DNA of 58,494 bases, taken from contig JACVZW010000027.1 of the NCBI GenBank assembly GCA_014654775.1, positions 17,030-75,523 of the forward strand, read 5' to 3'. The translations under genes and the position numbers were made by a program. Below the pieces are notes generated by a model. It worked only from the letters and a program-made list of their open reading frames with translations. It searched no databases and was not told the DNA's origin. This DNA is from Paracoccaceae bacterium (GTDB lineage Bacteria > Pseudomonadota > Alphaproteobacteria > Rhodobacterales > Rhodobacteraceae). This document shows positions 1 to 58,494 of the stretch, piece by piece (positions within the stretch are counted from its first letter, which is position 1; the number at the start of each line of letters is the position of its first letter).

Positions 1-318
1 GTGCTGCGGCGGCAGGGGGATCGGGTGATCGTGGCCCCCGGTGCGCTGGTGGGGCGCGAGGTTGTGGCGGAACGCTCGCCCCTTTTGGGCGCGGGGATCA
101 AGGTGCGCCCCGTCCGGCCGGGGGTGGAGACGGAGGCGGCGGCGGGTGTCGCGCTGACCGAGGAACGGCGCGCGGCGCTGATCGCGGCGGTGGAAGGCAA
201 TGACCGGATGCCGGAAGAGGCGCGGGCGCGGCTGATCGAACAGTTGCGGCAGGACGTGGTGCCGGCTGATGTGGTGGCGCGGATCGAAGCCCGGCCCGCC
301 GCCGGAAACGGGGGCTGA
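1..318 (+). CDS. RND efflux periplasmic adaptor (HlyD/MFP family), C-terminal part only
   Basis: The open frame is cut by the left edge of the window, so the GTG at position 1 need not be a start. The 105 visible residues begin with a beta-rich stretch (GDRVIVAPGALVG) typical of the membrane-proximal end of membrane fusion proteins and end in a charged helical tail (about residues 50-100). The stop lies 5 nt before the start of the RND pump gene, the usual adaptor-pump operon order. The adaptor would bridge the inner-membrane pump and an outer-membrane channel. The family call rests mainly on context because the diagnostic lipoyl and hairpin domains lie outside the window. Confidence 0.7.
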   Translation: MLRRQGDRVIVAPGALVGREVVAERSPLLGAGIKVRPVRPGVETEAAAGVALTEERRAALIAAVEGNDRMPEEARARLIEQLRQDVVPADVVARIEARPAAGNGG

Positions 319-323
319 GCGCG

Positions 324-3300
324 ATGATGGGGCGGGGGATACTGTCCTATTTCGTGCGCCACCGGACGGTGGCCAATCTGCTGATGGTGCTGATGCTGGT
401 GGGCGGGCTGGTGGCCGCCATGAACATCCGCGCGCAGTATTTCCCCGATGTGGTGCTGGCCGAGGTCGATGTCGACATCGTCTGGGAGGGGGCCGGGGCC
501 GAGGATGTGGATCGCGGCATCGTGCAGGTTCTGGAACCCGCGCTGATGGCGGTGGAGGGGGTGTCGGCGACGGCCTCGCGGTCCACCGAAGGGCGGGCGT
601 CGATCGAGATCGAGTTCGAGCCGGGCGTGGATATCGACCGTGCCGCGCAGGATGTGGCGGCAGCGGTGGAGGCGGTGACGACCCTGCCCGAAGGTGCCGA
701 AGAGCCGGAGGTGCGGCGCAGCGCGTGGCGGGACGGGGTGACGGATGTCGTCATCTCGGGCCCGGTGGGGGTGGATCAGCTCGCGCGGCTGGCGGATGAG
801 TTCACCGCGCGGCTGTTTGCGGCGGGGGTGACACGGACCACGATCAGCGGGCTGGCCGCGCCGCAGATGGTGGTGGAGGTGCCGACCGTCGCCCTGATCC
901 GGCATGATGTGACGCTGGCCCAGATCGCCGATGCGATTGCGGCGGCGGTGGTAACGGTGCCTGCGGGCGAGGTGGCCACGGGGGCCGCGCGGGTGCGCAC
1001 GGGCGAAGAGCGGCGGCAGGCGGAAGAGATCGGCGAGATCGCGCTGCGGGTGGCGGCGGATGGCACGGTGCTGCGCATCCGCGATGTGGCCACGATCCGG
1101 GTCGAGGGGGCGGATCGCGGGCGGGCGGCCTTTGTGGGTGCCAATCCCGCGATGGCGGTTCGGGTGGAGCGGGGGGCCGAGGGCGATGCCATCGACATGC
1201 AGGCCCGCGTGACCGAGGTGGCCGAGGCGATGCGCCCCGGTCTGCCCGAAGGCGTGACGCTGGACCTTGTGCGGGCGCGGGCGGATCAGATCACCGAGCG
1301 GCTGACGCTGATGCTGGACAATGCGCTGACGGGGCTCTGCCTTGTGGTGCTGATGCTGTTTTTGTTCCTGAACGGGCGCATCGCGCTGTGGGTGGCCGCG
1401 GGGATTCCGGTCGCCACGCTGGCTGCCATCGGGGTGATGTATCTGGGCGGGCTGACGGTGAACATGATCTCGCTCTTCGCGCTGATCCTTGTGCTGGGGG
1501 TGATCGTCGACGACTCCATCGTGGTGGGGGAACATGCCGATTTCCGCGTGCGGCACATGGGGGAAAGCCCGATGCAGGCGGCAGAGCGGGCGGCGGTGCG
1601 GATGTCAGGGCCGGTGCTGGCCTCGACCCTGACGACGGTGATCGCCTTTCTGGCGCTGGCGGCGATCGGGGGGCGGTTCGGCGACCTGATCCAGGATATC
1701 CCGCTGACGGTGATGGCGGTGATGGTGGCGTCTCTGATCGAGTGTTTTTTGATCCTGCCCAATCACATGGCCCATGCGCTTGCGGATTCGGTGAAGGAGA
1801 AGTGGTACGACGCGCCGAGCCGGTTCATGAACCGCTGGTTGGACCGGTTCAAGGAGCGGGCGATGAAGCCCCTGATGCGGGGCGTGGTGGCGGCGCGCTA
1901 TCCGGTGCTGGCGGCGGCGGTGCTGGCCTTGTCCACGCAAGCGGCGCTATTTCTGCGGGGCGATGTGCCGTTCCGGTTCTTCAACGCGCCCGAGCAATCG
2001 TCCTTGACCGGGAATTTCGCCATGCTGCCGGGGGCGGCGCGCGAGGACACCTTGGCCATGATGGCCGAGTTGCAGCGGGCGGTGGAGGCGGTGGGCGCGG
2101 ATTTCGCGGCCGAGCATGGGGTGAACCCCGTGGAATTCGCCATGGCGGAAGTGGGCGGCGGGTCGGGGCGCGGGCTGTCGGGGGCGGCGACGAAGGACCC
2201 CGATCTGCTGGGCGGCATCGCGGTGGAGATCATAAACCCCGACCTGCGGCCCTATTCGAGCGGTGCCTTCATCGCAGCGGTAGAAGAAGAGGTGCGGCGG
2301 CATCCGCTGCTGGAGGAGCTGAGCTTTCGTGGCGGGCGCTTTGGGCCGGGGGGGGCGGCGATCAGCGTCGATCTTTACGGGGCCGAGGCGGGCGATCTGA
2401 AGGCGGCGGCAGAGGCGCTGAAGGCGCGGCTGGCGGTCTATCCGGAGGTGTCGGGGCTGGAGGATACGCTGGCCTATGACAAGGAGGAGTTGATCCTGAG
2501 CCTGACGCCGACGGGGCAGGCACTGGGCTTTTCCATCGAGGGGCTGGCCCGCGATCTGCGGGCGATGCTGGCGGGGATCGAGGCCGCGACCTATCCGGAT
2601 GGGCCGCGATCCGCCGCGATCCGGGTGGAATTGCCGGAAGGCGAGCTGACGGCGGATTTCCTGGACCGCATCCAGATGCGGGCCGAGGGCGCGGAGGGGG
2701 CGGTCTATGTGCCCTTGGCCGATATCGTGACGGTCACGCGGGAGGCGGGGTTCTCGTCCGTCTTGCGCGAGAACGGTCTGCGGGTGGTGACGGTGTCGGG
2801 CGATCTGGCCGAGGATGACCCCGCGCGGGCAAGTGAGATTCAGGCGGCACTGCGCGGGCAGATCGTGCCGGGGGTGGAGCAGGATTTCGGCGTGATGGCG
2901 CGGTTCTCGGGGCAGGCCGAGCAGGAGCGGGAGTTTCTAGGCGGTGCGGCGGTGTCGATCCTGCTGGCGCTGGTGGGGATCTATCTGTGCCTTGCGTGGA
3001 TTTTCGCCAGTTGGGCGCGGCCTGTTGTGGTGATGTCGGTCATCCCCTTTGCGCTGGTGGGGGCGGTGTTCGGGCATTGGGTCTGGGACGTGCCGTTGTC
3101 GATGTTCTCGATCGTTGGGATCATCGGGATGTCGGGGATCATCGTGAATGATTCCATCGTGCTGGTGTCGACCATCGACGATTATGCCAAGAAGCGCGGG
3201 CTGATCCCGGCGGTGGTGGATGCGGTGGCGGATCGGTTGCGTCCCGTCCTGCTGACCACGCTGACGACGGTGCTGGGGCTGGCGCCGCTGCTGTTCGAGC

Positions 3301-3722
3301 GGTCGTCGCAGGCGGAGTTCCTGAAGCCCACGGTGGTGACGCTGGTCTTCGGCCTTGGCTTTGGGATGTTCCTTGTGCTGCTGGTGGTGCCTGCGATCAC
3401 GGTGGTGCAGGCGGATGTGGGGCGGCGGCTGCGGGCGCTGCGGCGGATGCTGCGGCGCGGGCCGGGGCGGATGCGCCGTGTCGTGGCTGGCAGTGCGGTG
3501 GTCGTGGGCCTGCTGTGGCTGGTGGTGATGGGGCCGGTGGTGACGGGCGGGGCCTTGCCCGGCTGGCTGCTGGCGCTGCTGCCGGGGCTGGCGGGCGCGC
3601 CGGTGGGCCTGACGGCGCTGGTGCTGGTGGCGGCGGGCGCGGCGCTGGTGGCGGGGATGGCGTGGGTGCTGGGGCGGATCATGGGCCGGAAGGCCCATCC
3701 TACGGGGGCGGCGCAGGGGTAG
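324..3722 (+). CDS. RND (AcrB/HAE1-type) efflux pump permease
   Basis: This 1132-residue protein has the RND plan: an N-terminal membrane helix (about 10-32), a large periplasmic loop, a membrane block (about 335-480), a second periplasmic loop and a second membrane block (about 870-1030). The first block carries the proton-relay type motif VIVDDSIVVGE near residue 395; the second has IIVNDSIVLVS near 939. Such pumps export drugs, metals or lipophilic compounds in exchange for protons. Family members are usually about 1020-1050 residues; the extra length is a C-terminal extension with an Arg-rich linker and two more hydrophobic segments (about 1050-1120). Substrate cannot be told from sequence. 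It follows the adaptor gene after 5 nt. Confidence 0.93.
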   Translation: MMGRGILSYFVRHRTVANLLMVLMLVGGLVAAMNIRAQYFPDVVLAEVDVDIVWEGAGAEDVDRGIVQVLEPALMAVEGVSATASRSTEGRASIEIEFEPGVDIDRAAQDVAAAVEAVTTLPEGAEEPEVRRSAWRDGVTDVVISGPVGVDQLARLADEFTARLFAAGVTRTTISGLAAPQMVVEVPTVALIRHDVTLAQIADAIAAAVVTVPAGEVATGAARVRTGEERRQAEEIGEIALRVAADGTVLRIRDVATIRVEGADRGRAAFVGANPAMAVRVERGAEGDAIDMQARVTEVAEAMRPGLPEGVTLDLVRARADQITERLTLMLDNALTGLCLVVLMLFLFLNGRIALWVAAGIPVATLAAIGVMYLGGLTVNMISLFALILVLGVIVDDSIVVGEHADFRVRHMGESPMQAAERAAVRMSGPVLASTLTTVIAFLALAAIGGRFGDLIQDIPLTVMAVMVASLIECFLILPNHMAHALADSVKEKWYDAPSRFMNRWLDRFKERAMKPLMRGVVAARYPVLAAAVLALSTQAALFLRGDVPFRFFNAPEQSSLTGNFAMLPGAAREDTLAMMAELQRAVEAVGADFAAEHGVNPVEFAMAEVGGGSGRGLSGAATKDPDLLGGIAVEIINPDLRPYSSGAFIAAVEEEVRRHPLLEELSFRGGRFGPGGAAISVDLYGAEAGDLKAAAEALKARLAVYPEVSGLEDTLAYDKEELILSLTPTGQALGFSIEGLARDLRAMLAGIEAATYPDGPRSAAIRVELPEGELTADFLDRIQMRAEGAEGAVYVPLADIVTVTREAGFSSVLRENGLRVVTVSGDLAEDDPARASEIQAALRGQIVPGVEQDFGVMARFSGQAEQEREFLGGAAVSILLALVGIYLCLAWIFASWARPVVVMSVIPFALVGAVFGHWVWDVPLSMFSIVGIIGMSGIIVNDSIVLVSTIDDYAKKRGLIPAVVDAVADRLRPVLLTTLTTVLGLAPLLFERSSQAEFLKPTVVTLVFGLGFGMFLVLLVVPAITVVQADVGRRLRALRRMLRRGPGRMRRVVAGSAVVVGLLWLVVMGPVVTGGALPGWLLALLPGLAGAPVGLTALVLVAAGAALVAGMAWVLGRIMGRKAHPTGAAQG

Positions 3723-3741
3723 GATGGGCCATGCGGCCCAT
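3681..3741. terminator. Interlocking hairpins at the 3' end of the RND gene
   Basis: Two hairpins with identical 7-nt arms (ATGGGCC/GGCCCAT) lie at 3681-3698 and 3724-3741. The second arm of the first and the first arm of the second also pair as a 12-bp stem (3692-3703 with 3719-3730), so the local and long stems exclude each other. The set straddles the RND stop codon and lies between convergent genes, so it could end transcription from both sides. There is no U-run. The GTAGGATGGGCC core resembles REP-like intergenic palindromes. Confidence 0.6.
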
Positions 3742-3749
3742 GATCCTGC

Positions 3750-4553
3750 CTAGGGTGCGGGGCAACCGCGGATTTCGACCGCGCGGCTTTTGGAGATCAC
3801 GGTCACGGTGACGGCGGAACGGTCCAGCGCGAAGGGCGCGCCGTGCGGCGGCACCATCTCGACGCTGGCTGACAGGGCGGCCCCCTGACGGGCCGTGTCG
3901 GCCTCGGACACCCAGATGCCGGGGGTGCCGGTTTCGAAGACCACCACCTCCTCTTCGCCCGCCGGGGGAAGATCGAGCAGGGCGGTGAGGCGCAGGCCGT
4001 CGTCGATCGGATCGACGGTGCAGCCGATGCTGCGCAGCCCGGCCTTGGCCGCGACGATGGGGCGATCGGACAGCGCCGCGTCGATCACCGGATCGGGGGC
4101 GCCGGGGCCATTGACCACAAGGTCGAAGGGCAGGGTCGCCGGGAGGCAGATGTCGTCGCAAACACCCAGCTCAACGCTGCCCTTCAGACGGACGGGGCGG
4201 GTTGGATCGGCGGGGGTCACTTCGATCGGCAGGACCAATTCCCCTTTGTAGCCGACCGTCTGCAGCCCGTTCAGATGGAAGATATGCGGGCGCGGCCAGT
4301 GGAATTGGACGGATGCCAGATTCTCGCTGCCCGACCAGTCGAACATGGGGGGGATGCCGGCATCGCCGGGGCTGCGCCAATAGGTCTTCCATCCCGGGGC
4401 GAGCGCAATGTGCAAGGCGGTCATGTGTCCGCCATCGGGCAATTGCCAGCCGGGGCGCAACTGGCCCGACATCACCTCCTCCGGCGAAAAGGCGCGGGCG
4501 GCGGGCGGGGCGGTGGTAAGACAGAGGGCCAAGAGGAAAAAGATCGGGCGCAT
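3750..4553 (-). CDS. Periplasmic DsbD alpha-domain-like protein (ScsB/DsbD N-terminal domain, no membrane domain)
   Basis: The frame is open further upstream, but the ATG at 4553 begins a clear signal peptide (hydrophobic core 4-11, cleavage near ARA at 19-21) and gives 267 residues. The mature part resembles the N-terminal immunoglobulin-like domain of DsbD/ScsB thiol-disulfide reductases, with a CDDIC cysteine pair at 132 and 136 in a GVCDDICLP context. A full DsbD would also have a transmembrane electron-transfer domain and a C-terminal thioredoxin domain; both are absent. It may take electrons from a separately encoded CcdA-like protein. It is divergent from the yqgE gene and convergent with the RND pump. 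Confidence 0.75.
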   Translation of the reverse strand: MRPIFFLLALCLTTAPPAARAFSPEEVMSGQLRPGWQLPDGGHMTALHIALAPGWKTYWRSPGDAGIPPMFDWSGSENLASVQFHWPRPHIFHLNGLQTVGYKGELVLPIEVTPADPTRPVRLKGSVELGVCDDICLPATLPFDLVVNGPGAPDPVIDAALSDRPIVAAKAGLRSIGCTVDPIDDGLRLTALLDLPPAGEEEVVVFETGTPGIWVSEADTARQGAALSASVEMVPPHGAPFALDRSAVTVTVISKSRAVEIRGCPAP

Positions 4554-4685
4554 GGGCCCAAGATAGTGAGGCGGAGGTGAAGGGGAAATCACGTTCCGGC
4601 GACAGGATGTGTCAGCTTTGCCCTTGAGGCCGGGGGGTAACAGGCCCATCTTGTTGGTATGGGGCGCGAGGACAGGGCATCGGGG

Positions 4686-5249
4686 ATGGCTGATCTGGAA
4701 CTGGACGGCAAGCTTCTGGTGGCGATGCCCGGCATGGGCGATCCCCGCTTTGCCAAGAGCGTGATCCTGATCTGTGCCCATTCCGCCGAAGGGGCGATGG
4801 GGTTGATCGTGAACCGCCCTTCGCCCGACCTGAATTTCCGCAACCTGCTGGAGCAGTTGAAGATCCCGCGGGCGCCGGCGGGCCGCGATATCCGCGTGCA
4901 TGTCGGCGGGCCGGTGGAGCGGGGGCGGGGTTTTGTGCTGCATACGCGCGACTATGCCGGGGGGCCTGCCACGATGAAGGTGGGCGGGGCCTATGGGATG
5001 ACCGCGACGCTGGATATCCTGGAGGCCTTGGCGCGGGGGGAGGGGCCTTTGCAGGCCATCCTCGCGCTGGGTTATTCCGGCTGGGGGCCGGGGCAGCTTG
5101 AGGCCGAGATCAGGGCCAATGGCTGGCTGGTGGGCGAAGCGCCGGAGGAACTTGTCTTTTCACGCGACGATGCCGGGAAATGGGCCGGGGCCCTGCGGGG
5201 GATGGGCATAGACCCGCTGACCTTGTCAGCGGCAGCCGGGCGGGCGTGA
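4686..5249 (+). CDS. YqgE/AlgH family protein (UPF0301)
   Basis: This is a compact protein of 187 residues from ATG 4686; an in-frame ATG at 4659 would add nine residues. I prefer 4686 because MADLELDGKLLVAMPGMGD matches the usual family N-terminus. Family hallmarks are visible: GMGDPRFAKSVILIC, AHSAEGAMGLIVNRP and a GGPVERGRGFVLH segment near the middle. The molecular role of YqgE/AlgH is not settled; AlgH was linked to alginate regulation in Pseudomonas. It ends 5 nt before the first of four hairpins. Confidence 0.9.
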   Translation: MADLELDGKLLVAMPGMGDPRFAKSVILICAHSAEGAMGLIVNRPSPDLNFRNLLEQLKIPRAPAGRDIRVHVGGPVERGRGFVLHTRDYAGGPATMKVGGAYGMTATLDILEALARGEGPLQAILALGYSGWGPGQLEAEIRANGWLVGEAPEELVFSRDDAGKWAGALRGMGIDPLTLSAAAGRA

Positions 5250-5254
5250 AGGGC

Positions 5255-5364
5255 GAAAATTTTTCGTCCGAAAAATTTTCGGTCGGGCGAATTTTCCATG
5301 GAAAATTCGCGGGGGCTTTCCTTGGAAAGCCCCTTTTCGAAAAATCTTCGGAGAAGATTTTTCG
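5255..5364. repeat. Array of four consecutive perfect hairpins between convergent genes
   Basis: The 115-nt gap between yqgE and the aldehyde dehydrogenase gene is almost entirely palindromic. Hairpin 1: 5255-5266/5269-5280 (12-bp arms GAAAATTTTTCG). Hairpin 2: 5287-5310, a 24-nt perfect palindrome with CCATGG at its centre. Hairpin 3: 5312-5321/5324-5333 (10-bp arms GGGGCTTTCC). Hairpin 4: 5338-5349/5353-5364 (12-bp arms CGAAAAATCTTC). Hairpin 4 ends one base before the stop codon of the minus-strand gene. The A/T-rich arms contrast with the GC-rich surroundings. A bidirectional terminator is the simplest role. Confidence 0.85.
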
Positions 5365-7707
5365 TCACTCGCCGTAGGGCACCCAGACTGTCTTGATCGC
5401 AGTGGCGTGGCGCAGGAATTCACGCCCCTCGCCTTCGGTTCCGGCCCAGTCGCGCGTGCGGGCGTGGTTGACCCAAGTGCGCTTTAGGTTCGTTGCGCTT
5501 TCGCCCTCGATCAAGGCCGACAGGTCGGTCGAAGAGAAGGACCAGAGCGCGTCAATGTCCATGTGGCCTGCGAGGGGTTTCGCCAGTTCCGCATGGCTGC
5601 CCGTGACGATGTTCACGACGCCTGCGGGGAGGTCGGAGGTTTCAAGGACTTGATAGAGGTCCGTTGCCGCCAAGGGGAACGGGTCGGAGGGGACCAGAAC
5701 GCAGGTGTTGCCCATGGCGATGGCGGGGGCCATGGTGGAGATCAGGCCCAGAAGCGGCGCTTCGTCCGGGCACAGGGCGGCGATGACGCCCACAGGTTCG
5801 TTCATCGCCAGTGCGATGCCGCGCAGGGGGACGGATTTGGCTTGGCCGTCGAATTTGTCGGACCACGCGGCATAGGTGAAGAGGCGGGCGATTGTCGCCT
5901 CCACCTCGGCCGTGCCGTCCTTGCCGGTGAGGTCTTTCAGGCGGCTGGCGAATTCGGCGGCGCGGGCCGAAAGGTTTTCGGCGATGTAGTAGAGGATCTG
6001 GGCGCGGTTGTGGCCGGTGGCCTTGCCCCAGCCTTTGGCGGCATGGGCGGCCTCGACCGCGTTTCGGATATCCTTGCGGTTGCCGATCCCGACATGGCCG
6101 AGATGCCTGCCCTTGGGCGAAAAGACCGCGCGGGAATAACCGCCGTCCGGGCGCGCCTGCTTGCCGCCGATGAAGAGTTTGGCGGTTCGGTCGAGCGCGG
6201 GCGTGTCGAAGCTGGCGGGTTCGGGGGTGGCAGCGACGGGTTTGAGGGCTTTGGTGGTGCGGGCGGGTTTGAGATAGGCCATAAGCCCTTCCCAGCCGCC
6301 TTCGCGCCCGAAGCCGCTTTCGCGCACCCCGCCAAAGCCTGCGGCGGCGTCGAAGAGGTTGGTGGCGTTCACCCAGACCACGCCCGCCTTGATTTTCGGC
6401 GCGATGTCGAGGGCGAGGTTGACGTTTTCGGTCCAGACACTGGCGGCGAGGCCGTAGCGGGTGTTGTTGGCGAGGTCCACCGCCTCGGTCGGCGTGCGGA
6501 AGGTCATGGAGACGAGGACGGGGCCGAAGATTTCCTCCTGCATCAGGCGCGAGGCGGTGCCGAGGCCGGTGATGAGGGTGGGGGGGTAGTAGCAGCCCTG
6601 CGTCGGGATCGGCGAATTGGCGTGGTAGATGTCGCCGTCGGAACTGCGCACCATCTCGGTGATCGTGGCGAGCTGGATCGGGTCCACCACGGCGCCCACG
6701 TCGATGCATTTGTCGAGCGGGTCGCCGAGGCGGAGGCCGTCCATCCGGCGTTTGAGTTTTTCGTGGAAGCGATTTGCGATGCCTTCTTGCACCAGCAGGC
6801 GGGAGCCGGCGCAGCAGACCTGACCTTGATTGAACCAGATCGCATCGACGAGGCCTTCTATGGCGCTGTCGATATCGGCGTCGTCGAAGACGATGTAGGG
6901 GGACTTGCCACCGAGTTCCAAGGTCAGCGCCTTGCCCGTGCCTGCAGTGGCGCGGCGGATGGCCTTGCCCACGGGGGTGGAGCCCGTGAAGGCGATCTTG
7001 TCCACGCCCGGATGGGCGACGAGGGCCGCGCCCGTGTCGCCGTCACCTGTGACGATGTTGAGCACGCCTTTGGGAAGCCCCGCTTCGCGCGTGATTTCGG
7101 CGAAGAGGAGGGCAGTGAGGGGGGTGTATTCGGCGGGTTTGAGAACGATGGTGTTTCCGGCGGCGAGGGCGGGGGCGACCTTCCAAGCCAGCATCAGGAG
7201 CGGGAAGTTCCACGGGATCACCGCGCCGCAGACGCCATGCGGGGCTTGGCCAGGGAGTTCGTTGTCCATCAGCTGGGCGAGGCCCGCGTGGTAATAGAAG
7301 TGGCGGGCGACCAGCGGGATGTCGATGTCGCGGCTTTCGCGGATGGGTTTGCCATTGTCCATCGTTTCCAGCACCGCCAGAAGGCGGGCGTGTTTCTGGA
7401 TCAGGCGGGCCAGCGCATAGAGGTATTTCGCGCGGGCATGACCCGGCAGGCGGGCCCATTTGGGTTGGGCGCGGCGGGCAGCGGCGACGGCTGTGTCGAT
7501 GTCGGCGGTGGTGCCTTGGCTGACCTGCGCAAGGTCGGTGCCGTTGGCGGGGTTCTTGGTGGCGAAGGTCTGGCCCGGTTTGGTGAAGGCGCCGTCGATG
7601 AAATGGCCGAAGGTTTGGCCGTGTTTCGCCAGCCATGCCTTCGCTTCGGCATTGCCTTCGGGGGCGGGGCCGTAGTCCATGCGGTCGAAGATTTCCTTGA
7701 TCGTCAT
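5365..7707 (-). CDS. Aldehyde dehydrogenase with a second, incomplete ALDH domain
   Basis: This 780-residue protein starts with a complete NAD(P)-dependent aldehyde dehydrogenase domain (about 1-490). It has the substrate-site Asn in IPWNF (167), the general-base Glu in LTLELGG (264) and the nucleophile in GQVCCAG (Cys298, next to Cys299). From about residue 510 a second ALDH-like cofactor-binding half follows but ends before any catalytic Glu/Cys region, so it should be inactive. The gene starts 4 nt after deoC. Deoxyribose-phosphate aldolase releases acetaldehyde, so oxidation of acetaldehyde to acetate is the natural inferred reaction. Similar long ALDHs next to deoC occur in related bacteria. 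Confidence 0.88.
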   Translation of the reverse strand: MTIKEIFDRMDYGPAPEGNAEAKAWLAKHGQTFGHFIDGAFTKPGQTFATKNPANGTDLAQVSQGTTADIDTAVAAARRAQPKWARLPGHARAKYLYALARLIQKHARLLAVLETMDNGKPIRESRDIDIPLVARHFYYHAGLAQLMDNELPGQAPHGVCGAVIPWNFPLLMLAWKVAPALAAGNTIVLKPAEYTPLTALLFAEITREAGLPKGVLNIVTGDGDTGAALVAHPGVDKIAFTGSTPVGKAIRRATAGTGKALTLELGGKSPYIVFDDADIDSAIEGLVDAIWFNQGQVCCAGSRLLVQEGIANRFHEKLKRRMDGLRLGDPLDKCIDVGAVVDPIQLATITEMVRSSDGDIYHANSPIPTQGCYYPPTLITGLGTASRLMQEEIFGPVLVSMTFRTPTEAVDLANNTRYGLAASVWTENVNLALDIAPKIKAGVVWVNATNLFDAAAGFGGVRESGFGREGGWEGLMAYLKPARTTKALKPVAATPEPASFDTPALDRTAKLFIGGKQARPDGGYSRAVFSPKGRHLGHVGIGNRKDIRNAVEAAHAAKGWGKATGHNRAQILYYIAENLSARAAEFASRLKDLTGKDGTAEVEATIARLFTYAAWSDKFDGQAKSVPLRGIALAMNEPVGVIAALCPDEAPLLGLISTMAPAIAMGNTCVLVPSDPFPLAATDLYQVLETSDLPAGVVNIVTGSHAELAKPLAGHMDIDALWSFSSTDLSALIEGESATNLKRTWVNHARTRDWAGTEGEGREFLRHATAIKTVWVPYGE

Positions 7708-7711
7708 GGTC

Positions 7712-8698
7712 TTATCCCATCGGATGGCGGTTGGCGGCGGAGTAGTGGCCGGTCAGGTAGTGCTCCAGTTGGCGTTCGATGTCGCCCAGAAGGGACGACG
7801 CGCCGAAGCGGAAGAGATCGGGTTGCAGCCAAGGGTGGCCGAGTTCGTCTTTCATCAGGGCAAGGTAGAGAAGCGCGTCCTTGGCCTTGGCGATGCCGCC
7901 GGCGGGTTTGTAGCCGACCTTGATCCCGGTGCGATCCTGATAGTCGCGGATCGCGCGGATCATCGTCAGGGTGACGGGGAGGGTGGCGTTGACCGACTCC
8001 TTCCCCGTGGAGGTCTTGATGAAATCGGCACCCGCCATCATGCAGACGAGGGAGGCGCGGGCGACGTTGCGGAGCGTGGCAAGTTCGCCCGTGGCAAGGA
8101 TCGCCTTTACATGGGCCGCGCCGCAGGCGGCGCGCATTTCGCGCATCTCATCATAAAGCGCCTGCCAGTTGCCGGTGAGGACGTGGCGGCGGGAGATGAC
8201 GATGTCGATCTCGCGCGCGCCGGCGGCGACGGACCTTCGGATTTCTTCGATCCGGAGGTCGAAGGGAGAAAGGCCCGCAGGAAAGCCAGTGGAGACGGCG
8301 GCGACGGGGATGTTGGTCCCCTCCAGCGACCGCACTGCAGTTTCGACCATGTCGTGATAGACGCAGACGGCGCCGACGGTGAGGCCGTCCATCCCCAGCT
8401 TTTCCAGCATCCATGGGGAGACGGGCTGGCGGGCCTTGGCGCAGAGGCGTTCGACCCGGCCCCATGTATCATCGCCCGAAAGGGTGGTGAGGTCGATCAG
8501 GGAGACGGCCTTGAGCAGCCATGCCGCCTGCCATTCCTTTTTGACCGACCGCCTGCCGCCCAAGGTGGCGGCGCGGCGTTCGATGGCGGAGGTATTGGCC
8601 TGCACGGCGGCGACCCAGTCGAGATCGAGCGGCATCCCGTCGTTGCGGGGAAGGGCGACTTGGGGAAGTTGGGTCGGGCTGGGGGTGAGAGTGGTCAC
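7712..8698 (-). CDS. deoC: Deoxyribose-phosphate aldolase
   Basis: DeoC cleaves 2-deoxyribose 5-phosphate into glyceraldehyde 3-phosphate and acetaldehyde in nucleoside catabolism. The 328-residue protein has the Schiff-base lysine in GADFIKTSTGK and the second active-site lysine in VGYKPAGGI. I chose the GTG at 8698 over an upstream ATG because an AGGGAGGA ribosome-binding site lies 4 nt before it. The length is typical of the longer alphaproteobacterial DeoC. It is the first gene of a deoC-aldehyde dehydrogenase pair separated by 4 nt. Confidence 0.93.
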   Translation of the reverse strand: MTTLTPSPTQLPQVALPRNDGMPLDLDWVAAVQANTSAIERRAATLGGRRSVKKEWQAAWLLKAVSLIDLTTLSGDDTWGRVERLCAKARQPVSPWMLEKLGMDGLTVGAVCVYHDMVETAVRSLEGTNIPVAAVSTGFPAGLSPFDLRIEEIRRSVAAGAREIDIVISRRHVLTGNWQALYDEMREMRAACGAAHVKAILATGELATLRNVARASLVCMMAGADFIKTSTGKESVNATLPVTLTMIRAIRDYQDRTGIKVGYKPAGGIAKAKDALLYLALMKDELGHPWLQPDLFRFGASSLLGDIERQLEHYLTGHYSAANRHPMG

Positions 8699-8791
8699 GG
8701 GGTCCTCCCTTCGGACGCTGGGAAGATGCACGGGGGAGGCCCGCCGCGCAAGGGTGGGGCGGCGGGGATCGGCAGAAATTTGACCTTTCGG

Positions 8792-9184
8792 TCAGGAATC
8801 GCGGCTGGGAAGCTGCGGTTCGGCGTCTTCGGGGGTTTGGTCGAAGGTGGCCCAATCGGTGCTGACGCCCGTCTGCGGGGTCTGCCCGTCATAGTGGCGG
8901 GAGTGCAGATGGACCTTGGCGAGGTAATTCGCGGTGATGGGGGCTGTGACGAAAATGAAGATCATCACCAGCACTTCTTGCCACGAAAAGCCCGTGCCGA
9001 TCATCAGCCCGTGGAACATGGAGACGAGCAACGCGGTGCCGAGGCCCACGGTGGAGGCCTTGGTGGGCGCATGGAGGCGCTGCATGCGGTCCTTCAGGCG
9101 GATCAGGCCATAGCTGCCGATCAGGCCGAAGAGTCCGCCGACGACGAGGAGAATGGAGAGGATGATGTCGAGGGCGACGGTCAT
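8792..9184 (-). CDS. mrpG: Mrp/Pha cation:proton antiporter subunit G
   Basis: This is the last gene of the Mrp operon: 130 residues with three membrane helices (about 6-28, 42-62, 68-88) and the family segment IGSYGLIRLKDRMQRLHAPTKA. The hydrophilic tail after residue 90 is longer than in minimal MrpG proteins. MrpG is needed for assembly and activity of the multi-subunit Na+(K+)/H+ antiporter in the inner membrane. The start overlaps the mrpF stop by 4 nt, showing translational coupling. A weak stem with a GAAA loop (TGACC/GGTCA) just downstream could end the operon. Confidence 0.92.
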   Translation of the reverse strand: MTVALDIILSILLVVGGLFGLIGSYGLIRLKDRMQRLHAPTKASTVGLGTALLVSMFHGLMIGTGFSWQEVLVMIFIFVTAPITANYLAKVHLHSRHYDGQTPQTGVSTDWATFDQTPEDAEPQLPSRDS

Positions 9185-9450
9185 TCGATCACACTCCCCC
9201 GAAGGAGGTATTTGCAGAAGGCGACGGTGCCCACGAAGCCGGTCATTGCGAAGAGCATCGCCGCCTCGAAGTTGATGCCGAGGCCGGTCTGGATGCCGTA
9301 AAGGACGATGATGGCGATGACGTTCACCACCATCGTGTCGAGCGCGAGGACGCGGTCGGCCACGGTGGGGCCGATGACAAGACGCCAGAGGTTCAGGATC
9401 AGGCCGAGGCTGAAACAGACCAGCGCGAAGGCGAGGGCGTAGGTGATCAT
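9181..9450 (-). CDS. mrpF: Mrp/Pha cation:proton antiporter subunit F
   Basis: This small subunit of 89 residues has three predicted membrane helices. A longer open frame exists upstream, but the ATG at 9450 overlaps the mrpE stop as ATGA and gives the normal MrpF length. The segment LVIGPTVADRVLALDTMVVN is the characteristic MrpF motif with its conserved Asp residues. It belongs to the hetero-oligomeric antiporter complex. Both its ends overlap neighbours by 4 nt. Confidence 0.92.
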   Translation of the reverse strand: MITYALAFALVCFSLGLILNLWRLVIGPTVADRVLALDTMVVNVIAIIVLYGIQTGLGINFEAAMLFAMTGFVGTVAFCKYLLRGSVIE

Positions 9451-9938
9451 TCGAAGATCCTCTTCAGCCGGGATTCGTAGCGCGACTTGATGTCGTCGCG
9501 GATGGCGTCGGGGTCGGGGGCGTGGAGCGAGTGGATCAGCAGCACGCGCCCGCAGGCCGACATGTCGGCGGTGACGGTGCCGGGGGTCATGGTGATGGTG
9601 CCCGCGAGAAGGGCGATCGCCTCGGGCGATTTCAACTCGATCGGCACGCGCACCCAAGCGGACTGGATGCGGTCGCGCGGCATGAAGAGGACGATCTTTG
9701 CCACCTGCACATTGGCGACGATCACGTCCCACACGACCAGCGCCACATAGGACAAGAGCGCGGGCATGCTGTTGAGCTTGGGTCGGTGCGGCCAGTAGGG
9801 CGCGGTGATCAGCGGGATCACCGTGGCGAGGAAGATCGCCATGACGAGGGAGCCGAGCTTCCACTGGTTGACGAGGAGGAACCACGTCAGAACGAGGAAG
9901 AGCGACAGGTAAGGATGCGGGTAAAGGCGGCGGAACAT
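9447..9938 (-). CDS. mrpE: Mrp/Pha cation:proton antiporter subunit E
   Basis: This 163-residue membrane protein starts with a double hydrophobic block (about 10-48) and then a helix (about 62-80) followed by a cytoplasmic domain. The segment IVLFMPRDRIQSAWVRVPIE and the later GTITMTPGTVTADM are typical of MrpE/PhaE. The subunit belongs to the antiporter that exports Na+ or K+ against protons. It starts one nucleotide after the mrpD stop. Confidence 0.92.
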   Translation of the reverse strand: MFRRLYPHPYLSLFLVLTWFLLVNQWKLGSLVMAIFLATVIPLITAPYWPHRPKLNSMPALLSYVALVVWDVIVANVQVAKIVLFMPRDRIQSAWVRVPIELKSPEAIALLAGTITMTPGTVTADMSACGRVLLIHSLHAPDPDAIRDDIKSRYESRLKRIFE

Positions 9939-9939
9939 G

Positions 9940-11448
9940 TCAGTTCACCCCCGGCAGGTTGTTGGCCCCGATATAGGCGGCGGGGGCGTGCAGGGCGGCG
10001 GCGGTGGCGTCGAGCCAATCCTTCACCGGGCCTGCGAAGAGGGTGAGCAGGACAAGACCCGCCAGCAGGCCACCGATGGCGATGAAGGCCAAGGGTTCTG
10101 GGTTGTGATGCGGCTCTGCCGCTTCGCCGGTGGCATGGGATTTCCAGAAGAGGGTGGATCCGGCCCGCCCAAAGCCCAGCACCATCAGGAAGGAGGAGGC
10201 AAGGATCACTGTCCAGATCAGGGCGGCGTCGGCACGCAGCGCATCCAGCACCATCAGTTTGCCGATGAAGCCCGAGAGCGGCGGCATGCCCGCCAGCGCG
10301 ATGGCATTGGCAAAGAAGAGCGCGGCGATCAGGCCCTGTTGGGCGATGCGGGGCTGGGCAGAGAGGGTGGCGTTGCCGCGCCGGTCGGTCACGAGATCGG
10401 CGATCAGGAAGACGGCCGCCGTGGCGAGCGTGGAGTGCAGGAGGTAGTAGAGCGCGGCCGAGGTCGCCTCGGGCGTCTGGGCGGCGAAGGCTGTGAAGAT
10501 CGTGCCCATCGACGCGATGCCCGAGAAGGCCGCCAGCCGGGGCAGGGTTGTGGCACCAAGGATGCCGATGGAGCCCACGGCGAGCGTGACAAGGGCGGCG
10601 GGGAGCATGATGTCGGCGATCAGCGTGCCAATCGCCGCCGACTCGGAGGGAAACATGAGGGTGGCGCTGCGCAGGATGGCATAGGCGCCGACCTTCGTCA
10701 TGATGGCGAAGAGCGCGGCGACGGGGCCCGGCGCGTTGGCATAGGTGCCGGGCAGCCAGAATTGCAGCGGCACCAGCGCGCCCTTTATGGCGAAGACCGA
10801 CAGCATCAGCACCGCGGCGACGCGGATCAGGGCGGCGTCGCCTTCGGGCAGGGCCGCGACCTTCACCGCGATATCGGCCATGTTGAGCGTGCCGGTGACG
10901 GCATAGATCGTGGCCAGTGCGAAGAGGAACAGCGTCGAGGCAATCAGATTGAAGGCGATGTATTGCACACCTGCCCGCAAGCGATCCTTCCCCGCGCCGT
11001 GGATCATCAGGCCGTAGGAGGCGATGAGCAGCACTTCGAAGAAGACGAAGAGGTTGAAGGCGTCGCCGGTGAGGAAAGCGCCGTTGATGCCCATCATCTG
11101 GAACAGGAAGAGGGCGTGGAAATGGCGCCCCTTCGCGTCCCAGTTGGTGGAGATGACGTAAAGCTGCACGGCGATGGCAAGGAGCGCCGTCAGCATCAGC
11201 ATCATGGCCGACAGCCGGTCCAGCATGAGGACGATGCCAAAGGGGGCGGGCCAGTTGCCCAGCAGGTAGACTTCGGGCGGGTTGTGGCTGGCCGAGATCA
11301 GAAGGGCGGCGGCGATGGCCGCAAGGGCCACTGTGCTTGCCAGACCGAAGACGCGCTGCAGCGTCAGGTCGTTGCGCATCACCAGCACGATGAGCGGGGC
11401 GATGATCGCCGGAAGGACGACCGGCGCGATGATCCAGTGATACATCAT
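9940..11448 (-). CDS. mrpD: Mrp/Pha cation:proton antiporter subunit D
   Basis: This 502-residue protein of about 14 membrane helices is related to the proton-pumping NuoL/M/N subunits of complex I. The conserved lysine-bearing segment is visible around FAIKGALVPLQFWLPGTYANAPGPV (about 230-255), as is the charged helix near IFTAFAAQTPEATSAALYYLLHS. MrpD is thought to form one of the ion-translocating channels. Its start overlaps the mrpC stop as ATGA. A second in-frame ATG directly precedes codon Tyr3, so the start could shift by one codon. Confidence 0.95.
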   Translation of the reverse strand: MMYHWIIAPVVLPAIIAPLIVLVMRNDLTLQRVFGLASTVALAAIAAALLISASHNPPEVYLLGNWPAPFGIVLMLDRLSAMMLMLTALLAIAVQLYVISTNWDAKGRHFHALFLFQMMGINGAFLTGDAFNLFVFFEVLLIASYGLMIHGAGKDRLRAGVQYIAFNLIASTLFLFALATIYAVTGTLNMADIAVKVAALPEGDAALIRVAAVLMLSVFAIKGALVPLQFWLPGTYANAPGPVAALFAIMTKVGAYAILRSATLMFPSESAAIGTLIADIMLPAALVTLAVGSIGILGATTLPRLAAFSGIASMGTIFTAFAAQTPEATSAALYYLLHSTLATAAVFLIADLVTDRRGNATLSAQPRIAQQGLIAALFFANAIALAGMPPLSGFIGKLMVLDALRADAALIWTVILASSFLMVLGFGRAGSTLFWKSHATGEAAEPHHNPEPLAFIAIGGLLAGLVLLTLFAGPVKDWLDATAAALHAPAAYIGANNLPGVN

Positions 11449-11795
11449 GCGCGCGTCTCCTGTTCGTCTTTCTCGTCGTCCATGTCGACCTTGTCATGGC
11501 CGGATTCGAGCCATGAGCCGAGCGCCATGAGCACGATGACGGCGGTCATCCCGAAGGAGATGACGATGGCCGTGAGGACGAGCGCCTGCGGTAGCGGATC
11601 AGTATAGCCCGCCGCATCCTTGGCGATGATGGCGGGCAAGCCGGGGACGAGGCGGCCTGCGGCGAAAATGAAGACGTTGACGGCATAAGAGAGCAGCGTC
11701 AGCCCGATGATGACCGGGAAGGTGCGCTGGCGCAGCATCAGGTAGACGCCGCTTGCCGTCAGGGTGCCGATGGCGATGGCGATCAGGGCTTCCAT
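11445..11795 (-). CDS. mrpC: Mrp/Pha cation:proton antiporter subunit C (NuoK-like)
   Basis: MrpC is a 116-residue, three-helix homologue of complex I subunit NuoK. The ATG at 11795, one nucleotide after the mrpA stop, gives the family N-terminus MEALIAIAIGTLTASGVYLM; the longer open frame upstream lies inside mrpA. The helix DPLPQALVLTAIVISFGMTA carries the standard MrpC signature. An acidic C-terminal tail follows residue 95. Confidence 0.94.
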   Translation of the reverse strand: MEALIAIAIGTLTASGVYLMLRQRTFPVIIGLTLLSYAVNVFIFAAGRLVPGLPAIIAKDAAGYTDPLPQALVLTAIVISFGMTAVIVLMALGSWLESGHDKVDMDDEKDEQETRA

Positions 11796-11796
11796 G

Positions 11797-14640
11797 TCAG
11801 TTCCCCCCTTCCGGGCGATCCACCGAATAGGGATCGACGCTGACCGTTTCGCCGGCGCGGCGGGCCAGACGGCTGAGCGAGTTGAGGGCGAGCAGCACCG
11901 CACCGAGGACGCAGAGGAAGACGCCGAGGTCGAAGATGGCGGCGGTGGCAAGTTCGAACTCTTCGAGCGGCCAGAGGTTCACATAGGTGAAGCTGGACGC
12001 GAGGAAGGGCGCGCCGAAGAGCCAAGAGCCCAGCCCTGCCGCCGCGGCCGTGAGGGCGCCCAAGGCGATGAGGGCATGGTGGTCGATCCTTTGCCGCGTT
12101 TCCGTCCAAGCAAGGCCGGAGGCCATGTATTGCATGACCGTGGCGATGGCGAAGACGAGGCCCGCGACGAAGCCGCCACCGGGCAGGTTGTGGCCGCGCA
12201 GGAAGATGAACACACCGATCATCATGGCGACGGGCAGGATGAAGCGAGTGGCCATCACCATCAGAAGCGGGTGACGGTCACCGGCAAAGCCTGTGCGCGT
12301 GGCGGCCATGGCGCGGAGCGCATCATTGGCGGGGCCGGGTTTCAGCAGCGCCTCGACAAGCGCGTAGATCAGGAGCGCGGCGATGCCGAGGACGATGATC
12401 TCGCCATAAGTATCGTAGCCGCGGAAGTCGACGATGATGGTGTTGACCGCATTGGTGCCGCCCGCGCCGGGTTTGGACTGTTCAAGGTGATAGGCCGAAA
12501 TGGTGGGGAAGGCGAAGTTGCGGGTCATGATCGCATAGGCCAGCGCGGCGATGCCTGCGCCCGCACTGATGGCGATGACGGCATCGCGGGTGCGGCGGAC
12601 CGGGCTGCTTTCGCGCGGGGTTTCCTTGGGCAGGAAGTTCAAGGCCAGCAGCATGAAGACGACCGTCACCACCTCGACCGTGATCTGGGTGAGGGCGAGG
12701 TCGGGGGCCGACAGCCACGCAAAGCCCAGCGAGATGATCAGACCGATGATCCCGATGAGGATGAGCGACAGGAGGCGGTTGCGGTGCATTAGCGCGACGC
12801 CCAGCGTGGCGAACATCAAGAGGCCCCAAGAGATGGCGGTGACGGGTGTGATCGCCAGCATTTCGCGCGTGCCGGGGGTGTGGGTGCCACCGTTGAAGGC
12901 CCAGAGCGCGGTGGCGCCGATGGCGATGGTGCCGATGGCGATGGCGCGGGTGAGCGAGCCGTTGTGCAGGAATTGCGTCACGCTGCGCGCGGTGGCGGCC
13001 AGCGGTTCGACGATGGCGTCGAAGATCGCTTTCGCCTCGGGGCGCGGGGTGGCGTCCCAGAGGGCGCGCAGGCGCGGGAAGAGGGCGAGCATGGCAAGGC
13101 CGCCGCCGATCGCCGCAAGCGACATCCAGAGCGCCGGGGAATAGAGGCCATGCCAGTGCTTGATATACACCTCTTGCGGGGTGCCGGTGACGGCGGAAGC
13201 GGCGGCATTGACCAGCCATGCGGCGGTGGTCATGGGCATGAGGCCGATCAGGACGACCAGCGTGGCGAGAAGCGCGGGCGCGGCCCAGAGACCGAAGCCC
13301 GGATCATGCGGCTTGTGCGGGTAATCATCGCGCTTGGGCCCGAGGAAGGCATGGGCGAGGAAGCGGAAACTGTAAGCCACCGAGAAAAGCGCAGCCAGGG
13401 TGGCCAGCACCGGCACGAGCCATGCCGGGCCGAGGGCGGTATGCGCGGCCTCTTCGAGCATCAGTTCCTTGGAGAGGAAGCCGTTGAAGGGCGGGATGCC
13501 CGCCATCGACAGGGCCGCAATGCCCGCGATGGTGAAGGTGACGGGCATCAGGTGGCGCAGGCCGCCAAGGCGTTTCAGATCGCGGGTGTGGGTTTCGTGA
13601 TCGACGATCCCGGCCGACATGAAGAGGGCGGCCTTGAAGGTGGCGTGGTTGATGATGTGGAAGACGGCGACGGTCGCGGCCTTGGCCGTGCCCATGCCCA
13701 GAAGCATGGTGATCAGGCCGAGGTGGCTGACCGTCGAGAAGGCGAGGAGCGCCTTGAGGTCATCTTTGAAGAAGGCGATCTTGGCCCCGATCAGCATGGT
13801 GATCAGGCCCGCCGAGGTGACGATCCAGAACCATTCCGGGGTGCCCGCCAGCACGGGCCACATCCGCGCCATCAGGAAGATGCCCGCCTTCACCATCGTG
13901 GCGGAGTGCAGATAGGCCGAGACGGGGGTGGGGGCGGCCATGGCGTGGGGCAGCCAGAAGTGGAAAGGGAATTGCGCGGATTTGGTGAAGCAGCCCAGAA
14001 GGATCAGGATCAGCGCGGGCAGATACCAGTCGGAGGCCTGGATCGCCTCTTTCTGCGTGAGGATCACCGAGAGATCATAGCTGCCCGCGATGTTGCCGAG
14101 GATCAGCATGCCCGCGATCATCGCGAGGCCCCCGCCGCCGGTAACGGCCAGTGCCATGCGCGCGCCTTGGCGGCCTTCGGGCAGGTGCTTCCAATAGCCG
14201 ATCAGAAGGAAGGAGGAGAGCGAGGTCAGTTCCCAGAAGATCAGGAGAAGCAGGATGTTGTCGGACAGGACGATCCCCACCATCGCGCCCTGAAAGAGCA
14301 TGAGGTAGGTATAGAACACCCCCATCGGATCGGACTTTGCGAGATAGAATCGCGCGTAGAGGATGATGAGAAGGCCGATGCCGAGGATCAGCCCCGCGAA
14401 GAGCAGGCCGAGACCATCGAGCATGAAATTCGCGTTTAGGCCAAGGGAGGGCAGCCATTCGATGCGGGTGGTCACCACCTCGCCCCGCAGGACGGCGGGG
14501 GCCTGCAGGCCCAAAAGCACCAGCGCGAGAAGGGTGACGGAGCCCGTCACGGTGGCGCAGGCGGTGCGGCCCGCGCGGATCATGAGGCCCGGCAGCAGGG
14601 CACCGAGGAAGGGCAGGGCGGCAATCAGCGCAAGGGTCAT
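11797..14640 (-). CDS. mrpA: Mrp/Pha antiporter subunit A with fused subunit B domain
   Basis: At 947 residues this is the fused MrpA-MrpB (PhaAB) form typical of Rhizobiales and Rhodobacterales. Residues 1-780 hold the NuoL-like multi-helix channel with the segment TKSAQFPFHFWLPHAMAAPT around 225-245 and HIINHATFKAALFMSAG around 330. The last 150 residues (from about 790) match the MrpB domain, including MMIGVFIFLRGHNLPGGGFV. I chose ATG 14640 because it starts the first helix and has a GGGAGAGA ribosome-binding site. The complex drives Na+ or K+ efflux and pH homeostasis at high pH or salt. It is the first gene of the mrpABCDEFG operon. Confidence 0.95.
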   Translation of the reverse strand: MTLALIAALPFLGALLPGLMIRAGRTACATVTGSVTLLALVLLGLQAPAVLRGEVVTTRIEWLPSLGLNANFMLDGLGLLFAGLILGIGLLIILYARFYLAKSDPMGVFYTYLMLFQGAMVGIVLSDNILLLLIFWELTSLSSFLLIGYWKHLPEGRQGARMALAVTGGGGLAMIAGMLILGNIAGSYDLSVILTQKEAIQASDWYLPALILILLGCFTKSAQFPFHFWLPHAMAAPTPVSAYLHSATMVKAGIFLMARMWPVLAGTPEWFWIVTSAGLITMLIGAKIAFFKDDLKALLAFSTVSHLGLITMLLGMGTAKAATVAVFHIINHATFKAALFMSAGIVDHETHTRDLKRLGGLRHLMPVTFTIAGIAALSMAGIPPFNGFLSKELMLEEAAHTALGPAWLVPVLATLAALFSVAYSFRFLAHAFLGPKRDDYPHKPHDPGFGLWAAPALLATLVVLIGLMPMTTAAWLVNAAASAVTGTPQEVYIKHWHGLYSPALWMSLAAIGGGLAMLALFPRLRALWDATPRPEAKAIFDAIVEPLAATARSVTQFLHNGSLTRAIAIGTIAIGATALWAFNGGTHTPGTREMLAITPVTAISWGLLMFATLGVALMHRNRLLSLILIGIIGLIISLGFAWLSAPDLALTQITVEVVTVVFMLLALNFLPKETPRESSPVRRTRDAVIAISAGAGIAALAYAIMTRNFAFPTISAYHLEQSKPGAGGTNAVNTIIVDFRGYDTYGEIIVLGIAALLIYALVEALLKPGPANDALRAMAATRTGFAGDRHPLLMVMATRFILPVAMMIGVFIFLRGHNLPGGGFVAGLVFAIATVMQYMASGLAWTETRQRIDHHALIALGALTAAAAGLGSWLFGAPFLASSFTYVNLWPLEEFELATAAIFDLGVFLCVLGAVLLALNSLSRLARRAGETVSVDPYSVDRPEGGN

Positions 14641-14847
14641 CGTGAAACGGTCTCTCCCTTTGCGCCGTGTCCCCGACGCACACTCCCTATTCGTCTGGGT
14701 TTGCCCGAAAGTTAGGGCATCCGTTCGGACGGACCCACACCATCTGGGCAAAATGTTCGATCAGATCAAGATGCAGATGCGGCGAAACGGGCACAACCGG
14801 TGCGGATGCGTTGCGATTCCGACGCAGGGGCTGGGGTGGCGCGAGGA

Positions 14848-16068
14848 TCAGCCCTGCAGGGCGGCGGGGTCGATCAGGTAGCGCTGGGCGAGGGGGATGG
14901 CGGCTGCGCCAAGGGCGCGGGCCTCGGCCCCCACGGTGCCTTCGCGAATCTGGGGCGGTTCGACCCCCGAAAGATCGATCCGGTTGAGGGCGGCGATGGT
15001 GCGGCGGGTGATTTCGGCGCGGATGCGGGCGGGCATCCAGCCGTCGATCATCACCGCCTCGAGTTCCACGAGCGCGGCTGCGGAGAGGGTGGCGTAGGCG
15101 AGGCCCTCGGCGGCGTGCTGGACCCAGTTTTCCAGAAGTTCGGGCGAGACGCGCCACTCGACATGCTGTTCCCAGAGGTGATCGCTGCTTTCACCTGCGG
15201 CTTCCATAAGTTCGGACAGCCGAGACATGGAGGCCACGTCGAAGAGGCGCTGGAGGCGGCCGTCGGGGCCGGGAACGGGCAGGGGACCGACGCCGCCCGC
15301 ATTGCCGGTGCGCCCCGTGAAAAGCTGGCCGTTCAGGACGAGGCCGCCGCCGATGAAGGTGCCGAAGTAGAAGTAAAGGAAATCCTTGGGCTTTTCACCC
15401 GTTCCGAAGACCAGTTCCGCGCCGCAGGCGGCGGTGGCGTCATTCTGGATATGGACGGGCATCCCCGCCAGCGCCGAGATTTCGGTGGCGATGTCGTGGT
15501 TGCGCCAAGCGTCCATTTCGGACTGCGGCGCGCCGATGTAGCGGACCCAGTTCCAGAGTTGGAAGGGCATGGCGATGCCCATGCCGCCGATGCGGTCGCG
15601 CTGGAACGGGGGAAGGGCGTCGGTGACGGCGGGCAGCGCTTCGCGCACGAAGGCCACCACCGTGGAGGGGGTGGGGTAGCGGTAGATGCGACGGCGGGAC
15701 GAACGCACGCGGCCGAGGAAATCCACCAGCATCAGATCGGCGGAGCGGCGGCCGATCTTGAGGCCGAGGAAGAAGGCCCCTTCCGCATCCAGCGACATCG
15801 GGACCGAGGGCTGGCCGATGCGGCCCCGGATCGGTTCGCCGCGCAGAAGAAGGCCGTCCTGTTCAAGCGAGCGCATGATGACCGAGACGGTCTGCACGGA
15901 AAGCCCGGTGATGCGGGCCAGATCGGACTTGGCCAGCGCCCCCTGTTGGCGCAGGATGGACAGGACGAGCCTTTCATTATGGGCGCGCATGCCCGACTGG
16001 TTCGATCCCCGGAAGCCCGAAGCTTCGGGAATCGGACGATCGGACATCGTCTCGGCCTGCTGTCTCAC
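14848..16068 (-). CDS. ROK-family transcriptional regulator (FrcR-like)
   Basis: The protein is 406 residues with an N-terminal winged helix-turn-helix (about 28-90, including LAKSDLARITGLSVQTVSVIM) and a C-terminal ROK sugar-kinase-like domain. The kinase zinc-site Cys cluster is not seen, so this is a repressor-type ROK protein. The start is GTG 16068 behind GGAGGAG (short spacing) or ATG 16047, seven codons later. It is divergent from frcB, with a TAAATCA-gag-TGATTTA palindrome between them. The inferred job is sugar-responsive control of frcBCA, as FrcR does in Sinorhizobium meliloti; the effector is unproven. Confidence 0.88.
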   Translation of the reverse strand: MRQQAETMSDRPIPEASGFRGSNQSGMRAHNERLVLSILRQQGALAKSDLARITGLSVQTVSVIMRSLEQDGLLLRGEPIRGRIGQPSVPMSLDAEGAFFLGLKIGRRSADLMLVDFLGRVRSSRRRIYRYPTPSTVVAFVREALPAVTDALPPFQRDRIGGMGIAMPFQLWNWVRYIGAPQSEMDAWRNHDIATEISALAGMPVHIQNDATAACGAELVFGTGEKPKDFLYFYFGTFIGGGLVLNGQLFTGRTGNAGGVGPLPVPGPDGRLQRLFDVASMSRLSELMEAAGESSDHLWEQHVEWRVSPELLENWVQHAAEGLAYATLSAAALVELEAVMIDGWMPARIRAEITRRTIAALNRIDLSGVEPPQIREGTVGAEARALGAAAIPLAQRYLIDPAALQG

Positions 16069-16135
16069 GTCTCCTCCCGCCCGGGGTTTTGCCCGGATTT
16101 GAGGCGAGGATGCGCGGGGAATCGGCGGCCTGTCA

Positions 16136-16160
16136 ATAATAAATCAGAGTGATTTAATTA
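16136..16160. promoter_or_regulatory. AT-rich palindromic operator, candidate ROK regulator site
   Basis: The core TAAATCA-gag-TGATTTA (16140-16156) is a perfect inverted repeat, and the flanks ATAAT and AATTAT extend it imperfectly. It lies in the divergent ROK/frcB gap inside an A/T island, just upstream of a TTGACG -35 candidate at 16163-16168. ROK repressors commonly bind A/T-rich palindromes of this kind. Confidence 0.65.
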
Positions 16161-16162
16161 TC

Positions 16163-16190
16163 TTGACGTGGCGTCGGGAATCGGTTTTCT
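16163..16190 (+). promoter_or_regulatory. Candidate frcB promoter
   Basis: A good -35 (TTGACG, 16163-16168) is followed after 16 nt by TTTTCT (16185-16190), a weak -10. The leader then carries a small hairpin (GGGGG-tgta-CCCCC, 16236-16249) just before the GGGAGG ribosome-binding site of frcB. Confidence 0.45.
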
Positions 16191-16272
16191 TGTGCCCTGT
16201 CGCAACGGGCAAAGGCCCGCACGGCATGTCACACAGGGGGTGTACCCCCGGATTTTCTTGGGAGGAAAATCA

Positions 16273-17295
16273 ATGAAATTCAAAGCAAAGGCCCTTGCGG
16301 GCGCTGCCACGCTTGCGCTTCTGTCCGTGGCCCCGGCCATGGCGCAGGACGTTTCTGCCTGCCTGATCACCAAGACCGACACCAACCCCTTCTTCGTCAA
16401 GATGAAGGAAGGTGCAGAAGCCAAGGCGGCCGAACTGGGCGTTTCGCTGAAGTCCTACGCGGGTAAGGTTGACGGCGACCACGACAGCCAAGTCGCGGCC
16501 ATCGAAGCCTGCATCGCCGATGGCGCGAAGGGCATCCTGATCGCCGCGTCCGACACCAAGGCGATCGTCGACTCGGTGAAGAAAGCGCAGGAAGCGGGCA
16601 TGGTCGTGATCGCTCTCGACACGCCGCTTGATCCGGCGGATGCCGCTGACGCGACCTTCGCGACCGACAACCTGGAAGCTGGCAAGCTGATCGGTGCTTG
16701 GGCTGCCGCGACGCTGGGTGCGGAAGCCGCCAATGCCAAGATCGGCTTCCTGAACCTGACCCCGTCGGAGCCGACGGTGGACGTCCTGCGCAACCAGGGC
16801 TTCATGATGGGCTTCGGGATCGACGTGGCTGACCCGAACGACATCGGCGACGAAACCGATGCGCGTATCGTTGGCCACGACGTGACCAACGGGAACGAAG
16901 AAGGCGGCCGTAAGGCGATGGAAAACCTTCTGCAGATCAACCCGGATATCAACGTGATCCACACGATCAACGAGCCGGCCGCTGTGGGCGCCTACCAGGC
17001 GCTGAAGGCTGTGGGCAAGGAGAACGACGTGCTGATCGTGTCGGTTGACGGCGGCTGCCCGGGCGTTGCCTCGGTCAAGGACGGCGTGATCGGTGCGACC
17101 TCGCAGCAGTACCCGCTGATGATGGCGGCGCTGGGCGTGGAAGCCATCAAGAAGTGGGCCGACACCGGCGAGAAGCCGCAGCCGACCCCCGGCAAGGCCT
17201 TCTTCGACACCGGCGTGGCGCTGATCACCGACAAGCCCGCCGAAGGCGTGCCGTCGATCGACACCACCAAGGGCACCGAGCTCTGCTGGGGCTAA
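16273..17295 (+). CDS. frcB: Sugar ABC transporter substrate-binding protein (FrcB-like)
   Basis: This 340-residue periplasmic binding protein has a Sec signal peptide (1-24, cleavage after AMA before [10 protein letters not shown]). The mature fold is of the ribose/galactose-binding (PBP1) type, with motifs [16 protein letters not shown] near the start and [16 protein letters not shown] near 265. The start is fixed by GGGAGG seven nt upstream. It heads an frcB-frcC-frcA operon; the homologous S. meliloti system imports fructose, with mannose and ribose as competitors. Codon use is unusually biased to favoured codons, consistent with very high expression. The exact sugar is inferred. Confidence 0.88.
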
Positions 17296-17310
17296 TCTGA
17301 AAAGTCTTGT

Positions 17311-17380
17311 GCGGGGGGCCTGTCCCCCTGCACCATCCCGCAAGGGAGAAAACGGGGGCGGCTCTCGATCAGGGCCGCCC
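17311..17380 (+). promoter_or_regulatory. Two intercistronic hairpins between frcB and frcC
   Basis: The first stem pairs 17311-17318 with 17324-17331 (GC-rich, one G-T wobble). The second pairs 17356-17362 (GGGCGGC) with 17374-17380 (GCCGCCC). Neither is followed by a strong U-run. Such structures after a binding-protein gene usually stabilise the upstream message or reduce transcription into the permease gene, giving excess binding protein. Confidence 0.55.
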
Positions 17381-17424
17381 TTCGTCTAGGCAGCGCCCGG
17401 ATGACGGGTTGAACGGGGGGACAG

Positions 17425-18534
17425 ATGAGCCAGCCACAGGAATTCGAGAAGGTTCTCGAACAGAGCGCGACGACCGTCGCGCATTTCGATGAGCACAGGA
17501 GCGGTCTGCGCAAGCTGCAGCATTACCTGCATTCCAACCCGGCCGCCGTGCCGATGATCGTTCTGGTCGCGCTGATCATCTTCTTTGCCGCTGCGCGCGA
17601 TGGTGCGGTCCTGTTGGAATTCCGTTGGATCACGGGTGATTTCGAAGGTCTGCGGTTCTTTTCTGCCTATACGCTGACGCTGATCATGCAGCAGGTGGCC
17701 GTGGTCGGTATCCTTGCTGCGGCGCAAACGCTTGTCATCCTGACGGCGGGCATTGACCTTGCCATCGGCGTGGTCATGGTTTTCGCCTTCGTTCTGATGG
17801 GTCATGCGGTGCTGACCTATGGCTTGCCGTGGTATCTGGCGATCCTTGCAGGGTTCTTGCTTGCCGGACTGTGCGGCTGGATCAACGGCGTTCTGGTCGC
17901 GCGACTGCGGTTGCCGCCGTTCATCGTGACCTTGGGCACGTGGAATATCTTCATGGCGGTCTGTCTGATCTATTCCGCCAACGAAACCATGCGCGAGGCC
18001 GACCTGACGGCCTTGACGACCGGGCTGCACTTCTTCGGGAACCGCTTTGAACTGGGCGGCGCGCAGATCACTTACGGCGTCATCTGTATGGTTCTGGTCT
18101 ATGTCGCGCTTTGGTACATGCTGAACTACACAGCCTTTGGGCGCCACATCTATGCTGTTGGCGACGATCCGGATGCGTCTGAGCTGTCGGGTGTCAGGGT
18201 CAGCCGGGTGCTTATCGGGGTCTATGTCCTTGCCGGTGTGATCGCGGCCTTGGCGGCGTGGGTGTCGATTGGGCGGAACGGGTCGATCTCGCCCTCGACC
18301 GTGACCACAGACTTCAACCTGCAGGCCATCACGGCGGCGGTGATCGGGGGCATCTCGCTGTTCGGCGGGCGGGGATCGATCCTTGGCGTGCTGTTCGGGA
18401 CGCTGATCGTGGGCGTGATGAGCATGGGTCTGAACATGCTGGGCGCGGACCCGCAATGGAAGGTGCTGCTGACAGGTATCCTGATCATCGGCGCTGTCGC
18501 CATTGACCAGTGGATCCGCAAGGTTTCGGGCTGA
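17425..18534 (+). CDS. frcC: Sugar ABC transporter permease (FrcC-like)
   Basis: This 369-residue inner-membrane permease of the RbsC/BPD_transp_2 family has about ten membrane helices. An N-terminal cytoplasmic stretch (1-50, FEKVLEQSATTVAHFDEHR) is longer than in RbsC and typical of FrcC. The family segment TAGIDLAIGVVMVFAFVLMG lies near 110-130 and the conserved GGISLFGGRGSILGVLFG near 310. ATG 17425 follows a GGGGGGACAG ribosome-binding site. It ends 13 nt before frcA. Confidence 0.9.
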   Translation: MSQPQEFEKVLEQSATTVAHFDEHRSGLRKLQHYLHSNPAAVPMIVLVALIIFFAAARDGAVLLEFRWITGDFEGLRFFSAYTLTLIMQQVAVVGILAAAQTLVILTAGIDLAIGVVMVFAFVLMGHAVLTYGLPWYLAILAGFLLAGLCGWINGVLVARLRLPPFIVTLGTWNIFMAVCLIYSANETMREADLTALTTGLHFFGNRFELGGAQITYGVICMVLVYVALWYMLNYTAFGRHIYAVGDDPDASELSGVRVSRVLIGVYVLAGVIAALAAWVSIGRNGSISPSTVTTDFNLQAITAAVIGGISLFGGRGSILGVLFGTLIVGVMSMGLNMLGADPQWKVLLTGILIIGAVAIDQWIRKVSG

Positions 18535-18547
18535 GGGAGGACGAGAT

Positions 18548-19321
18548 ATGGCTGAACCCATTCTGACGGCACGCGGTCTGACCAAGCGCTATGGGCGCGT
18601 GACGGCGTTGGATAACTGTGACTTCGACCTCTATCCCGGCGAGATCCTTGCGGTGATCGGCGATAACGGGGCGGGGAAGTCCACGCTGATCAAGGCGTTG
18701 TGCGGGGCGGTGGTTCCGGATGAGGGCGAGATCAAGCTGGATGGTCGGCCCGTGCAGTTCACCAACCCGATGCAGGCGCGCGATGCCGGGATCGAGACGG
18801 TGTACCAGAACCTTGCGCTGTCGCCCGCGTTGTCGATCGCGGACAACATGTTCATGGGGCGGGAAATCCGCAAACCCGGTGTGCTGGGCAGCATGTTCCG
18901 CATGCTGGACCGCAAGGCGATGGAGAAGATGGCGCGCGACAAGCTGTCCGAACTGGGCCTGATGACGATCCAGAACATCGGGCAGGCGGTGGAGACGCTG
19001 TCGGGCGGACAGCGGCAGGGCGTGGCGGTGGCGCGGGCGGCGGCCTTTGGGTCGAAGGTCGTGATCATGGACGAACCGACCGCCGCGCTGGGGGTGAAGG
19101 AAAGCCGCCGCGTGCTGGAACTGATCCTTGACGTGAAGAAGCGCGGGCTGCCGATCATCCTGATCAGCCACAACATGCCGCATGTCTTCGAGGTGGCGGA
19201 CCGCATCCATATCCACCGTCTGGGCAAGCGGCTCTGCGTGATCGATCCGAAGGAATACACGATGTCGGATGCGGTGGCTTTCATGACCGGGGCGAAGATG
19301 CCGGAACATGTGATGGCCTGA
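18548..19321 (+). CDS. frcA: Sugar ABC transporter ATP-binding protein (FrcA-like)
   Basis: This single-domain ATPase has 257 residues, half the size of RbsA-type double-domain proteins, as in FrcA. It has Walker A GDNGAGKST (38-46), the ABC signature LSGGQRQGVAVARA (about 146), Walker B VVIMDEPTAALG (about 166) and the switch His in ISHNM. ATG 18548 is preferred to an upstream in-frame ATG that lies inside frcC; GGGAGG precedes it. It powers sugar import through FrcC. A strong terminator follows at 19346, so no kinase gene is co-transcribed here, unlike the S. meliloti frcK arrangement. Confidence 0.92.
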   Translation: MAEPILTARGLTKRYGRVTALDNCDFDLYPGEILAVIGDNGAGKSTLIKALCGAVVPDEGEIKLDGRPVQFTNPMQARDAGIETVYQNLALSPALSIADNMFMGREIRKPGVLGSMFRMLDRKAMEKMARDKLSELGLMTIQNIGQAVETLSGGQRQGVAVARAAAFGSKVVIMDEPTAALGVKESRRVLELILDVKKRGLPIILISHNMPHVFEVADRIHIHRLGKRLCVIDPKEYTMSDAVAFMTGAKMPEHVMA

Positions 19322-19345
19322 GCGCCATTGCCAGAGCGCGGGAAA

Positions 19346-19368
19346 GGGGGCCGTTCGGCCCCCTTTTT
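19346..19368 (+). terminator. Rho-independent terminator of frcBCA
   Basis: An 8-bp perfect stem (GGGGGCCG, 19346-19353, with CGGCCCCC, 19356-19363) is followed by TTTTT, 25 nt after the frcA stop. Confidence 0.88.
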
Positions 19369-19420
19369 CATGGCCCGCGCCCGCCCTTGCCATTCGGGCG
19401 ATGCGGTGGAAGCATGCGGC

Positions 19421-20062
19421 ATGGCAGGGGACAGGGCAGTCAAGACAGGGGCACGGCGCGGCGAAAGGCGGGCGCAGATCGCGCGGGCGGCGCTGGCGGT
19501 GATGGCGCGCGGCGGCGTGGCGCGGCTGACGGCACGGAGCGTGGTGGCCGAGGCGGGGCTGTCACTCGGCCATCTGACCTATAACTTCGCGGGCATGGAT
19601 GACGTGCTGTCTGAGGCCTATCGCCTGCTGTCTGCCGATCTGGCCGAGGCGGGTGAGGCGGCCTTGGCGGCGGCGGACAGCGCTGAGGCGCGGGTGTCGG
19701 CCTTTCTGCGGGCGGGCTTTGCCGCGCCCTTCCTGACGCCAGACCATCTGCGGCTGCGGCTGGATCTGTGGTCGGCAGCGCGCTGGCATGGTGGGATCGC
19801 CGCAACGGAGCGTGATCTTTATGACCGATATCGGGATCGGCTGACCGGGTTGCTGGCGCCCTTCGGCGCCCCGCCGGATCGGGTGGCGGCGGTGGTGGAT
19901 GTGGTGATGGCGGCGCTGGATGGGCTGTGGCTGGACCATGCGCGGCGCGGCGATGCGGCCGCGCTGGCCCGGGGTCTGGCGGAATGCGAGGCGCTGCTGT
20001 TCAGCCTTGCGCCAGAAGGAAGCGGCGGACATGGGGAAGGACGCGATCCGTCGCCTCGATGA
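19421..20062 (+). CDS. TetR/AcrR-family transcriptional regulator
   Basis: The call is 213 residues from ATG 19421. The frame is open further upstream, but that would run through the frcA terminator. The N-terminal helix-turn-helix (about 10-60) includes LTARSVVAEAGLSLGHLTYNF, the recognition region of BetI-like TetR regulators; the rest is a helical ligand/dimer domain. Its last 62 nt overlap the convergent alpha/beta hydrolase gene. Its likely target is the neighbouring monooxygenase operon, whose promoter carries a 16-bp palindrome at 22067-22082, but this link is inference. Confidence 0.82.
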   Translation: MAGDRAVKTGARRGERRAQIARAALAVMARGGVARLTARSVVAEAGLSLGHLTYNFAGMDDVLSEAYRLLSADLAEAGEAALAAADSAEARVSAFLRAGFAAPFLTPDHLRLRLDLWSAARWHGGIAATERDLYDRYRDRLTGLLAPFGAPPDRVAAVVDVVMAALDGLWLDHARRGDAAALARGLAECEALLFSLAPEGSGGHGEGRDPSPR

Positions 20063-20771
20063 AGATGGCGTGTTTCAGGCCGTCGAGGATGACGAGATCC
20101 GATCCCGGCAGGGCCTTGTGGATTTCGGCATTGAGGCGCGGGTTGCAGCCGCCGTCGAGTTCGCCCGTGATGATCTGGGCGGGCGCGGTGACCCTGTGCA
20201 GCCAAGGCGCCATCTCGGTTTCGGCATAGATGTCGAAGACGTTCAGGAAGACATCGGGGTCGGTGTCCATCACCTGTCGCTTGCGCCAGTCGATCACGTC
20301 GGGGCGGGCGGCGCAGAAGGCATCCGTGAACCAACGCGCGGTGAGCGTGTCGAGGACGGGGCCGATCCCACGGTCGCGCATGGCGGCGACGACGGCGCGG
20401 ACCTTGGCGCTGTCGTCCTCGGTCCGGAAGGCGGCGGTGGACCAAAGGCCGAGCGACAGCACGCGGTCGGGAAAGCGCAGCGCGTAGCGCGGCCCGATCA
20501 TCCCGCCCAGCGAATGTCCGGCGAAATGCGCCCGGTCGATGCCGAGGCGGTGGCGCAAGGCCTCTAGATCATCGACGAGGTCGTCGAGGGTGAAGCGCCC
20601 CTCGGGCAGGGGTGAGAGGCCATGACCGCGCAAATCGTAGCTGATGCAGGTGAAACGGTCCTTTAGGCCCGCGACCATGCCGTCGAAGGTGGCGCGGCGC
20701 GCGCCGATGCCGTGGATCAGGAAGAGGGCGGGGCCTTGGCCTGCGACGGAGAAGGCGCTTTGGATCGCCAT
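20001..20771 (-). CDS. Alpha/beta-fold hydrolase
   Basis: This 256-residue hydrolase has a complete catalytic set: nucleophile elbow FAGHSLGGMIG (Ser near 88), acid in TGELDGGCN (about 205) and His in DGLKHAIFIE (about 234). An oxyanion-type segment LIHGIGARR lies near 20. It resembles 3-oxoadipate enol-lactonase/esterase-type proteins. ATG 20771 lies 4 nt after the tautomerase stop; a longer frame upstream overlaps that gene. It is third in an operon with a flavin monooxygenase and a 4-OT-like tautomerase, suggesting ring-opening or enol-lactone chemistry in a degradation pathway. The substrate is unknown. Confidence 0.82.
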   Translation of the reverse strand: MAIQSAFSVAGQGPALFLIHGIGARRATFDGMVAGLKDRFTCISYDLRGHGLSPLPEGRFTLDDLVDDLEALRHRLGIDRAHFAGHSLGGMIGPRYALRFPDRVLSLGLWSTAAFRTEDDSAKVRAVVAAMRDRGIGPVLDTLTARWFTDAFCAARPDVIDWRKRQVMDTDPDVFLNVFDIYAETEMAPWLHRVTAPAQIITGELDGGCNPRLNAEIHKALPGSDLVILDGLKHAIFIEATDRVLPHVRRFLLAQG

Positions 20772-20775
20772 GGCG

Positions 20776-20970
20776 TCACGCAGGTTTCGGATCGCTGGCG
20801 AGGCGCCCGGCGGTGGCCCAGTCATCCTTTGCGACATCGGTGAAGACCACGGTGACCATGGCGGGCGTGCCGCCGCAGGTATCGCACCAGGCCTTTGTCA
20901 CGGCTTCGGCGCAGGCGCGTTTCTGGTCGCGGCTGCGGCCTTCGAACATCTCGATGCGGATGATGGGCAT
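20776..20970 (-). CDS. 4-oxalocrotonate tautomerase-family protein
   Basis: The 64-residue length and start MPIIRIEMFEGRSRDQKR fit the 4-OT family, in which Pro1 (after Met removal) is the catalytic base. An Arg in GRSRDQKR matches the conserved Arg11 region. Such small enzymes interconvert enol and keto isomers of unsaturated diacids in aromatic catabolism. The Trp in DDWATAGRLASD is compatible with 4-OT-like subfamilies. It lies 18 nt after the monooxygenase stop and 4 nt before the hydrolase start. Confidence 0.85.
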   Translation of the reverse strand: MPIIRIEMFEGRSRDQKRACAEAVTKAWCDTCGGTPAMVTVVFTDVAKDDWATAGRLASDPKPA

Positions 20971-20988
20971 GGGGTTTTCTCCGTTTTG

Positions 20989-22014
20989 TCAGGCGGCCTT
21001 GCGGCGGAGTGGCAGGAGATGGGGCATCACCTCCTGCGAGAAGAGGGACATCATATCGAGCGTCTCTTGTTGCGGCTGACCGAAGACGGAGGTGGTGATG
21101 ACCTCGTCGATCCCCATTTCGGCATAGGCGGCGAGGCGGTCGATCATCTCGTCCTTCTGGCAGATCAGGATGTTCTGGCCCAGTTCTTCGGCCGTCTGGG
21201 TGCGGGGAAGGGGCCGGATGATGCCGTTGTCGACGATGCCGGGGCCGCCGAAGACATTGTCGAAGCTGCTGTAATAGCGGTGGGCGGTGTCGACCATGCG
21301 GCGGCGCTGCGCTTCGGAGGTGACGAGAAAGACGCCCCGCTGCAGCGACAGGCGGCTTTGCGATGCGGGGTTCTGGTCGCGCCCGCGGAAGAAGGCAGCG
21401 ACTTGGCTTTCCAGCACGCCATGGGTGGCGGAGAGGGGGGTCGTCTGGACGTGATAGCCGCGGCGGGCGGCGGCCTCGATCGCCGGGGGGGCCATGACGC
21501 CGAGCATGAGGGGGATCGGGTCTTCGGGGCGCGGCATGATGGTGAGCGGGTCGAAGCGGTAATGGGTGCCGGACCAGGACACCTCTTCGCGGGTAAGCAG
21601 CGCCTCGAGCACGGCGAGGGCCTCTTCGAAACGGTCGCGCGTTTCCTCCATCGGGACGTCGATACGGGCGGTTTCATAGCCGAAGGCCCCCTTGCCGACG
21701 CCCAGCATGAGGCGGCCATCGCAAAGCGCCTGAGCCTGCACCACCTCGCCCGCGAAGACGCGCATGTCGCGCAAGGGAAGCTGGCAGATCGAGGTGACCA
21801 GACTGATCCGCGAGGTATGGGCCGCGATCTTGACGGCCATCTGCAGGGGCGAGGGCACGAGGAGGATGTTGACGAGGTGATGTTCCGGAATACCCACGCC
21901 GCGATAGCCGCAGCTTTCTGCATGGATCGCCTGCGCCACGGTATCGGCATAGAGACGTTTGCCCCCGGTCGCCGGGTCGAGCATGTGGCTGGACAGGAAA
22001 TGGACGAAATCCAT
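20989..22014 (-). CDS. LLM-class flavin-dependent monooxygenase (luciferase-like)
   Basis: The 341-residue protein is a bacterial luciferase-like TIM-barrel oxidoreductase. ATG 22014 starts the first beta strand (MDFVHFLSSHM). Family features include HAESCGYRGVGIPEHHL (about 35-50), SLVTSICQLPLRDMRVFAGEV (about 80-100) and LMLGVGKGAFGYE (about 112). These enzymes use reduced FMN and oxygen to hydroxylate or cleave organic substrates. It is first in an operon with a tautomerase and a hydrolase. The promoter (TTGACG at 22087-22092, minus strand) has a TGGTACG-GG-CGTACCA palindrome in its spacer, indicating repressor control. Confidence 0.88.
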   Translation of the reverse strand: MDFVHFLSSHMLDPATGGKRLYADTVAQAIHAESCGYRGVGIPEHHLVNILLVPSPLQMAVKIAAHTSRISLVTSICQLPLRDMRVFAGEVVQAQALCDGRLMLGVGKGAFGYETARIDVPMEETRDRFEEALAVLEALLTREEVSWSGTHYRFDPLTIMPRPEDPIPLMLGVMAPPAIEAAARRGYHVQTTPLSATHGVLESQVAAFFRGRDQNPASQSRLSLQRGVFLVTSEAQRRRMVDTAHRYYSSFDNVFGGPGIVDNGIIRPLPRTQTAEELGQNILICQKDEMIDRLAAYAEMGIDEVITTSVFGQPQQETLDMMSLFSQEVMPHLLPLRRKAA

Positions 22015-22066
22015 GGCGCGTGCCTTTCCGGCTGAACAGGCCGCGATGCGGCGGCCCGCATCAGGA

Positions 22067-22092
22067 TGGTACGGGCGTACCAATTCCGTCAA
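22067..22092 (-). promoter_or_regulatory. Monooxygenase operon promoter with embedded 16-bp operator
   Basis: On the minus strand, TTGACG (22087-22092) is a near-consensus -35. A perfect inverted repeat TGGTACG-n2-CGTACCA (22067-22082) fills the spacer and runs into the -10 position (TACCAT, 15-nt spacing). A protein bound here would block RNA polymerase. The symmetry and size suit a TetR dimer. Confidence 0.65.
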
Positions 22093-22111
22093 GCCTCTTG
22101 GGCGGAGCCGG

Positions 22112-22741
22112 TCAGCCGCTGCGGGGGGCCAGACGCAGGATCGCCGGGCCGAGTTCGGCAAGGGGGAGCATCCGTTCGACCGCGCCGAGACGCTGCGCCG
22201 CGCGAGGCATGCCGAAGACATCGCAGCTTGCCTCGTCCTGACCGAGGGTGCGGGCGCCCGCATCGCGCATGGCACGCAGGCCAAGGGCGCCATCGTCGCC
22301 CATCCCCGTCATGATCACGCCAATGGACGCGTGGCCTGCGGCCTGCGCGACCGAGCGGAAGAGCACATCGCAGGACGGGCGATGGCGCGAGACGGGCGGG
22401 CAGTCCTGCAGGGCGATGTGGCAACCGGCCCCGCTGCGGCGCAGGAGCATGTGGCGGTTGGCGGGGGCGATGAAGGCGTGACCGCGCAGCGGCCTGTCGC
22501 CGGGGCGCGCCTCGCGCACGGTGAGGCGGCTGGCGCCGTCGAGGCGGCGGGCGAAGGGGGCGGTGAACCCTTCCGGCATATGCTGCACGATCAGGAGCGG
22601 TGGGCCATCGGGCGGCAGGGTCTGCAGCAGGATGCGCAACGCCTCGGTCCCGCCGGTGGAGGCGCCGATGGCGACGATGGGGCCGGTCTGTAGCCTGTCG
22701 GTGCGGGCAGCGGAAGGATGAGGCGGTTTCACCTGCGGCAT
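22112..22741 (-). CDS. cheB: Chemotaxis protein-glutamate methylesterase, catalytic domain only
   Basis: The 209-residue protein matches the CheB methylesterase domain: Ser28 in AIGASTGGTEAL, His54 in VQHMPEGFT and Asp149 in TGMGDDGALG. The usual N-terminal receiver domain and linker are missing, so phosphorylation cannot act in cis. It would remove methyl groups from, or deamidate, chemoreceptors. It is the last gene of the che cluster, 102 nt after a gene of unknown function. A free receiver protein is encoded two genes upstream. Confidence 0.9.
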   Translation of the reverse strand: MPQVKPPHPSAARTDRLQTGPIVAIGASTGGTEALRILLQTLPPDGPPLLIVQHMPEGFTAPFARRLDGASRLTVREARPGDRPLRGHAFIAPANRHMLLRRSGAGCHIALQDCPPVSRHRPSCDVLFRSVAQAAGHASIGVIMTGMGDDGALGLRAMRDAGARTLGQDEASCDVFGMPRAAQRLGAVERMLPLAELGPAILRLAPRSG

Positions 22742-22843
22742 GGGGTTTGTCCTGCGGTGCCGTTGTCCTTTGCTGCGCGGCCGGAAGAAGGGATGGTCGG
22801 GACCTATGGCCGTGCCGTGGCGGAGTGTTCCCGGGGGGCGGGC

Positions 22844-23194
22844 TTAGGGCGGCGGGTCGAAGAGCGTGACCGCTGCCGTGGCGGGCGGCGGTGGCGCCTG
22901 CAGATCTGGCAGGAACGCGGCCAGACGCTGCGCCCGGAGGCAGGCGGTTGTGGCGGGCATGGGCTGGGGGGCGGCCTCTGCGGCAGCCTCGGCTGCGATC
23001 CGGGAAAGGGCCGTCAGGCGTTGCAGCAGCGGATCGAGGCGTTGCAGCGCCGTGGCGAGATCGCCCTGATCGGCGAGACAGGGCAGAAGCGCCGAGAGAA
23101 GGGCGACCTCCAGTTCCCGCGCCTCGGCGGCCAGACCCCGCGTCTCGGCGGCCATGGCGGCGAGGAGGTCGGGCAGAAGGATCGGCTCGGTCAC
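22844..23194 (-). CDS. Helical protein of unknown function in the che cluster
   Basis: I do not recognise this 116-residue protein. The GTG at 23194 overlaps the stop of the preceding receiver gene as GTGA, so translation is coupled and this start is well supported. The sequence is rich in Leu, Ala and Glu and predicts as two or three long amphipathic helices (about 3-85), followed by a Pro-rich tail. There is no membrane segment or signal peptide. Its position between a receiver protein and CheB suggests a partner of one of them, for example an adaptor or phosphatase, but nothing in the sequence proves this. Confidence 0.7.
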   Translation of the reverse strand: MTEPILLPDLLAAMAAETRGLAAEARELEVALLSALLPCLADQGDLATALQRLDPLLQRLTALSRIAAEAAAEAAPQPMPATTACLRAQRLAAFLPDLQAPPPPATAAVTLFDPPP

Positions 23195-23577
23195 GCCAGA
23201 GGCCCGGTGACGGATTCGATGCAACGGCGCAGCTGTTCCTTGGTGAAGGGCTTGTTGATGAGGTTGTTCAGGCCGAGCGCCCGGCCGTTCGCGATCATGT
23301 TCGCGTCGGCCCGCCCGGTGACGATGATGAAGCCGAGCCGTTGCAGGCCCGGCGTGCGGCGGACACGTTCGAGCAGCGCGAGGCCGTCCATATCGGGCAT
23401 GTGGAAATCGGAGATCACCATATGGACCGGCGTGGCGACCAGCCCGGCAAGAGCGGCGCTGCCGTTGTTGTAGGTCGTGTAGTTGAACACCTCCATCCAG
23501 TCGAGGACTTCGGTGATCAGGTGGCGGCTGACGGCGGTATCGTCGACGACCGCGATCCGGAGGTCGGAGCGTTTCAT
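23191..23577 (-). CDS. Single-domain response regulator (CheY-like)
   Basis: This 128-residue receiver domain has the acidic pocket Asp12-Asp13, phospho-acceptor Asp57 in ISDFHMPDMDG, Thr87 and Lys109 in NKPF. There is no output domain. It differs clearly from the cheY at 27126-27506. It lies 55 nt after cheR and overlaps the next gene by 4 nt. It may be the detached receiver of the receiver-less CheB, a second CheY, or a phosphate sink; sequence alone cannot choose. Confidence 0.9.
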   Translation of the reverse strand: MKRSDLRIAVVDDTAVSRHLITEVLDWMEVFNYTTYNNGSAALAGLVATPVHMVISDFHMPDMDGLALLERVRRTPGLQRLGFIIVTGRADANMIANGRALGLNNLINKPFTKEQLRRCIESVTGPLA

Positions 23578-23632
23578 GATCGGCCTTTCTTTGCGTGTTT
23601 GGGCCTTGGCGGGGCCTGGTTCGGGCAGGGGA

Positions 23633-24475
23633 TCACCCGATCTTTCGGTAGGCGGTGATGTCTTCGCAGCGGAAGGCGGGGGCGGCGGGGCCTGTTAGCC
23701 GTTCGGAATGGCCCAAAAGCAGCCAGCCGCCCGGGGCGAGCAGATCGGCGCAGCGCTGCCAGAGCCGTTCCTGCCTGTCGCGCGGGAAGTAGATCGCGAC
23801 ATTGCGGCAGAAGATGACGTGGAAGGGGCCGCGCATCGGCCAGTCGCCGTTGAGGTTGAGGGGCAGGAACTGCACGAGGCGGCGCACATCCTCGCGGATG
23901 CGGGTGGAACCGGGCGGCCCGAAGAGGGCGCTGCGCTGGGCGGGGGTGAGGGCGGCCAGCTGCCTTGGCCCATAGTCACCCTCGGCAGCGCGGCACAGCA
24001 CCTGTTCGTCGATGTCGGTGGCGAGGATGCGGGCATCCAGCCGCGCGATGTCGGGGCAGGCGAGATGGAGGTTGGCCGCGATGGAATAGGCCTCTTCGCC
24101 GGTGGAACAGGCGGCGGACCAAAGGCGCAGCCGCCCGCCCCTGCGCAAGGGTTCGATCAGCGGAGGGAGGATCCGTTCGCGCAGCAGGGCGAAGTGATGG
24201 GCCTCACGGAAAAAGGCGGTGACATTGGTGGTGATCGCCGAGATCAGGGCAGCGCGTTCCGACCGGGCTGCGGGGTCGTCCAGACGGGCGAGGAAGGCCC
24301 GGAAACCCGACATGCCCATGCTGCGGAGCCGACTGCCCAGCCGCGCCTGCAGCATCGGGCGTTTGCCATCGGCCAACGCGATGCCGGTTTCACGTTCGAC
24401 GATCCGCTGCAAGAGGGCGAAGGTCGGGGCGTCGATCTCTTGATCGGCCTTGCCCGGGGCGATGGGATCCGGCAT
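23633..24475 (-). CDS. cheR: Chemotaxis protein methyltransferase
   Basis: CheR methylates chemoreceptor glutamates with S-adenosylmethionine. The 280-residue protein has the N-terminal helical domain (about 15-85), a SAM-binding Rossmann fold with LRLWSAACSTGEEAYSIA (about 115-133), the catalytic-domain segment VIFCRNVAIYF (about 215) and LLLGHSERL near 256. Its start overlaps the cheW stop by one base. The receptor in the same cluster ends in GWEEF, a CheR-tethering type pentapeptide. Confidence 0.94.
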   Translation of the reverse strand: MPDPIAPGKADQEIDAPTFALLQRIVERETGIALADGKRPMLQARLGSRLRSMGMSGFRAFLARLDDPAARSERAALISAITTNVTAFFREAHHFALLRERILPPLIEPLRRGGRLRLWSAACSTGEEAYSIAANLHLACPDIARLDARILATDIDEQVLCRAAEGDYGPRQLAALTPAQRSALFGPPGSTRIREDVRRLVQFLPLNLNGDWPMRGPFHVIFCRNVAIYFPRDRQERLWQRCADLLAPGGWLLLGHSERLTGPAAPAFRCEDITAYRKIG

Positions 24476-25020
24476 CAGCCACCTTCTACCGTTGAAGGAA
24501 GCAGCGCCTCAAGATCGACGATGCGGATCAGGCGGCCAGACTCCACGATCATGCCCGACAGCGCGGCATGAGCCTCTTCGCGCGCGAGGTCGGGGACGGG
24601 ATGCATGGCATCGGCCGAGGCGGAGAAGATGTCGGTCACCGTTTCGACCAGCAGGCCGACGACACGCTTGCCGATGACGGTGACGATAATGACGTTACGG
24701 TCATGTTCGGGAATGCGCGGAAGGCCCAGCTTGGCCGCAAGGTCGAAAATCGGGACGATGGCACCGCGCAGGTTTATGACGCCTTCCACATAATGCGGCG
24801 CGTGGGGCAAGGCGGCCGCCCGCGTCCAGCCGCGGATCTCGCGGACAGCGAGGATGTCGATGCAGAAGTCCTGCCCCTGTGCCCGGAAGGCGATGAATTC
24901 TCGCGGCTTTGCGGGGCGGGCCGTTTCGCCCGGCGTATGTTCGGATGGGCTGGTGGTTTCGGGCAGGGGGGGCTGCGCGGCGGCGATCGGAAGGGCGGTG
25001 GTGGGGAGGGCTGTCTGCAT
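24475..25020 (-). CDS. cheW: Chemotaxis coupling protein CheW
   Basis: The 181-residue protein has one CheW domain (about 40-175), with FCIDILAVREIRGWTRAAALP and the family core YVEGVINLRGAIVPIFDLAAKLGL. It links receptors to CheA. The N-terminal 35 residues are Pro/Ala/Thr-rich and probably disordered, an extension beyond a minimal CheW. It starts 3 nt after the cheA stop. Confidence 0.94.
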   Translation of the reverse strand: MQTALPTTALPIAAAQPPLPETTSPSEHTPGETARPAKPREFIAFRAQGQDFCIDILAVREIRGWTRAAALPHAPHYVEGVINLRGAIVPIFDLAAKLGLPRIPEHDRNVIIVTVIGKRVVGLLVETVTDIFSASADAMHPVPDLAREEAHAALSGMIVESGRLIRIVDLEALLPSTVEGG

Positions 25021-25023
25021 CTG

Positions 25024-27114
25024 TCACTCGGCGGCTGCGGAAAAGGAGGAAAGACCGGCACGGGATGAGCGCGCCTGCACCAGTTCGGCGGGATCGATTA
25101 TGAGCGCGACCGACCCGTCACCCAGAACCGTCGCGGCGGCGATGCCCGGAATGTGGCCGTAATTTTCGTCAAGGCTCTTGATGACGATCTGCCGCTGGTC
25201 GTCGATCTCGTCGACGATGAGGGCGAGACGGCTTTTGTCTTCGCGTTCGACGATGATGATGACCTGATCTTGGGGCCGGGCGGGGCAATGTGTCAGGCCG
25301 AGCGCGGTGGCAACGCTGAGGATGGGCAGGCATTGCCCGCGCAATTCCACCAGCCGCCCGCCATCACCGAGACTGTGCAGCGCCGCGCCGTCAAAGCTCA
25401 GGGTTTCGACGATGCTGGACACGGGCAGCACCAGCGGTTGCCCCCCGGCGCGGACGACCATCCCGTCCATGACGGCAAGGGTAAGCGGCAGGCTGATGCG
25501 GAGGGCTGTGCCTTCACCGGGGGTGGAGGTGATGCCGATCCGTCCACCCAGCGCGAGGATCGCGGAGCGGACGACATCCATGCCGACCCCGCGGCCGGAC
25601 AGGGAAGAGACGGTTGTCGCGGTGGAGAAGCCGGGCAGGAAGAGCAGCGCGTCGATATCCGCCGGACCCAGATCTGCCGAGGGCGGGATGAGACCGCGGT
25701 CGACTGCAATCTGCTGGACCCGCGCACGGTCGATCCCGCCGCCATCATCTGAGATGACGATGAGGATGCGCCCGGAGCGGTGCTGCGCCTCGATCCGGAC
25801 GGTTCCAGTCTCGGGCTTGCCGGCGGCGCGGCGGCGATCGGGCGATTCTATCCCGTGATCCACCGCGTTGCGGACCATGTGGGTCAGCGGATCGGCAAGG
25901 CGTTCGATGATGGTGCGATCGACTTCCGTCGATTCACCGACGATCTCGAGCCGGGCTTTCTTGCCCGCGATCGACGCCGCCTCGCGAAGGATGCGGTGCA
26001 TCCGGTCGAAAAGCGGCTTCAGCGGCTGGGCGCGAATCGCCATCGCGCTGTCCTGAATCATGCGGGAGAGTTGCCGCAGCTGGTCGAGGCTGCGTGCCAG
26101 TTCATGCGGGTCTGCGGCGGGGTGGCGGTTGATGGCATCGGTCAGCATCGCGTTGTGGATGACCAGTTCGCCGGCCACATTCACGAGGCGGTCGACACGT
26201 TCGACATCCACGCGGAGCGTCGGTTTCTGAGCTGCCGTAGTCACGTCGCGGGCGGATTCGGGCGCGGCCGGTCGCGAGGGAGGCGGCGCAGCGGGGGGGG
26301 GCGTCGGGGCCGCGCTGCGCGGCAGGTCCGGCACGATGGCAGGGGGCGGGGCGGAGGTTTCGGCGGGATCGGGCTGCAGGTCCAGATCGGCATGAAAGGC
26401 GATGAAGTCGAAGATGGCGCGGATGTCCGCTTCGCTGCGGTCTGTGTGCAGTGTGATCATCCAGCTAAGATAGCTGCTGGTCGGATCGAAGGCCTCTGGT
26501 GACGGCAGGGCGGAGAGGTCGAGTGCGCTGTCCATCTCGCCGAAGGCGGCAAGATCGCGCAGGATGAGCGTGGGGTCATGGCCCGCCCGGAAGGCATCTG
26601 CATGCGGACGGAAGTGGATCCTCAGTCTACGCCCGGACGTGGCGGACGGCATGTCGGCAAGGGGCAGCGCCTCGAAGGGCGCGAGGGGGACAGGATCGAA
26701 GGCAAGCTCGATCCGGACCTGGCTGGGGCCAGCCTCTCCGAAGGCCTTGAGCAGGTCGAGGGCGTGGCGGATCTGGTCGGGATCGAGAGGCGTGCCGCTG
26801 CGTTCGCAGGTCACCAGATCGGCAAGATGATCGGCTGCTTCGACCAGGGTCGCGATGCAGTCGGGCTGCGGCAGGCGCGCGCCGGTGCGCAGTTCATCGA
26901 GCAGGGATTCGAAGCTGTGGGCGTAGGCCACCAGATCATGGAGCGCGAAGGCGGCTGCCCCGCCCTTGATCGAGTGGACCGCACGGAAGACGGCATTGAT
27001 CACCTCTCCGTCCGTCTGCCCCCGGGCAAGGGCGCGGAGGCCTTCGTCGAGGGCGGTGAGAAGCTCTTCCGCCTCTTCGAAAAAGATCGCGCGGAGATCG
27101 GTGCTGCTGGCCAT
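25024..27114 (-). CDS. cheA: Chemotaxis sensor histidine kinase CheA
   Basis: This is a 696-residue CheA. The P1 Hpt domain has its phosphorylatable His47 in RAVHSIKGGAAAF. A P2-like region (about 155-255) is followed by a Pro-rich linker (about 258-295), then P3 dimerisation (about 305-365). The P4 ATPase domain has HMVRNAVDHGIE (N box), ISDDGGGID (G1) and GRGVGMDVV (G2). The P5 CheW-like domain runs from about 535 to the end. It autophosphorylates at receptor arrays and passes phosphate to the CheY proteins encoded beside it. The gene lies 11 nt after cheY. Confidence 0.95.
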   Translation of the reverse strand: MASSTDLRAIFFEEAEELLTALDEGLRALARGQTDGEVINAVFRAVHSIKGGAAAFALHDLVAYAHSFESLLDELRTGARLPQPDCIATLVEAADHLADLVTCERSGTPLDPDQIRHALDLLKAFGEAGPSQVRIELAFDPVPLAPFEALPLADMPSATSGRRLRIHFRPHADAFRAGHDPTLILRDLAAFGEMDSALDLSALPSPEAFDPTSSYLSWMITLHTDRSEADIRAIFDFIAFHADLDLQPDPAETSAPPPAIVPDLPRSAAPTPPPAAPPPSRPAAPESARDVTTAAQKPTLRVDVERVDRLVNVAGELVIHNAMLTDAINRHPAADPHELARSLDQLRQLSRMIQDSAMAIRAQPLKPLFDRMHRILREAASIAGKKARLEIVGESTEVDRTIIERLADPLTHMVRNAVDHGIESPDRRRAAGKPETGTVRIEAQHRSGRILIVISDDGGGIDRARVQQIAVDRGLIPPSADLGPADIDALLFLPGFSTATTVSSLSGRGVGMDVVRSAILALGGRIGITSTPGEGTALRISLPLTLAVMDGMVVRAGGQPLVLPVSSIVETLSFDGAALHSLGDGGRLVELRGQCLPILSVATALGLTHCPARPQDQVIIIVEREDKSRLALIVDEIDDQRQIVIKSLDENYGHIPGIAAATVLGDGSVALIIDPAELVQARSSRAGLSSFSAAAE

Positions 27115-27125
27115 CGGCGCCTCGG

Positions 27126-27506
27126 TCAGTATGGGAGGACGCGGCGGATCGTTGCCACCAGCGCTGCGTCGTCGAAGGGTTTGCCGATCCAGCCGGTCGC
27201 GCCGATGCGGCGGGCGCGATCCTTCAGGTCTTGCCCGGTTTCGGTGGTGAGAACGAGGATCGGGATACGGGCCGCCTGCTGGCCGGAGCGGACAGCCTCG
27301 ATCAGGCCGAACCCGTCGAGCCGGGGCATGTTCAGATCGGTCACGATCAGATCGGGCGCGGCCTCGGCCAGACGGTCGAGCGCCTCGCGCCCGTCGCTTG
27401 CGAGCGTTACAGCATAGCCTGCATCGTGGAGCGCGGCGCGCAGGAGTTCGCGCATCGTCAGGCTGTCATCGACGGCGAGGACATGGGCGGGGCAGCGGTC
27501 TCTCAT
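27126..27506 (-). CDS. cheY: Chemotaxis response regulator CheY
   Basis: This 126-residue receiver has Asp13-Asp14 in AVDDSLTMRE, phospho-acceptor Asp57 in VTDLNMPRLDG, Thr87 and Lys109 in GKPF. The TMRELLRAAL first helix is typical of CheY proteins that act on the flagellar motor or as CheA partners. The ATG overlaps the stop of the STAS gene as ATGA. Confidence 0.93.
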   Translation of the reverse strand: MRDRCPAHVLAVDDSLTMRELLRAALHDAGYAVTLASDGREALDRLAEAAPDLIVTDLNMPRLDGFGLIEAVRSGQQAARIPILVLTTETGQDLKDRARRIGATGWIGKPFDDAALVATIRRVLPY

Positions 27507-27793
27507 TCAAGACCTCCGGGCAGGGCCGACGGCCCGGTCGGGATCAGACCAGCGGCGCCCAGTTGCGCGAGGCGGATGGCGCAATCTGGCGCGATATTGA
27601 GGAGCGCGAGGCCCTGACCCCGGCCCTGCTGGCGCCGCTGGGCCGCGAGGAGGACCTGCAGACCGGCCGCCCCAAGATGATCGAGCGAGGCGGCATCGAG
27701 GTGAAGGTCGCCATCGGCCTGTAGGATCTGGTCCCAGAGGGTGCAGGCGGCGTCGACATCGAGCCGGGCGGGAAGAGGAAGAACATGCGGCAT
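27503..27793 (-). CDS. STAS-domain protein in the che cluster
   Basis: The 96-residue protein has the SpoIIAA/STAS fold pattern: strand LPLPARLDVDAA, strand DLHLDAASLDHLG and helix AAGLQVLLAAQRRQQG. In anti-anti-sigma factors a phosphorylatable Ser sits at the start of that helix; here the site reads LGAAG with Ala, so serine phospho-switching looks impossible. ATG 27793 is preferred to a longer frame inside mcp. It sits between mcp (43 nt) and cheY (4-nt overlap). STAS proteins are found in several alphaproteobacterial che operons, where they may help array assembly. Confidence 0.85.
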   Translation of the reverse strand: MPHVLPLPARLDVDAACTLWDQILQADGDLHLDAASLDHLGAAGLQVLLAAQRRQQGRGQGLALLNIAPDCAIRLAQLGAAGLIPTGPSALPGGLE

Positions 27794-27836
27794 GGGGCGG
27801 ACCTGTCGGAGGCGAAAGGGAGTCGGGCGGCAGCGA

Positions 27837-29813
27837 TCAGAACTCTTCCCAACCGGATTGCGCGGCGACAGCGCGGGCGGGGGTGCGGCTGTGGCTGTCG
27901 CGGGCTGGGGCGGTTTCAGCGGGGCGCAGGGGCGTGACCTTGCCATCCCGGGTGGGCGTTGAGGCGGGGGCGACCGGTACCGGGGTGCCGTCGAGGCGGA
28001 AGCGCTGCATGAGGGCGGCGAGGCTTTCGGCGGCGCGGTGGAGGGAGTGGCTGGCGGCGGTGGATTCCTCGACCATCGCGGCGTTCTGCTGCGTGACTTG
28101 ATCCAGCATGGTGACGCCGGAGTTGATCTCGGTGATCCCGGTGGCCTGTTCGCGGGAAGATTGGGCCAGCGCGGAGACCTGTTCCGCGATGTTGTTGACC
28201 CCAGCCAGGATGGCCTTGAGCGTGCCGCCGGCCTGCCCGACGAGGGTGACGCCATTTTCCACCTGACGGCTGGAGGCGGAGATGAGGGTCTTGATCTCGC
28301 GCGCTGCTTCGGACGAGCGCTGCGCCAAGGCGCGCACTTCGGAGGCGACGACGGCGAAGCCGCGGCCAGCCTCACCCGCGCGTGCGGCCTCGACCCCCGC
28401 ATTGAGCGCGAGGAGGTTGGTCTGGAAGGCGATCTCGTCGATCACGCCGATGATCTGGCTGATCTGGCGCGAGGAGGTTTCGATTTGACCCATCGCCTCG
28501 ACCGCGTCGGTGACGACGCGCCCCGATTCTTCGGCCTCGCGATGCGCGGCGCGGGCGGATTGGTCGGCGCTGGCCGCGCTTTCGGCGGCGGAGCGGACGC
28601 TGGCCGTCAATTCATCCAGCGCGGCAGCGGTTTCCTCCAGCGTGGCGGCCTGCCCTTCGGTCCGGCGGGACAGATCTTCGGCGGCGGCGTTCATCTCGGC
28701 CGCGTCATTGCGGATGCCGGCGGTGACGGACAGGACTTCGACCAGCGCCTCGGACAGGCGGTCGAGCGCGGTGTTGAAGTTCTGGCGCAGCGGTTCGTAG
28801 TGCGGGGGGAAGGCGGTGTGGATGCGATGGGTCAGATCGCCGAGGGCGAGGGCGGTGAGACCATCGCCAAGATGGCGGGCCATGAGGGCCTGCGCCTCTT
28901 GTGCGGCGTGACGCTGCGCCTCTTCGGTTTGGGCGGCACGGACACGGGCGGTGACATCCGTCCCGAGGCAGAGGAGATGATCGACCCTTCCCACGTCATC
29001 CGGGACGGCATGGAACGTCAGGTCAAGCCATGTGCCGCCATCCGGGCCTTTCAGCTGCAGAAGCGCCGTCGCATGACCTTTGGTCGCGGCCTGTGCGAGG
29101 GCCGGGGCAAGCTGCGCATGGTCTTCGCCCAGCAGGGTGGCGAAGGTCTGGCCGACCACGGCTGCGGCATCGCCCCCAGCGGCGCGGGCGGCGGGGGCAT
29201 TGGCGCGCAGGATGCGCCCATCGGGTGAAAGCTCAAAGAGGGGGTGGTTCAGGTCGATCGCCCTGCGCTGGGCCGTCGCGCGCGGCGGTGCGGCGGCTTC
29301 GACAAGGGCGATGACTGCCCCGCCTTCGTTCGGCAGGGGAGTTGTCTTCACCGTCAGGCCGTGAGCGCCTGCGGCGATCGGCTGCGGGGGGGCGGCTGTA
29401 TCCATCAGGCGGCGGTCGTAGTCGGGCAGGAGCAGGCGGATGTCCGTGCCAATGCTTAGAGGATCGGGGGGCAGCGGCAGATTGCGGCGCAGGGCGGGGC
29501 CGTGCTGCGCCAGCAGGGCATGTGCGGCGGCGTTGGCATCGGTGATGCGGCCATCCCTATCCGTCAGGATCAGTGCGGCGGGTGCGGCGTCGAAGCCCAC
29601 AGCGCGGCTGTCGTCCGTTGTCTGCCCCGGCACGGCACGCGTGGCGCGGCGGACGGCGGCAAGGCCCGTGGTCGTGGCCGCGACGAGCGCGGTCGCGGCG
29701 ACCACCCCGGCACCCGGCAGACCCGCCGCCAGCGGCAGCCCCCCGGCCAGCATTCCGGCCACCGTTCCGGCGGCCACCATGACCGGCGTTTCGGCCCTGA
29801 CTTGCGTGATCAT
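27837..29813 (-). CDS. Methyl-accepting chemotaxis protein with PAS domains and C-terminal GWEEF tether
   Basis: ATG 29813 has a GGAGG ribosome-binding site 8 nt upstream, giving 658 residues; the frame is open further upstream but lacks such a site. Two close hydrophobic segments (about 11-30 and 35-55) form a hairpin anchor with no periplasmic sensor. Two PAS-like regions follow (about 75-180 and 190-300), then a HAMP-like stretch (about 320-370). The signalling domain contains the conserved hairpin tip EIAFQTNLLALNAGVEAARA. The last five residues, GWEEF, match the xWxxF CheR/CheB docking pentapeptide. It should sense an internal cue such as redox or energy state. Confidence 0.92.
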   Translation of the reverse strand: MITQVRAETPVMVAAGTVAGMLAGGLPLAAGLPGAGVVAATALVAATTTGLAAVRRATRAVPGQTTDDSRAVGFDAAPAALILTDRDGRITDANAAAHALLAQHGPALRRNLPLPPDPLSIGTDIRLLLPDYDRRLMDTAAPPQPIAAGAHGLTVKTTPLPNEGGAVIALVEAAAPPRATAQRRAIDLNHPLFELSPDGRILRANAPAARAAGGDAAAVVGQTFATLLGEDHAQLAPALAQAATKGHATALLQLKGPDGGTWLDLTFHAVPDDVGRVDHLLCLGTDVTARVRAAQTEEAQRHAAQEAQALMARHLGDGLTALALGDLTHRIHTAFPPHYEPLRQNFNTALDRLSEALVEVLSVTAGIRNDAAEMNAAAEDLSRRTEGQAATLEETAAALDELTASVRSAAESAASADQSARAAHREAEESGRVVTDAVEAMGQIETSSRQISQIIGVIDEIAFQTNLLALNAGVEAARAGEAGRGFAVVASEVRALAQRSSEAAREIKTLISASSRQVENGVTLVGQAGGTLKAILAGVNNIAEQVSALAQSSREQATGITEINSGVTMLDQVTQQNAAMVEESTAASHSLHRAAESLAALMQRFRLDGTPVPVAPASTPTRDGKVTPLRPAETAPARDSHSRTPARAVAAQSGWEEF

Positions 29814-29944
29814 CCTGCAGACCTCCATCCTCATCCGGCCGAACCGTGGCCGCGTCCTTGCCTGTGCTTCCCCCCAAATCTGCGGCTGATTCGTTAAATC
29901 GTGGTAAGTCCCGACCCACCTTTGCCGCGATTTCCGCACCGTCT

Positions 29945-30532
29945 TCAGAACAGCAGCACTTCGCCCGGGCGGATCGGGGAGGCGGGGCTTTCCTCAACTG
30001 CGGTTGGGGGCAGGAGAAATTGCTGCGCCCGGCCTTCGGCAGGCCAGAAACGCAGGCGCCGCGCGCGATTGCCACCGACCGAGCCGCCGATGCAGGGAAT
30101 GCCTTCGCGGCGCAGGAAATCTTGGGCGAAGGCGAGGTTGCGGCTGCCGATGTCGGGCAGGTGCGGTTGCAGATGGGCACCGCCGAACAGCTTGGCCCGC
30201 AGGGAGGGGCGGTCGGCCCCGTGGCGTAGGAGGGCGTTGATCAGAAGCTCCATCGCGTGCAGGCCGTAGCGGAGCGTGGCGGCGCCCCCGACCGGGCCGT
30301 CGGGCAGAAGGAAGTGGTTCATTCCGCCAAGTCCGGCGCGGGCATCCCAGAGGCAGGCCGCGATGCAGGAGCCGAGGACGGTGGAGATCACTTCGTCCGG
30401 CCCGGTGCTGACGTGGTGTTCCCCCTGCAGAAGGGGAATCATGCGGGGGGCGGTCGCCCCGGGCTGGGGATGCCGGGGCGAGGCAGGCGGGGGAGGGGAA
30501 AGATGATCGCGCTGGGACATGTGCGGCAGCAT
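29945..30532 (-). CDS. cheD: Chemoreceptor glutamine deamidase
   Basis: CheD converts receptor glutamines to glutamates. The catalytic Cys is in VLGSCIAACLWD (56) and the His in GGMNHFLLP (73), with the family spacing of 17. The 195-residue call uses the ATG at 30532; an ATG at 30520 would remove four residues. The N-terminal 30 residues are Pro-rich and variable. It is the first gene of the chemotaxis cluster. Only 33 nt separate it from the doxX stop, with no terminator visible, so read-through from the bufferin operon is possible. Confidence 0.92.
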   Translation of the reverse strand: MLPHMSQRDHLSPPPPASPRHPQPGATAPRMIPLLQGEHHVSTGPDEVISTVLGSCIAACLWDARAGLGGMNHFLLPDGPVGGAATLRYGLHAMELLINALLRHGADRPSLRAKLFGGAHLQPHLPDIGSRNLAFAQDFLRREGIPCIGGSVGGNRARRLRFWPAEGRAQQFLLPPTAVEESPASPIRPGEVLLF

Positions 30533-30565
30533 AGGCCGCGGCGGGTTAACCGACCCTTTGCGCGG

Positions 30566-31042
30566 TCAGCCCTGGCGCGCGACCGGGTGGCCTGAGGCGG
30601 CAGGCGGGCCGTCGAGCCCCGCCAGATGATCGAGCGACAGCCGCCCCGGCCCGCGGGCGGCTACAGCGAGAAGGCAGGCGGCCCAGAGGCCATGGGTCTG
30701 CCAAGCGTGGGGATAGACGAAGATCTGGATCACCGCCGTCATCGCGAGAAGACCGAGCGCTGAAAAGCGGGTGGCGAGGCCGAGAATCAGGAGGAGGGGC
30801 AGGACATGCTCGGCCACCGTGGCGGCGACGGCGGCGATGTCGGAGGGGATCAGCGGCAGGGCGTATTCATGTTCGAAGAGGAAGAAGGTGCTGTCGGCGA
30901 TCTGCCAGCCGTCCATCTTGGTGCGGCCCGAGGCAAAGAAGATTGCGGCAGGGAAGATCCGCAGGGCGAGGGCGGGGATGTCCCATGCGATCTGGTCGAA
31001 GAGGCCGTTGATCTGGCGGAGGAGGCCGGTGGTCGAGGTCAT
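30566..31042 (-). CDS. DoxX-family membrane protein, last gene of the bufferin operon
   Basis: The 158-residue protein has four hydrophobic helices and the DoxX segment [26 protein letters not shown] near the N-terminus. DoxX-like proteins are regular companions of DUF2282/DUF692/DUF2063 gene sets; their role there is undefined and may concern membrane redox or peptide export. The ATG overlaps the bufC stop as ATGA, so it is a true member of the operon. Confidence 0.88.
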
Positions 31043-31803
31043 TGCGCGGTCCTTTCAAGGAGGCCGGCAAGCGTGCCGGTCTGGATGAGGCGGGTGAGAA
31101 GCGGGCCCGGATCCGCCCCTTCGGCCAAAGCGGCGGCGGCTAGGAGGGAGTCGCCGCGCAGGAGGGCGGCGAGGAAGGCGGCCTCGCCGGGGGAAAGGGC
31201 GAAGACGGGCACCCGGTCGGCGGTATCACGCAGGATCAGGGCGTTCTCGGCGCGGTCGGGGCGCAGGGGTTTGTCGGGCTGGGCTGCGCCGGGCTGGTTT
31301 GCCTGCCAGATCGAGACCACTGCGAAGCGGGAGCGCAGCAGTTGCACCGAAGGGTGCAGATGCAGGGTGAAGCGTGCGGGATCGGTGGCAGCCGTCGCCA
31401 ATGCGTCGCGCGGGGCGGGGCGGGCGTCAGCGGCATGGTAGGCCTGCCCGCGCAGCCATTCGAGGCGCGCCACATCAGGCAGATAGGGCAGATCGCGCAA
31501 GGGCCGGAACGCCTGCAGGAAGGCCGGGAAGCCTTCGCCCCAGAGAAAGAGGCGGGGATCGCGGGGCGGGTGGTCACGCAGGAACAGGCGTGCGGTGGCC
31601 GCGAAGAAATCGGCACCCACGAGGCGTTCGATCACAGGAAAGCGTCGGGCCAGCGCCCGGGTCAGGCCATGGGCCACGTTGTTGCGGTAGACGGCGAAGC
31701 GGGTCGCGGCCTCGTCCGGTGCATGGGCCGTGACGCCGGGAGGGAGGCTGCCGTCGAATAGGCCCTGACGGAAGGCGCGGGTGAGATCGATTTGCGCGGT
31801 CAT
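31039..31803 (-). CDS. bufC: BufC, DUF2063-family partner of the MNIO enzyme
   Basis: This 254-residue protein matches the DUF2063/HvfC-BufC family. It has an N-terminal helical domain with [21 protein letters not shown] (about 36-56), [19 protein letters not shown] (about 62-80) and [22 protein letters not shown] (about 105-126), and a C-terminal precursor-recognition type domain. BufC proteins present the precursor peptide to BufB. ATG 31803 overlaps the bufB stop as ATGA; the longer frame upstream lies inside bufB. Confidence 0.9.
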
Positions 31804-32648
31804 GCGGCACCCGTGAGCGGAAGGGCGTGGCGGGAAAGGATCGCATCGGCGCGCGCGGCCTCGGCCAGCAGAATGTCGAAGGGGGGGATGTCGTTGTCCC
31901 ATTCGATCAGGGTGGGCAGAGGGCCCGAGTCGGCGATCACCTGCGCGTAGAGTGACCAGACGGGATCGGCGACGGTACTGCCGTGATCGTCGATGAGGAG
32001 GGGGCCGGAGGGGAGGGTCTCTTCGGCATGGCCGCCAAGATGGATCTCGCCCACCTGCGAGAGGGGGAAGGCAGCCAGCCAGTCGCGCGGATCGCGGTGG
32101 TGGTTTGTGCAGGACACGAAGACGTTGTTGATGTCGAGCAGAAGTCCGCAGCCGGTGCGGCGGGCGATTTCGGCCAGGAAGTCGGGTTCGTCGATGCTGG
32201 ACTGTTCGAAGAGGATGTAGGTCGAGGGGTTTTCCAGCAGCAGGCGGCAGCCGAGGGCGGACTGCACCTCGTCGACATGGTCGCAGATGCGGGACAGGGT
32301 TTCGGGCGTGTAGGGCAAAGGCAGGAGGTCGTTGAGGTAATCGCCGCCATGACTGGACCATGCCAGATGTTCGGAAAAGGCGGCGGGCTGATAGCGGGTG
32401 ATCAGAGCACGCAGGCGGGAGAGGTGGGCTGGATCGGGCCGGTCCGGGCCGCCAATGGAGAGGCCCACGCCATGCAGCGACAGGGCATGATCCTGCCGAA
32501 GTGCCGTGAGGTGGCGGTGCGGGGCACCGCCTGCGCCCATATAGTTTTCTGCATGAACTTCGAAGAAGCCGAGGCGCGGGCGGGTCGTACGGATGGCGTC
32601 GAAATGTTCCGGCTTGAAGCCGAGGCCGGTTGTGGCGGGCAGGGGCAT
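31800..32648 (-). CDS. bufB: BufB, multinuclear non-heme iron oxidase (MNIO, DUF692)
   Basis: The call is 282 residues from ATG 32648; the longer frame lacks a family match. It is a TIM-barrel MNIO with metal-ligand motifs in order: [78 protein letters not shown] and [10 protein letters not shown]. Relatives with two or three irons oxidise precursor cysteines; for bufferins the reported products are thiooxazoles that bind copper. It follows bufA after 55 nt and overlaps bufC by 4 nt. Function is by family; the product here is unmeasured. Confidence 0.92.
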
Positions 32649-32670
32649 GGCGGACTCCGTCGCTTGGAAG

Positions 32671-32696
32671 GGGCCGGGGCGGGGACACCCCGGCCC
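32671..32696 (-). promoter_or_regulatory. Intercistronic hairpin between bufA and bufB
   Basis: A perfect 9-bp GC stem (32671-32679 with 32688-32696, 8-nt loop) lies in the 55-nt gap. It has no U-run, so it is likelier a stability or partial-attenuation element keeping precursor message above enzyme message. Confidence 0.6.
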
Positions 32697-32703
32697 GACG
32701 AGA

Positions 32704-32982
32704 TCAGGATTCGATAGCTTCCAGCGAGCCCATCCCGTTGGGCGTTTCCATCGTGGTGCAGGTGCCAGCGGGGACGAGTTTCCAGGCATTGCCCTGATAG
32801 TCGGTCGTCGAGGTGCCGGCGCAGGTCGTGCCCGGACCAGCGGCGCAGTCGTTTTCGCCGGCAAGCGCCACGCCATAGCACTTTTCCATCGCCTCTTCGG
32901 CGTGGGAGGCGGTGGCGGCGGCCATGGTCAGGGCGGCGGCCAGCGTGGCGGTCAGGGTGAGGGTCTTGTCGATCATGGTCAT
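32704..32982 (-). CDS. bufA1: BufA1, bufferin precursor (DUF2282 family)
   Basis: The 92-residue precursor has a Sec signal peptide (about 1-28, cleavage near SHA) and a short mature part with four Cys at 35, 46, 54 and 75. The segments [32 protein letters not shown] and LVPAGTC fit the DUF2282 pattern. In characterised bufferins the core cysteines are oxidised by BufB-BufC and the exported peptide chelates copper. ATG 32982 has AAGGAGC 8 nt upstream; a second ATG two codons later is less well placed. The promoter matches the sigma-F type. Confidence 0.9.
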
Positions 32983-33018
32983 CTTGGTGCTCCTTGTCAG
33001 ACGCAGGTGGGAAGGATG

Positions 33019-33051
33019 GGCCGATGGTCGGCCAAGGACCGCTGCGGTCCT
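33019..33051 (-). promoter_or_regulatory. Two tandem hairpins in the bufA leader
   Basis: Stem 1 pairs 33035-33041 with 33045-33051 (AGGACCG-ctg-CGGTCCT). Stem 2 pairs 33019-33024 with 33028-33033 (GGCCGA-tgg-TCGGCC). With transcription predicted to begin near 33056, stem 1 would sit almost at the 5' end of the message, the position of RNA-stabilising structures. Confidence 0.55.
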
Positions 33052-33062
33052 CGGAGCGTCCT

Positions 33063-33088
33063 TTCGCGGCGGGGCAGAGGGGCGTTAC
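33063..33088 (-). promoter_or_regulatory. Sigma-F-type ECF promoter of the bufferin operon
   Basis: On the minus strand the sequence reads GTAACG (33083-33088), 16 nt, then CGAA (33063-33066). This fits the GTAACC-N16-CGAA consensus I recall for Caulobacter sigma-F with one mismatch in the -35. It lies about 75 nt upstream of the bufA start, in the gap shared with the divergent sigma factor gene. Confidence 0.72.
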
Positions 33089-33216
33089 CGGTGATCACGC
33101 GGAGGTGTTCGAAATCCCGAGAAACGCGAGCGACCGTGAGAATGCTGAAACATAGCTGCCGAATGCTGCAATCGGGATGTAACATCCGGAACCGTGATGC
33201 GTAGGGACAGGACGGA

Positions 33217-33762
33217 ATGACGACGCGCGAAGCCGAATGGTCGGCGCTGCTAATTGCGGCGATGGAGGGGGATGGGCGGGCCTATGCCCGATTCCTCGGC
33301 CTCGTCACGCCCGTCTTGCGGGGGATCGTGCGGGCGCGGGGCCGTGTGCTGGGCCCCGAGGCGCAGGAGGATGTGGTGCAGGAGGTGCTGATCGCGATCC
33401 ACACCAAGCGCCACACGTGGGACCAATCCGCCCCGCTGCTGCCGTGGCTTTATGCGGTGACGCGGCACAAGGTGGTGGATGCCTTCCGTCGTAGGGGCGG
33501 GGCGGTGCATCTGCCGATCGAGGATTTCGCCGATGCGCTTGAGGCGCAGGTGGAGGGAGATGGGATGGCCGCGCGCGACAGTGCCGCCCTGATCGGGCGG
33601 CTGGATGCGCGGTCGGCGGATATCGTGCGGGCCGTGAGCCTTGACGGGCAGAGCACGGCCGAAGTGGGTGCCCGGCTCAGCATGAGCGAGGGGGCGGTGC
33701 GCGTAGCCTTGCACCGGGCGATACGCCGGATGGCGGAGATGGCGAAGGGACGGGACGGATGA
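33217..33762 (+). CDS. ECF RNA polymerase sigma factor (SigF-like)
   Basis: The 181-residue protein has sigma region 2 (about 20-92; EAQEDVVQEVLIAIHTKRHTW and LYAVTRHKVVDAFRR) and region 4 (about 122-172; RLDARSADIVRAVSLDGQSTAEVGARLSMSEGAVRVALHRAIRRM), with no further domains. It is translationally coupled (ATGA) to a DUF1109 anti-sigma gene and divergent from the bufferin operon, the arrangement of sigF-nrsF systems. It should direct RNA polymerase to GTAAC/CGAA promoters, including that of bufA. A weak GTAACA-N15-CGTA (33179-33203) upstream of its own start might allow autoregulation. Confidence 0.9.
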   Translation: MTTREAEWSALLIAAMEGDGRAYARFLGLVTPVLRGIVRARGRVLGPEAQEDVVQEVLIAIHTKRHTWDQSAPLLPWLYAVTRHKVVDAFRRRGGAVHLPIEDFADALEAQVEGDGMAARDSAALIGRLDARSADIVRAVSLDGQSTAEVGARLSMSEGAVRVALHRAIRRMAEMAKGRDG

Positions 33763-34394
33763 AGACGGATGATCTGATCGGGCTTCTGGCGGCGGACAGC
33801 GTTCCGTCGGCACCGCTGCATCCGGCGCGGATCGGGGCGATGACTGTAGCGGCGATCGTGGCGGTGGCGGGGCTGTTTCTGGCGCTGGCCGGGATGCGCG
33901 AGGGGCTGGCGGTTGTGATGCAGCGGCCGGAGGTGGTGGCCAAGACCCTGCTGCCGCTGATCCTGTTTGTGCTGGTGCTGCCTTGGGCATTGAGGCAGGT
34001 GCGGCCCGAGGCGGGCGCGCCGCACTGGGGCCTTCTGCTGTTGCCGCTGGCGGTGGCGGTGGGGCTTTTCGCATGGGCCTTCGCGACCCTGCCGCCCGAG
34101 CAGCGCTTTGCCGAGATGATGGTGTCGGCCATCACGGAATGCCTTGGGTTGATCGTGCTTCTGTCGCTGCTGCCGTTGGGGCTGCTTCTGTCGCGGATGC
34201 GGCAGGGGGCGAGTGTTGCGCCCATGCGGGCCGGTGCGCTAGCCGGGTTGGCGGTGGGCTGCGGGATCGCGGCGGGCTATTCGCTGTTCTGCACGAAGGA
34301 TAACCCGATCTTCTATGTCATCTGGTACGGCGTGGCGGTGCTGCTGGTCACCGGGATCGGGGCGTTGGCGGGGCGACGGCTGCTGCGCTGGTAG
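33759..34394 (+). CDS. nrsF: NrsF-family membrane anti-sigma factor (DUF1109)
   Basis: The 211-residue protein has six predicted membrane helices (about 26-46, 63-77, 90-110, 120-143, 158-177, 184-203) and a short cytoplasmic N-terminus that would hold the sigma factor. Cysteines are at 128, 168 and 178. In the Caulobacter protein two conserved Cys (131 and 181 as I recall, also 50 apart) are needed to respond to chromium and cadmium, so C128 and C178 are the likely sensing pair. Its stop directly abuts the stop of the convergent gene, leaving no intergenic base. Confidence 0.88.
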   Translation: MKTDDLIGLLAADSVPSAPLHPARIGAMTVAAIVAVAGLFLALAGMREGLAVVMQRPEVVAKTLLPLILFVLVLPWALRQVRPEAGAPHWGLLLLPLAVAVGLFAWAFATLPPEQRFAEMMVSAITECLGLIVLLSLLPLGLLLSRMRQGASVAPMRAGALAGLAVGCGIAAGYSLFCTKDNPIFYVIWYGVAVLLVTGIGALAGRRLLRW

Positions 34395-35264
34395 TCAGAA
34401 CCACTGGCCGGGTTCCATCAGGCCCAGATCCATCAACTGCTGCGAATGCCATTCGAAAGGCGTGGAATTGTGCCAGCGGAAGCTGCCGATTTCCCACCGC
34501 GAGCCGGGATTTGATTTGAGCGCCTTGGCGGTGCGGAAGGAGCAGACGGCGGCGGTCAGGTTGTTGTGCCACGGGCAGGCATAGGTGTTGTACTCCTCAT
34601 CCGAGAAGGTGAAGTCGGGGCGCAGGACGAGGCCCTTTTTCGCCTTGAAGAGCGAGATGCGGTCGATCTTGCGGCGGGTCCATGGAACATGTTCCTCGAA
34701 CCGCCAGCGCAGGCCGCCGAAGAAATCGAGTTGCCGTTCCTTGGGGTGCCAGTTGTTGTCCGGGTCCTGCCGCGCGAGGGCATAGTAGCCCGACCTGTCG
34801 AGATGGGCGGATTCAAGGCTGACCGCGCCGGGAAAGCGGTCGAGATCCCCGGCATAAAGGTCGATGACATAGGTGAGCATCGCGTCGCGCCGTTCTTCGG
34901 CATGGAAGGCGAGGAGGTCGCGCACGGTGCGCGTCTCGCAGAACGGATGGAACAGGTACTCGGAATTAAAGCAGTAGAACATCCACAGGCCGGGAAAGGC
35001 GTCGATCAGCTGGTTCACCGCGCCGGGAAGGGCGTTTTCGGCGTGGACGTCATGATCGATGCGGTGGATCTGGGGATCGAGCGCCGGGGCGACGGCGATT
35101 TCCGGCGGGGCAAGGAGGAGGACATCGGTGAAGCCTGCGCGCAGGTGATGGCGCAGGGTGGTGTCCACCTCGACCCCGTCCTCGGCCATGATGATGGCCA
35201 GTGGTCCCTTGGGCGGGTTTGCCGCCGCTGCGGCGATGAAGGCTGACAAAGACCCGTGCTGCAT
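34395..35264 (-). CDS. Putative glycosyltransferase family 2-like protein
   Basis: ATG 35264 gives 289 residues; an upstream ATG at 35327 would add 21. The N-terminal half looks like a nucleotide-sugar-binding Rossmann region ([23 protein letters not shown] and VLLLAPPEI), and the centre has an acid-rich [13 protein letters not shown] stretch. There is no signal peptide or membrane helix. The family call is tentative, made from overall resemblance to proteins annotated as glycosyltransferase 2 in Rhodobacteraceae. Nothing nearby indicates a polysaccharide locus. It is divergent from miaB. Confidence 0.5.
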
Positions 35265-35418
35265 GCACCCTGCCCGAACTGCACTCTTGCGGCCCTTGGT
35301 GACCGTACGGCGCGCAGAGTCCGGCATGGCCCGCGCCGATGCAAGCCCCTTTGGCGGGGCGTCGATTGCGAAATCGCGAGATTTGGCTATATGGGCGCTT
35401 GCGGATCAGGGGGGCGAG

Positions 35419-36753
35419 ATGCCGGACACCAAGAAGCTGTTCATCAAGACCTATGGCTGCCAGATGAATGTCTATGACAGCGAGCGCATGGCCGAGACGC
35501 TGGGCGCGGAAGGCTATGTCGTGACCGAGGTGGCGGAAGAGGCGGACATGGTGCTGCTGAACACCTGCCATATCCGCGAGAAGGCTTCGGAGAAGCTCTA
35601 TTCCGACCTTGGCCGGTTGCGGCCGCTGAAGCAGGCCAAGCCCGATCTGAAGATCGGGGTGGCAGGTTGCGTCGCGCAGGCCGAGGGCGAAGAGATCCTG
35701 CGGCGGATGCCTCTGGTCGATCTTGTGGTGGGGCCGCAGAGCTATCACCGCCTGCCGGGGATGATGGAGGACATCGCCAAGGGGAAGAAGGCGGTGGACA
35801 CCGATTTCCCCGCCGAGGACAAGTTCGACCACCTGCCGGAGCGGAAGGTTCTTCGTGGACCGTCGGCCTTTCTGACGGTGCAGGAGGGGTGCGACAAGTT
35901 CTGCGCCTTTTGCGTCGTGCCCTACACGCGCGGCGCGGAGGTGAGCCGTCCTGTGGCGCGGCTGCTGGGCGAGGCGCGCGCGCTGGTGGAGAAGGGCGTG
36001 AGGGAGATCACGCTCTTGGGTCAGAATGTGAATGCCTATCATGGCGCGGGCGAAGACGGCGCCTGGGGACTGGCGCGGTTGGTGCGGGCCTTGGCGAAGA
36101 TCGACGGGCTGGAGCGCATCCGATATACGACGTCCCACCCCAACGACATGGAAGACGATCTGATCGCCGCCCACGGCGAGGAGGCGAAGCTGATGCCCTA
36201 TCTGCATCTTCCGGTGCAGTCTGGGTCTGACCGCATCCTGAAGGCGATGAACCGCAAGCACACGCGCGATCAGTATTTCCGGCTGGTGGAGCGAATCCGT
36301 GCAGCGCGGCCCGACATCCTGCTGAGTTCTGATTTCATCGTGGGGTTCCCGGGGGAAAGCGATGCCGATTTCGCCGATACGATGGACCTGATCCGTCAGG
36401 TCGGGTTTGGGGCGGCGTTCAGTTTCAAGTACTCCGCACGGCCCGGCACACCGGCGGCAGAAAAGACCCCGGTCGAGGCCGAGGTTGCGGATGCCCGGCT
36501 GCAGGAACTGCAGGCGCTGATCACGTCGCAGCAGCGCGCGGCGCAAGAGGCGATGGTTGGGCGCGAGGTGGCGGTGCTGTATGAAAAGGCCGGGCGGCTG
36601 CCGGGGCAGATGGTGGGCAAGTCAGACCATTTGCATGCGGTGCATGTCACCGACCCGTCGGCGCGGGTGGGCGATCTGGTGCGGGTCAGAATCACTTCAT
36701 CAGCCCCCAATTCGTTGGCGGGACTGCGGATCGCGGCCGAAACTGTTTCCTGA
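35419..36753 (+). CDS. miaB: tRNA-2-methylthio-N6-isopentenyladenosine37 synthase
   Basis: MiaB adds a methylthio group to i6A37 of tRNAs. ATG 35419 with GGGGCGAG upstream gives 444 residues; the longer open frame would overlap the divergent gene. Visible parts are the N-terminal UPF0004 domain with cluster-binding Cys in [24 protein letters not shown] and [11 protein letters not shown], the radical-SAM motif in [15 protein letters not shown] (about 155-170), and a C-terminal TRAM domain (about 375-440). It is normally encoded near phoH-ybeY in alphaproteobacteria, as here. Confidence 0.96.
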
Positions 36754-36808
36754 AGAGCGACAATACGGCCCTGCAAGTAGGGTTACTTCGGATAATCGGG
36801 ACAATTCG

Positions 36809-36824
36809 TCGGACCAAGGTCCGA
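36809..36824. repeat. Palindrome downstream of miaB
   Basis: TCGGACC-aa-GGTCCGA is a perfect 7-bp inverted repeat between miaB and the OmpA-family gene. It lacks a U-run and could be a regulator site or part of a weak terminator. Nothing else is recognised in the 166-nt gap apart from the GAGGAGG ribosome-binding site at its end. Confidence 0.45.
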
Positions 36825-36919
36825 TCGCCATGATTTTGCCTTGATTTGGAGGGCGCGGGGCGGCAATTGTTCCTGCGAGTATCTGTAGGTGGTGATCTGT
36901 TAACGAGGAGGGCTTCGGC

Positions 36920-37489
36920 TTGTTTCGATACTCCAGTCGCGCGCTGGTGGGCGCGCTGTGTGTGGCGCTGAATATGGTGGCGCCGAGCGGGCTTATGGCC
37001 CAGACCCAACCCGAAGTAACCGGACGGATCGACTGGGGTGCCTGGATCGATGATGACGGCTGCATGCATTGGTGGGCGGATGGCGGCGTCGAAGGCTATA
37101 TGGTGCCGCGCCGCGATCCGCATACCGGAAAGCCGGTCTGCCTGAAGCGCAACCTCTGCCTTGTGGAGAACACCGATACGTTGTTCGCCACGGACAGCGC
37201 CAAGCTGACCGCCCATGGGCGGGCTCGGTTGCAGTCTTTCTTCCAGTCGGCGGGGGCTTTTGGCTATGCGATCTACGGGCATACCGACAGCCGCGCGTCG
37301 GATGAATACAACATCCGCCTGTCGGAGCGCCGCGCTGCGGCGGTGGCGGATGTGGCGCGGTCTGTCGGGGCCCCTGTGGAACGACTGATCGGCTTTGGCG
37401 AGCGGCAGCCGCGCGCCAGCAATGCAACGGCGGAGGGCATGCAGCAGAACCGCCGGGTGGAAGTCGTCTGCTATACGTGGGGTCGGTGA
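36920..37489 (+). CDS. Secreted OmpA-family protein with an N-terminal Cys/Trp motif
   Basis: The start is TTG 36920 after a GAGGAGG site; no better ATG precedes the signal peptide. The 189-residue protein has a signal peptide (about 1-27, cleavage near LMA), then a short domain (about 40-80) with the pattern DGC-x-x-W...DGGVEGY...PR-x-DP-x-x-GKPVC. A C-terminal OmpA-like peptidoglycan-binding domain (about 83-188) follows, with YGHTDSRASDEYNIRLSERRA and NRRVEV. It probably sits in the periplasm bound to the cell wall. The next gene overlaps its stop by one base and repeats the N-terminal motif. Confidence 0.85.
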   Translation: MFRYSSRALVGALCVALNMVAPSGLMAQTQPEVTGRIDWGAWIDDDGCMHWWADGGVEGYMVPRRDPHTGKPVCLKRNLCLVENTDTLFATDSAKLTAHGRARLQSFFQSAGAFGYAIYGHTDSRASDEYNIRLSERRAAAVADVARSVGAPVERLIGFGERQPRASNATAEGMQQNRRVEVVCYTWGR

Positions 37490-37833
37490 TGGTGTGTATG
37501 AGCTTGCCCCGTGTTGGGGCCTTCGTCGTGATGGGGCTGGCGCTGTCGGCCTGCGGCATCCAGCCCTATGGCGGTCCGGACAGCGTGATCGCAACGGGAA
37601 TGGATCGCGGTTCCTTTGACAAAGGTGCTTTGGTGAATGGCGAGGCGGCTATCGCCTATGACCCGGACGGATGCCAGAACTGGATCATCGATGACGGGAT
37701 CGAAGGCTATTCCAGCCCGCGCTTTGACCCTGCCAGCGGCTTGCCGATCTGCAACAACCGTTTCCCGCCGGGAACGGTGATCGGCGGGTACCAGACGCAG
37801 TCGGCGGCCCTGAACGACTGGGTTCCGCGCTGA
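37489..37833 (+). CDS. Small lipoprotein sharing a motif with the upstream OmpA-family protein
   Basis: The 114-residue protein starts at ATG 37489 (TGATG overlap) or ATG 37498. The signal peptide ends in the lipobox LSAC, with the lipidated Cys near residue 22. The mature part contains DGCQNWIIDDGIEGYSSPR-x-DP-x-x-G-x-PIC, nearly the same as in the OmpA-family protein before it. I know no function for this motif. Translational coupling and shared motif suggest that the two products act together in the envelope. Confidence 0.75.
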   Translation: MVCMSLPRVGAFVVMGLALSACGIQPYGGPDSVIATGMDRGSFDKGALVNGEAAIAYDPDGCQNWIIDDGIEGYSSPRFDPASGLPICNNRFPPGTVIGGYQTQSAALNDWVPR

Positions 37834-37881
37834 TCGATCCGCGCAGGTCAATCTGAGCGGTCGGATAAAGGTCGAGGGGCA

Positions 37882-37907
37882 GGGCGCATCGGGAGATGCG
37901 CCCTTTT
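37882..37907 (+). terminator. Rho-independent terminator after the lipoprotein gene
   Basis: A 9-bp perfect stem (GGGCGCATC, 37882-37890, with GATGCGCCC, 37895-37903) and a GGGA loop are followed by TTTT. It separates the OmpA/lipoprotein pair from phoH. Confidence 0.85.
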
Positions 37908-38053
37908 CCTTTGCCGATCGGGTGGCACCGCTGTCATGGGTTTTGCACAATCCTTGGGCAATCTTCCCGCACGACCTTGAATGATGCTTGCCTTGTGGAA
38001 GAACGCGGCACATCATCAAGATATTGGCGAAGCCCCTGCAGAAGGAGACCCCT

Positions 38054-39073
38054 TTGGGCATCAGCGCGCTGACCCCCCCGACCCGTTCCGAGGACGTTGT
38101 GGAAACGCTGCTCGAATTTCCGGATAACCGATTGCTGATCGATCTTTGCGGCGAGTTCGACCGCAACCTCGCGCAGATCGAACACCAGATCGGGGTGCAT
38201 ATCCTGAGGCGGGGCAACAGGTTGGCCGTGATCGGCGAGAAGGGTGCACGGGATCAGGCGGCGGGTGTGCTGCGGTCACTCTATGCGCGGCTCGAATCGG
38301 GGCGCGGCGTTGCGGCGGGCGATATCGACGGCGCGATGCGGATGGGGCGGCCCATGCCCGACCGGCCGATGGCCGAGGGCGAGCAGATCGAGATGTTTTC
38401 GGGCGGCGGGATGGAGTTGCGCACGCGCAAGAAACCCATCGAGCCGCGCACCGAGGCGCAGAAGGCCTATGTGGCGAACCTCTTCCAGAACGAGCTGGGA
38501 TTCGGCATCGGACCGGCGGGCACGGGCAAGACCTATCTTGCCGTCGCGGTCGGGGTAACGATGTTCATCTCGGGCGCGGTGGAGAAGATCATCCTGAGCC
38601 GTCCGGCGGTGGAGGCGGGCGAACGGCTTGGCTTCCTGCCCGGCGACATGAAGGAGAAGGTCGATCCCTACATGCAGCCGCTTTACGACGCGCTGAACGA
38701 CTTCCTGCCGCAGAAGCAGGTGCAGAAGCTGATGGAGGAGAAGCGGATCGAGATCGCGCCCTTGGCCTTCATGCGCGGTCGGACGCTGTCGAATGCCTTC
38801 ATCGTGCTGGACGAGGCGCAGAACGCCACGACGATGCAGATGAAGATGTTCCTGACCCGTTTGGGCGAGGGCAGCCGGATGGTGATCACCGGCGACCGGA
38901 CGCAGATCGACCTGCCGCGTGGCGTGCCGTCGGGTCTGGCCGATGCAGAGCGCATCCTGAAGGGCGTGAAGGGCGTGACGTTCAACTACTTCACCGCCAA
39001 GGATGTGGTGCGCCATCCGCTGGTGGCGCGGATCATCGAGGCCTATGAGGCCGACGATTCGCCTGCGACGTGA
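38054..39073 (+). CDS. PhoH-family ATPase (YbeZ-like)
   Basis: I chose TTG 38054, six nt after AAGGAG, giving 339 residues; a TTG at 37988 would add 22 codons without a site. An N-terminal KH-like region (about 10-95) precedes the PhoH ATPase domain with Walker A GPAGTGKTY (about 154) and Walker B FIVLDEAQN (about 253). PhoH/YbeZ works with YbeY and YbeX in RNA metabolism and ribosome maturation, and ybeY follows directly. A GC hairpin with 11-bp arms (39083-39093/39100-39110) lies just after the stop, inside the dispersed repeat. Confidence 0.93.
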   Translation: MGISALTPPTRSEDVVETLLEFPDNRLLIDLCGEFDRNLAQIEHQIGVHILRRGNRLAVIGEKGARDQAAGVLRSLYARLESGRGVAAGDIDGAMRMGRPMPDRPMAEGEQIEMFSGGGMELRTRKKPIEPRTEAQKAYVANLFQNELGFGIGPAGTGKTYLAVAVGVTMFISGAVEKIILSRPAVEAGERLGFLPGDMKEKVDPYMQPLYDALNDFLPQKQVQKLMEEKRIEIAPLAFMRGRTLSNAFIVLDEAQNATTMQMKMFLTRLGEGSRMVITGDRTQIDLPRGVPSGLADAERILKGVKGVTFNYFTAKDVVRHPLVARIIEAYEADDSPAT

Positions 39074-39205
39074 ATGAGCGGAGCGCGGCCCCCGGGGGTG
39101 GGGGCCGCGCAAGCCTTTCGTCTCGCCTTCGCGCGTGCCGCGCTGCGGCTCGGCTGATGGGGGCTCCGCCCCCAAACCCCCGGAGTATTTCTTGCCAAGA
39201 TGAAG
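39072..39205 (+). repeat. Dispersed intergenic repeat, copy A (upstream of ybeY)
   Basis: The copy starts at GAATGAGCG overlapping the phoH stop. In order it has an 11-bp GC hairpin, the block TCTCGCC..CGCGCGTGCCGCG..CGGCTCGG, a second hairpin GGGGGC-tcc-GCCCCC, ACCCCCGGAGTATTTCTTG and finally CCAAGATGAAG. The same order recurs at 54566-54690 and, shortened, at 46801-46875. Confidence 0.75.
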
Positions 39206-39251
39206 AGGCGGGAATTTGCGTATTCATTCCGCCTCGGATAGGAGCGCGGCC

Positions 39252-39758
39252 ATGAGCGGGATCGTGGATATCGTCATCGAGGATGACAAGTGGGAGGCCT
39301 TTGGTCTGGAGTCGCTGGCCGAACGGGCCTGTGCGGCGACGCTGGATGGCGTAGGGCTTGGAACACTTGGGTATTCCGTCGTGCTTATGGGGTGTGACGA
39401 TGCCCGGATCGCGGCGTTGAACGCAGATTTCCGGGGCAAGCCGCAACCCACCAACGTGCTGTCATGGCCATCGGAGGAGCGGGCGGCGGATGTGGCGGGG
39501 GGCGTGCCGGACCTGCCCGTGCCGGGGGGGGCGGAGGAGCCTTGCGAATTGGGCGATATCGCCATCGCCTTCGAGACCTGCGAACGCGAGGCCGCCGAAC
39601 AGGGCAAGCCAATGGTCGAGCATGTGACCCATCTGGTTGTTCATGGACTGTTGCATTGTCTGGGTTATGACCATGTGGACGAGGCGGATGCCGCCGTAAT
39701 GGAAAGCCTAGAGGTGCGGATACTTGCCAGCATGGGCCTTTCTGACCCATATTCGTAA
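39252..39758 (+). CDS. ybeY: Endoribonuclease/rRNA maturation factor YbeY
   Basis: YbeY is a zinc metalloenzyme for 16S rRNA 3'-end maturation and ribosome quality control. From ATG 39252 (GGAGCGC site) the protein has 168 residues. The zinc motif H-x3-H-x5-H is in THLVVHGLLHCLGYDHVDE near the C-terminus. LNADFRGKPQPTNVLSWP is the conserved RNA-binding segment. It lies in phoH-ybeY-corC-lnt order, as in E. coli ybeZYX-lnt. Confidence 0.95.
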   Translation: MSGIVDIVIEDDKWEAFGLESLAERACAATLDGVGLGTLGYSVVLMGCDDARIAALNADFRGKPQPTNVLSWPSEERAADVAGGVPDLPVPGGAEEPCELGDIAIAFETCEREAAEQGKPMVEHVTHLVVHGLLHCLGYDHVDEADAAVMESLEVRILASMGLSDPYS

Positions 39759-39794
39759 GGCTCCGGCGGACGGGGTGTTTTGGAAGAAGGATCC

Positions 39795-40727
39795 ATGGGC
39801 AGTAGCAGCGACGGTTCTCTTGCGGCGCGGGGCGCGCAGGATGATATGGGCGCGGATGAGGCGGAGCCTCCGCAGCGCGGATTTTTCGGGCGCATATTGA
39901 GCGCCTTTTCCCCTTCGAACGGTGACCATGCGGCGCGGGCCGAGGCCACCCCGGCGGCGGGCGGACAGGCAGGCGCTGCCGCGCAGGCCAGTCTGCCGGG
40001 TCTGGGTGCTTTGCGGCGGCTGCGCGTCGATGACGTGGCCGTGCCGAAGGTGGAGATCGTGGCGGTGCCGCTGGACATCGGGCGGGACGAGCTTGTGGAA
40101 GTGTTCCGCGAGCATGGGTTCAGTCGGGTGCCCGTCTACAAGGGGACGCTGGACCATCCGCAGGGGCTTGTCCTCTTGAAGGACCTTGCACTGCAGCATG
40201 GCTTCGGCACCGGAGGACGCTTCTCGCTGAAGCGGATGCTGCGGCCCGTGCTCTATGCGCCGCCGTCGATGCCGATCGGTGTGCTGCTGCAGAAGATGCA
40301 GCGCGAGCGGGTGCATATGGCGCTGGTGATCGATGAATATGGCGGGGTGGATGGTCTGGTGACCATCGAGGACCTGATTGAGACGGTGATCGGCGAGATC
40401 GAGGATGAGCATGACGAAGAGGAAGGGGCCCTCTGGAAGGAGGAGAAGCCCGGCGTCTTTGTCGCCATGGCCACCGCGCCGTTGGAGGAGATCGAGACCG
40501 CCATCGGGTTGAAGCTGCGTCATGACGAGGATGACGAGGAGATCGACACGCTGGGCGGCATCGTCTTCCTGCGCACGGGACGGGTGCCCGCGCGGGGCGA
40601 GATCGTGCCACATGAGAGCGGGGCGGAGTTCGAAGTGATCGACGCCGATCCGCGCCGGATCAAGCGGCTGCGCATTCGTCTGCCGGAGGCGGTCGCGGCA
40701 CGGCCGCCGGTGCCTGCCGAGGAATGA
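39795..40727 (+). CDS. CorC/YbeX-type CBS-domain protein
   Basis: This 310-residue soluble protein starts at ATG 39795 behind GGAAGAAGG; TTG 39780 is a possible alternative. After a variable Ala/Gly-rich N-terminus (1-70) come paired CBS domains (about 75-210; VPKVEIVAVPLDI and MALVIDEYGGVDGLVTIEDLIE) and a CorC_HlyC transporter-associated domain (about 225-295). YbeX/CorC was linked to magnesium/cobalt efflux and more recently to ribosome assembly. Its stop overlaps the lnt start as ATGA. Confidence 0.92.
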   Translation: MGSSSDGSLAARGAQDDMGADEAEPPQRGFFGRILSAFSPSNGDHAARAEATPAAGGQAGAAAQASLPGLGALRRLRVDDVAVPKVEIVAVPLDIGRDELVEVFREHGFSRVPVYKGTLDHPQGLVLLKDLALQHGFGTGGRFSLKRMLRPVLYAPPSMPIGVLLQKMQRERVHMALVIDEYGGVDGLVTIEDLIETVIGEIEDEHDEEEGALWKEEKPGVFVAMATAPLEEIETAIGLKLRHDEDDEEIDTLGGIVFLRTGRVPARGEIVPHESGAEFEVIDADPRRIKRLRIRLPEAVAARPPVPAEE

Positions 40728-42220
40728 CGGACGGCGTCGCGGCCCCGGCCTTGCGGGGGGCGCGGCCCGGCTGGGGCGCGTTGGCACTGGCGTTTGCCAC
40801 GGGTGCGGTGGTGGCGGCGGGGCAAGCCCCGCTGGGCTGGTGGTGGCTGGCACTGCCCGCGCTGGCACTGCTGATCCGGCAGGTGGGGCAGGGCGGTCGC
40901 GGGGCAGTCTGGCTTGCGTGGTTCGCGGGGGCGGGCCATTACGCGGCCGCACTGAACTGGATCGTGGAGCCCTTTCTGATCGAGCCCGAGGTGCATGGCT
41001 GGATGGCCCCCTTCGCGGTGCTGCTGCTGTGCTTTGGTCTGGCGTTGTTCTGGGCGGTAGCGGCCTTTCTTGGCGCGCGGGGCCGATGGCCGGGGATCAG
41101 CTTCGCCGTGGCGCTGGGCGCGGCGGAACTGGCGCGGGGCTATGTGCTGACGGGGTTCCCTTGGGCGGCATTGGGTCATGTCTGGATCGGCCATGCGCCG
41201 ATGCAGGTGGCTGCGCTCGTGGGGCCATCGGGGTTGACGCTGCTGACGCTGCTGGTGGCGGGGCTTCTGGCGTTGTGGCGGCCGGTGCCGGTGGTGGCCG
41301 GGGCGGTGCTGGTGGCGGCAGGTTTCGGCTATGGTCTCTGGCGCGAGGCGCTGCCCGCGCCTGCGGCACAGGGGGCGGTTCTGCGGTTGGTGCAGCCCAA
41401 TGCCGAGCAGGGACTGAAATGGGAGCCGAAGCAGGCGCGGCTCTTCTTTGAGCGGCAGCTGGATTTCACCATGGCGGGCGCGCGGCCCGATCTGGTGATC
41501 TGGCCCGAGACGGCGGTGCCCTATCTGCTGGAGGATTATCCCGAAGTGGCCGAGCAGATCGGCGCGGCGGGCCGGGGCAGGCCGGTGGCCGTGGGCATCC
41601 AGCGGGTGGAAGGCTGGCGGTTCTGGAACAGCCTTGCGGTGATCGCGCCGGAGGGGCGGGTCACGCAGCATTACGACAAGCACCATCTGGTGCCTTTCGG
41701 AGAGTACATCCCTTTTGGCGATGTGCTTTACGACTGGTTCGGGCTGGTGGCCTTTGCCGCGCAGGAGGGGAACGGCTATTCGGCGGGGCCGGGGCCTGCC
41801 GTGCTGGACCTTGGCCCGGGTCTGGGCAAGGTGCTGCCGCTGATCTGCTATGAGGCGGTCTTTCCGCAGGGGCTGCGGGGCGCGCCGGAACGGGCGGACT
41901 GGATCCTGCAGATCACGAATGATGCGTGGTTCGGGGAGTGGACCGGCCCCTATCAGCATCTGGCGCAGGCGCAATTGCGGGCGGTGGAGCAGGGTTTGCC
42001 CTTCGTTCGGGTTGCCAATACCGGCGTGTCGGCCCTGATCGATGCGCGGGGGCGGGTGATGGACAGCCTCCCCTTGGGCGAGGCGGGATATCTGGATGTG
42101 GTGCTGCCGGGGGGCTTGTCGCCACCGCCCTATGCGCGCTGGGGCGAGTGGCCGGTTCTGCTGTTGCTGGCGGGACTCGGGGTCGGGCTGGTTCTGGCCG
42201 GGCGACGCAAGGCGGCTTGA
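40724..42220 (+). CDS. lnt: Apolipoprotein N-acyltransferase
   Basis: Lnt adds the third acyl chain to lipoproteins at the inner membrane. The 498-residue protein has N-terminal membrane helices (to about 215) and a nitrilase-like domain with the Glu-Lys-Cys set: Glu in [10 protein letters not shown] (about 264), Lys in [13 protein letters not shown] (about 322) and Cys in [11 protein letters not shown] (about 375). A last membrane helix lies near 470-490. The ATGA overlap with corC marks one operon. Confidence 0.95.
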
Positions 42221-42257
42221 CGTGCCGGGGGCTGGGGTCTAGTCACGCGCCACGAAC

Positions 42258-42303
42258 CGTCACAACGGCTTCCTGGCGTGACGGGGGTAACCCCAATGGA
42301 GCA
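42258..42303 (+). promoter_or_regulatory. SAM/SAH riboswitch controlling metK
   Basis: The segment has P1 arms CGTCAC (42258-42263) and GTGACG (42278-42283) enclosing the conserved loop AACGGCTTCCTGGC. A small hairpin GGGG-taa-CCCC (42284-42294) and AATGGAGCA follow. This matches the SAM/SAH riboswitch class, described upstream of metK in Rhodobacterales. In that class the loop pairs with GGAGC to form a pseudoknot. GGAG here (42298-42301) is also the ribosome-binding site 8 nt before the metK ATG, so ligand binding would block translation. Confidence 0.92.
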
Positions 42304-42309
42304 CTTCCC

Positions 42310-43479
42310 ATGTCCCGAATGAACTATGTTTTTACCTCCGAGTCCGTGTCGGAGGGGCATCCTGACAAGGTGTGCGACCGCATTTCCGATGCGGTTCTGG
42401 ACGCCTTCCTGTCAGAAGAGCCGAATGCCCGTGTTGCCTGTGAAACCTTTGCCACGACCAACACGGTCGTCGTGGGCGGGGAAGTCGGTCTGTCCACCGA
42501 GGCGGCCACCAAAGCGATGCTTGCACGTGTCGAGGGGATCGTCCGCGACTGCGTGAAGGATATCGGTTACGAGCAGGACAAGTTCCACTGGAACACCCTG
42601 AAGGTGCACAACTTCCTGCACGAGCAATCCGCCCATATCGCGCAAGGCGTAGACCGCGACGGCGCGGGCGATCAGGGCATCATGTTCGGCTATGCCTGCC
42701 GCGAGACGCCGGAACTGATGCCGGCGCCGATCCAGTATTCCCAAGCGATCCTGCGGCGTCTGGCTGAGGTGCGGAAGTCGGGCAAGGAACCCACGCTGGG
42801 GCCGGATGCGAAGTCGCAGCTGTCGCTGCGCTATGAGGATGGCAAGCCCGTTGAGGTGACCTCTATCGTGCTGTCGACGCAGCATCTGGACGAGGCGCAG
42901 ACGAGCGACGACATCCGCGCCATCGTGGAGCCCTATATCCGCGAGATCCTGCCCGATGGCTGGATCAGCGACAGGACCGAGTGGTGGGTGAACCCGACGG
43001 GCAAGTTCGTCATTGGTGGACCTGATGGCGATGCGGGCCTGACCGGGCGCAAGATCATCGTGGACACCTATGGTGGCGCAGCGCCGCATGGCGGCGGGGC
43101 CTTCTCGGGCAAGGACCCGACGAAGGTGGACCGGTCTGCCGCCTATGCTGCGCGCTATCTGGCGAAGAACGTGGTGGCGGCAGGGCTGGCGGATCGCTGC
43201 ACCCTGCAGGTGTCCTATGCGATCGGGGTGGCGAAGCCGCTGTCGATCTATGTTGACACGCATGGCACGGGGGCCGTGGATGCCTCGGCCATCGAACGGG
43301 CCGTGGCGGAATGCATGGACCTGACACCGCGCGGTATCCGCACGGCGCTTGGCCTGAACAAGCCGATCTATGCCCGCACCTCGGCCTATGGCCATTTCGG
43401 GCGCGAGGCCACGGCGGATGGCGGTTTCAGCTGGGAGAAGACCGATCTGGTGGATGCGCTGAAGAAGGCAGTCCGCTGA
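42310..43479 (+). CDS. metK: S-adenosylmethionine synthetase
   Basis: MetK makes SAM from methionine and ATP. The 389-residue protein begins [20 protein letters not shown], with the methionine/ATP site in [16 protein letters not shown]. The hallmark loops [15 protein letters not shown] and [21 protein letters not shown] are intact. Expression is probably switched off by SAM through the riboswitch that overlaps its ribosome-binding site. A terminator follows at 43512. Confidence 0.97.
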
Positions 43480-43511
43480 CGGGTTGACCCTGCAGCCGTG
43501 ACAGGGTTAGA

Positions 43512-43538
43512 GGCCCCGGATCATCTCCGGGGCCTTTT
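43512..43538 (+). terminator. Rho-independent terminator of metK, abutting the trmB start
   Basis: A 9-bp stem GGCCCCGGA (43512-43520) with TCCGGGGCC (43526-43534) and a 5-nt loop is followed by TTTT. The trmB ATG is at 43541, two bases after the T-run. A smaller stem ACCCTG/CAGGGT (43487-43507) precedes it. Confidence 0.85.
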
Positions 43539-43540
43539 CC

Positions 43541-44242
43541 ATGTCAGACCAGCCTGTGACCGAGCGGCGCAACTTTTATGGCCGTGTGCATGGCAAGACC
43601 CTGCGGGCCAGCCAGAAGACCTATCTGGCCGAAGATCTGGGGAAAGTCCGGCTGTCCGGCATCACTGTGGAGGAGAACCCGGAGAGGGCCGCACTGGACG
43701 TGGCAGGGCTGTTCGGCGGGCGGCCGTTGTGGCTGGAAGTGGGGTTCGGCGGGGGGGAGCATCTGGTCCATATGGCCGCGCGCTATCCGGAGGTGGGGAT
43801 CATCGGCTGCGAGCCCTTCGTGAACGGTGTGGCGATGCTGTTGGGCAAGATCCGGGCGGCAGGGGCGGAGAACCTACGCATCCATCCCGGCGATGTGCGC
43901 GATCTGTTCGACGTGCTGCCTGCGAGATCGGTGGTGAAGTGCTTCCTCAATTACCCTGACCCTTGGCCCAAAGCGCGGCATCATCGGCGGCGTTTCGTGA
44001 CGCCTGGATACCTTGGTGCGCTGGCGCGGGTGATGGCGCCGGGGGCGGAATTCCGGGTGGCGACGGATATTCCCGATTACGTGCGACAGACGCTGGACGA
44101 GGTCCCGCAAGCGGGGTTTGATCTGGTGGCGCAGGCGGGCGCGGGTGGCGCCTGGGAGGACTGGATTTCCACGCGCTACGAACAGAAGGCCCTGCGCGAG
44201 GGGCGGTCGCCCCATTACCTGACCTTCCGGCGGCAGGGTTAG
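43541..44242 (+). CDS. trmB: tRNA (guanine-N7)-methyltransferase
   Basis: TrmB forms m7G46 in tRNA. The 233-residue protein has the SAM-binding region WLEVGFGGGEHLVHMA (about 65-80), GCEPFVNGV and the catalytic segment FLNYPDPWPKARHHRRRF (about 130-150). RNFYGRVHGKTL near the N-terminus is usual for Rhodobacteraceae and supports ATG 43541. That ATG has no Shine-Dalgarno, only the terminator hairpin of metK directly upstream. Confidence 0.94.
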   Translation: MSDQPVTERRNFYGRVHGKTLRASQKTYLAEDLGKVRLSGITVEENPERAALDVAGLFGGRPLWLEVGFGGGEHLVHMAARYPEVGIIGCEPFVNGVAMLLGKIRAAGAENLRIHPGDVRDLFDVLPARSVVKCFLNYPDPWPKARHHRRRFVTPGYLGALARVMAPGAEFRVATDIPDYVRQTLDEVPQAGFDLVAQAGAGGAWEDWISTRYEQKALREGRSPHYLTFRRQG

Positions 44243-44249
44243 GCTACCG

Positions 44250-45311
44250 TCAGGCCGGGATTGCCCACCATTCGCCGGGGGCGAGTGCGCGGAAGCGGTC
44301 AGTGCCGATCCCTTTGGCCTGCAGCGCGGCGGCGAGGGCGGCGGGGGGGGCATCGCGGCCTTCATTCGTGAGTTGGAAGGTGCCCCAGTGGTGGCCCACG
44401 GCGTGGGCCGCGCCCGACAGCAGAAAGCCTTCCACAGCCTCGGCCGGGTCCTGATGCTGATCGCGCATGAACCAGCGGGGTTCATAGGCCCCGACGGGCA
44501 GGATCGCGGCGCGAATAGGCCCGTGTTTCTGCGGCAGGTCGCGATAGGGGCGGCCCTGGTCAAAGCCAGTGTCGCCGATATGGAAGATGCGGCCTGCCGG
44601 CGTGTCGATCAGGAAGGCCGACCACAGCGCCATGGACCGGTCGCGCGTGCCGCGCGCCGACCAATGGTGGCAGGGTTCGAAATGCACACGGGCCGGGCCG
44701 ACGGGCAAGCTGTGGCCCCAGTTGCCGGTGACGACGCGCATGTCGGGGACGGCTTCCTTGACGATCGTGTCGTTGCCCAAGGGCGTGATCACAAGGGGAT
44801 CATGCGCCGCCTTCAGCCGCGCCAGCGTGGCCAGATCGAGGTGATCGTAATGGTTGTGGGTTAGAAGGACCGCGTCGATGCGGGGCAGCGCCTCGAACCT
44901 TATGCCCGGGGCCGTGGCGCGGCGGGGACCTGCAAAGGTGAAGGGGCTGGCGCGATCCGACCAGACCGGATCGGTCAGCAGGTTCAGCCCGGCCACCTGA
45001 ATGAGCAGGGTCGCATGACCGACCATGGTGATGATGAGGTCATCCACCCGGGGCGCAGGGATGGATTGGCGGATGCCGACGCTTTCGGGCCATTTCGCGC
45101 GGCCGCCTGCGGCTTGCCATTTCAGCAGATCGGCAAATCCCTTGGGCTGGCTGCCGCCGGGGTTGAAGAAGCGGGTGCCGTCGAAATTCGGTCCCGGGGG
45201 GCCTTGGTAATAGCGGTTGCGGGCAGGGGACAGGGCGAAAGCTCCGGTAGCGGCGACGGCGGCGCCAGTCGCGAGAAGGGCAGTGCGGGCAAGGAAACGG
45301 CGGCGGTTCAT
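44250..45311 (-). CDS. Tat-exported metallo-beta-lactamase-fold hydrolase
   Basis: ATG 45311 begins a twin-arginine signal ([20 protein letters not shown]), giving 353 residues. The mature protein is a UlaG/NAPE-PLD-like MBL-fold enzyme with the metal motif [10 protein letters not shown] (about 155), further ligands in [11 protein letters not shown] and GDTGFDQG, and GHHWGTFQL near the C-terminus. Tat export suggests metal loading in the cytoplasm. N-acyl phospholipid or other ester hydrolysis is possible; the substrate is unknown. It is convergent with trmB (7 nt between stops) and divergent from aroA. Confidence 0.87.
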
Positions 45312-45450
45312 CGGTATTGATATGAGTCCGGCGGCGGCATCTTCAACCCTTGCGCGATCTGATGCGAGCCGTTGCGGGGCTGTCGCTTGGGGCATGGACC
45401 GGCCCCCTTGCTTGCGCTATCAGGCGGGCCGGAATGACAGGGAGATCAGC

Positions 45451-46797
45451 ATGTCCGGCCACGGCGAAGCGCAACCGATGACCGCCCGCAAATCCGGGCC
45501 CCTGAAGGGCGTGGCCGAGGTGCCGGGCGACAAGTCGATCAGCCACCGTGCGCTGATTTTCGGGGCGATGGCCGTGGGTGAGACGCATGTCACGGGCCTT
45601 TTGGAAGGGCAGGACGTGCTGGACACGGCCAAGGCCATGCGCGCCTTCGGGGCCGAAGTGACGCGCCACGCCCTCGGCGAATGGACGGTGAATGGCGTGG
45701 GCGTGGGTGGGTTCCGCGAGCCTGCGGATGTGATCGATTGTGGGAACTCCGGCACGGGCGTGCGGTTGATCATGGGGACGATGGCGACGAGCGCGATCAC
45801 GGCGACCTTCACGGGCGATGCGTCGTTGCGCAAGCGGCCGATGGGGCGGGTCACTGATCCGCTCTCGCTCTTCGGCACGCGGGCCTATGGGCGGCAGGGC
45901 GGGCGTCTGCCGATGACGGTGGTCGGGGCGGCGGACCCGGTGCCGGTGCGCTATGCGCTGCCTGTCGCCAGTGCGCAGGTGAAATCGGCCGTGCTGCTGG
46001 CGGGGTTGAACGCACCCGGGCAGACCGTGGTGATCGAGAAGGAACCGACGCGGGATCATTCCGAACGGATGCTGGTCGGTTTTGGCGCGGAACTGGTGGT
46101 GGAGAAGACGGCCGAAGGCAATGTCATCACCCTGACCGGGCGACCGGAATTGCGGCCGCAGCGCGTGGCGGTGCCGCGTGATCCGTCTTCGGCGGCCTTT
46201 CCGACCTGTGCTGCACTGATCGTGGAGGGGTCGGATATCACTGTGCCGGGGGTGAGCCAGAACCTGACGCGTAACGGGCTGTACCTGACCTTGGTGGAGA
46301 TGGGGGCGGAGATCGAGTTCCAGAACCCGCGCGAGGAGGGGGGCGAACCTGTTGCCGACCTGCGGGTGAGATTTTCTCCCAACCTCAAGGGCATAGAGGT
46401 GCCGGAGGAGCGCGCGCCGTCGATGATCGACGAGTATCCGATCCTGTCGGTGGTGGCGGCCTTTGCCGAAGGAACCACGGTGATGCGCGGCGTGAAGGAG
46501 TTGCGGGTCAAGGAAAGCGACCGGATCGACGCGATGGCGCGGGGGCTGGAGGCCTGTGGGGTAAAGGTGGAAGAAGACGAGGATACGCTGATCGTCCACG
46601 GCCTTGGCGCGGGCGGGGTGCCGGGCGGTGCGACCTGTGCCACGCATCTGGACCATCGGATCGCGATGAGTTTTCTGGTCTGCGGGATGGCGGCGAAGGC
46701 GGCAGTTTCGGTGGATGATGCCTCGCCCATCCTGACCTCTTTCCCGATTTTTGAAGGGCTGATGACGGGACTGGGTGCGGACCTCGCGCGCGGATGA
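45451..46797 (+). CDS. aroA: 5-enolpyruvylshikimate-3-phosphate synthase (class II type)
   Basis: AroA joins shikimate 3-phosphate and phosphoenolpyruvate in aromatic amino-acid synthesis. ATG 45451 follows GGGAGATC and gives 448 residues. Sequence blocks [57 protein letters not shown] and [13 protein letters not shown] match the class II (CP4-like) branch. The PEP-site loop reads [11 protein letters not shown], with Gly at the position where the CP4 enzyme has Ala. It is followed by cmk through the dispersed repeat. Confidence 0.96.
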
Positions 46798-46800
46798 CGG

Positions 46801-46875
46801 GCCGGGGACGGGGGGCTGTCTGCCCCCCGCGGCCCTTCGGGCCTTCCCCCTGAGAGTATTTCGGCCAAGATGAAG
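46801..46875 (+). repeat. Dispersed intergenic repeat, shortened copy B (upstream of cmk)
   Basis: A hairpin GGGGGGC-tgtct-GCCCCCC, a GCGGCCC-ttc-GGGCC block and then CCCCCTGAGAGTATTTCGG and CCAAGATGAAG reproduce the 3' half of copies A and C. The whole gap between aroA and cmk is this element. Confidence 0.7.
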
Positions 46876-46880
46876 GGGCT

Positions 46881-47480
46881 TTGGCAGTGATCTTCACGGT
46901 GGCGATCGACGGGCCTGCGGCGGCGGGGAAGGGGACGATCGGGCGGGCCTTGGCCGCGCGGTTCGGGTTCCGGCATCTGGATACGGGGCTGCTTTACCGT
47001 GCGGTGGGCGCGAAGGGCGGTGATCCGGTGGCGGCGGCGGAGGGGTTGGTGCCTTCCGATCTGGAGCGGGACGATCTGCGGTCGCTGGCGGCAGGGCAAG
47101 CGGCATCGAAAGTGGCGGTGATTCCAGAGGTTCGGGCGGCGCTTGTGGACTTTCAGCGGCGCTTTGCGCGGGCCGAAGGGGGCGCGGTTCTGGACGGGCG
47201 GGATATCGGCACGGTGATCTGCCCGGAGGCGGAGGTGAAGCTGTATGTGACCGCCTCGGCCGAGGTGCGCGCGCATAGGCGGTGGCTGGAGGTCGGCGGG
47301 GATCAATCCCTTGTGCTGGCCGAGGTGCGGGAGCGGGATGCGCGCGACATGGGGCGGGCGGATGCGCCGCTGCGGGCGGCGGCGGATGCGGTGGTGCTGG
47401 ATACGAGCGAGATGACGGTGGAGGCGGCGGTGGCGCGGGCCATCGCGGTGGTGGAACAGACCTTGGAGGGACGGGGATGA
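46881..47480 (+). CDS. cmk: Cytidylate kinase
   Basis: Cmk phosphorylates CMP and dCMP. The 199-residue protein has the P-loop [13 protein letters not shown] (about 9-21), the CMP-binding [13 protein letters not shown] and [23 protein letters not shown]. It is shorter than the roughly 225-residue E. coli enzyme, lacking part of the CMP-binding insert, as is common in alphaproteobacteria. The start is TTG 46881 or GTG 46887 behind GAAGGGG from the dispersed repeat; there is no ATG. The stop overlaps the next start as ATGA. Confidence 0.93.
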
Positions 47481-48253
47481 CAGGGATTCGGTTGCCGGAA
47501 CTGAAGGGGAAGGCCGTGCTGATCACCGGGGCCTCTACAGGCATCGGGGCGGCCTTGGCGCGGGCCTTCGCCGCGCAGGGCGCACGGGTGGGGCTGCATT
47601 ACAACGCATCGGAAGATGCAGCGAAAGCAGTGGCTTACGAGATATCGGCGGCGGGTGGCGAGGCGGTGCTGATCCGCGCGGATGTGTCGACCGGGGCGGG
47701 GGCGAAGGCGGCGGTGGAGGGGGCCTTGGCGGCCTTCGGGCGGCTGGATGGGTTGGTCAACAATGCCGGGGGAATGGTGCGGCGGGTTCCCTATGCCGAT
47801 GTTTCTGAACGGGATTATGATGAGATCATGGACCTGAACGCGCGGTCCGTGGTGGTGGCGTCGCAAGCCGCCGTCGCGCCGTTGAAGGCGGCGGGGGGCG
47901 GGTTCATCATCAACACCACATCCGTTGCCGCGCGGAATGGGGCGAGTGGCGGGGCGGGGCTTTACGGATCGTCCAAGGCATTCGTCCACAACGTGACGCG
48001 CGGGATGGCCAAGGAGTTGATTCCCTTTGGAATTCGCGTGAACGCCGTGGCGCCGGGGGTGATCACGACGCCGTTCCATGAGCGCTATTCGACCGAGGCG
48101 CAGTTGCAGGCGCAGTTGGCGACGATCCCGGCGGGAAGGCTCGGCGTGGCGGAGGATTGCGTGGGGGCCTATCTGTTTTTGGCCTGTGCGAGCCTGTCGG
48201 GATACATCGTTGGGCAGGTGATCGAAGTGAATGGCGGGCAGTTGATGCCCTGA
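47477..48253 (+). CDS. SDR-family oxidoreductase
   Basis: This 258-residue classical short-chain dehydrogenase has the cofactor motif TGASTGIG (about 17-24), NNAGG (about 95), the catalytic Ser in [10 protein letters not shown], and Tyr/Lys in GLYGSSKAF (about 157). The motif for the C-terminal cofactor lid, [13 protein letters not shown], is intact. It resembles FabG-like 3-oxoacyl reductases and sugar dehydrogenases; the substrate cannot be told. It is translationally coupled to cmk, at a position where many alphaproteobacteria go straight to rpsA. Confidence 0.9.
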
Positions 48254-48314
48254 CGGGCGGGCGTTAACGGATTGGTCTGGCAGGGGAAATTGGCGGGAAG
48301 CGCCGTTGGCGACT

Positions 48315-48378
48315 GTGCCCTGTTTTGTGCCGCATTCTGTGCCCACAACTGTGCATACAAATTTGGGCAGAGTTGTGG
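48315..48378. repeat. Four 12-bp-spaced GTGCC direct repeats plus an inverted repeat
   Basis: In the 218-nt gap between the SDR and EamA genes, TGTGCC-type units begin at 48315, 48327, 48339 and 48351 (the last reads GTGCA), exactly 12 bp apart. The third and fourth overlap an inverted repeat CCACAACT (48343-48350)/AGTTGTGG (48371-48378). Regular spacing suggests cooperative protein binding on the DNA. The rest of the gap holds nothing I recognise. Confidence 0.55.
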
Positions 48379-48471
48379 TGGGATTCTTGGTTAAGGGTGC
48401 GTGGGCGCACAGAGGGGCCGGATTGACCAGTCGCGCCACGCTTTGCCCATCCTTGGGGCACACCGCGCGGA

Positions 48472-49440
48472 TCATCGGTCTTTCGTCAGTGTCCGCTGAC
48501 CGCTCTTGCTGAACAGCCGCCAAAGCCGTCCGTCGATGGCTATCAGCCCTGCGCCGATCAGCGCCATGCCCGCGACGTGGCGCAGTAGAAGCGCCTCATC
48601 CAGAAACAGCGTTCCCAGCACGATCGCGCTGACGGGGATCAGGAATGTTACAAGCAGAAGGTTGGTGGCCCCTGCGGTGGAAAGGATGCGGAAATAGATC
48701 ACATAGGCCAGAGCCGTTGAAAGTGCGGCTGCCCCGATCAGGGCGGTGATGGCCGCTGGGCTGGGTGCGGGCACGTTCCACGGCCGATCCACAACAAGCA
48801 CGAAGGGGAGCAGGAGCAGACTGGACGCGATGACCTGTCCGGTTGCCGTGGCTATAGGCGTGATGCCGAGGCGGCGGAACCTTCGGCCGTAGATGCCTGC
48901 GACGGCGTAAGAGATCGCGGCGGCGAGGCACAGGAACTGGGCGGTGACAGCGGTTCCAAGATCGTGCAGGGCATCCAGTCCGATCATCACCGCGACCCCT
49001 GCAAAGCCGATGACAACGCCCGCGACCTTGACGGGCGAGGCGCGCTCGTCGCGGGTGAGAAGATGGGCCAGAAGGACGGTGAAGAGCGGGGTCGAGGCGT
49101 TTAGGATCGAGGCCACCCCAGAGGCGATGTGCTGCTGCCCCCAGACGATCAGCGAAAAGGGGATCGCGTTGTTCAGGAGGCCCATGGCGAAGAAGGCGGT
49201 CCAGATGCCCGGGTCATTGGGCAAGGGGTCATGTCGAAGACGCAGAAGGACAAGAAGGATCAGGGCGGCGAGCGCAACGCGGCACAGGACCACGGTGAAC
49301 ACGGGAAGTTCCCGCACGGCGATGCCGTTAAAGAAGAAGGACCCGCCCCAGAGCATGGCGAGAGAGAGGAGCAGCGCCCATTCAAGCAAGGACATCGGTT
49401 GCAGCGCCGGGGGGCGTTGGGCTGGCGGTGCGTGCTGCAT
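48472..49440 (-). CDS. EamA/DMT-superfamily transporter
   Basis: This inner-membrane protein has 322 residues from ATG 49440 (AGGAT site 7 nt upstream); an internal ATG (MSLLEW) 15 codons on is also possible. It has ten predicted helices in two EamA repeats (about 17-145 and 158-295), with the family-typical WGGSFFFNGIAV in helix 1 and GVASILNASTPLFTVLLAHLL in helix 4. Such proteins export amino acids or other metabolites. The substrate is unknown. Confidence 0.88.
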   Translation of the reverse strand: MQHAPPAQRPPALQPMSLLEWALLLSLAMLWGGSFFFNGIAVRELPVFTVVLCRVALAALILLVLLRLRHDPLPNDPGIWTAFFAMGLLNNAIPFSLIVWGQQHIASGVASILNASTPLFTVLLAHLLTRDERASPVKVAGVVIGFAGVAVMIGLDALHDLGTAVTAQFLCLAAAISYAVAGIYGRRFRRLGITPIATATGQVIASSLLLLPFVLVVDRPWNVPAPSPAAITALIGAAALSTALAYVIYFRILSTAGATNLLLVTFLIPVSAIVLGTLFLDEALLLRHVAGMALIGAGLIAIDGRLWRLFSKSGQRTLTKDR

Positions 49441-49690
49441 GGGCGATCCTCGGCGCAGGGGGCTTATGCCGAAGGTGTCATGCCGGGAAGGGCGCGCGCG
49501 ACCCGTTCCTTGCGCTTTTGCCGTAATGGGACAGGTCGGCACGACCTTGGACCTAGTCTGCAGTTTAGGAGCGAGGCGATCGGAGGTGGCGGGATGAACC
49601 CCTCGCTATGGGTGGTGCGTGCCTTGGTGGGTGATCTATTGATCTCGCAGTTGTTGGGCCAGGCGCCGTTCAGCGGCGACGCCCGTCAGA

Positions 49691-50044
49691 TCAGCGCGAT
49701 GCGTTCGCGTTGCGCGGGGCGGGGTAGGGGCGGAAGAGGCCGATTTTGATGCTTTCGATCATGGGATGCGTTTTCACATAAAGCTGCACCGAGTCGGCGT
49801 CGGCGTCTGCGAGGGCAGTGACGGTGTTGTCGGGGGCGGCCAGACCCTTGATTTCGACTTCCGCCGCGAAATCGGGGTGGCGACCGGAGGCGCGGCCGAA
49901 CCTGTGGCGCATAAGGGGCCAGATGGAGACCAGTTTAAGCTTTGTCAGATGGTGGAGCCAAAGGCCGACGACATGCGCGAAGGCGTGCGCATAGGACTGT
50001 GTTCTGAGCTCGATCAAGCAGGGGTGTAGGGTGACCATGTGCAC
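49691..50044 (-). CDS. Hypothetical protein
   Basis: I do not recognise this 117-residue frame. It is plausible because its codons end strongly in C or G on the minus strand, as in real genes of this genome. There are alternative in-frame Met codons at residues 1 and 3. It has no signal peptide. The N-terminal half is helical and basic, while the middle (EVEIKGLAAPDNTVTALADADADSVQLYV) is acidic and strand-like. It stands alone between the EamA and rpsA genes, with no operon partner. It may be a lineage-specific gene or a chance frame. Confidence 0.45.
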   Translation of the reverse strand: MHMVTLHPCLIELRTQSYAHAFAHVVGLWLHHLTKLKLVSIWPLMRHRFGRASGRHPDFAAEVEIKGLAAPDNTVTALADADADSVQLYVKTHPMIESIKIGLFRPYPAPRNANASR

Positions 50045-50195
50045 GCATCTGGTAGGCGGTTCCTGTCCATATGATCGCCGTACATCATGCCGACCTTGCG
50101 CCTTGCTGCGCCGTCACGCCGCCAAGACCCCCTTTGCATTGGTTCGGTCAGGTAGAGATGGCGGCGGCGCCTCGCCGGGGACGGGCGCTTCGCGC

Positions 50196-50224
50196 TTGTT
50201 TTCCTTGGCCCGAGCGACTATAGG
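50196..50224 (+). promoter_or_regulatory. Promoter of rpsA and its 5' leader
   Basis: TTGTTT (50196-50201), 17 nt, then TATAGG (50219-50224) form a sigma-70-type promoter. The predicted leader of about 125 nt contains the small stem TCCGG-tttt-CCGGA. The 312-nt gap from 50045 to the rpsA start otherwise shows no gene. S1 genes are often autoregulated through their leader. Confidence 0.55.
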
Positions 50225-50356
50225 CCCCCCATCCTGACGGAAGAGTCGTGGCGTTTCCGGTTTTCCGGACCTGCGTGCGTTTCCCCCGAGGGGCCAGCCA
50301 AAGACCGGCGGAGACAACCGCTTGGCCAGAAAACCATGACAAAGGACGAACTGCAT

Positions 50357-52036
50357 ATGTGCGCGAAAAACGCTATGGAAGAATTCGAAGCCCTTCTGAA
50401 GGAGAGCTTTGAGATTGACACCCCCGAAGAGGGAACGGTTGTCAAAGGCAAGGTCATCGCCATCGAGGCGGGCCAGGCCATCGTCGATGTGGGCTACAAG
50501 ATGGAAGGCCGCATCGATCTGAAGGAATTCGCAAATCCCGGCGAACAGCCCAACATCAATGTGGGCGATGAGGTCGAGGTCTATCTGGACCGTGTGGAGA
50601 ATGCCCGCGGTGAGGCTGTCATCAGCCGCGAGAAGGCCCGCCGCGAAGAAGCCTGGGATCGTCTGGAGAAGGCCTATGCCGCCGAGACCCGCGTCGAAGG
50701 CGCGATCTTTGGGCGCGTCAAGGGCGGCTTCACCGTCGATCTGGGCGGTGCGGTGGCCTTCCTGCCCGGTTCGCAGGTGGACGTGCGCCCCGTGCGCGAT
50801 GCGGGCCCCCTGATGGGCATGAAGCAGCCCTTCCAGATCCTGAAGATGGACCGTCGCCGCGGCAATATCGTCGTGTCGCGCCGCGCCATTCTGGAAGAGA
50901 GCCGCGCCGAACAGCGCGCCGAAGTCATCTCCAACCTCACCGAAGGTCAGGTCGTGGATGGCGTGGTCAAGAACATCACCGAATACGGTGCGTTCGTTGA
51001 TCTGGGCGGCGTGGATGGCCTGCTCCATGTCACCGACATGGCGTGGCGTCGTGTGAACCACCCGTCCGAGATCCTGTCGATCGGCGAGACGGTGAAGGTT
51101 CAGGTCATCAAGATCAACAAGGACACGCACCGCATCAGCCTTGGCATGAAGCAGCTGCAGGCCGATCCGTGGGATGCCGTGGAAAAGGCCTATCCGCTGG
51201 GTTCGGTGCACAAGGGCCGCGTGACCAACATCACAGATTACGGCGCGTTTGTTGAGCTGGAAGCCGGTGTCGAAGGTCTGGTCCATGTCTCGGAAATGAG
51301 CTGGACCAAGAAGAACGTGCACCCCGGCAAGATCGTCTCCACCTCGCAGGAAGTGGATGTGATGGTTCTGGAGATCGACAGCGCCAAGCGCCGCGTGTCT
51401 CTGGGCCTGAAGCAGACGATGCGCAATCCGTGGGAAGTCTTCGCGGAAAGCCACCCGGTTGGGTCGACCATCGAAGGCGAAGTCAAGAACATCACCGAAT
51501 TCGGTCTGTTCGTCGGCCTCGACAACGATATCGACGGCATGGTCCATCTTTCGGACCTGTCCTGGGATCAGCGCGGCGAGGACGCCATCCAGAACTACCG
51601 CAAGGGCGACGTGGTCAAGGCCGCCGTCACCGAGGTGGATGTGGAGAAGGAGCGTATCTCGCTGTCGATCAAGGCGCTGGGCGATGATTCCTTCACCGAT
51701 GCGGTGGACGGCGTGAAGCGCGGTTCCGTGATCACCGTCGCCGTGACGGCGATCGAGGAAGGCGGAATCGAGGTGGAGTATAACGGCGCCAAGTCGTTCA
51801 TCCGCCGGTCGGACCTGTCGCGCGATCGTGCCGACCAGCGTCCGGAGCGGTTCCAGGTGGGCGACCACGTGGACGTCCGCGTGACCAACATCGACCCGAA
51901 GACCCGCCGTCTGGGCCTGTCGATCAAGGCGCGCGAGATCGCGGAAGAGAAAGAAGCCGTGGAACAGTACGGGTCGTCCGATTCGGGCGCGTCGCTGGGG
52001 GATATCCTTGGCGCGGCTCTGAAGGGCGGCAACTGA
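50357..52036 (+). CDS. rpsA: 30S ribosomal protein S1
   Basis: S1 binds mRNA on the small ribosomal subunit. From ATG 50357 (AAAGGA ten nt upstream) it has 559 residues; ATG 50336 would add seven but has no ribosome-binding site. Six S1 RNA-binding repeats are visible, starting near 27, 110, 195, 280, 370 and 455, for example VVKNITEYGAFVDLGGVDGLLHVTD and VTNITDYGAFVELEAG. Codon use is strongly biased to favoured codons, as for abundant ribosomal proteins. A good terminator follows. Confidence 0.97.
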   Translation: MCAKNAMEEFEALLKESFEIDTPEEGTVVKGKVIAIEAGQAIVDVGYKMEGRIDLKEFANPGEQPNINVGDEVEVYLDRVENARGEAVISREKARREEAWDRLEKAYAAETRVEGAIFGRVKGGFTVDLGGAVAFLPGSQVDVRPVRDAGPLMGMKQPFQILKMDRRRGNIVVSRRAILEESRAEQRAEVISNLTEGQVVDGVVKNITEYGAFVDLGGVDGLLHVTDMAWRRVNHPSEILSIGETVKVQVIKINKDTHRISLGMKQLQADPWDAVEKAYPLGSVHKGRVTNITDYGAFVELEAGVEGLVHVSEMSWTKKNVHPGKIVSTSQEVDVMVLEIDSAKRRVSLGLKQTMRNPWEVFAESHPVGSTIEGEVKNITEFGLFVGLDNDIDGMVHLSDLSWDQRGEDAIQNYRKGDVVKAAVTEVDVEKERISLSIKALGDDSFTDAVDGVKRGSVITVAVTAIEEGGIEVEYNGAKSFIRRSDLSRDRADQRPERFQVGDHVDVRVTNIDPKTRRLGLSIKAREIAEEKEAVEQYGSSDSGASLGDILGAALKGGN

Positions 52037-52062
52037 TCCGATCTTTCGGAAAGACCATGAGG

Positions 52063-52089
52063 AAGGCCCCGCCACGGCGGGGCCTTTTT
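52063..52089 (+). terminator. Rho-independent terminator of rpsA
   Basis: The stem GGCCCCGCC (52065-52073) with GGCGGGGCC (52076-52084), extended by AA/TT, is followed by TTTTT. Confidence 0.9.
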
Positions 52090-52173
52090 CCTTTGTGCAA
52101 CCGGAAGTCGTGTCGCGGGAGTGCGGCGGGGCCGCAGGAGCGGGCGGATTGCCATGTGACGCTTTCCTTTTCG

Positions 52174-52211
52174 TTGTGCGACAGGTTTTTTTGCCTATAG
52201 TCCAAGGCAAA
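52174..52211 (+). promoter_or_regulatory. Promoter of ihfB with an overlapping inverted repeat
   Basis: TTGTGC (52174-52179), 16 nt, then TATAGT (52196-52201) form a likely promoter. An inverted repeat TTTGCC (52190-52195)/GGCAAA (52206-52211) surrounds the -10 and could be an operator, perhaps for autoregulation. Confidence 0.5.
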
Positions 52212-52266
52212 CAACGACGTGGCGACCGATGGCGGCAGGCCTGCGGCGACCACAGGGGGGACATGG

Positions 52267-52551
52267 ATGATCCGATCGGAACTGATCCAGAAGATCGCGG
52301 ACGAGAACCCGCACCTCACGCAGCGGCATGTGGAGCGGATCGTGAACACCGTCTTTGACGAGATCATCGAGGCGCTGGCCAAGGGCGACCGGGTGGAATT
52401 GCGGGGCTTCGGGGCCTTTTCCGTGAAATCACGCGAGGCACGGGTCGGGCGCAATCCGCGGACCGGGGAATCGGTCAAGGTCGATGACAAGAAGGTGCCC
52501 TTCTTCAAGACCGGCAAGTTGCTGCGGGATCGTCTGAACGGCAAGTCCTGA
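52267..52551 (+). CDS. ihfB: Integration host factor subunit beta
   Basis: This DNA-bending protein of 94 residues starts at [19 protein letters not shown] (ATG 52267, after GGGGGGA). The HU/IHF signature [22 protein letters not shown] includes the Pro in RNPRTGE that intercalates into DNA. IHF bends DNA in replication, recombination and transcription. It is followed by a LapA-domain gene after 68 nt. Confidence 0.96.
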
Positions 52552-52619
52552 GCGCGGGCATGGCTTGCGCCGGGGCGCGCGTGGCGCGATAGTTGGGGCC
52601 TGCCCTGTGGGAGAGGCCG

Positions 52620-52979
52620 ATGCTGCGTTACCTGCGCTATGCCCTGATCGCTGTGCTGATGGTCCTGCTTTTGACCGTCGGTCTGGCCAACCGCACCGTG
52701 GTGCCCGTGCGCTTTTTGCCCGAGGATGTGGCGGCGCTGTTCGGCGTGAGCTGGCAGATGGAGATGCCGCTGTTCCTTGTCATCCTTGCGGGGGTGGTGA
52801 TTGGCGTGGTCATCGGTTTCACTTGGGAATGGCTGCGGGAGCACAAGCACCGCAAAGCGGCGAGTGTGCGGCGCAAGGAAGTGGCCCGGCTGGAGCGGGA
52901 ATTGGCGGTGATGAAGGATTCCGCCAGCGTGCCGGGGGATGACGTGCTGGCGCTGATCGAGAAGCGCAAGGCGGGCTGA
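52620..52979 (+). CDS. LapA-domain (DUF1049) membrane protein
   Basis: The protein has 119 residues from ATG 52620. Two membrane helices (about 5-24 and 48-70) are separated by the short loop [19 protein letters not shown] and followed by a basic, helical, coiled-coil-like cytoplasmic tail (about 75-119). LapA/LapB in E. coli takes part in LPS assembly and LpxC control; no lapB is next to it here. The ihfB-lapA-trpF order is widespread in alphaproteobacteria. Confidence 0.88.
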
Positions 52980-52984
52980 GGGTC

Positions 52985-53623
52985 ATGGGCCATGTCCGGG
53001 TGAAGATCTGCGGTCTGCGGACCGTGGCCGATGTTGCCGCGGTGGCGGCGGCAGGGGCGGCCTATGCGGGCTTCGTCTTCTTTGCGAAATCGCCCCGGCA
53101 TCTGACGGTGGAGGCCGCGCGGGAGTTGGCGCTGGCCGCACCCGAGGGGCTGGCCAAGGTGGCGCTGGTGGTGGATGCCGAGGATGCGGTGCTGGATGCG
53201 ATCGTGGAGGGTGTGCCGCTGGACATGCTGCAACTGCATGGCCATGAGAGCCCGGATCGGGTGGCGGCGGTGCGCGCGCGCTATGGTCTGCCGGTGATGA
53301 AGGCGGTGGGCGTGGCGGATGAGGGCGATCTGGCGGCGCTGTTCGATTACACGACAGTGGCGGATCAGATTCTGGTGGATGCCAAGCCCCCCAAGGGGGC
53401 GGACCTGCCGGGGGGCAACGGGCTTTCCTTCGACTGGCGGTTGGTGGCGCAGCGGCGCTGGCTGCGGCCCTGGATGCTGGCCGGGGGGCTGACGGCGGAG
53501 AATGTGGCCGAGGCAGTGCGGCTGACCAATGCGCGACAGGTGGATGTGTCGTCGGGCGTGGAACGCGCGCCGGGGGTGAAGGACGCCGCGAAGATCGCGG
53601 CCTTCGTGCGGGCGGCGGGGTGA
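52985..53623 (+). CDS. trpF: Phosphoribosylanthranilate isomerase
   Basis: TrpF catalyses the third step of tryptophan synthesis. The 212-residue TIM barrel has the catalytic Cys in [12 protein letters not shown] (7-18), the family segment [25 protein letters not shown] and the catalytic Asp in [11 protein letters not shown]. The C-terminal phosphate site [14 protein letters not shown] and [15 protein letters not shown] are intact. trpB lies further downstream, but a convergent DUF4394 gene separates the pair. Confidence 0.96.
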
Positions 53624-53633
53624 AGGCCCGCAG

Positions 53634-53667
53634 AAGGCCCCCGGTCGGCTGACGCCGCGGGGGCCTT
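53634..53667. terminator. Bidirectional terminator between trpF and the DUF4394 gene
   Basis: Perfect 10-bp arms AAGGCCCCCG (53634-53643) and CGGGGGCCTT (53658-53667) lie between two convergent stop codons. Confidence 0.75.
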
Positions 53668-53674
53668 TGGGCGC

Positions 53675-54457
53675 TTACATCGCGGGCAGGATGGTCAGGT
53701 CGCGGAGCGGCTGATCCGTGCCGGTGACGGCCATGGTGCCGGAGATCAGGCCGGTGGCGAGGTCGAGCCGGTGCAACCCGCCCAGCGCCGCGACATAGGC
53801 CGTGTTGGTGCCGTCGGCGGCGGTGCCGATGTCCATCGCCACGGGGCCGTCCAGCGTGACGCCAAGGCTGCCGATGGTGGCGAGAAGGCCGTCATTCGGC
53901 TTGGTCTGCTGGAGCAGCGCGTTGAGGCCCGCGTCGATGTCATACATCGCGGTCTTTTCCGGCTTGCCGAAGCTGTTGGAATAGGCGACCGCCACGACCA
54001 TGGGCTGGGCTGTGGCATTGGCATCGGTGGGGTCGAAGTTCAGTGCGCCGTCAACCGTCACCTCGCCTGTGCCCATGTCGACGCGGTGGTTTGTGGTGCC
54101 AGACATGAAGCGCAGCTTGTCGGCCGCCGGGTTCACGTCGACGATGACGGCGGCGCCTTCGGCGATGGGGAGCATCGTGGCCATTTGCGCCATCTCCTTG
54201 GTGGCGCCCGTTTTCGGGTCGATCTCGACGATGGACTGGGTGTCGGTGACGCCGATGAGCGTGCCGGTGCCGGGGCGGTAGTCGATGCCGAGAAGGCGGG
54301 TGACGCCCTGCGCCTCGACGCTGCCGGTGACGGCGGCGGTGGCGGTGTCGATCATCAGGAGGGTGCGGTCGCCGGTGAGGCCGAGGGCGGTGTCGGCCTG
54401 GGCCGCGCCAGCGGCGGCGGTGGCGGCGAGGAGAAGGGTGGTGGTGAGGGTCTTCAT
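53675..54457 (-). CDS. Secreted DUF4394-domain protein
   Basis: From ATG 54457 (AGGAGCG site) the protein has 260 residues, with a signal peptide (about 1-21, cleavage near AQA). The mature part is a beta-propeller-like repeat protein: [32 protein letters not shown] and [14 protein letters not shown] are similar strand units. DUF4394 proteins have no firmly known role. The gene is inserted on the opposite strand between trpF and trpB, so it divides an otherwise classic trp pair. Confidence 0.85.
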
Positions 54458-54565
54458 GGCATCGCTCCTGTCCATGGGTTGCAGCGGGCGAAGCTACGAA
54501 GGCGGGCGGGGCGGGGTTTCAGGAGGGGCGGTCACGAAAACGTCAGGGGTTGCCTGCAGGTTTCA

Positions 54566-54690
54566 GAATGAGCGCGCGGGCAGGCCCGCACGCATTCCTT
54601 TTGTCTCGCCTCCCGCGCGTGCCGCGCGTCCGGCTCGGTTGCCGGGGGCCTTGCCCCCGGACCCCCAAGATATTTGCAGACAGAAGATGG
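54566..54690 (+). repeat. Dispersed intergenic repeat, copy C (upstream of trpB)
   Basis: The copy starts at GAATGAGCG, then has a GCGGGC/GCCCGC hairpin, TTGTCTCGCCTCCCGCGCG, TGCCGCGCG..CGGCTCGG, the hairpin CGGGGGC-ctt-GCCCCCG, ACCCCCAAGATATTTGCAG and ACAGAAGATGG. Order and spacing match copy A at 39072-39205. Confidence 0.72.
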
Positions 54691-54770
54691 GGGGCGGGGG
54701 CAGACGGCCCCCCTTTCCCCGGCGCATCAAGGGCGCTACATCGGGCATAAGAATATGGGGAGTGGCGAAA

Positions 54771-56003
54771 ATGGCCGAGGACGGGATCAACAGCTTCATG
54801 ACCGGGCCGGACGAGGCCGGGCGCTTTGGCATTTTCGGCGGGCGCTTCGTGTCCGAGACGCTGATGCCGCTGATCCTTGAGTTGGAGGAGCGCTACAATT
54901 TCGCCAAGACCGACCCGAGCTTCTGGGCCGAGATGGAGGACCTGTGGAAGCATTACGTGGGCCGTCCCTCGCCGCTTTACTACGCGGAGCGGATGACGAC
55001 CCATCTGGGCGGTGCCAAGGTCTATATGAAGCGCGACGAGTTGAACCACACGGGCGCGCACAAGATCAACAATGTGCTTGGGCAGATCATCCTTGCCCGC
55101 CGCATGGGCAAGACGCGGATCATCGCGGAGACGGGCGCGGGGCAGCATGGCGTGGCGACGGCCACGGTCTGTGCCAAGTTCGGGTTGAAATGCGTGGTCT
55201 ATATGGGCGCGCATGATGTGGAGCGGCAGGCGCCCAACGTGTTCCGCATGAAGCTGCTGGGGGCGGAGGTGATCCCCGTTACCTCTGGCCGCGGGACCCT
55301 TAAGGACGCGATGAACGATGCGCTGCGCGATTGGGTGACCAATGTGCGCGACACCTTTTACTGCATCGGGACCGTGGCGGGGCCGCATCCCTATCCGGCG
55401 ATGGTGCGCGACTTCCAGTCGATCATCGGCAAGGAGGTGCGCTGGCAACTGGCCGAGCAGGAAGGCGAGGGGCGGCTGCCCGACACGATCATCGCGGCCA
55501 TTGGTGGCGGGTCGAATGCGATGGGGCTGTTCTATCCTTTCCTTGACGATCCGACGGTGCGGATCATCGGGGTCGAAGCGGGCGGCAAGGGTGTGGATGA
55601 CCGGATGCAGCATTGCGCGTCGCTGACCGGGGGGCGGCCGGGAGTGCTGCATGGCAACCGGACCTATCTGCTGCAAGACCCGGACGGGCAGATCCTTGAG
55701 GGGTTCTCGATCAGCGCGGGGTTGGATTATCCGGGGATCGGGCCGGAGCATGCCTGGCTGCATGACACGGGGCGCGCGGAATATGTGAGCATCACGGATG
55801 CCGAGGCGCTGGAGGCGTTCCAGCTGTGCTGCAAGCTGGAAGGGATCATCCCGGCGCTGGAGCCGAGCCATGCGCTGGCCCATGTGATGAAGATCGCGCC
55901 GATGCTGCCCAAGGACCATATCATCGTGATGAACATGTGCGGCCGGGGCGACAAGGACATCTTCACGGTGGCCAAGCATCTGGGCGTCGACATGAAAGTG
56001 TGA
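54771..56003 (+). CDS. trpB: Tryptophan synthase beta chain
   Basis: TrpB condenses indole with serine using pyridoxal phosphate. The 410-residue protein has the PLP lysine in [14 protein letters not shown] (about 95), the ammonia/indole-site [14 protein letters not shown] and the phosphate loop [13 protein letters not shown] (about 245). ATG 54771 follows GGGGAGTGG. The N-terminal [19 protein letters not shown] is standard. It is separated from trpF by the DUF4394 gene and a repeat; a strong terminator follows. Confidence 0.97.
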
Positions 56004-56033
56004 CGCTGACGGGCTGCCCCTGCGGGGAATCAA

Positions 56034-56074
56034 GACACAAACCCCGGCGCGACCCGCCGGGGTTTGTGTCTTTT
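56034..56074 (+). terminator. Strong rho-independent terminator of trpB
   Basis: A perfect 16-bp stem pairs 56034-56049 with 56055-56070 around a 5-nt loop, followed by TTTT. It is the longest stem in the window. Confidence 0.92.
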
Positions 56075-56131
56075 CTGGGGCAAGATGCTGTGTGTGCCGG
56101 CCCTGTTCCTGCCAGATATGCGCCGGAATGC

Positions 56132-56200
56132 CGGAAATTTCCGTAAACTTGCGTTTAGCAGCCGTGACATTGGCGAAAAGCGTGGGCGTAAACCTTGGTT
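56132..56200 (+). promoter_or_regulatory. Upstream region of the PepSY-like gene pair, with several inverted repeats
   Basis: Of the 322-nt gap 56004-56325, the first part holds the trpB terminator. Then come a palindrome CGGAAATTTCCG (56132-56143), an adjoining TAAAC-ttgc-GTTTA repeat (56144-56157) and, about 30 nt on, GTAAACCTTGGTTAAA. These A/T-rich repeats are candidate operators for the genes at 56326-57884. No clear -10/-35 pair could be fixed. Confidence 0.4.
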
Positions 56201-56325
56201 AAATTCACACTTCCAAAGGATAGGTGCATTCCGTCACCATCGGGGGTTGCGCCCTGATTGCTGCATCCGGGCTGGCAGGACTCTGGGGAGATGGACCTGG
56301 CGGCCCCAACGAAGGAACGAAGGAC

Positions 56326-56799
56326 ATGGAAACGAAATCGAGATTGATCACTCTGGCCGCCGCTGCCGTTCTGGCCGGAACCACGAGCATGGCGCTTGCG
56401 CAGACGGCCACGGTGATGGACCCGCCGGCGACGACGCCCACTGCCCCTGCATTTGACTTTGCCTTCCTCGGGGCGCTGTTCTCGGGTGAGACGCGGCCGA
56501 CCAAGGAAGAGGTCGAGGCTGCGCTGAAGGGCAAGGACCTGACGCTGACGCGGTTGTCCTATGCCGGTGACGGCGAGGTGCGCCTGCGCGCCGTGACGGC
56601 CGATGGCCAGCGCATTCGGGTGCGGATCGAGGATGGCGAAGTGCGCTATCGCATCCGCCCGGCATCAGATTCGTCGGACACCTCTGATTCGAATGGCGAC
56701 ACCTCTGACAGCAATGGCGGGTCGACCGGCAGCTCGGATGCCAATGGCGCGACCTCGGGTGGCGGCAATAGCGGCAACGGTGGCGGCAGCAACGACTGA
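56326..56799 (+). CDS. Secreted PepSY-like protein with Ser/Asp/Asn/Gly-rich tail
   Basis: From ATG 56326 (GAAGGAACGAAGG upstream) the protein has 157 residues: a signal peptide (about 1-25, cleavage near ALA), then a small alpha/beta domain (about 50-112; PTKEEVEAALKGKDLTLTRL, VRLRAVTADGQRIRVRIEDG). The last 45 residues are almost only Ser, Asp, Asn, Gly and Thr and should be disordered. The fold pattern resembles PepSY domains, which often modulate proteases or sense envelope state, but that is a guess. A second protein with the same plan is encoded next. Confidence 0.68.
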   Translation: METKSRLITLAAAAVLAGTTSMALAQTATVMDPPATTPTAPAFDFAFLGALFSGETRPTKEEVEAALKGKDLTLTRLSYAGDGEVRLRAVTADGQRIRVRIEDGEVRYRIRPASDSSDTSDSNGDTSDSNGGSTGSSDANGATSGGGNSGNGGGSND

Positions 56800-56854
56800 T
56801 CGTCGCTGTATTCGAAACAGTAGCAAGCGTCCCGGCCTTGCCGGGGCGCGTTTT

Positions 56855-56890
56855 GTGTAAGATAACTTAAACACCGCCCAAGGCGGTTTT
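56855..56890 (+). terminator. Hairpin terminator and AT-rich inverted repeat between the PepSY-like genes
   Basis: ACCGCC (56873-56878)-caa-GGCGGT (56882-56887) runs into TTTT, a modest terminator. Overlapping it upstream, GTGTAAG-ataa-CTTAAACAC (56855-56874) is an imperfect A/T-rich inverted repeat that may be an operator for the second gene. Confidence 0.55.
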
Positions 56891-56909
56891 GCCCTAGAGG
56901 GGGTAAAAG

Positions 56910-57344
56910 ATGATGGGACGGAAGAAATTTGTGGGGGCCCTCGTGGTCGGCGCTATGGGCGCCGCGCCTGCGATGGCGGACGTGTTTTCGGAACGCATCG
57001 TCCAGCAGCTGGAACAGCAGGGCTTCAAGTCCATCTCGACGGAACGGACCTGGCTGGGCCGGACGCGGATCACCGCGGAAGGAAACGCAGGGCAGCGCGA
57101 GATCATCGTGAACCCGAATACCGGCGAAATCCTGCGCGATCTGCTGCTGACGGCAAATCTCGGTGGCGACGGCAATGGCGATCTTGTTAATGTCTCTGGA
57201 AGGTCGGACAACGACGACTCCGATGACGGCAACGATGACGAGAGCAGCGGCAGCAGCGACTCGTCTAGGGAACGGCGGACGAGCAGTGATCCGGGTGGAA
57301 GCAGCAGCGGTTCGGGCGGCAGCAATGGCGGCGATTCGGACTGA
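56910..57344 (+). CDS. Second secreted PepSY-like protein with acidic low-complexity tail
   Basis: The 144-residue protein has a signal peptide (about 1-23, cleavage near AMA), a PepSY-like unit (about 25-80; FSERIVQQLEQQGFKSISTER, RTRITAEGNAGQREIIVNPNTGEILRDL) and an Asp/Ser/Gly-rich tail (about 85-144). The NPNTGEIL strand is close to the classic PepSY ending. The tail resembles that of the upstream protein and could bind Ca2+ or stay extended in the envelope. The LuxR-type gene begins 24 nt later, suggesting a functional unit. Confidence 0.72.
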   Translation: MMGRKKFVGALVVGAMGAAPAMADVFSERIVQQLEQQGFKSISTERTWLGRTRITAEGNAGQREIIVNPNTGEILRDLLLTANLGGDGNGDLVNVSGRSDNDDSDDGNDDESSGSSDSSRERRTSSDPGGSSSGSGGSNGGDSD

Positions 57345-57368
57345 GCCTGAGAAAGGGCTGAGTGTTTC

Positions 57369-57884
57369 GTGACGAGCAGATGGGTCATTCTGGCGGTTCT
57401 GCTCGTACAGTTCCTCTGCACGGTGTTCTTCGTATCCGACATCCTGTCGTCAATCTTTGGCATCTATACGCGACCCCTGCCGTGGGAGGTGCGCGAGTTG
57501 ATGGAGATCGGGTCTGCGCTGGGCCTGATGCTTGGTCTGGTCGTGGGGACGCTGATGCTGCGCCGCACGATCAAGGAACGCAACGAGGCGCAAGAGAAGT
57601 TGCGCCGTGCCTCGGGCGCGTTCATGGACCTGCTGGAAGAGCGGTTCAAGGAATGGGCGCTGACGCCTGCGGAGCGGGACGTGGCGCTGTTTGCCATCAA
57701 GGGGATGACGACGTCGGAGATCGCCACGCTGCGGGCGACGTCGGAAGGCACGGTGAAAGCGCAGACCAATGCCATTTACCGCAAGGCGGGGGTGAGCGGG
57801 CGGCCGCAGCTTCTGTCCTTGTTCATCGACGATCTGATGCGGGATGATGTGACCGATCAGATCCGACCGAAATCGGCGGCGTGA
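57369..57884 (+). CDS. Membrane-anchored LuxR-type (GerE) transcriptional regulator
   Basis: The start is GTG 57369; no ATG fits. The 171-residue protein has two N-terminal membrane helices (about 5-30 and 47-65) joined by a short periplasmic loop, a coiled-coil-like linker (about 68-93) and a C-terminal LuxR helix-turn-helix (about 96-155; LTPAERDVALFAIKGMTTSEIATL, RATSEGTVKAQTNAIYRKAGV). There is no receiver or ligand domain, so any signal must come through the membrane part. Its position directly after two secreted proteins suggests that they act as its input. Confidence 0.85.
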   Translation: MTSRWVILAVLLVQFLCTVFFVSDILSSIFGIYTRPLPWEVRELMEIGSALGLMLGLVVGTLMLRRTIKERNEAQEKLRRASGAFMDLLEERFKEWALTPAERDVALFAIKGMTTSEIATLRATSEGTVKAQTNAIYRKAGVSGRPQLLSLFIDDLMRDDVTDQIRPKSAA

Positions 57885-57889
57885 GGCTG

Positions 57890-58282
57890 TCAGTCGGTGG
57901 GGCCCTCGGCCGGAAGGTCGACGGCGTACTGTTTCAGGATCGAGAGCGGCACGATGTCCAGCGTGCGGATATGGGTGGCGGCAAGGCGGACTTGCGGGGC
58001 CGCGCCTTCCTCATGCGCCTGAAGGAAGCGGGCGGCGCAGAGGCACCATTGATCACCCGGCTTGAGCCCCGGGAAGGCGTATTCCGGGCGCGGGGTGGAC
58101 AGGTCATTGCCCAGATATTTCGACAGGGCGAGGAATTCTTCGGTCATCCGTGCGCAGACGGTGTGACGGCCCGTGTCCATCGGGCCGGTGTCGCAGCAGC
58201 CGTTGCGGAAGAAACCCGTGAGGGGCGCGCGGGAGCAGTCTTCCAGCGGCTGGCCGAGGACATTGAGCGAGGCTTCCTTCAT
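57890..58282 (-). CDS. DUF2237 family protein
   Basis: The 130-residue soluble protein is Cys-rich. The segments LNVLGQPLEDCSRAPLTGFFR, DGCC-like NGCCDTGPMDTGRHTVCA and GLKPGDQWCLCAARFLQA are the conserved DUF2237 blocks. No function is established; the invariant Cys and Asp residues suggest metal binding. It is convergent with the LuxR-type gene, with 5 nt between stops. Confidence 0.88.
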   Translation of the reverse strand: MKEASLNVLGQPLEDCSRAPLTGFFRNGCCDTGPMDTGRHTVCARMTEEFLALSKYLGNDLSTPRPEYAFPGLKPGDQWCLCAARFLQAHEEGAAPQVRLAATHIRTLDIVPLSILKQYAVDLPAEGPTD

Positions 58283-58423
58283 CGGGGTCCCTTTCCTGTT
58301 GCGGGGAAGCTATCGCATGGGGGGCGGGTGTCCAGTGCGGGTGGGGTGCAGGGAAACCTGACTTTTCGTCGCGCCCTGACGGATTAAGGTGGCGGCGACG
58401 AGGGGCCGCGAAGGAGTGGACGC

Positions 58424-58494
58424 GTGGAACTGGCAATCCTGGGTGTTCTAGCAGTCTTGGCGATCCCCGTGGGGGTGATCGTCCTGTTCGTGCA
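58424..58494 (+). CDS. N-terminus of a membrane protein (DUF2339-like), cut by the window edge
   Basis: A GTG at 58424 lies 8 nt after AAGGAG and opens a frame that is still open at the window end. The 23 visible residues (ELAILGVLAVLAIPVGVIV and onward) form one hydrophobic helix. The pattern resembles the start of DUF2339 multi-spanning proteins, but the evidence is slight. The 141-nt gap before it holds no recognised element apart from the ribosome-binding site. Confidence 0.45.
   Translation, partial: MELAILGVLAVLAIPVGVIVLFV

Follow-up and report, generated by a model that had tools for sequence, protein, structure and literature searches.

The window (the whole 58,494-nucleotide stretch of DNA that was analysed, from a Paracoccaceae bacterium) probably contains a Buf1-type copper-binding RiPP operon with one promoter under two inputs, the sigma factor sigma-F and the response regulator CenR. 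A new element is the prediction that sigma-F and CenKR, a two-component system of the cell envelope, jointly control bufA. In R. sphaeroides CenR, the response regulator of this system, is essential. The locus consists of six genes.

32704..32982, minus strand: bufA, 92 aa, DUF2282 (Buf1) precursor (PF10048, E 1.9e-26, 92.2 bits against a cut-off of 22.4)
31800..32648, minus strand: bufB, 282 aa, MNIO (DUF692) maturase (PF05114, E 4e-104)
31039..31803, minus strand: bufC, DUF2063 partner protein (PF09836, E 7.5e-24)
30566..31042, minus strand: bufD, DoxX-family membrane protein (PF07681, E 8.2e-18)
33217..33762, plus strand: sigF, ECF16-type sigma factor (NCBIfam PRK12512, 203.7 bits against a cut-off of 198)
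33759..34394, plus strand: nrsF, membrane anti-sigma factor (PF06532, formerly DUF1109, E 5.2e-40)

The gene families were assigned with Pfam and NCBIfam profiles on the ORFs of the window, and the gene content is as stated in the original prediction. BufA has four Cys and a signal-peptide-like stretch at its N-terminus (judged by eye), as expected of a secreted precursor, and the MNIO, DUF2063 and DoxX genes lie beside it. BufB scores above the NCBIfam MNIO_BufB cut-off (380 bits against 310) and has a PDB relative, 3bww (E 3e-39); it was aligned with 3bww and MbnB. The likely start of bufB is the ATG at 32648; the ORF list shows a longer bufB ORF that begins further upstream. Three other NCBIfam comparisons fell under their cut-offs: BufC with HvfC (63 bits, cut-off 142), BufD with HvfX (53, cut-off 80) and BufA with BufA2 (22, cut-off 60). 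BufA has no NCBIfam match above cut-off, so its assignment comes from Pfam and context. A PDB sequence search with BufC at E 0.01 gave no match. The claimed ATGA overlaps are real at bufB-bufC (31800-31803) and bufC-bufD (31039-31042); another joins sigF and nrsF (33759-33762), and the gap between bufA and bufB is 55 nt. The operon is indeed divergent from a sigma/DUF1109 anti-sigma pair, with buf on the minus strand and the PRK12512 and PF06532 matches on the plus strand. A bufferin-type operon is thus supported, and Cys modification and copper binding are predicted for this BufA, the only DUF2282 gene product of the window genome. The divergent buf/NrsF arrangement recurs in 18 further loci among 85 from relatives, which is beyond chance. 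Since the layout has already been published in Caulobacter and Sinorhizobium, the locus is a further example of an ECF16-bufferin system.

ECF16 systems have a cognate six-TM DUF1109/NrsF protein with a conserved Cys pair, and such a protein is found here by Pfam, structure model and alignments. The AlphaFold2 model of NrsF (pLDDT 87.7) has six helices of at least 20 residues each. In two alignments, A1 and A2, the conserved Cys are those at C128 and C178. In A2, C128 is invariant and C178 is present in at least 90%; in A1 the second Cys is missing from 4 of 21 rows, all four distant. They probably correspond to Cys131 and Cys181, which matter in Caulobacter NrsF (PMC3511200 and PMC8224329, each in part). 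The PF06532 homology, the Caulobacter precedent and the conserved pair bear out the idea of a membrane anti-sigma factor that holds the sigma factor. NrsF reaches only 63 bits with NCBIfam NF042994 (cut-off 300), and is therefore a homolog and not a strict NrsF equivalog. No solved relative was found by PDB sequence search at E 0.1, and the best Foldseek match had E 0.8.

ECF16 systems also have GTAAC-N17-CGAA promoters before the sigma gene and its targets. In the window, sigma-F-type promoters precede both transcription units, exact at bufA and variant at sigF.

33063..33088, minus strand: predicted sigma-F promoter of bufA, GTAAC-N17-CGAA, a motif common in NrsF-positive relatives and found in none of the NrsF-negative ones
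33179..33203, plus strand: predicted sigma-F promoter of sigF-nrsF, GTAAC-N16-CGTA, at a similar position in several relatives

The sigma-F promoter before bufA tracks the presence of NrsF across genomes, a new observation. Of the regions before bufA, 25 of 29 from NrsF-positive genomes have GTAAC-N15..17-CGAA/CGTA, against 0 of 33 from NrsF-negative genomes; three of the four remaining NrsF-positive regions have GTAAT-N17-CGAA. In held-out genomes the motif was found in 4 of 6 NrsF-positive and 0 of 32 NrsF-negative regions, the two misses being GTAAC-N17-CGAC and GTAAC-N18-CGTA. The Fisher p is 1.6e-13 for training and 2e-4 for held-out genomes, values that are uncorrected for shared ancestry and overstate independence because the genomes are related. 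The search also allowed GGAAC, whose one match in an NrsF-negative genome (L090) was not counted. The training count left out L108, L115, L117, L124, L125, L127 and L128, seven loci that lack the core pattern of DUF2282, and the held-out count left out L390; G524, with an NrsF match under cut-off, was placed in the NrsF-negative group. Gene calls in the fetched loci are crude ORF choices. The motif is kept where sigF is unlinked to buf (G014, G110 and G082), and thus the sigma factor appears to act in trans.

A larger sigma-F regulon in the window genome was considered and rejected. Among 14 exact GTAAC-N16/17-CGAA matches, bufA is the sole clear intergenic promoter; 12 of the other 13 lie within ORFs of at least 60 codons and one is intergenic (in L179) with no convincing gene downstream. 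A GTAACR-N14/15-CGTA scan gave four matches, including sigF and one within L179. The scans, in which GTAACR/CGTA contexts were viewed in part, gave no clear further member, and the reversed patterns are commoner, so there is no genome-wide enrichment of the motif. The msrP gene was also dropped as a candidate, as L197 has no motif on its strand.

The bufA leader begins with a hairpin, as do many other bufA leaders.

33032..33054, minus strand: 5'-leader hairpin of bufA mRNA, 10-bp stem and 3-nt loop

A stem of at least 7 bp occurs in 27 of 50 bufA-side leaders against 0 of 40 sigF leaders; pair counts were made on 33 leaders picked for a stem of at least 6 bp. Folding of a fixed window (-90 to -20 from bufA) did not separate NrsF-positive from NrsF-negative regions (median z -0.56 and -0.68), so the hairpin is visible only with leaders aligned on the promoter. 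No known RNA family matched positions 30000-35000 of the window at E up to 1. The probable role of the hairpin is to make the mRNA more stable or to tune how it is translated.

From the above-cut-off NrsF places of a class survey, 60 new loci were fetched, with 18 weaker complete ones and partial matches left out. Thiol- or methionine-repair genes are present in 25 of 102 NrsF loci (trx/ccdA in 13, dsbD in 3, msrB in 9, molybdo-oxidoreductase or cytochrome b genes in 5), whereas among 43 buf loci that lack a local NrsF there is one such case (p 7e-4), and thus the signal may be oxidised periplasmic sulfur. A stronger form, in which copper handling comes second and the system responds mainly to oxidative or chlorine stress on the sulfur of the periplasm, would also agree with homologous systems that answer HOCl in Brucella (PMC8315932, in part) and H2O2 in Bradyrhizobium (PMC3420878, in part). 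However, buf, a copper chelator, is present in 53 of the 102 NrsF loci, the Caulobacter regulon is copper-induced under all tested conditions (PMC8224329, in part), and the Caulobacter sigma-F genes are not induced by ROS generators (PMC3511200, in part); the stronger form is possible but rather unlikely. The metal or redox sensing of the original prediction stands in general, the Caulobacter regulon being induced by Cu (PMC8224329, in part) and by Cr and Cd (PMC3511200, in part), but not as to the exact signal, since neither Cd nor chromate nor H2O2 induces the S. meliloti homolog (PMC6180224, in part).

The second input comes from a dyad beside the bufA -35.

33095..33108, minus strand: dyad ACACCTCCGCGTGA, predicted CenR box, 6 nt from the bufA -35, based on a de novo motif, a held-out test, similarity to CenR sites and the same dyad before a cenR-like gene

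The form WCAC-N6-GTGA abuts the bufA -35, and a tandem version of it is seen in regions from genomes that lack NrsF. Exact WCAC-N6-GTGW occurs in 14 of 29 NrsF-positive regions (0.2 expected from shuffles) and in 9 of 33 NrsF-negative regions (0.4 expected). De novo EM motifs reached a log-likelihood of 276 in the NrsF-negative set, against 97-112 in three shuffled sets, and 254 in the NrsF-positive set, against 98-103 in shuffled sets. When a tandem matrix built from 19 of the 33 NrsF-negative sites was frozen and applied to 32 held-out NrsF-negative regions, 28 of them scored above the 1% threshold set by shuffles. Two of six held-out NrsF-positive regions fell under the dyad threshold, G529 clearly and G560 narrowly, and the six training NrsF-positive regions with fewer than 7 of 8 dyad positions all come from other families.

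The box resembles that of CenR. In S. meliloti a CenR repeat, TCAC-N6-GTGA, lies directly upstream of a -35 (PMC9561847, in part). Compared with 31 published CenR sites, the NrsF-positive dyad gives r 0.62 (p 0.0004) and the NrsF-negative tandem r 0.48 (p 0.02). The published CenR matrix exceeds the 1% null in 23 of 85 bufA regions of the family (about 1 expected). When the 50 nt before the -35 are taken alone, just 4 of 18 bufA and 2 of 16 sigF promoters of the family reach the 1% threshold. Outside the family, 0 of 7 NrsF-positive and 1 of 8 NrsF-negative bufA regions pass. On the window dyad this weak matrix gives a forward score no better than shuffles (p 0.35). The cenR-like gene of the window genome (in L298) has ACACGACCGCGTGA 101 nt before its ATG. 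A tandem-derived pattern gave 10 exact matches in 20 NrsF-negative genomes: eight before bufA, as expected because the pattern came from those promoters, one before a cenR-like response regulator gene and one in an ORF. A single-mismatch match precedes an L,D-transpeptidase gene; the contexts viewed were those of 30 fetched loci among 65 matches. In R. sphaeroides, the list of CenR targets includes genes of both the cenR and the L,D-transpeptidase type (PMC9275681, in part). In that paper bufA is absent from the printed Table 1, which has 31 rows, and the term 'duf692' from the main text.

Among three named plasmid loci, Gemmobacter fulvus has the dyad with GTAAT-N17-CGAA, and two Paracoccus loci have no dyad beside the promoter and no CGAA/CGTA (GTAAC-N17-CGAT by eye). 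The ccdA-trx genes in the window's genus have a box like this one, together with a sigma-F promoter that is partly degenerate. BufC, whose Pfam label is 'putative DNA-binding domain', was rejected as the dyad-binding protein; its published role is that of RiPP partner, and CenR fits the box better.

The dyad could instead be bound by another regulator, such as one dedicated to copper whose TCAC/GTGA half-site is similar. The tandem resembles CenR sites only moderately (p 0.02), and its exact matches away from bufA are rare (2 of 10), unlike a broad CenR regulon. Against this, the few intergenic matches away from bufA in the 30 contexts viewed include cenR-like and L,D-transpeptidase genes, both known kinds of CenR target, and the shape and position of the box match S. 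meliloti srlA; a non-CenR regulator is therefore improbable. Less probable still is a self-contained circuit in which sigma-F/NrsF alone senses metal and drives bufABCD, with no important regulator at the dyad: it agrees with the copper-induced Caulobacter regulon (PMC8224329, in part), with CC3254, described as regulated solely by sigma-F (PMC3511200, in part), with the lack of a clear further member in the motif scans and with the two dyad-less Paracoccus loci, but the dyad, whether or not NrsF is present, is conserved much more strongly than in shuffles, was replicated in held-out genomes, resembles the box of a characterised regulator and also precedes the cenR-like gene of the window genome. 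The original description of the circuit as self-contained is not supported, as the conserved CenR-like element points to an unlinked regulator. By hand count, 59 of the 73 genomes with buf that were sampled in the family's other genera lack an NrsF above cut-off, and in G009, G014 and G017 the syntenic site has sigF-nrsF but no buf.

Under joint control by sigma-F and CenR, the steps established in relatives would apply here: BufA would be made in the cytoplasm, BufB and BufC would convert its cysteines to thiooxazoles, and the exported peptide would sequester excess periplasmic copper, while at rest NrsF would keep the sigma factor at the membrane. Oxidation or metalation involving C128/C178 may free the sigma factor, which would then use the GTAAC/CGAA or CGTA promoters to transcribe bufABCD and, at least partly, its own operon. 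Because the predicted box abuts the -35, CenR of the CenK-CenR pair would be a class II activator at bufA, a new proposal. In the sampled NrsF-less family members the doubled box would be the main conserved control element, also new. On balance, though less surely than for the window, Rhodobacteraceae bufferin operons seem to be part of a CenKR envelope regulon, with the CenR box doubled in the absence of sigma-F/NrsF and single, abutting the sigma-F -35, in its presence, and with ccdA-trx thiol repair as a co-regulated arm.

Bufferins are widespread, and no account of their control where sigma-F is absent was found in the literature. The predicted CenR box provides a regulator to test for such operons. 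If true, it links copper-chelating peptides to an envelope response regulator and makes copper buffering part of envelope homeostasis and not a private metal circuit. The repair genes beside NrsF offer one testable account of why the anti-sigma factor answers metals in one species but responds elsewhere to HOCl or peroxide.

Caulobacter has one of the closest known systems, with the same six genes, the same promoter motif and the conserved NrsF Cys pair (PMC3511200 and PMC8224329, each in part); its sigF mutant is copper-sensitive. It differs in that its regulon includes a second buf cluster and msrPQ, whereas the window genome has one DUF2282 gene and an msrP-type gene without the upstream motif. 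The available portions of these two accounts describe no dyad or operator. The Sinorhizobium meliloti RpoE7-EcfR7 system (SMb20530-SMb20527, ECF16) has bufABCD-like genes by the sigma pair and GTAAC-N17-CGAA promoters, and is activated by RpoE7 overexpression but not by Cd, chromate or H2O2 (PMC6180224, in part). A published survey finds sigma and NrsF domains often near MNIO genes and also within Buf1 clusters (PMC12452194, in part); thioredoxin, CcdA and operator are absent from its main text. Bradyrhizobium EcfF-OsrA and Brucella BcrS-AbcS share the ECF16 sigma and NrsF-type anti-sigma factors (PMC3420878 and PMC8315932, each in part), and a GTAAC/CGAA promoter is shown for BcrS-AbcS (PMC8315932, in part). 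Their outputs, according to the same partial sources, are not bufferin but Msr enzymes with thioredoxin and a DsbD-like protein, or a bcrXQP operon. In the CenR regulon of R. sphaeroides and S. meliloti, a TCAC-N6-GTGA-like box lies directly upstream of the -35, and cenR itself has such a box.

The six genes of the original prediction, bufA (DUF2282 precursor), bufB (MNIO, DUF692), bufC (DUF2063 partner), bufD (DoxX), sigF (ECF16 sigma factor) and nrsF (DUF1109-type anti-sigma factor), lie at the coordinates and on the strands claimed, each with a Pfam match over the curated cut-off. In NCBIfam, BufB also exceeds the cut-off of MNIO_BufB, and the sigma factor that of PRK12512; the matches of the remaining buf and nrsF products fall below theirs. 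ATGA overlaps were found at bufB/bufC, bufC/bufD and sigF/nrsF, and a 55 nt gap separates bufA from bufB. The block is flanked by an MCP/cheD pair (27837-30532) on one side and by a 310-aa gene and a MiaB-type radical SAM gene (34395-36753) on the other. At the syntenic site of three relatives (G009, G014 and G017) sigF-nrsF occurs with common neighbours and without buf; the 310-aa and MiaB-type genes are kept in all three and cheD/MCP was seen in G009. Thus buf was gained or lost at this site.

The window's genome and 120 relatives make a set of 121, of which 38 gave an NrsF match and 66 a DUF2282 match. Promoters were compared in 62 bufA upstream regions, 29 from genomes with NrsF over the cut-off (NrsF+) and 33 from genomes without (NrsF-). 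GTAAC-N16/17-CGAA or CGTA precedes bufA in 25/29 NrsF+ and 0/33 NrsF- regions. GTAAT replaces GTAAC in three further NrsF+ regions (G006, G015, G010), and a second bufA copy in an NrsF+ genome (L126) has neither form. A held-out set of 38 bufA regions, taken from 39 additional genomes of the family (38 of which contributed), showed the motif in 4/6 NrsF+ and 0/32 NrsF- regions. The sigma factor acts in trans, since the motif is kept in three genomes where sigF is unlinked (G014, G110, G082). Three named plasmid loci fit more poorly: Gemmobacter fulvus has GTAAT-N17-CGAA, and two from Paracoccus have GTAAC then CGAT, by eye. The features of the window are as follows.

33088-33063, minus strand: predicted sigma-F promoter of bufA, GTAAC-N17-CGAA (motif search)
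33179-33203, plus strand: predicted sigma-F promoter of sigF, GTAAC-N16-CGTA (motif search)
33032-33054, minus strand: 5'-leader hairpin of bufA mRNA (recurs in relatives with differing sequences)

Elsewhere in the window's genome, two intergenic sigma-F-like motifs about 130 nt apart lie beside a polysaccharide-export-like gene (L179, G000:C14:92800-95402), with no convincing gene downstream of them. An msrP-msrQ-like pair (L197, G000:C75) has no sigma-F motif and is divergent from a secreted protein, fasciclin-like by eye.

Perfect stems of 7 bp or more lie just downstream of the -10 in 27 of 50 bufA- or bufB-side leaders (7.7% in shuffles) versus 0 of 40 sigF leaders, and the median folding z is -1.7 versus 0.2. 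In the 33 leaders whose stem reaches 6 bp or more, the six loop-proximal pairs are each found as different Watson-Crick pairs, a variation that is descriptive because these leaders were selected for pairing. A fixed-window folding test did not distinguish NrsF+ from NrsF-, and the bufA hairpin matched no Rfam family at E up to 1. Such 5'-terminal stems commonly protect mRNA.

Aligning the promoters on the -35 revealed a dyad, WCAC-N6-GTGA, just upstream of the bufA -35. Exact WCAC-N6-GTGW occurs in 14/29 NrsF+ regions (0.2 expected from shuffles) and 9/33 NrsF- regions (0.4 expected). De novo motifs, far over three shuffled sets, were gAtCACc....CGtGA adjoining the -35 in NrsF+ regions and a doubled, tandem form, ACg.g..cGTGA..cACGG.c.CGTGA.T, in NrsF- regions. 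The element was first noticed in NrsF+ promoters, and the NrsF- set is therefore an independent confirmation. A frozen tandem matrix built from 19/33 NrsF- sites passed, at a 1% shuffle threshold, 28/32 NrsF- and 0/6 NrsF+ held-out regions; a dyad matrix from 20/29 NrsF+ sites passed 4/6 NrsF+ and 10/32 NrsF-. The tandem pattern has 10 exact matches in 20 NrsF- genomes, 8 of them before bufA, as expected because it was derived from there; genomic contexts were inspected for 30 of 65 listed matches.

The dyad resembles sites of CenR, the response regulator of the CenKR envelope two-component system. An AGTCAC-N6-GTGACT repeat bound by CenR in S. meliloti abuts the srlA -35 on its upstream side; the srlA product is predicted to adopt a thioredoxin-like fold (PMC9561847). 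CenR is an essential protein in R. sphaeroides; Table 1 of the R. sphaeroides study gives 31 sites, including ACACGAGCGCGTGAG before cenR itself, and sites also precede L,D-transpeptidase, dsbC and msrA (PMC9275681). The bufA-derived pattern, made independently of these targets, matched the promoters of a response regulator gene (L329) and an L,D-transpeptidase gene (L327). The former is cenR-like, its protein having Asp at 11-13, 51 and 56, the CenR positions given in PMC9275681; in the window's genome a gene closely resembling it (L298) carries ACACGACCGCGTGA 101 nt upstream of its start. The published sites have the consensus TcACg....cgTGA; the NrsF+ dyad correlates with them (r 0.62, p 0.0004), and the NrsF- tandem is less alike (p 0.02). 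Used alone against a 1% null, the published matrix passed 5/28 NrsF+ and 18/57 NrsF- regions of the family in the forward orientation, and 13/28 and 6/57 in the reverse. It does not call the window's own dyad, it passes sigF (2/16) and bufA (4/18) promoters about equally in a 50-nt search window, and the promoters of the two Paracoccus plasmid loci lack the dyad. Together these results support, but fall short of demonstrating, the prediction that CenR acts at the bufA dyad. Among the matches listed from a library short of many subscription papers, no paper linked CenR with bufferin.

Among 102 NrsF loci from 92 genomes, buf is nearby in 53, thioredoxin or CcdA in 13, DsbD in 3, MsrB in 9, and molybdo-oxidoreductase or cytochrome b genes in 5; 33 have none of the buf, thiol, Msr or redox classes. 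Of 43 buf loci with no NrsF close by, one is accompanied by CcdA; it belongs to G010, a genome that carries NrsF at another site. On a Paracoccus liaowanqingii plasmid bufABC, a DoxX-CcdA gene, thioredoxin, sigma and DUF1109 genes are all co-directional. In eight genomes inspected from the window's genus, a ccdA gene lies at a separate site, with GTAAC (2) or GAAAC (6), then CGTA; GTAAC is intact in G017 and G001, and a dyad-like element is also present, exact in 3/8 by eye. The window's genome has ccdA followed by a thioredoxin gene (L268, G000:C59:157175-157879), with a CenR-like dyad and a GAAAC -35, one base off the sigma-F promoter.

Bradyrhizobium EcfF/OsrA co-regulates thioredoxin, a DsbD-like protein and methionine sulfoxide reductase (PMC3420878), and the Brucella homolog responds to HOCl (PMC8315932). 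From these and the NrsF neighbours we infer that the anti-sigma factor senses sulfur in the periplasm that has been oxidised or has bound metal. In a model of the window's NrsF, C178 is in the loop joining the last two helices and C128 near the same side, in helix four; with a cytoplasmic N-terminus, the C178 loop would face the periplasm. The Bradyrhizobium paper locates the first Cys in the membrane (PMC3420878). A distant NrsF branch (rows L062, L138, L139 and L145 of alignment A1) may sense differently because the second conserved Cys is absent. sigF-nrsF is divergent from MsrB and a DsbD-like protein at L145, L223 and L233, with a thioredoxin-type part in L145. At L132 (G003) its divergent neighbours encode a secreted protein rich in Met, a cytochrome b561 and a molybdo-oxidoreductase, a set reminiscent of reactive-chlorine systems.

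The six-gene layout is an arrangement already known. Caulobacter has the same gene set, CC3254-CC3257 (DUF2282, DUF692, DUF2063, DoxX) and sigF-nrsF (CC3253-CC3252), with GTAACC-N16-CGAA as sigma-F promoter and a Cys pair of NrsF required for normal control (PMC3511200). Copper induces its regulon under every condition tested, and a mutant in sigF is sensitive to copper (PMC8224329). S. meliloti RpoE7 drives SMb20530-20527 via GTAAC-N17-CGAA promoters, and the fusions tested there were not induced by Cd, chromate or H2O2 (PMC6180224). A survey of MNIO clusters names sigma factors and NrsF among the genes that occur in Buf1 clusters (PMC12452194), and 5-thiooxazoles, with a tie to copper, are described on bufferin 1 and related peptides (PMC13097082). 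The window locus belongs with these ECF16-bufferin loci; what sets it apart from the known ones, in control, is its predicted CenR-box wiring.
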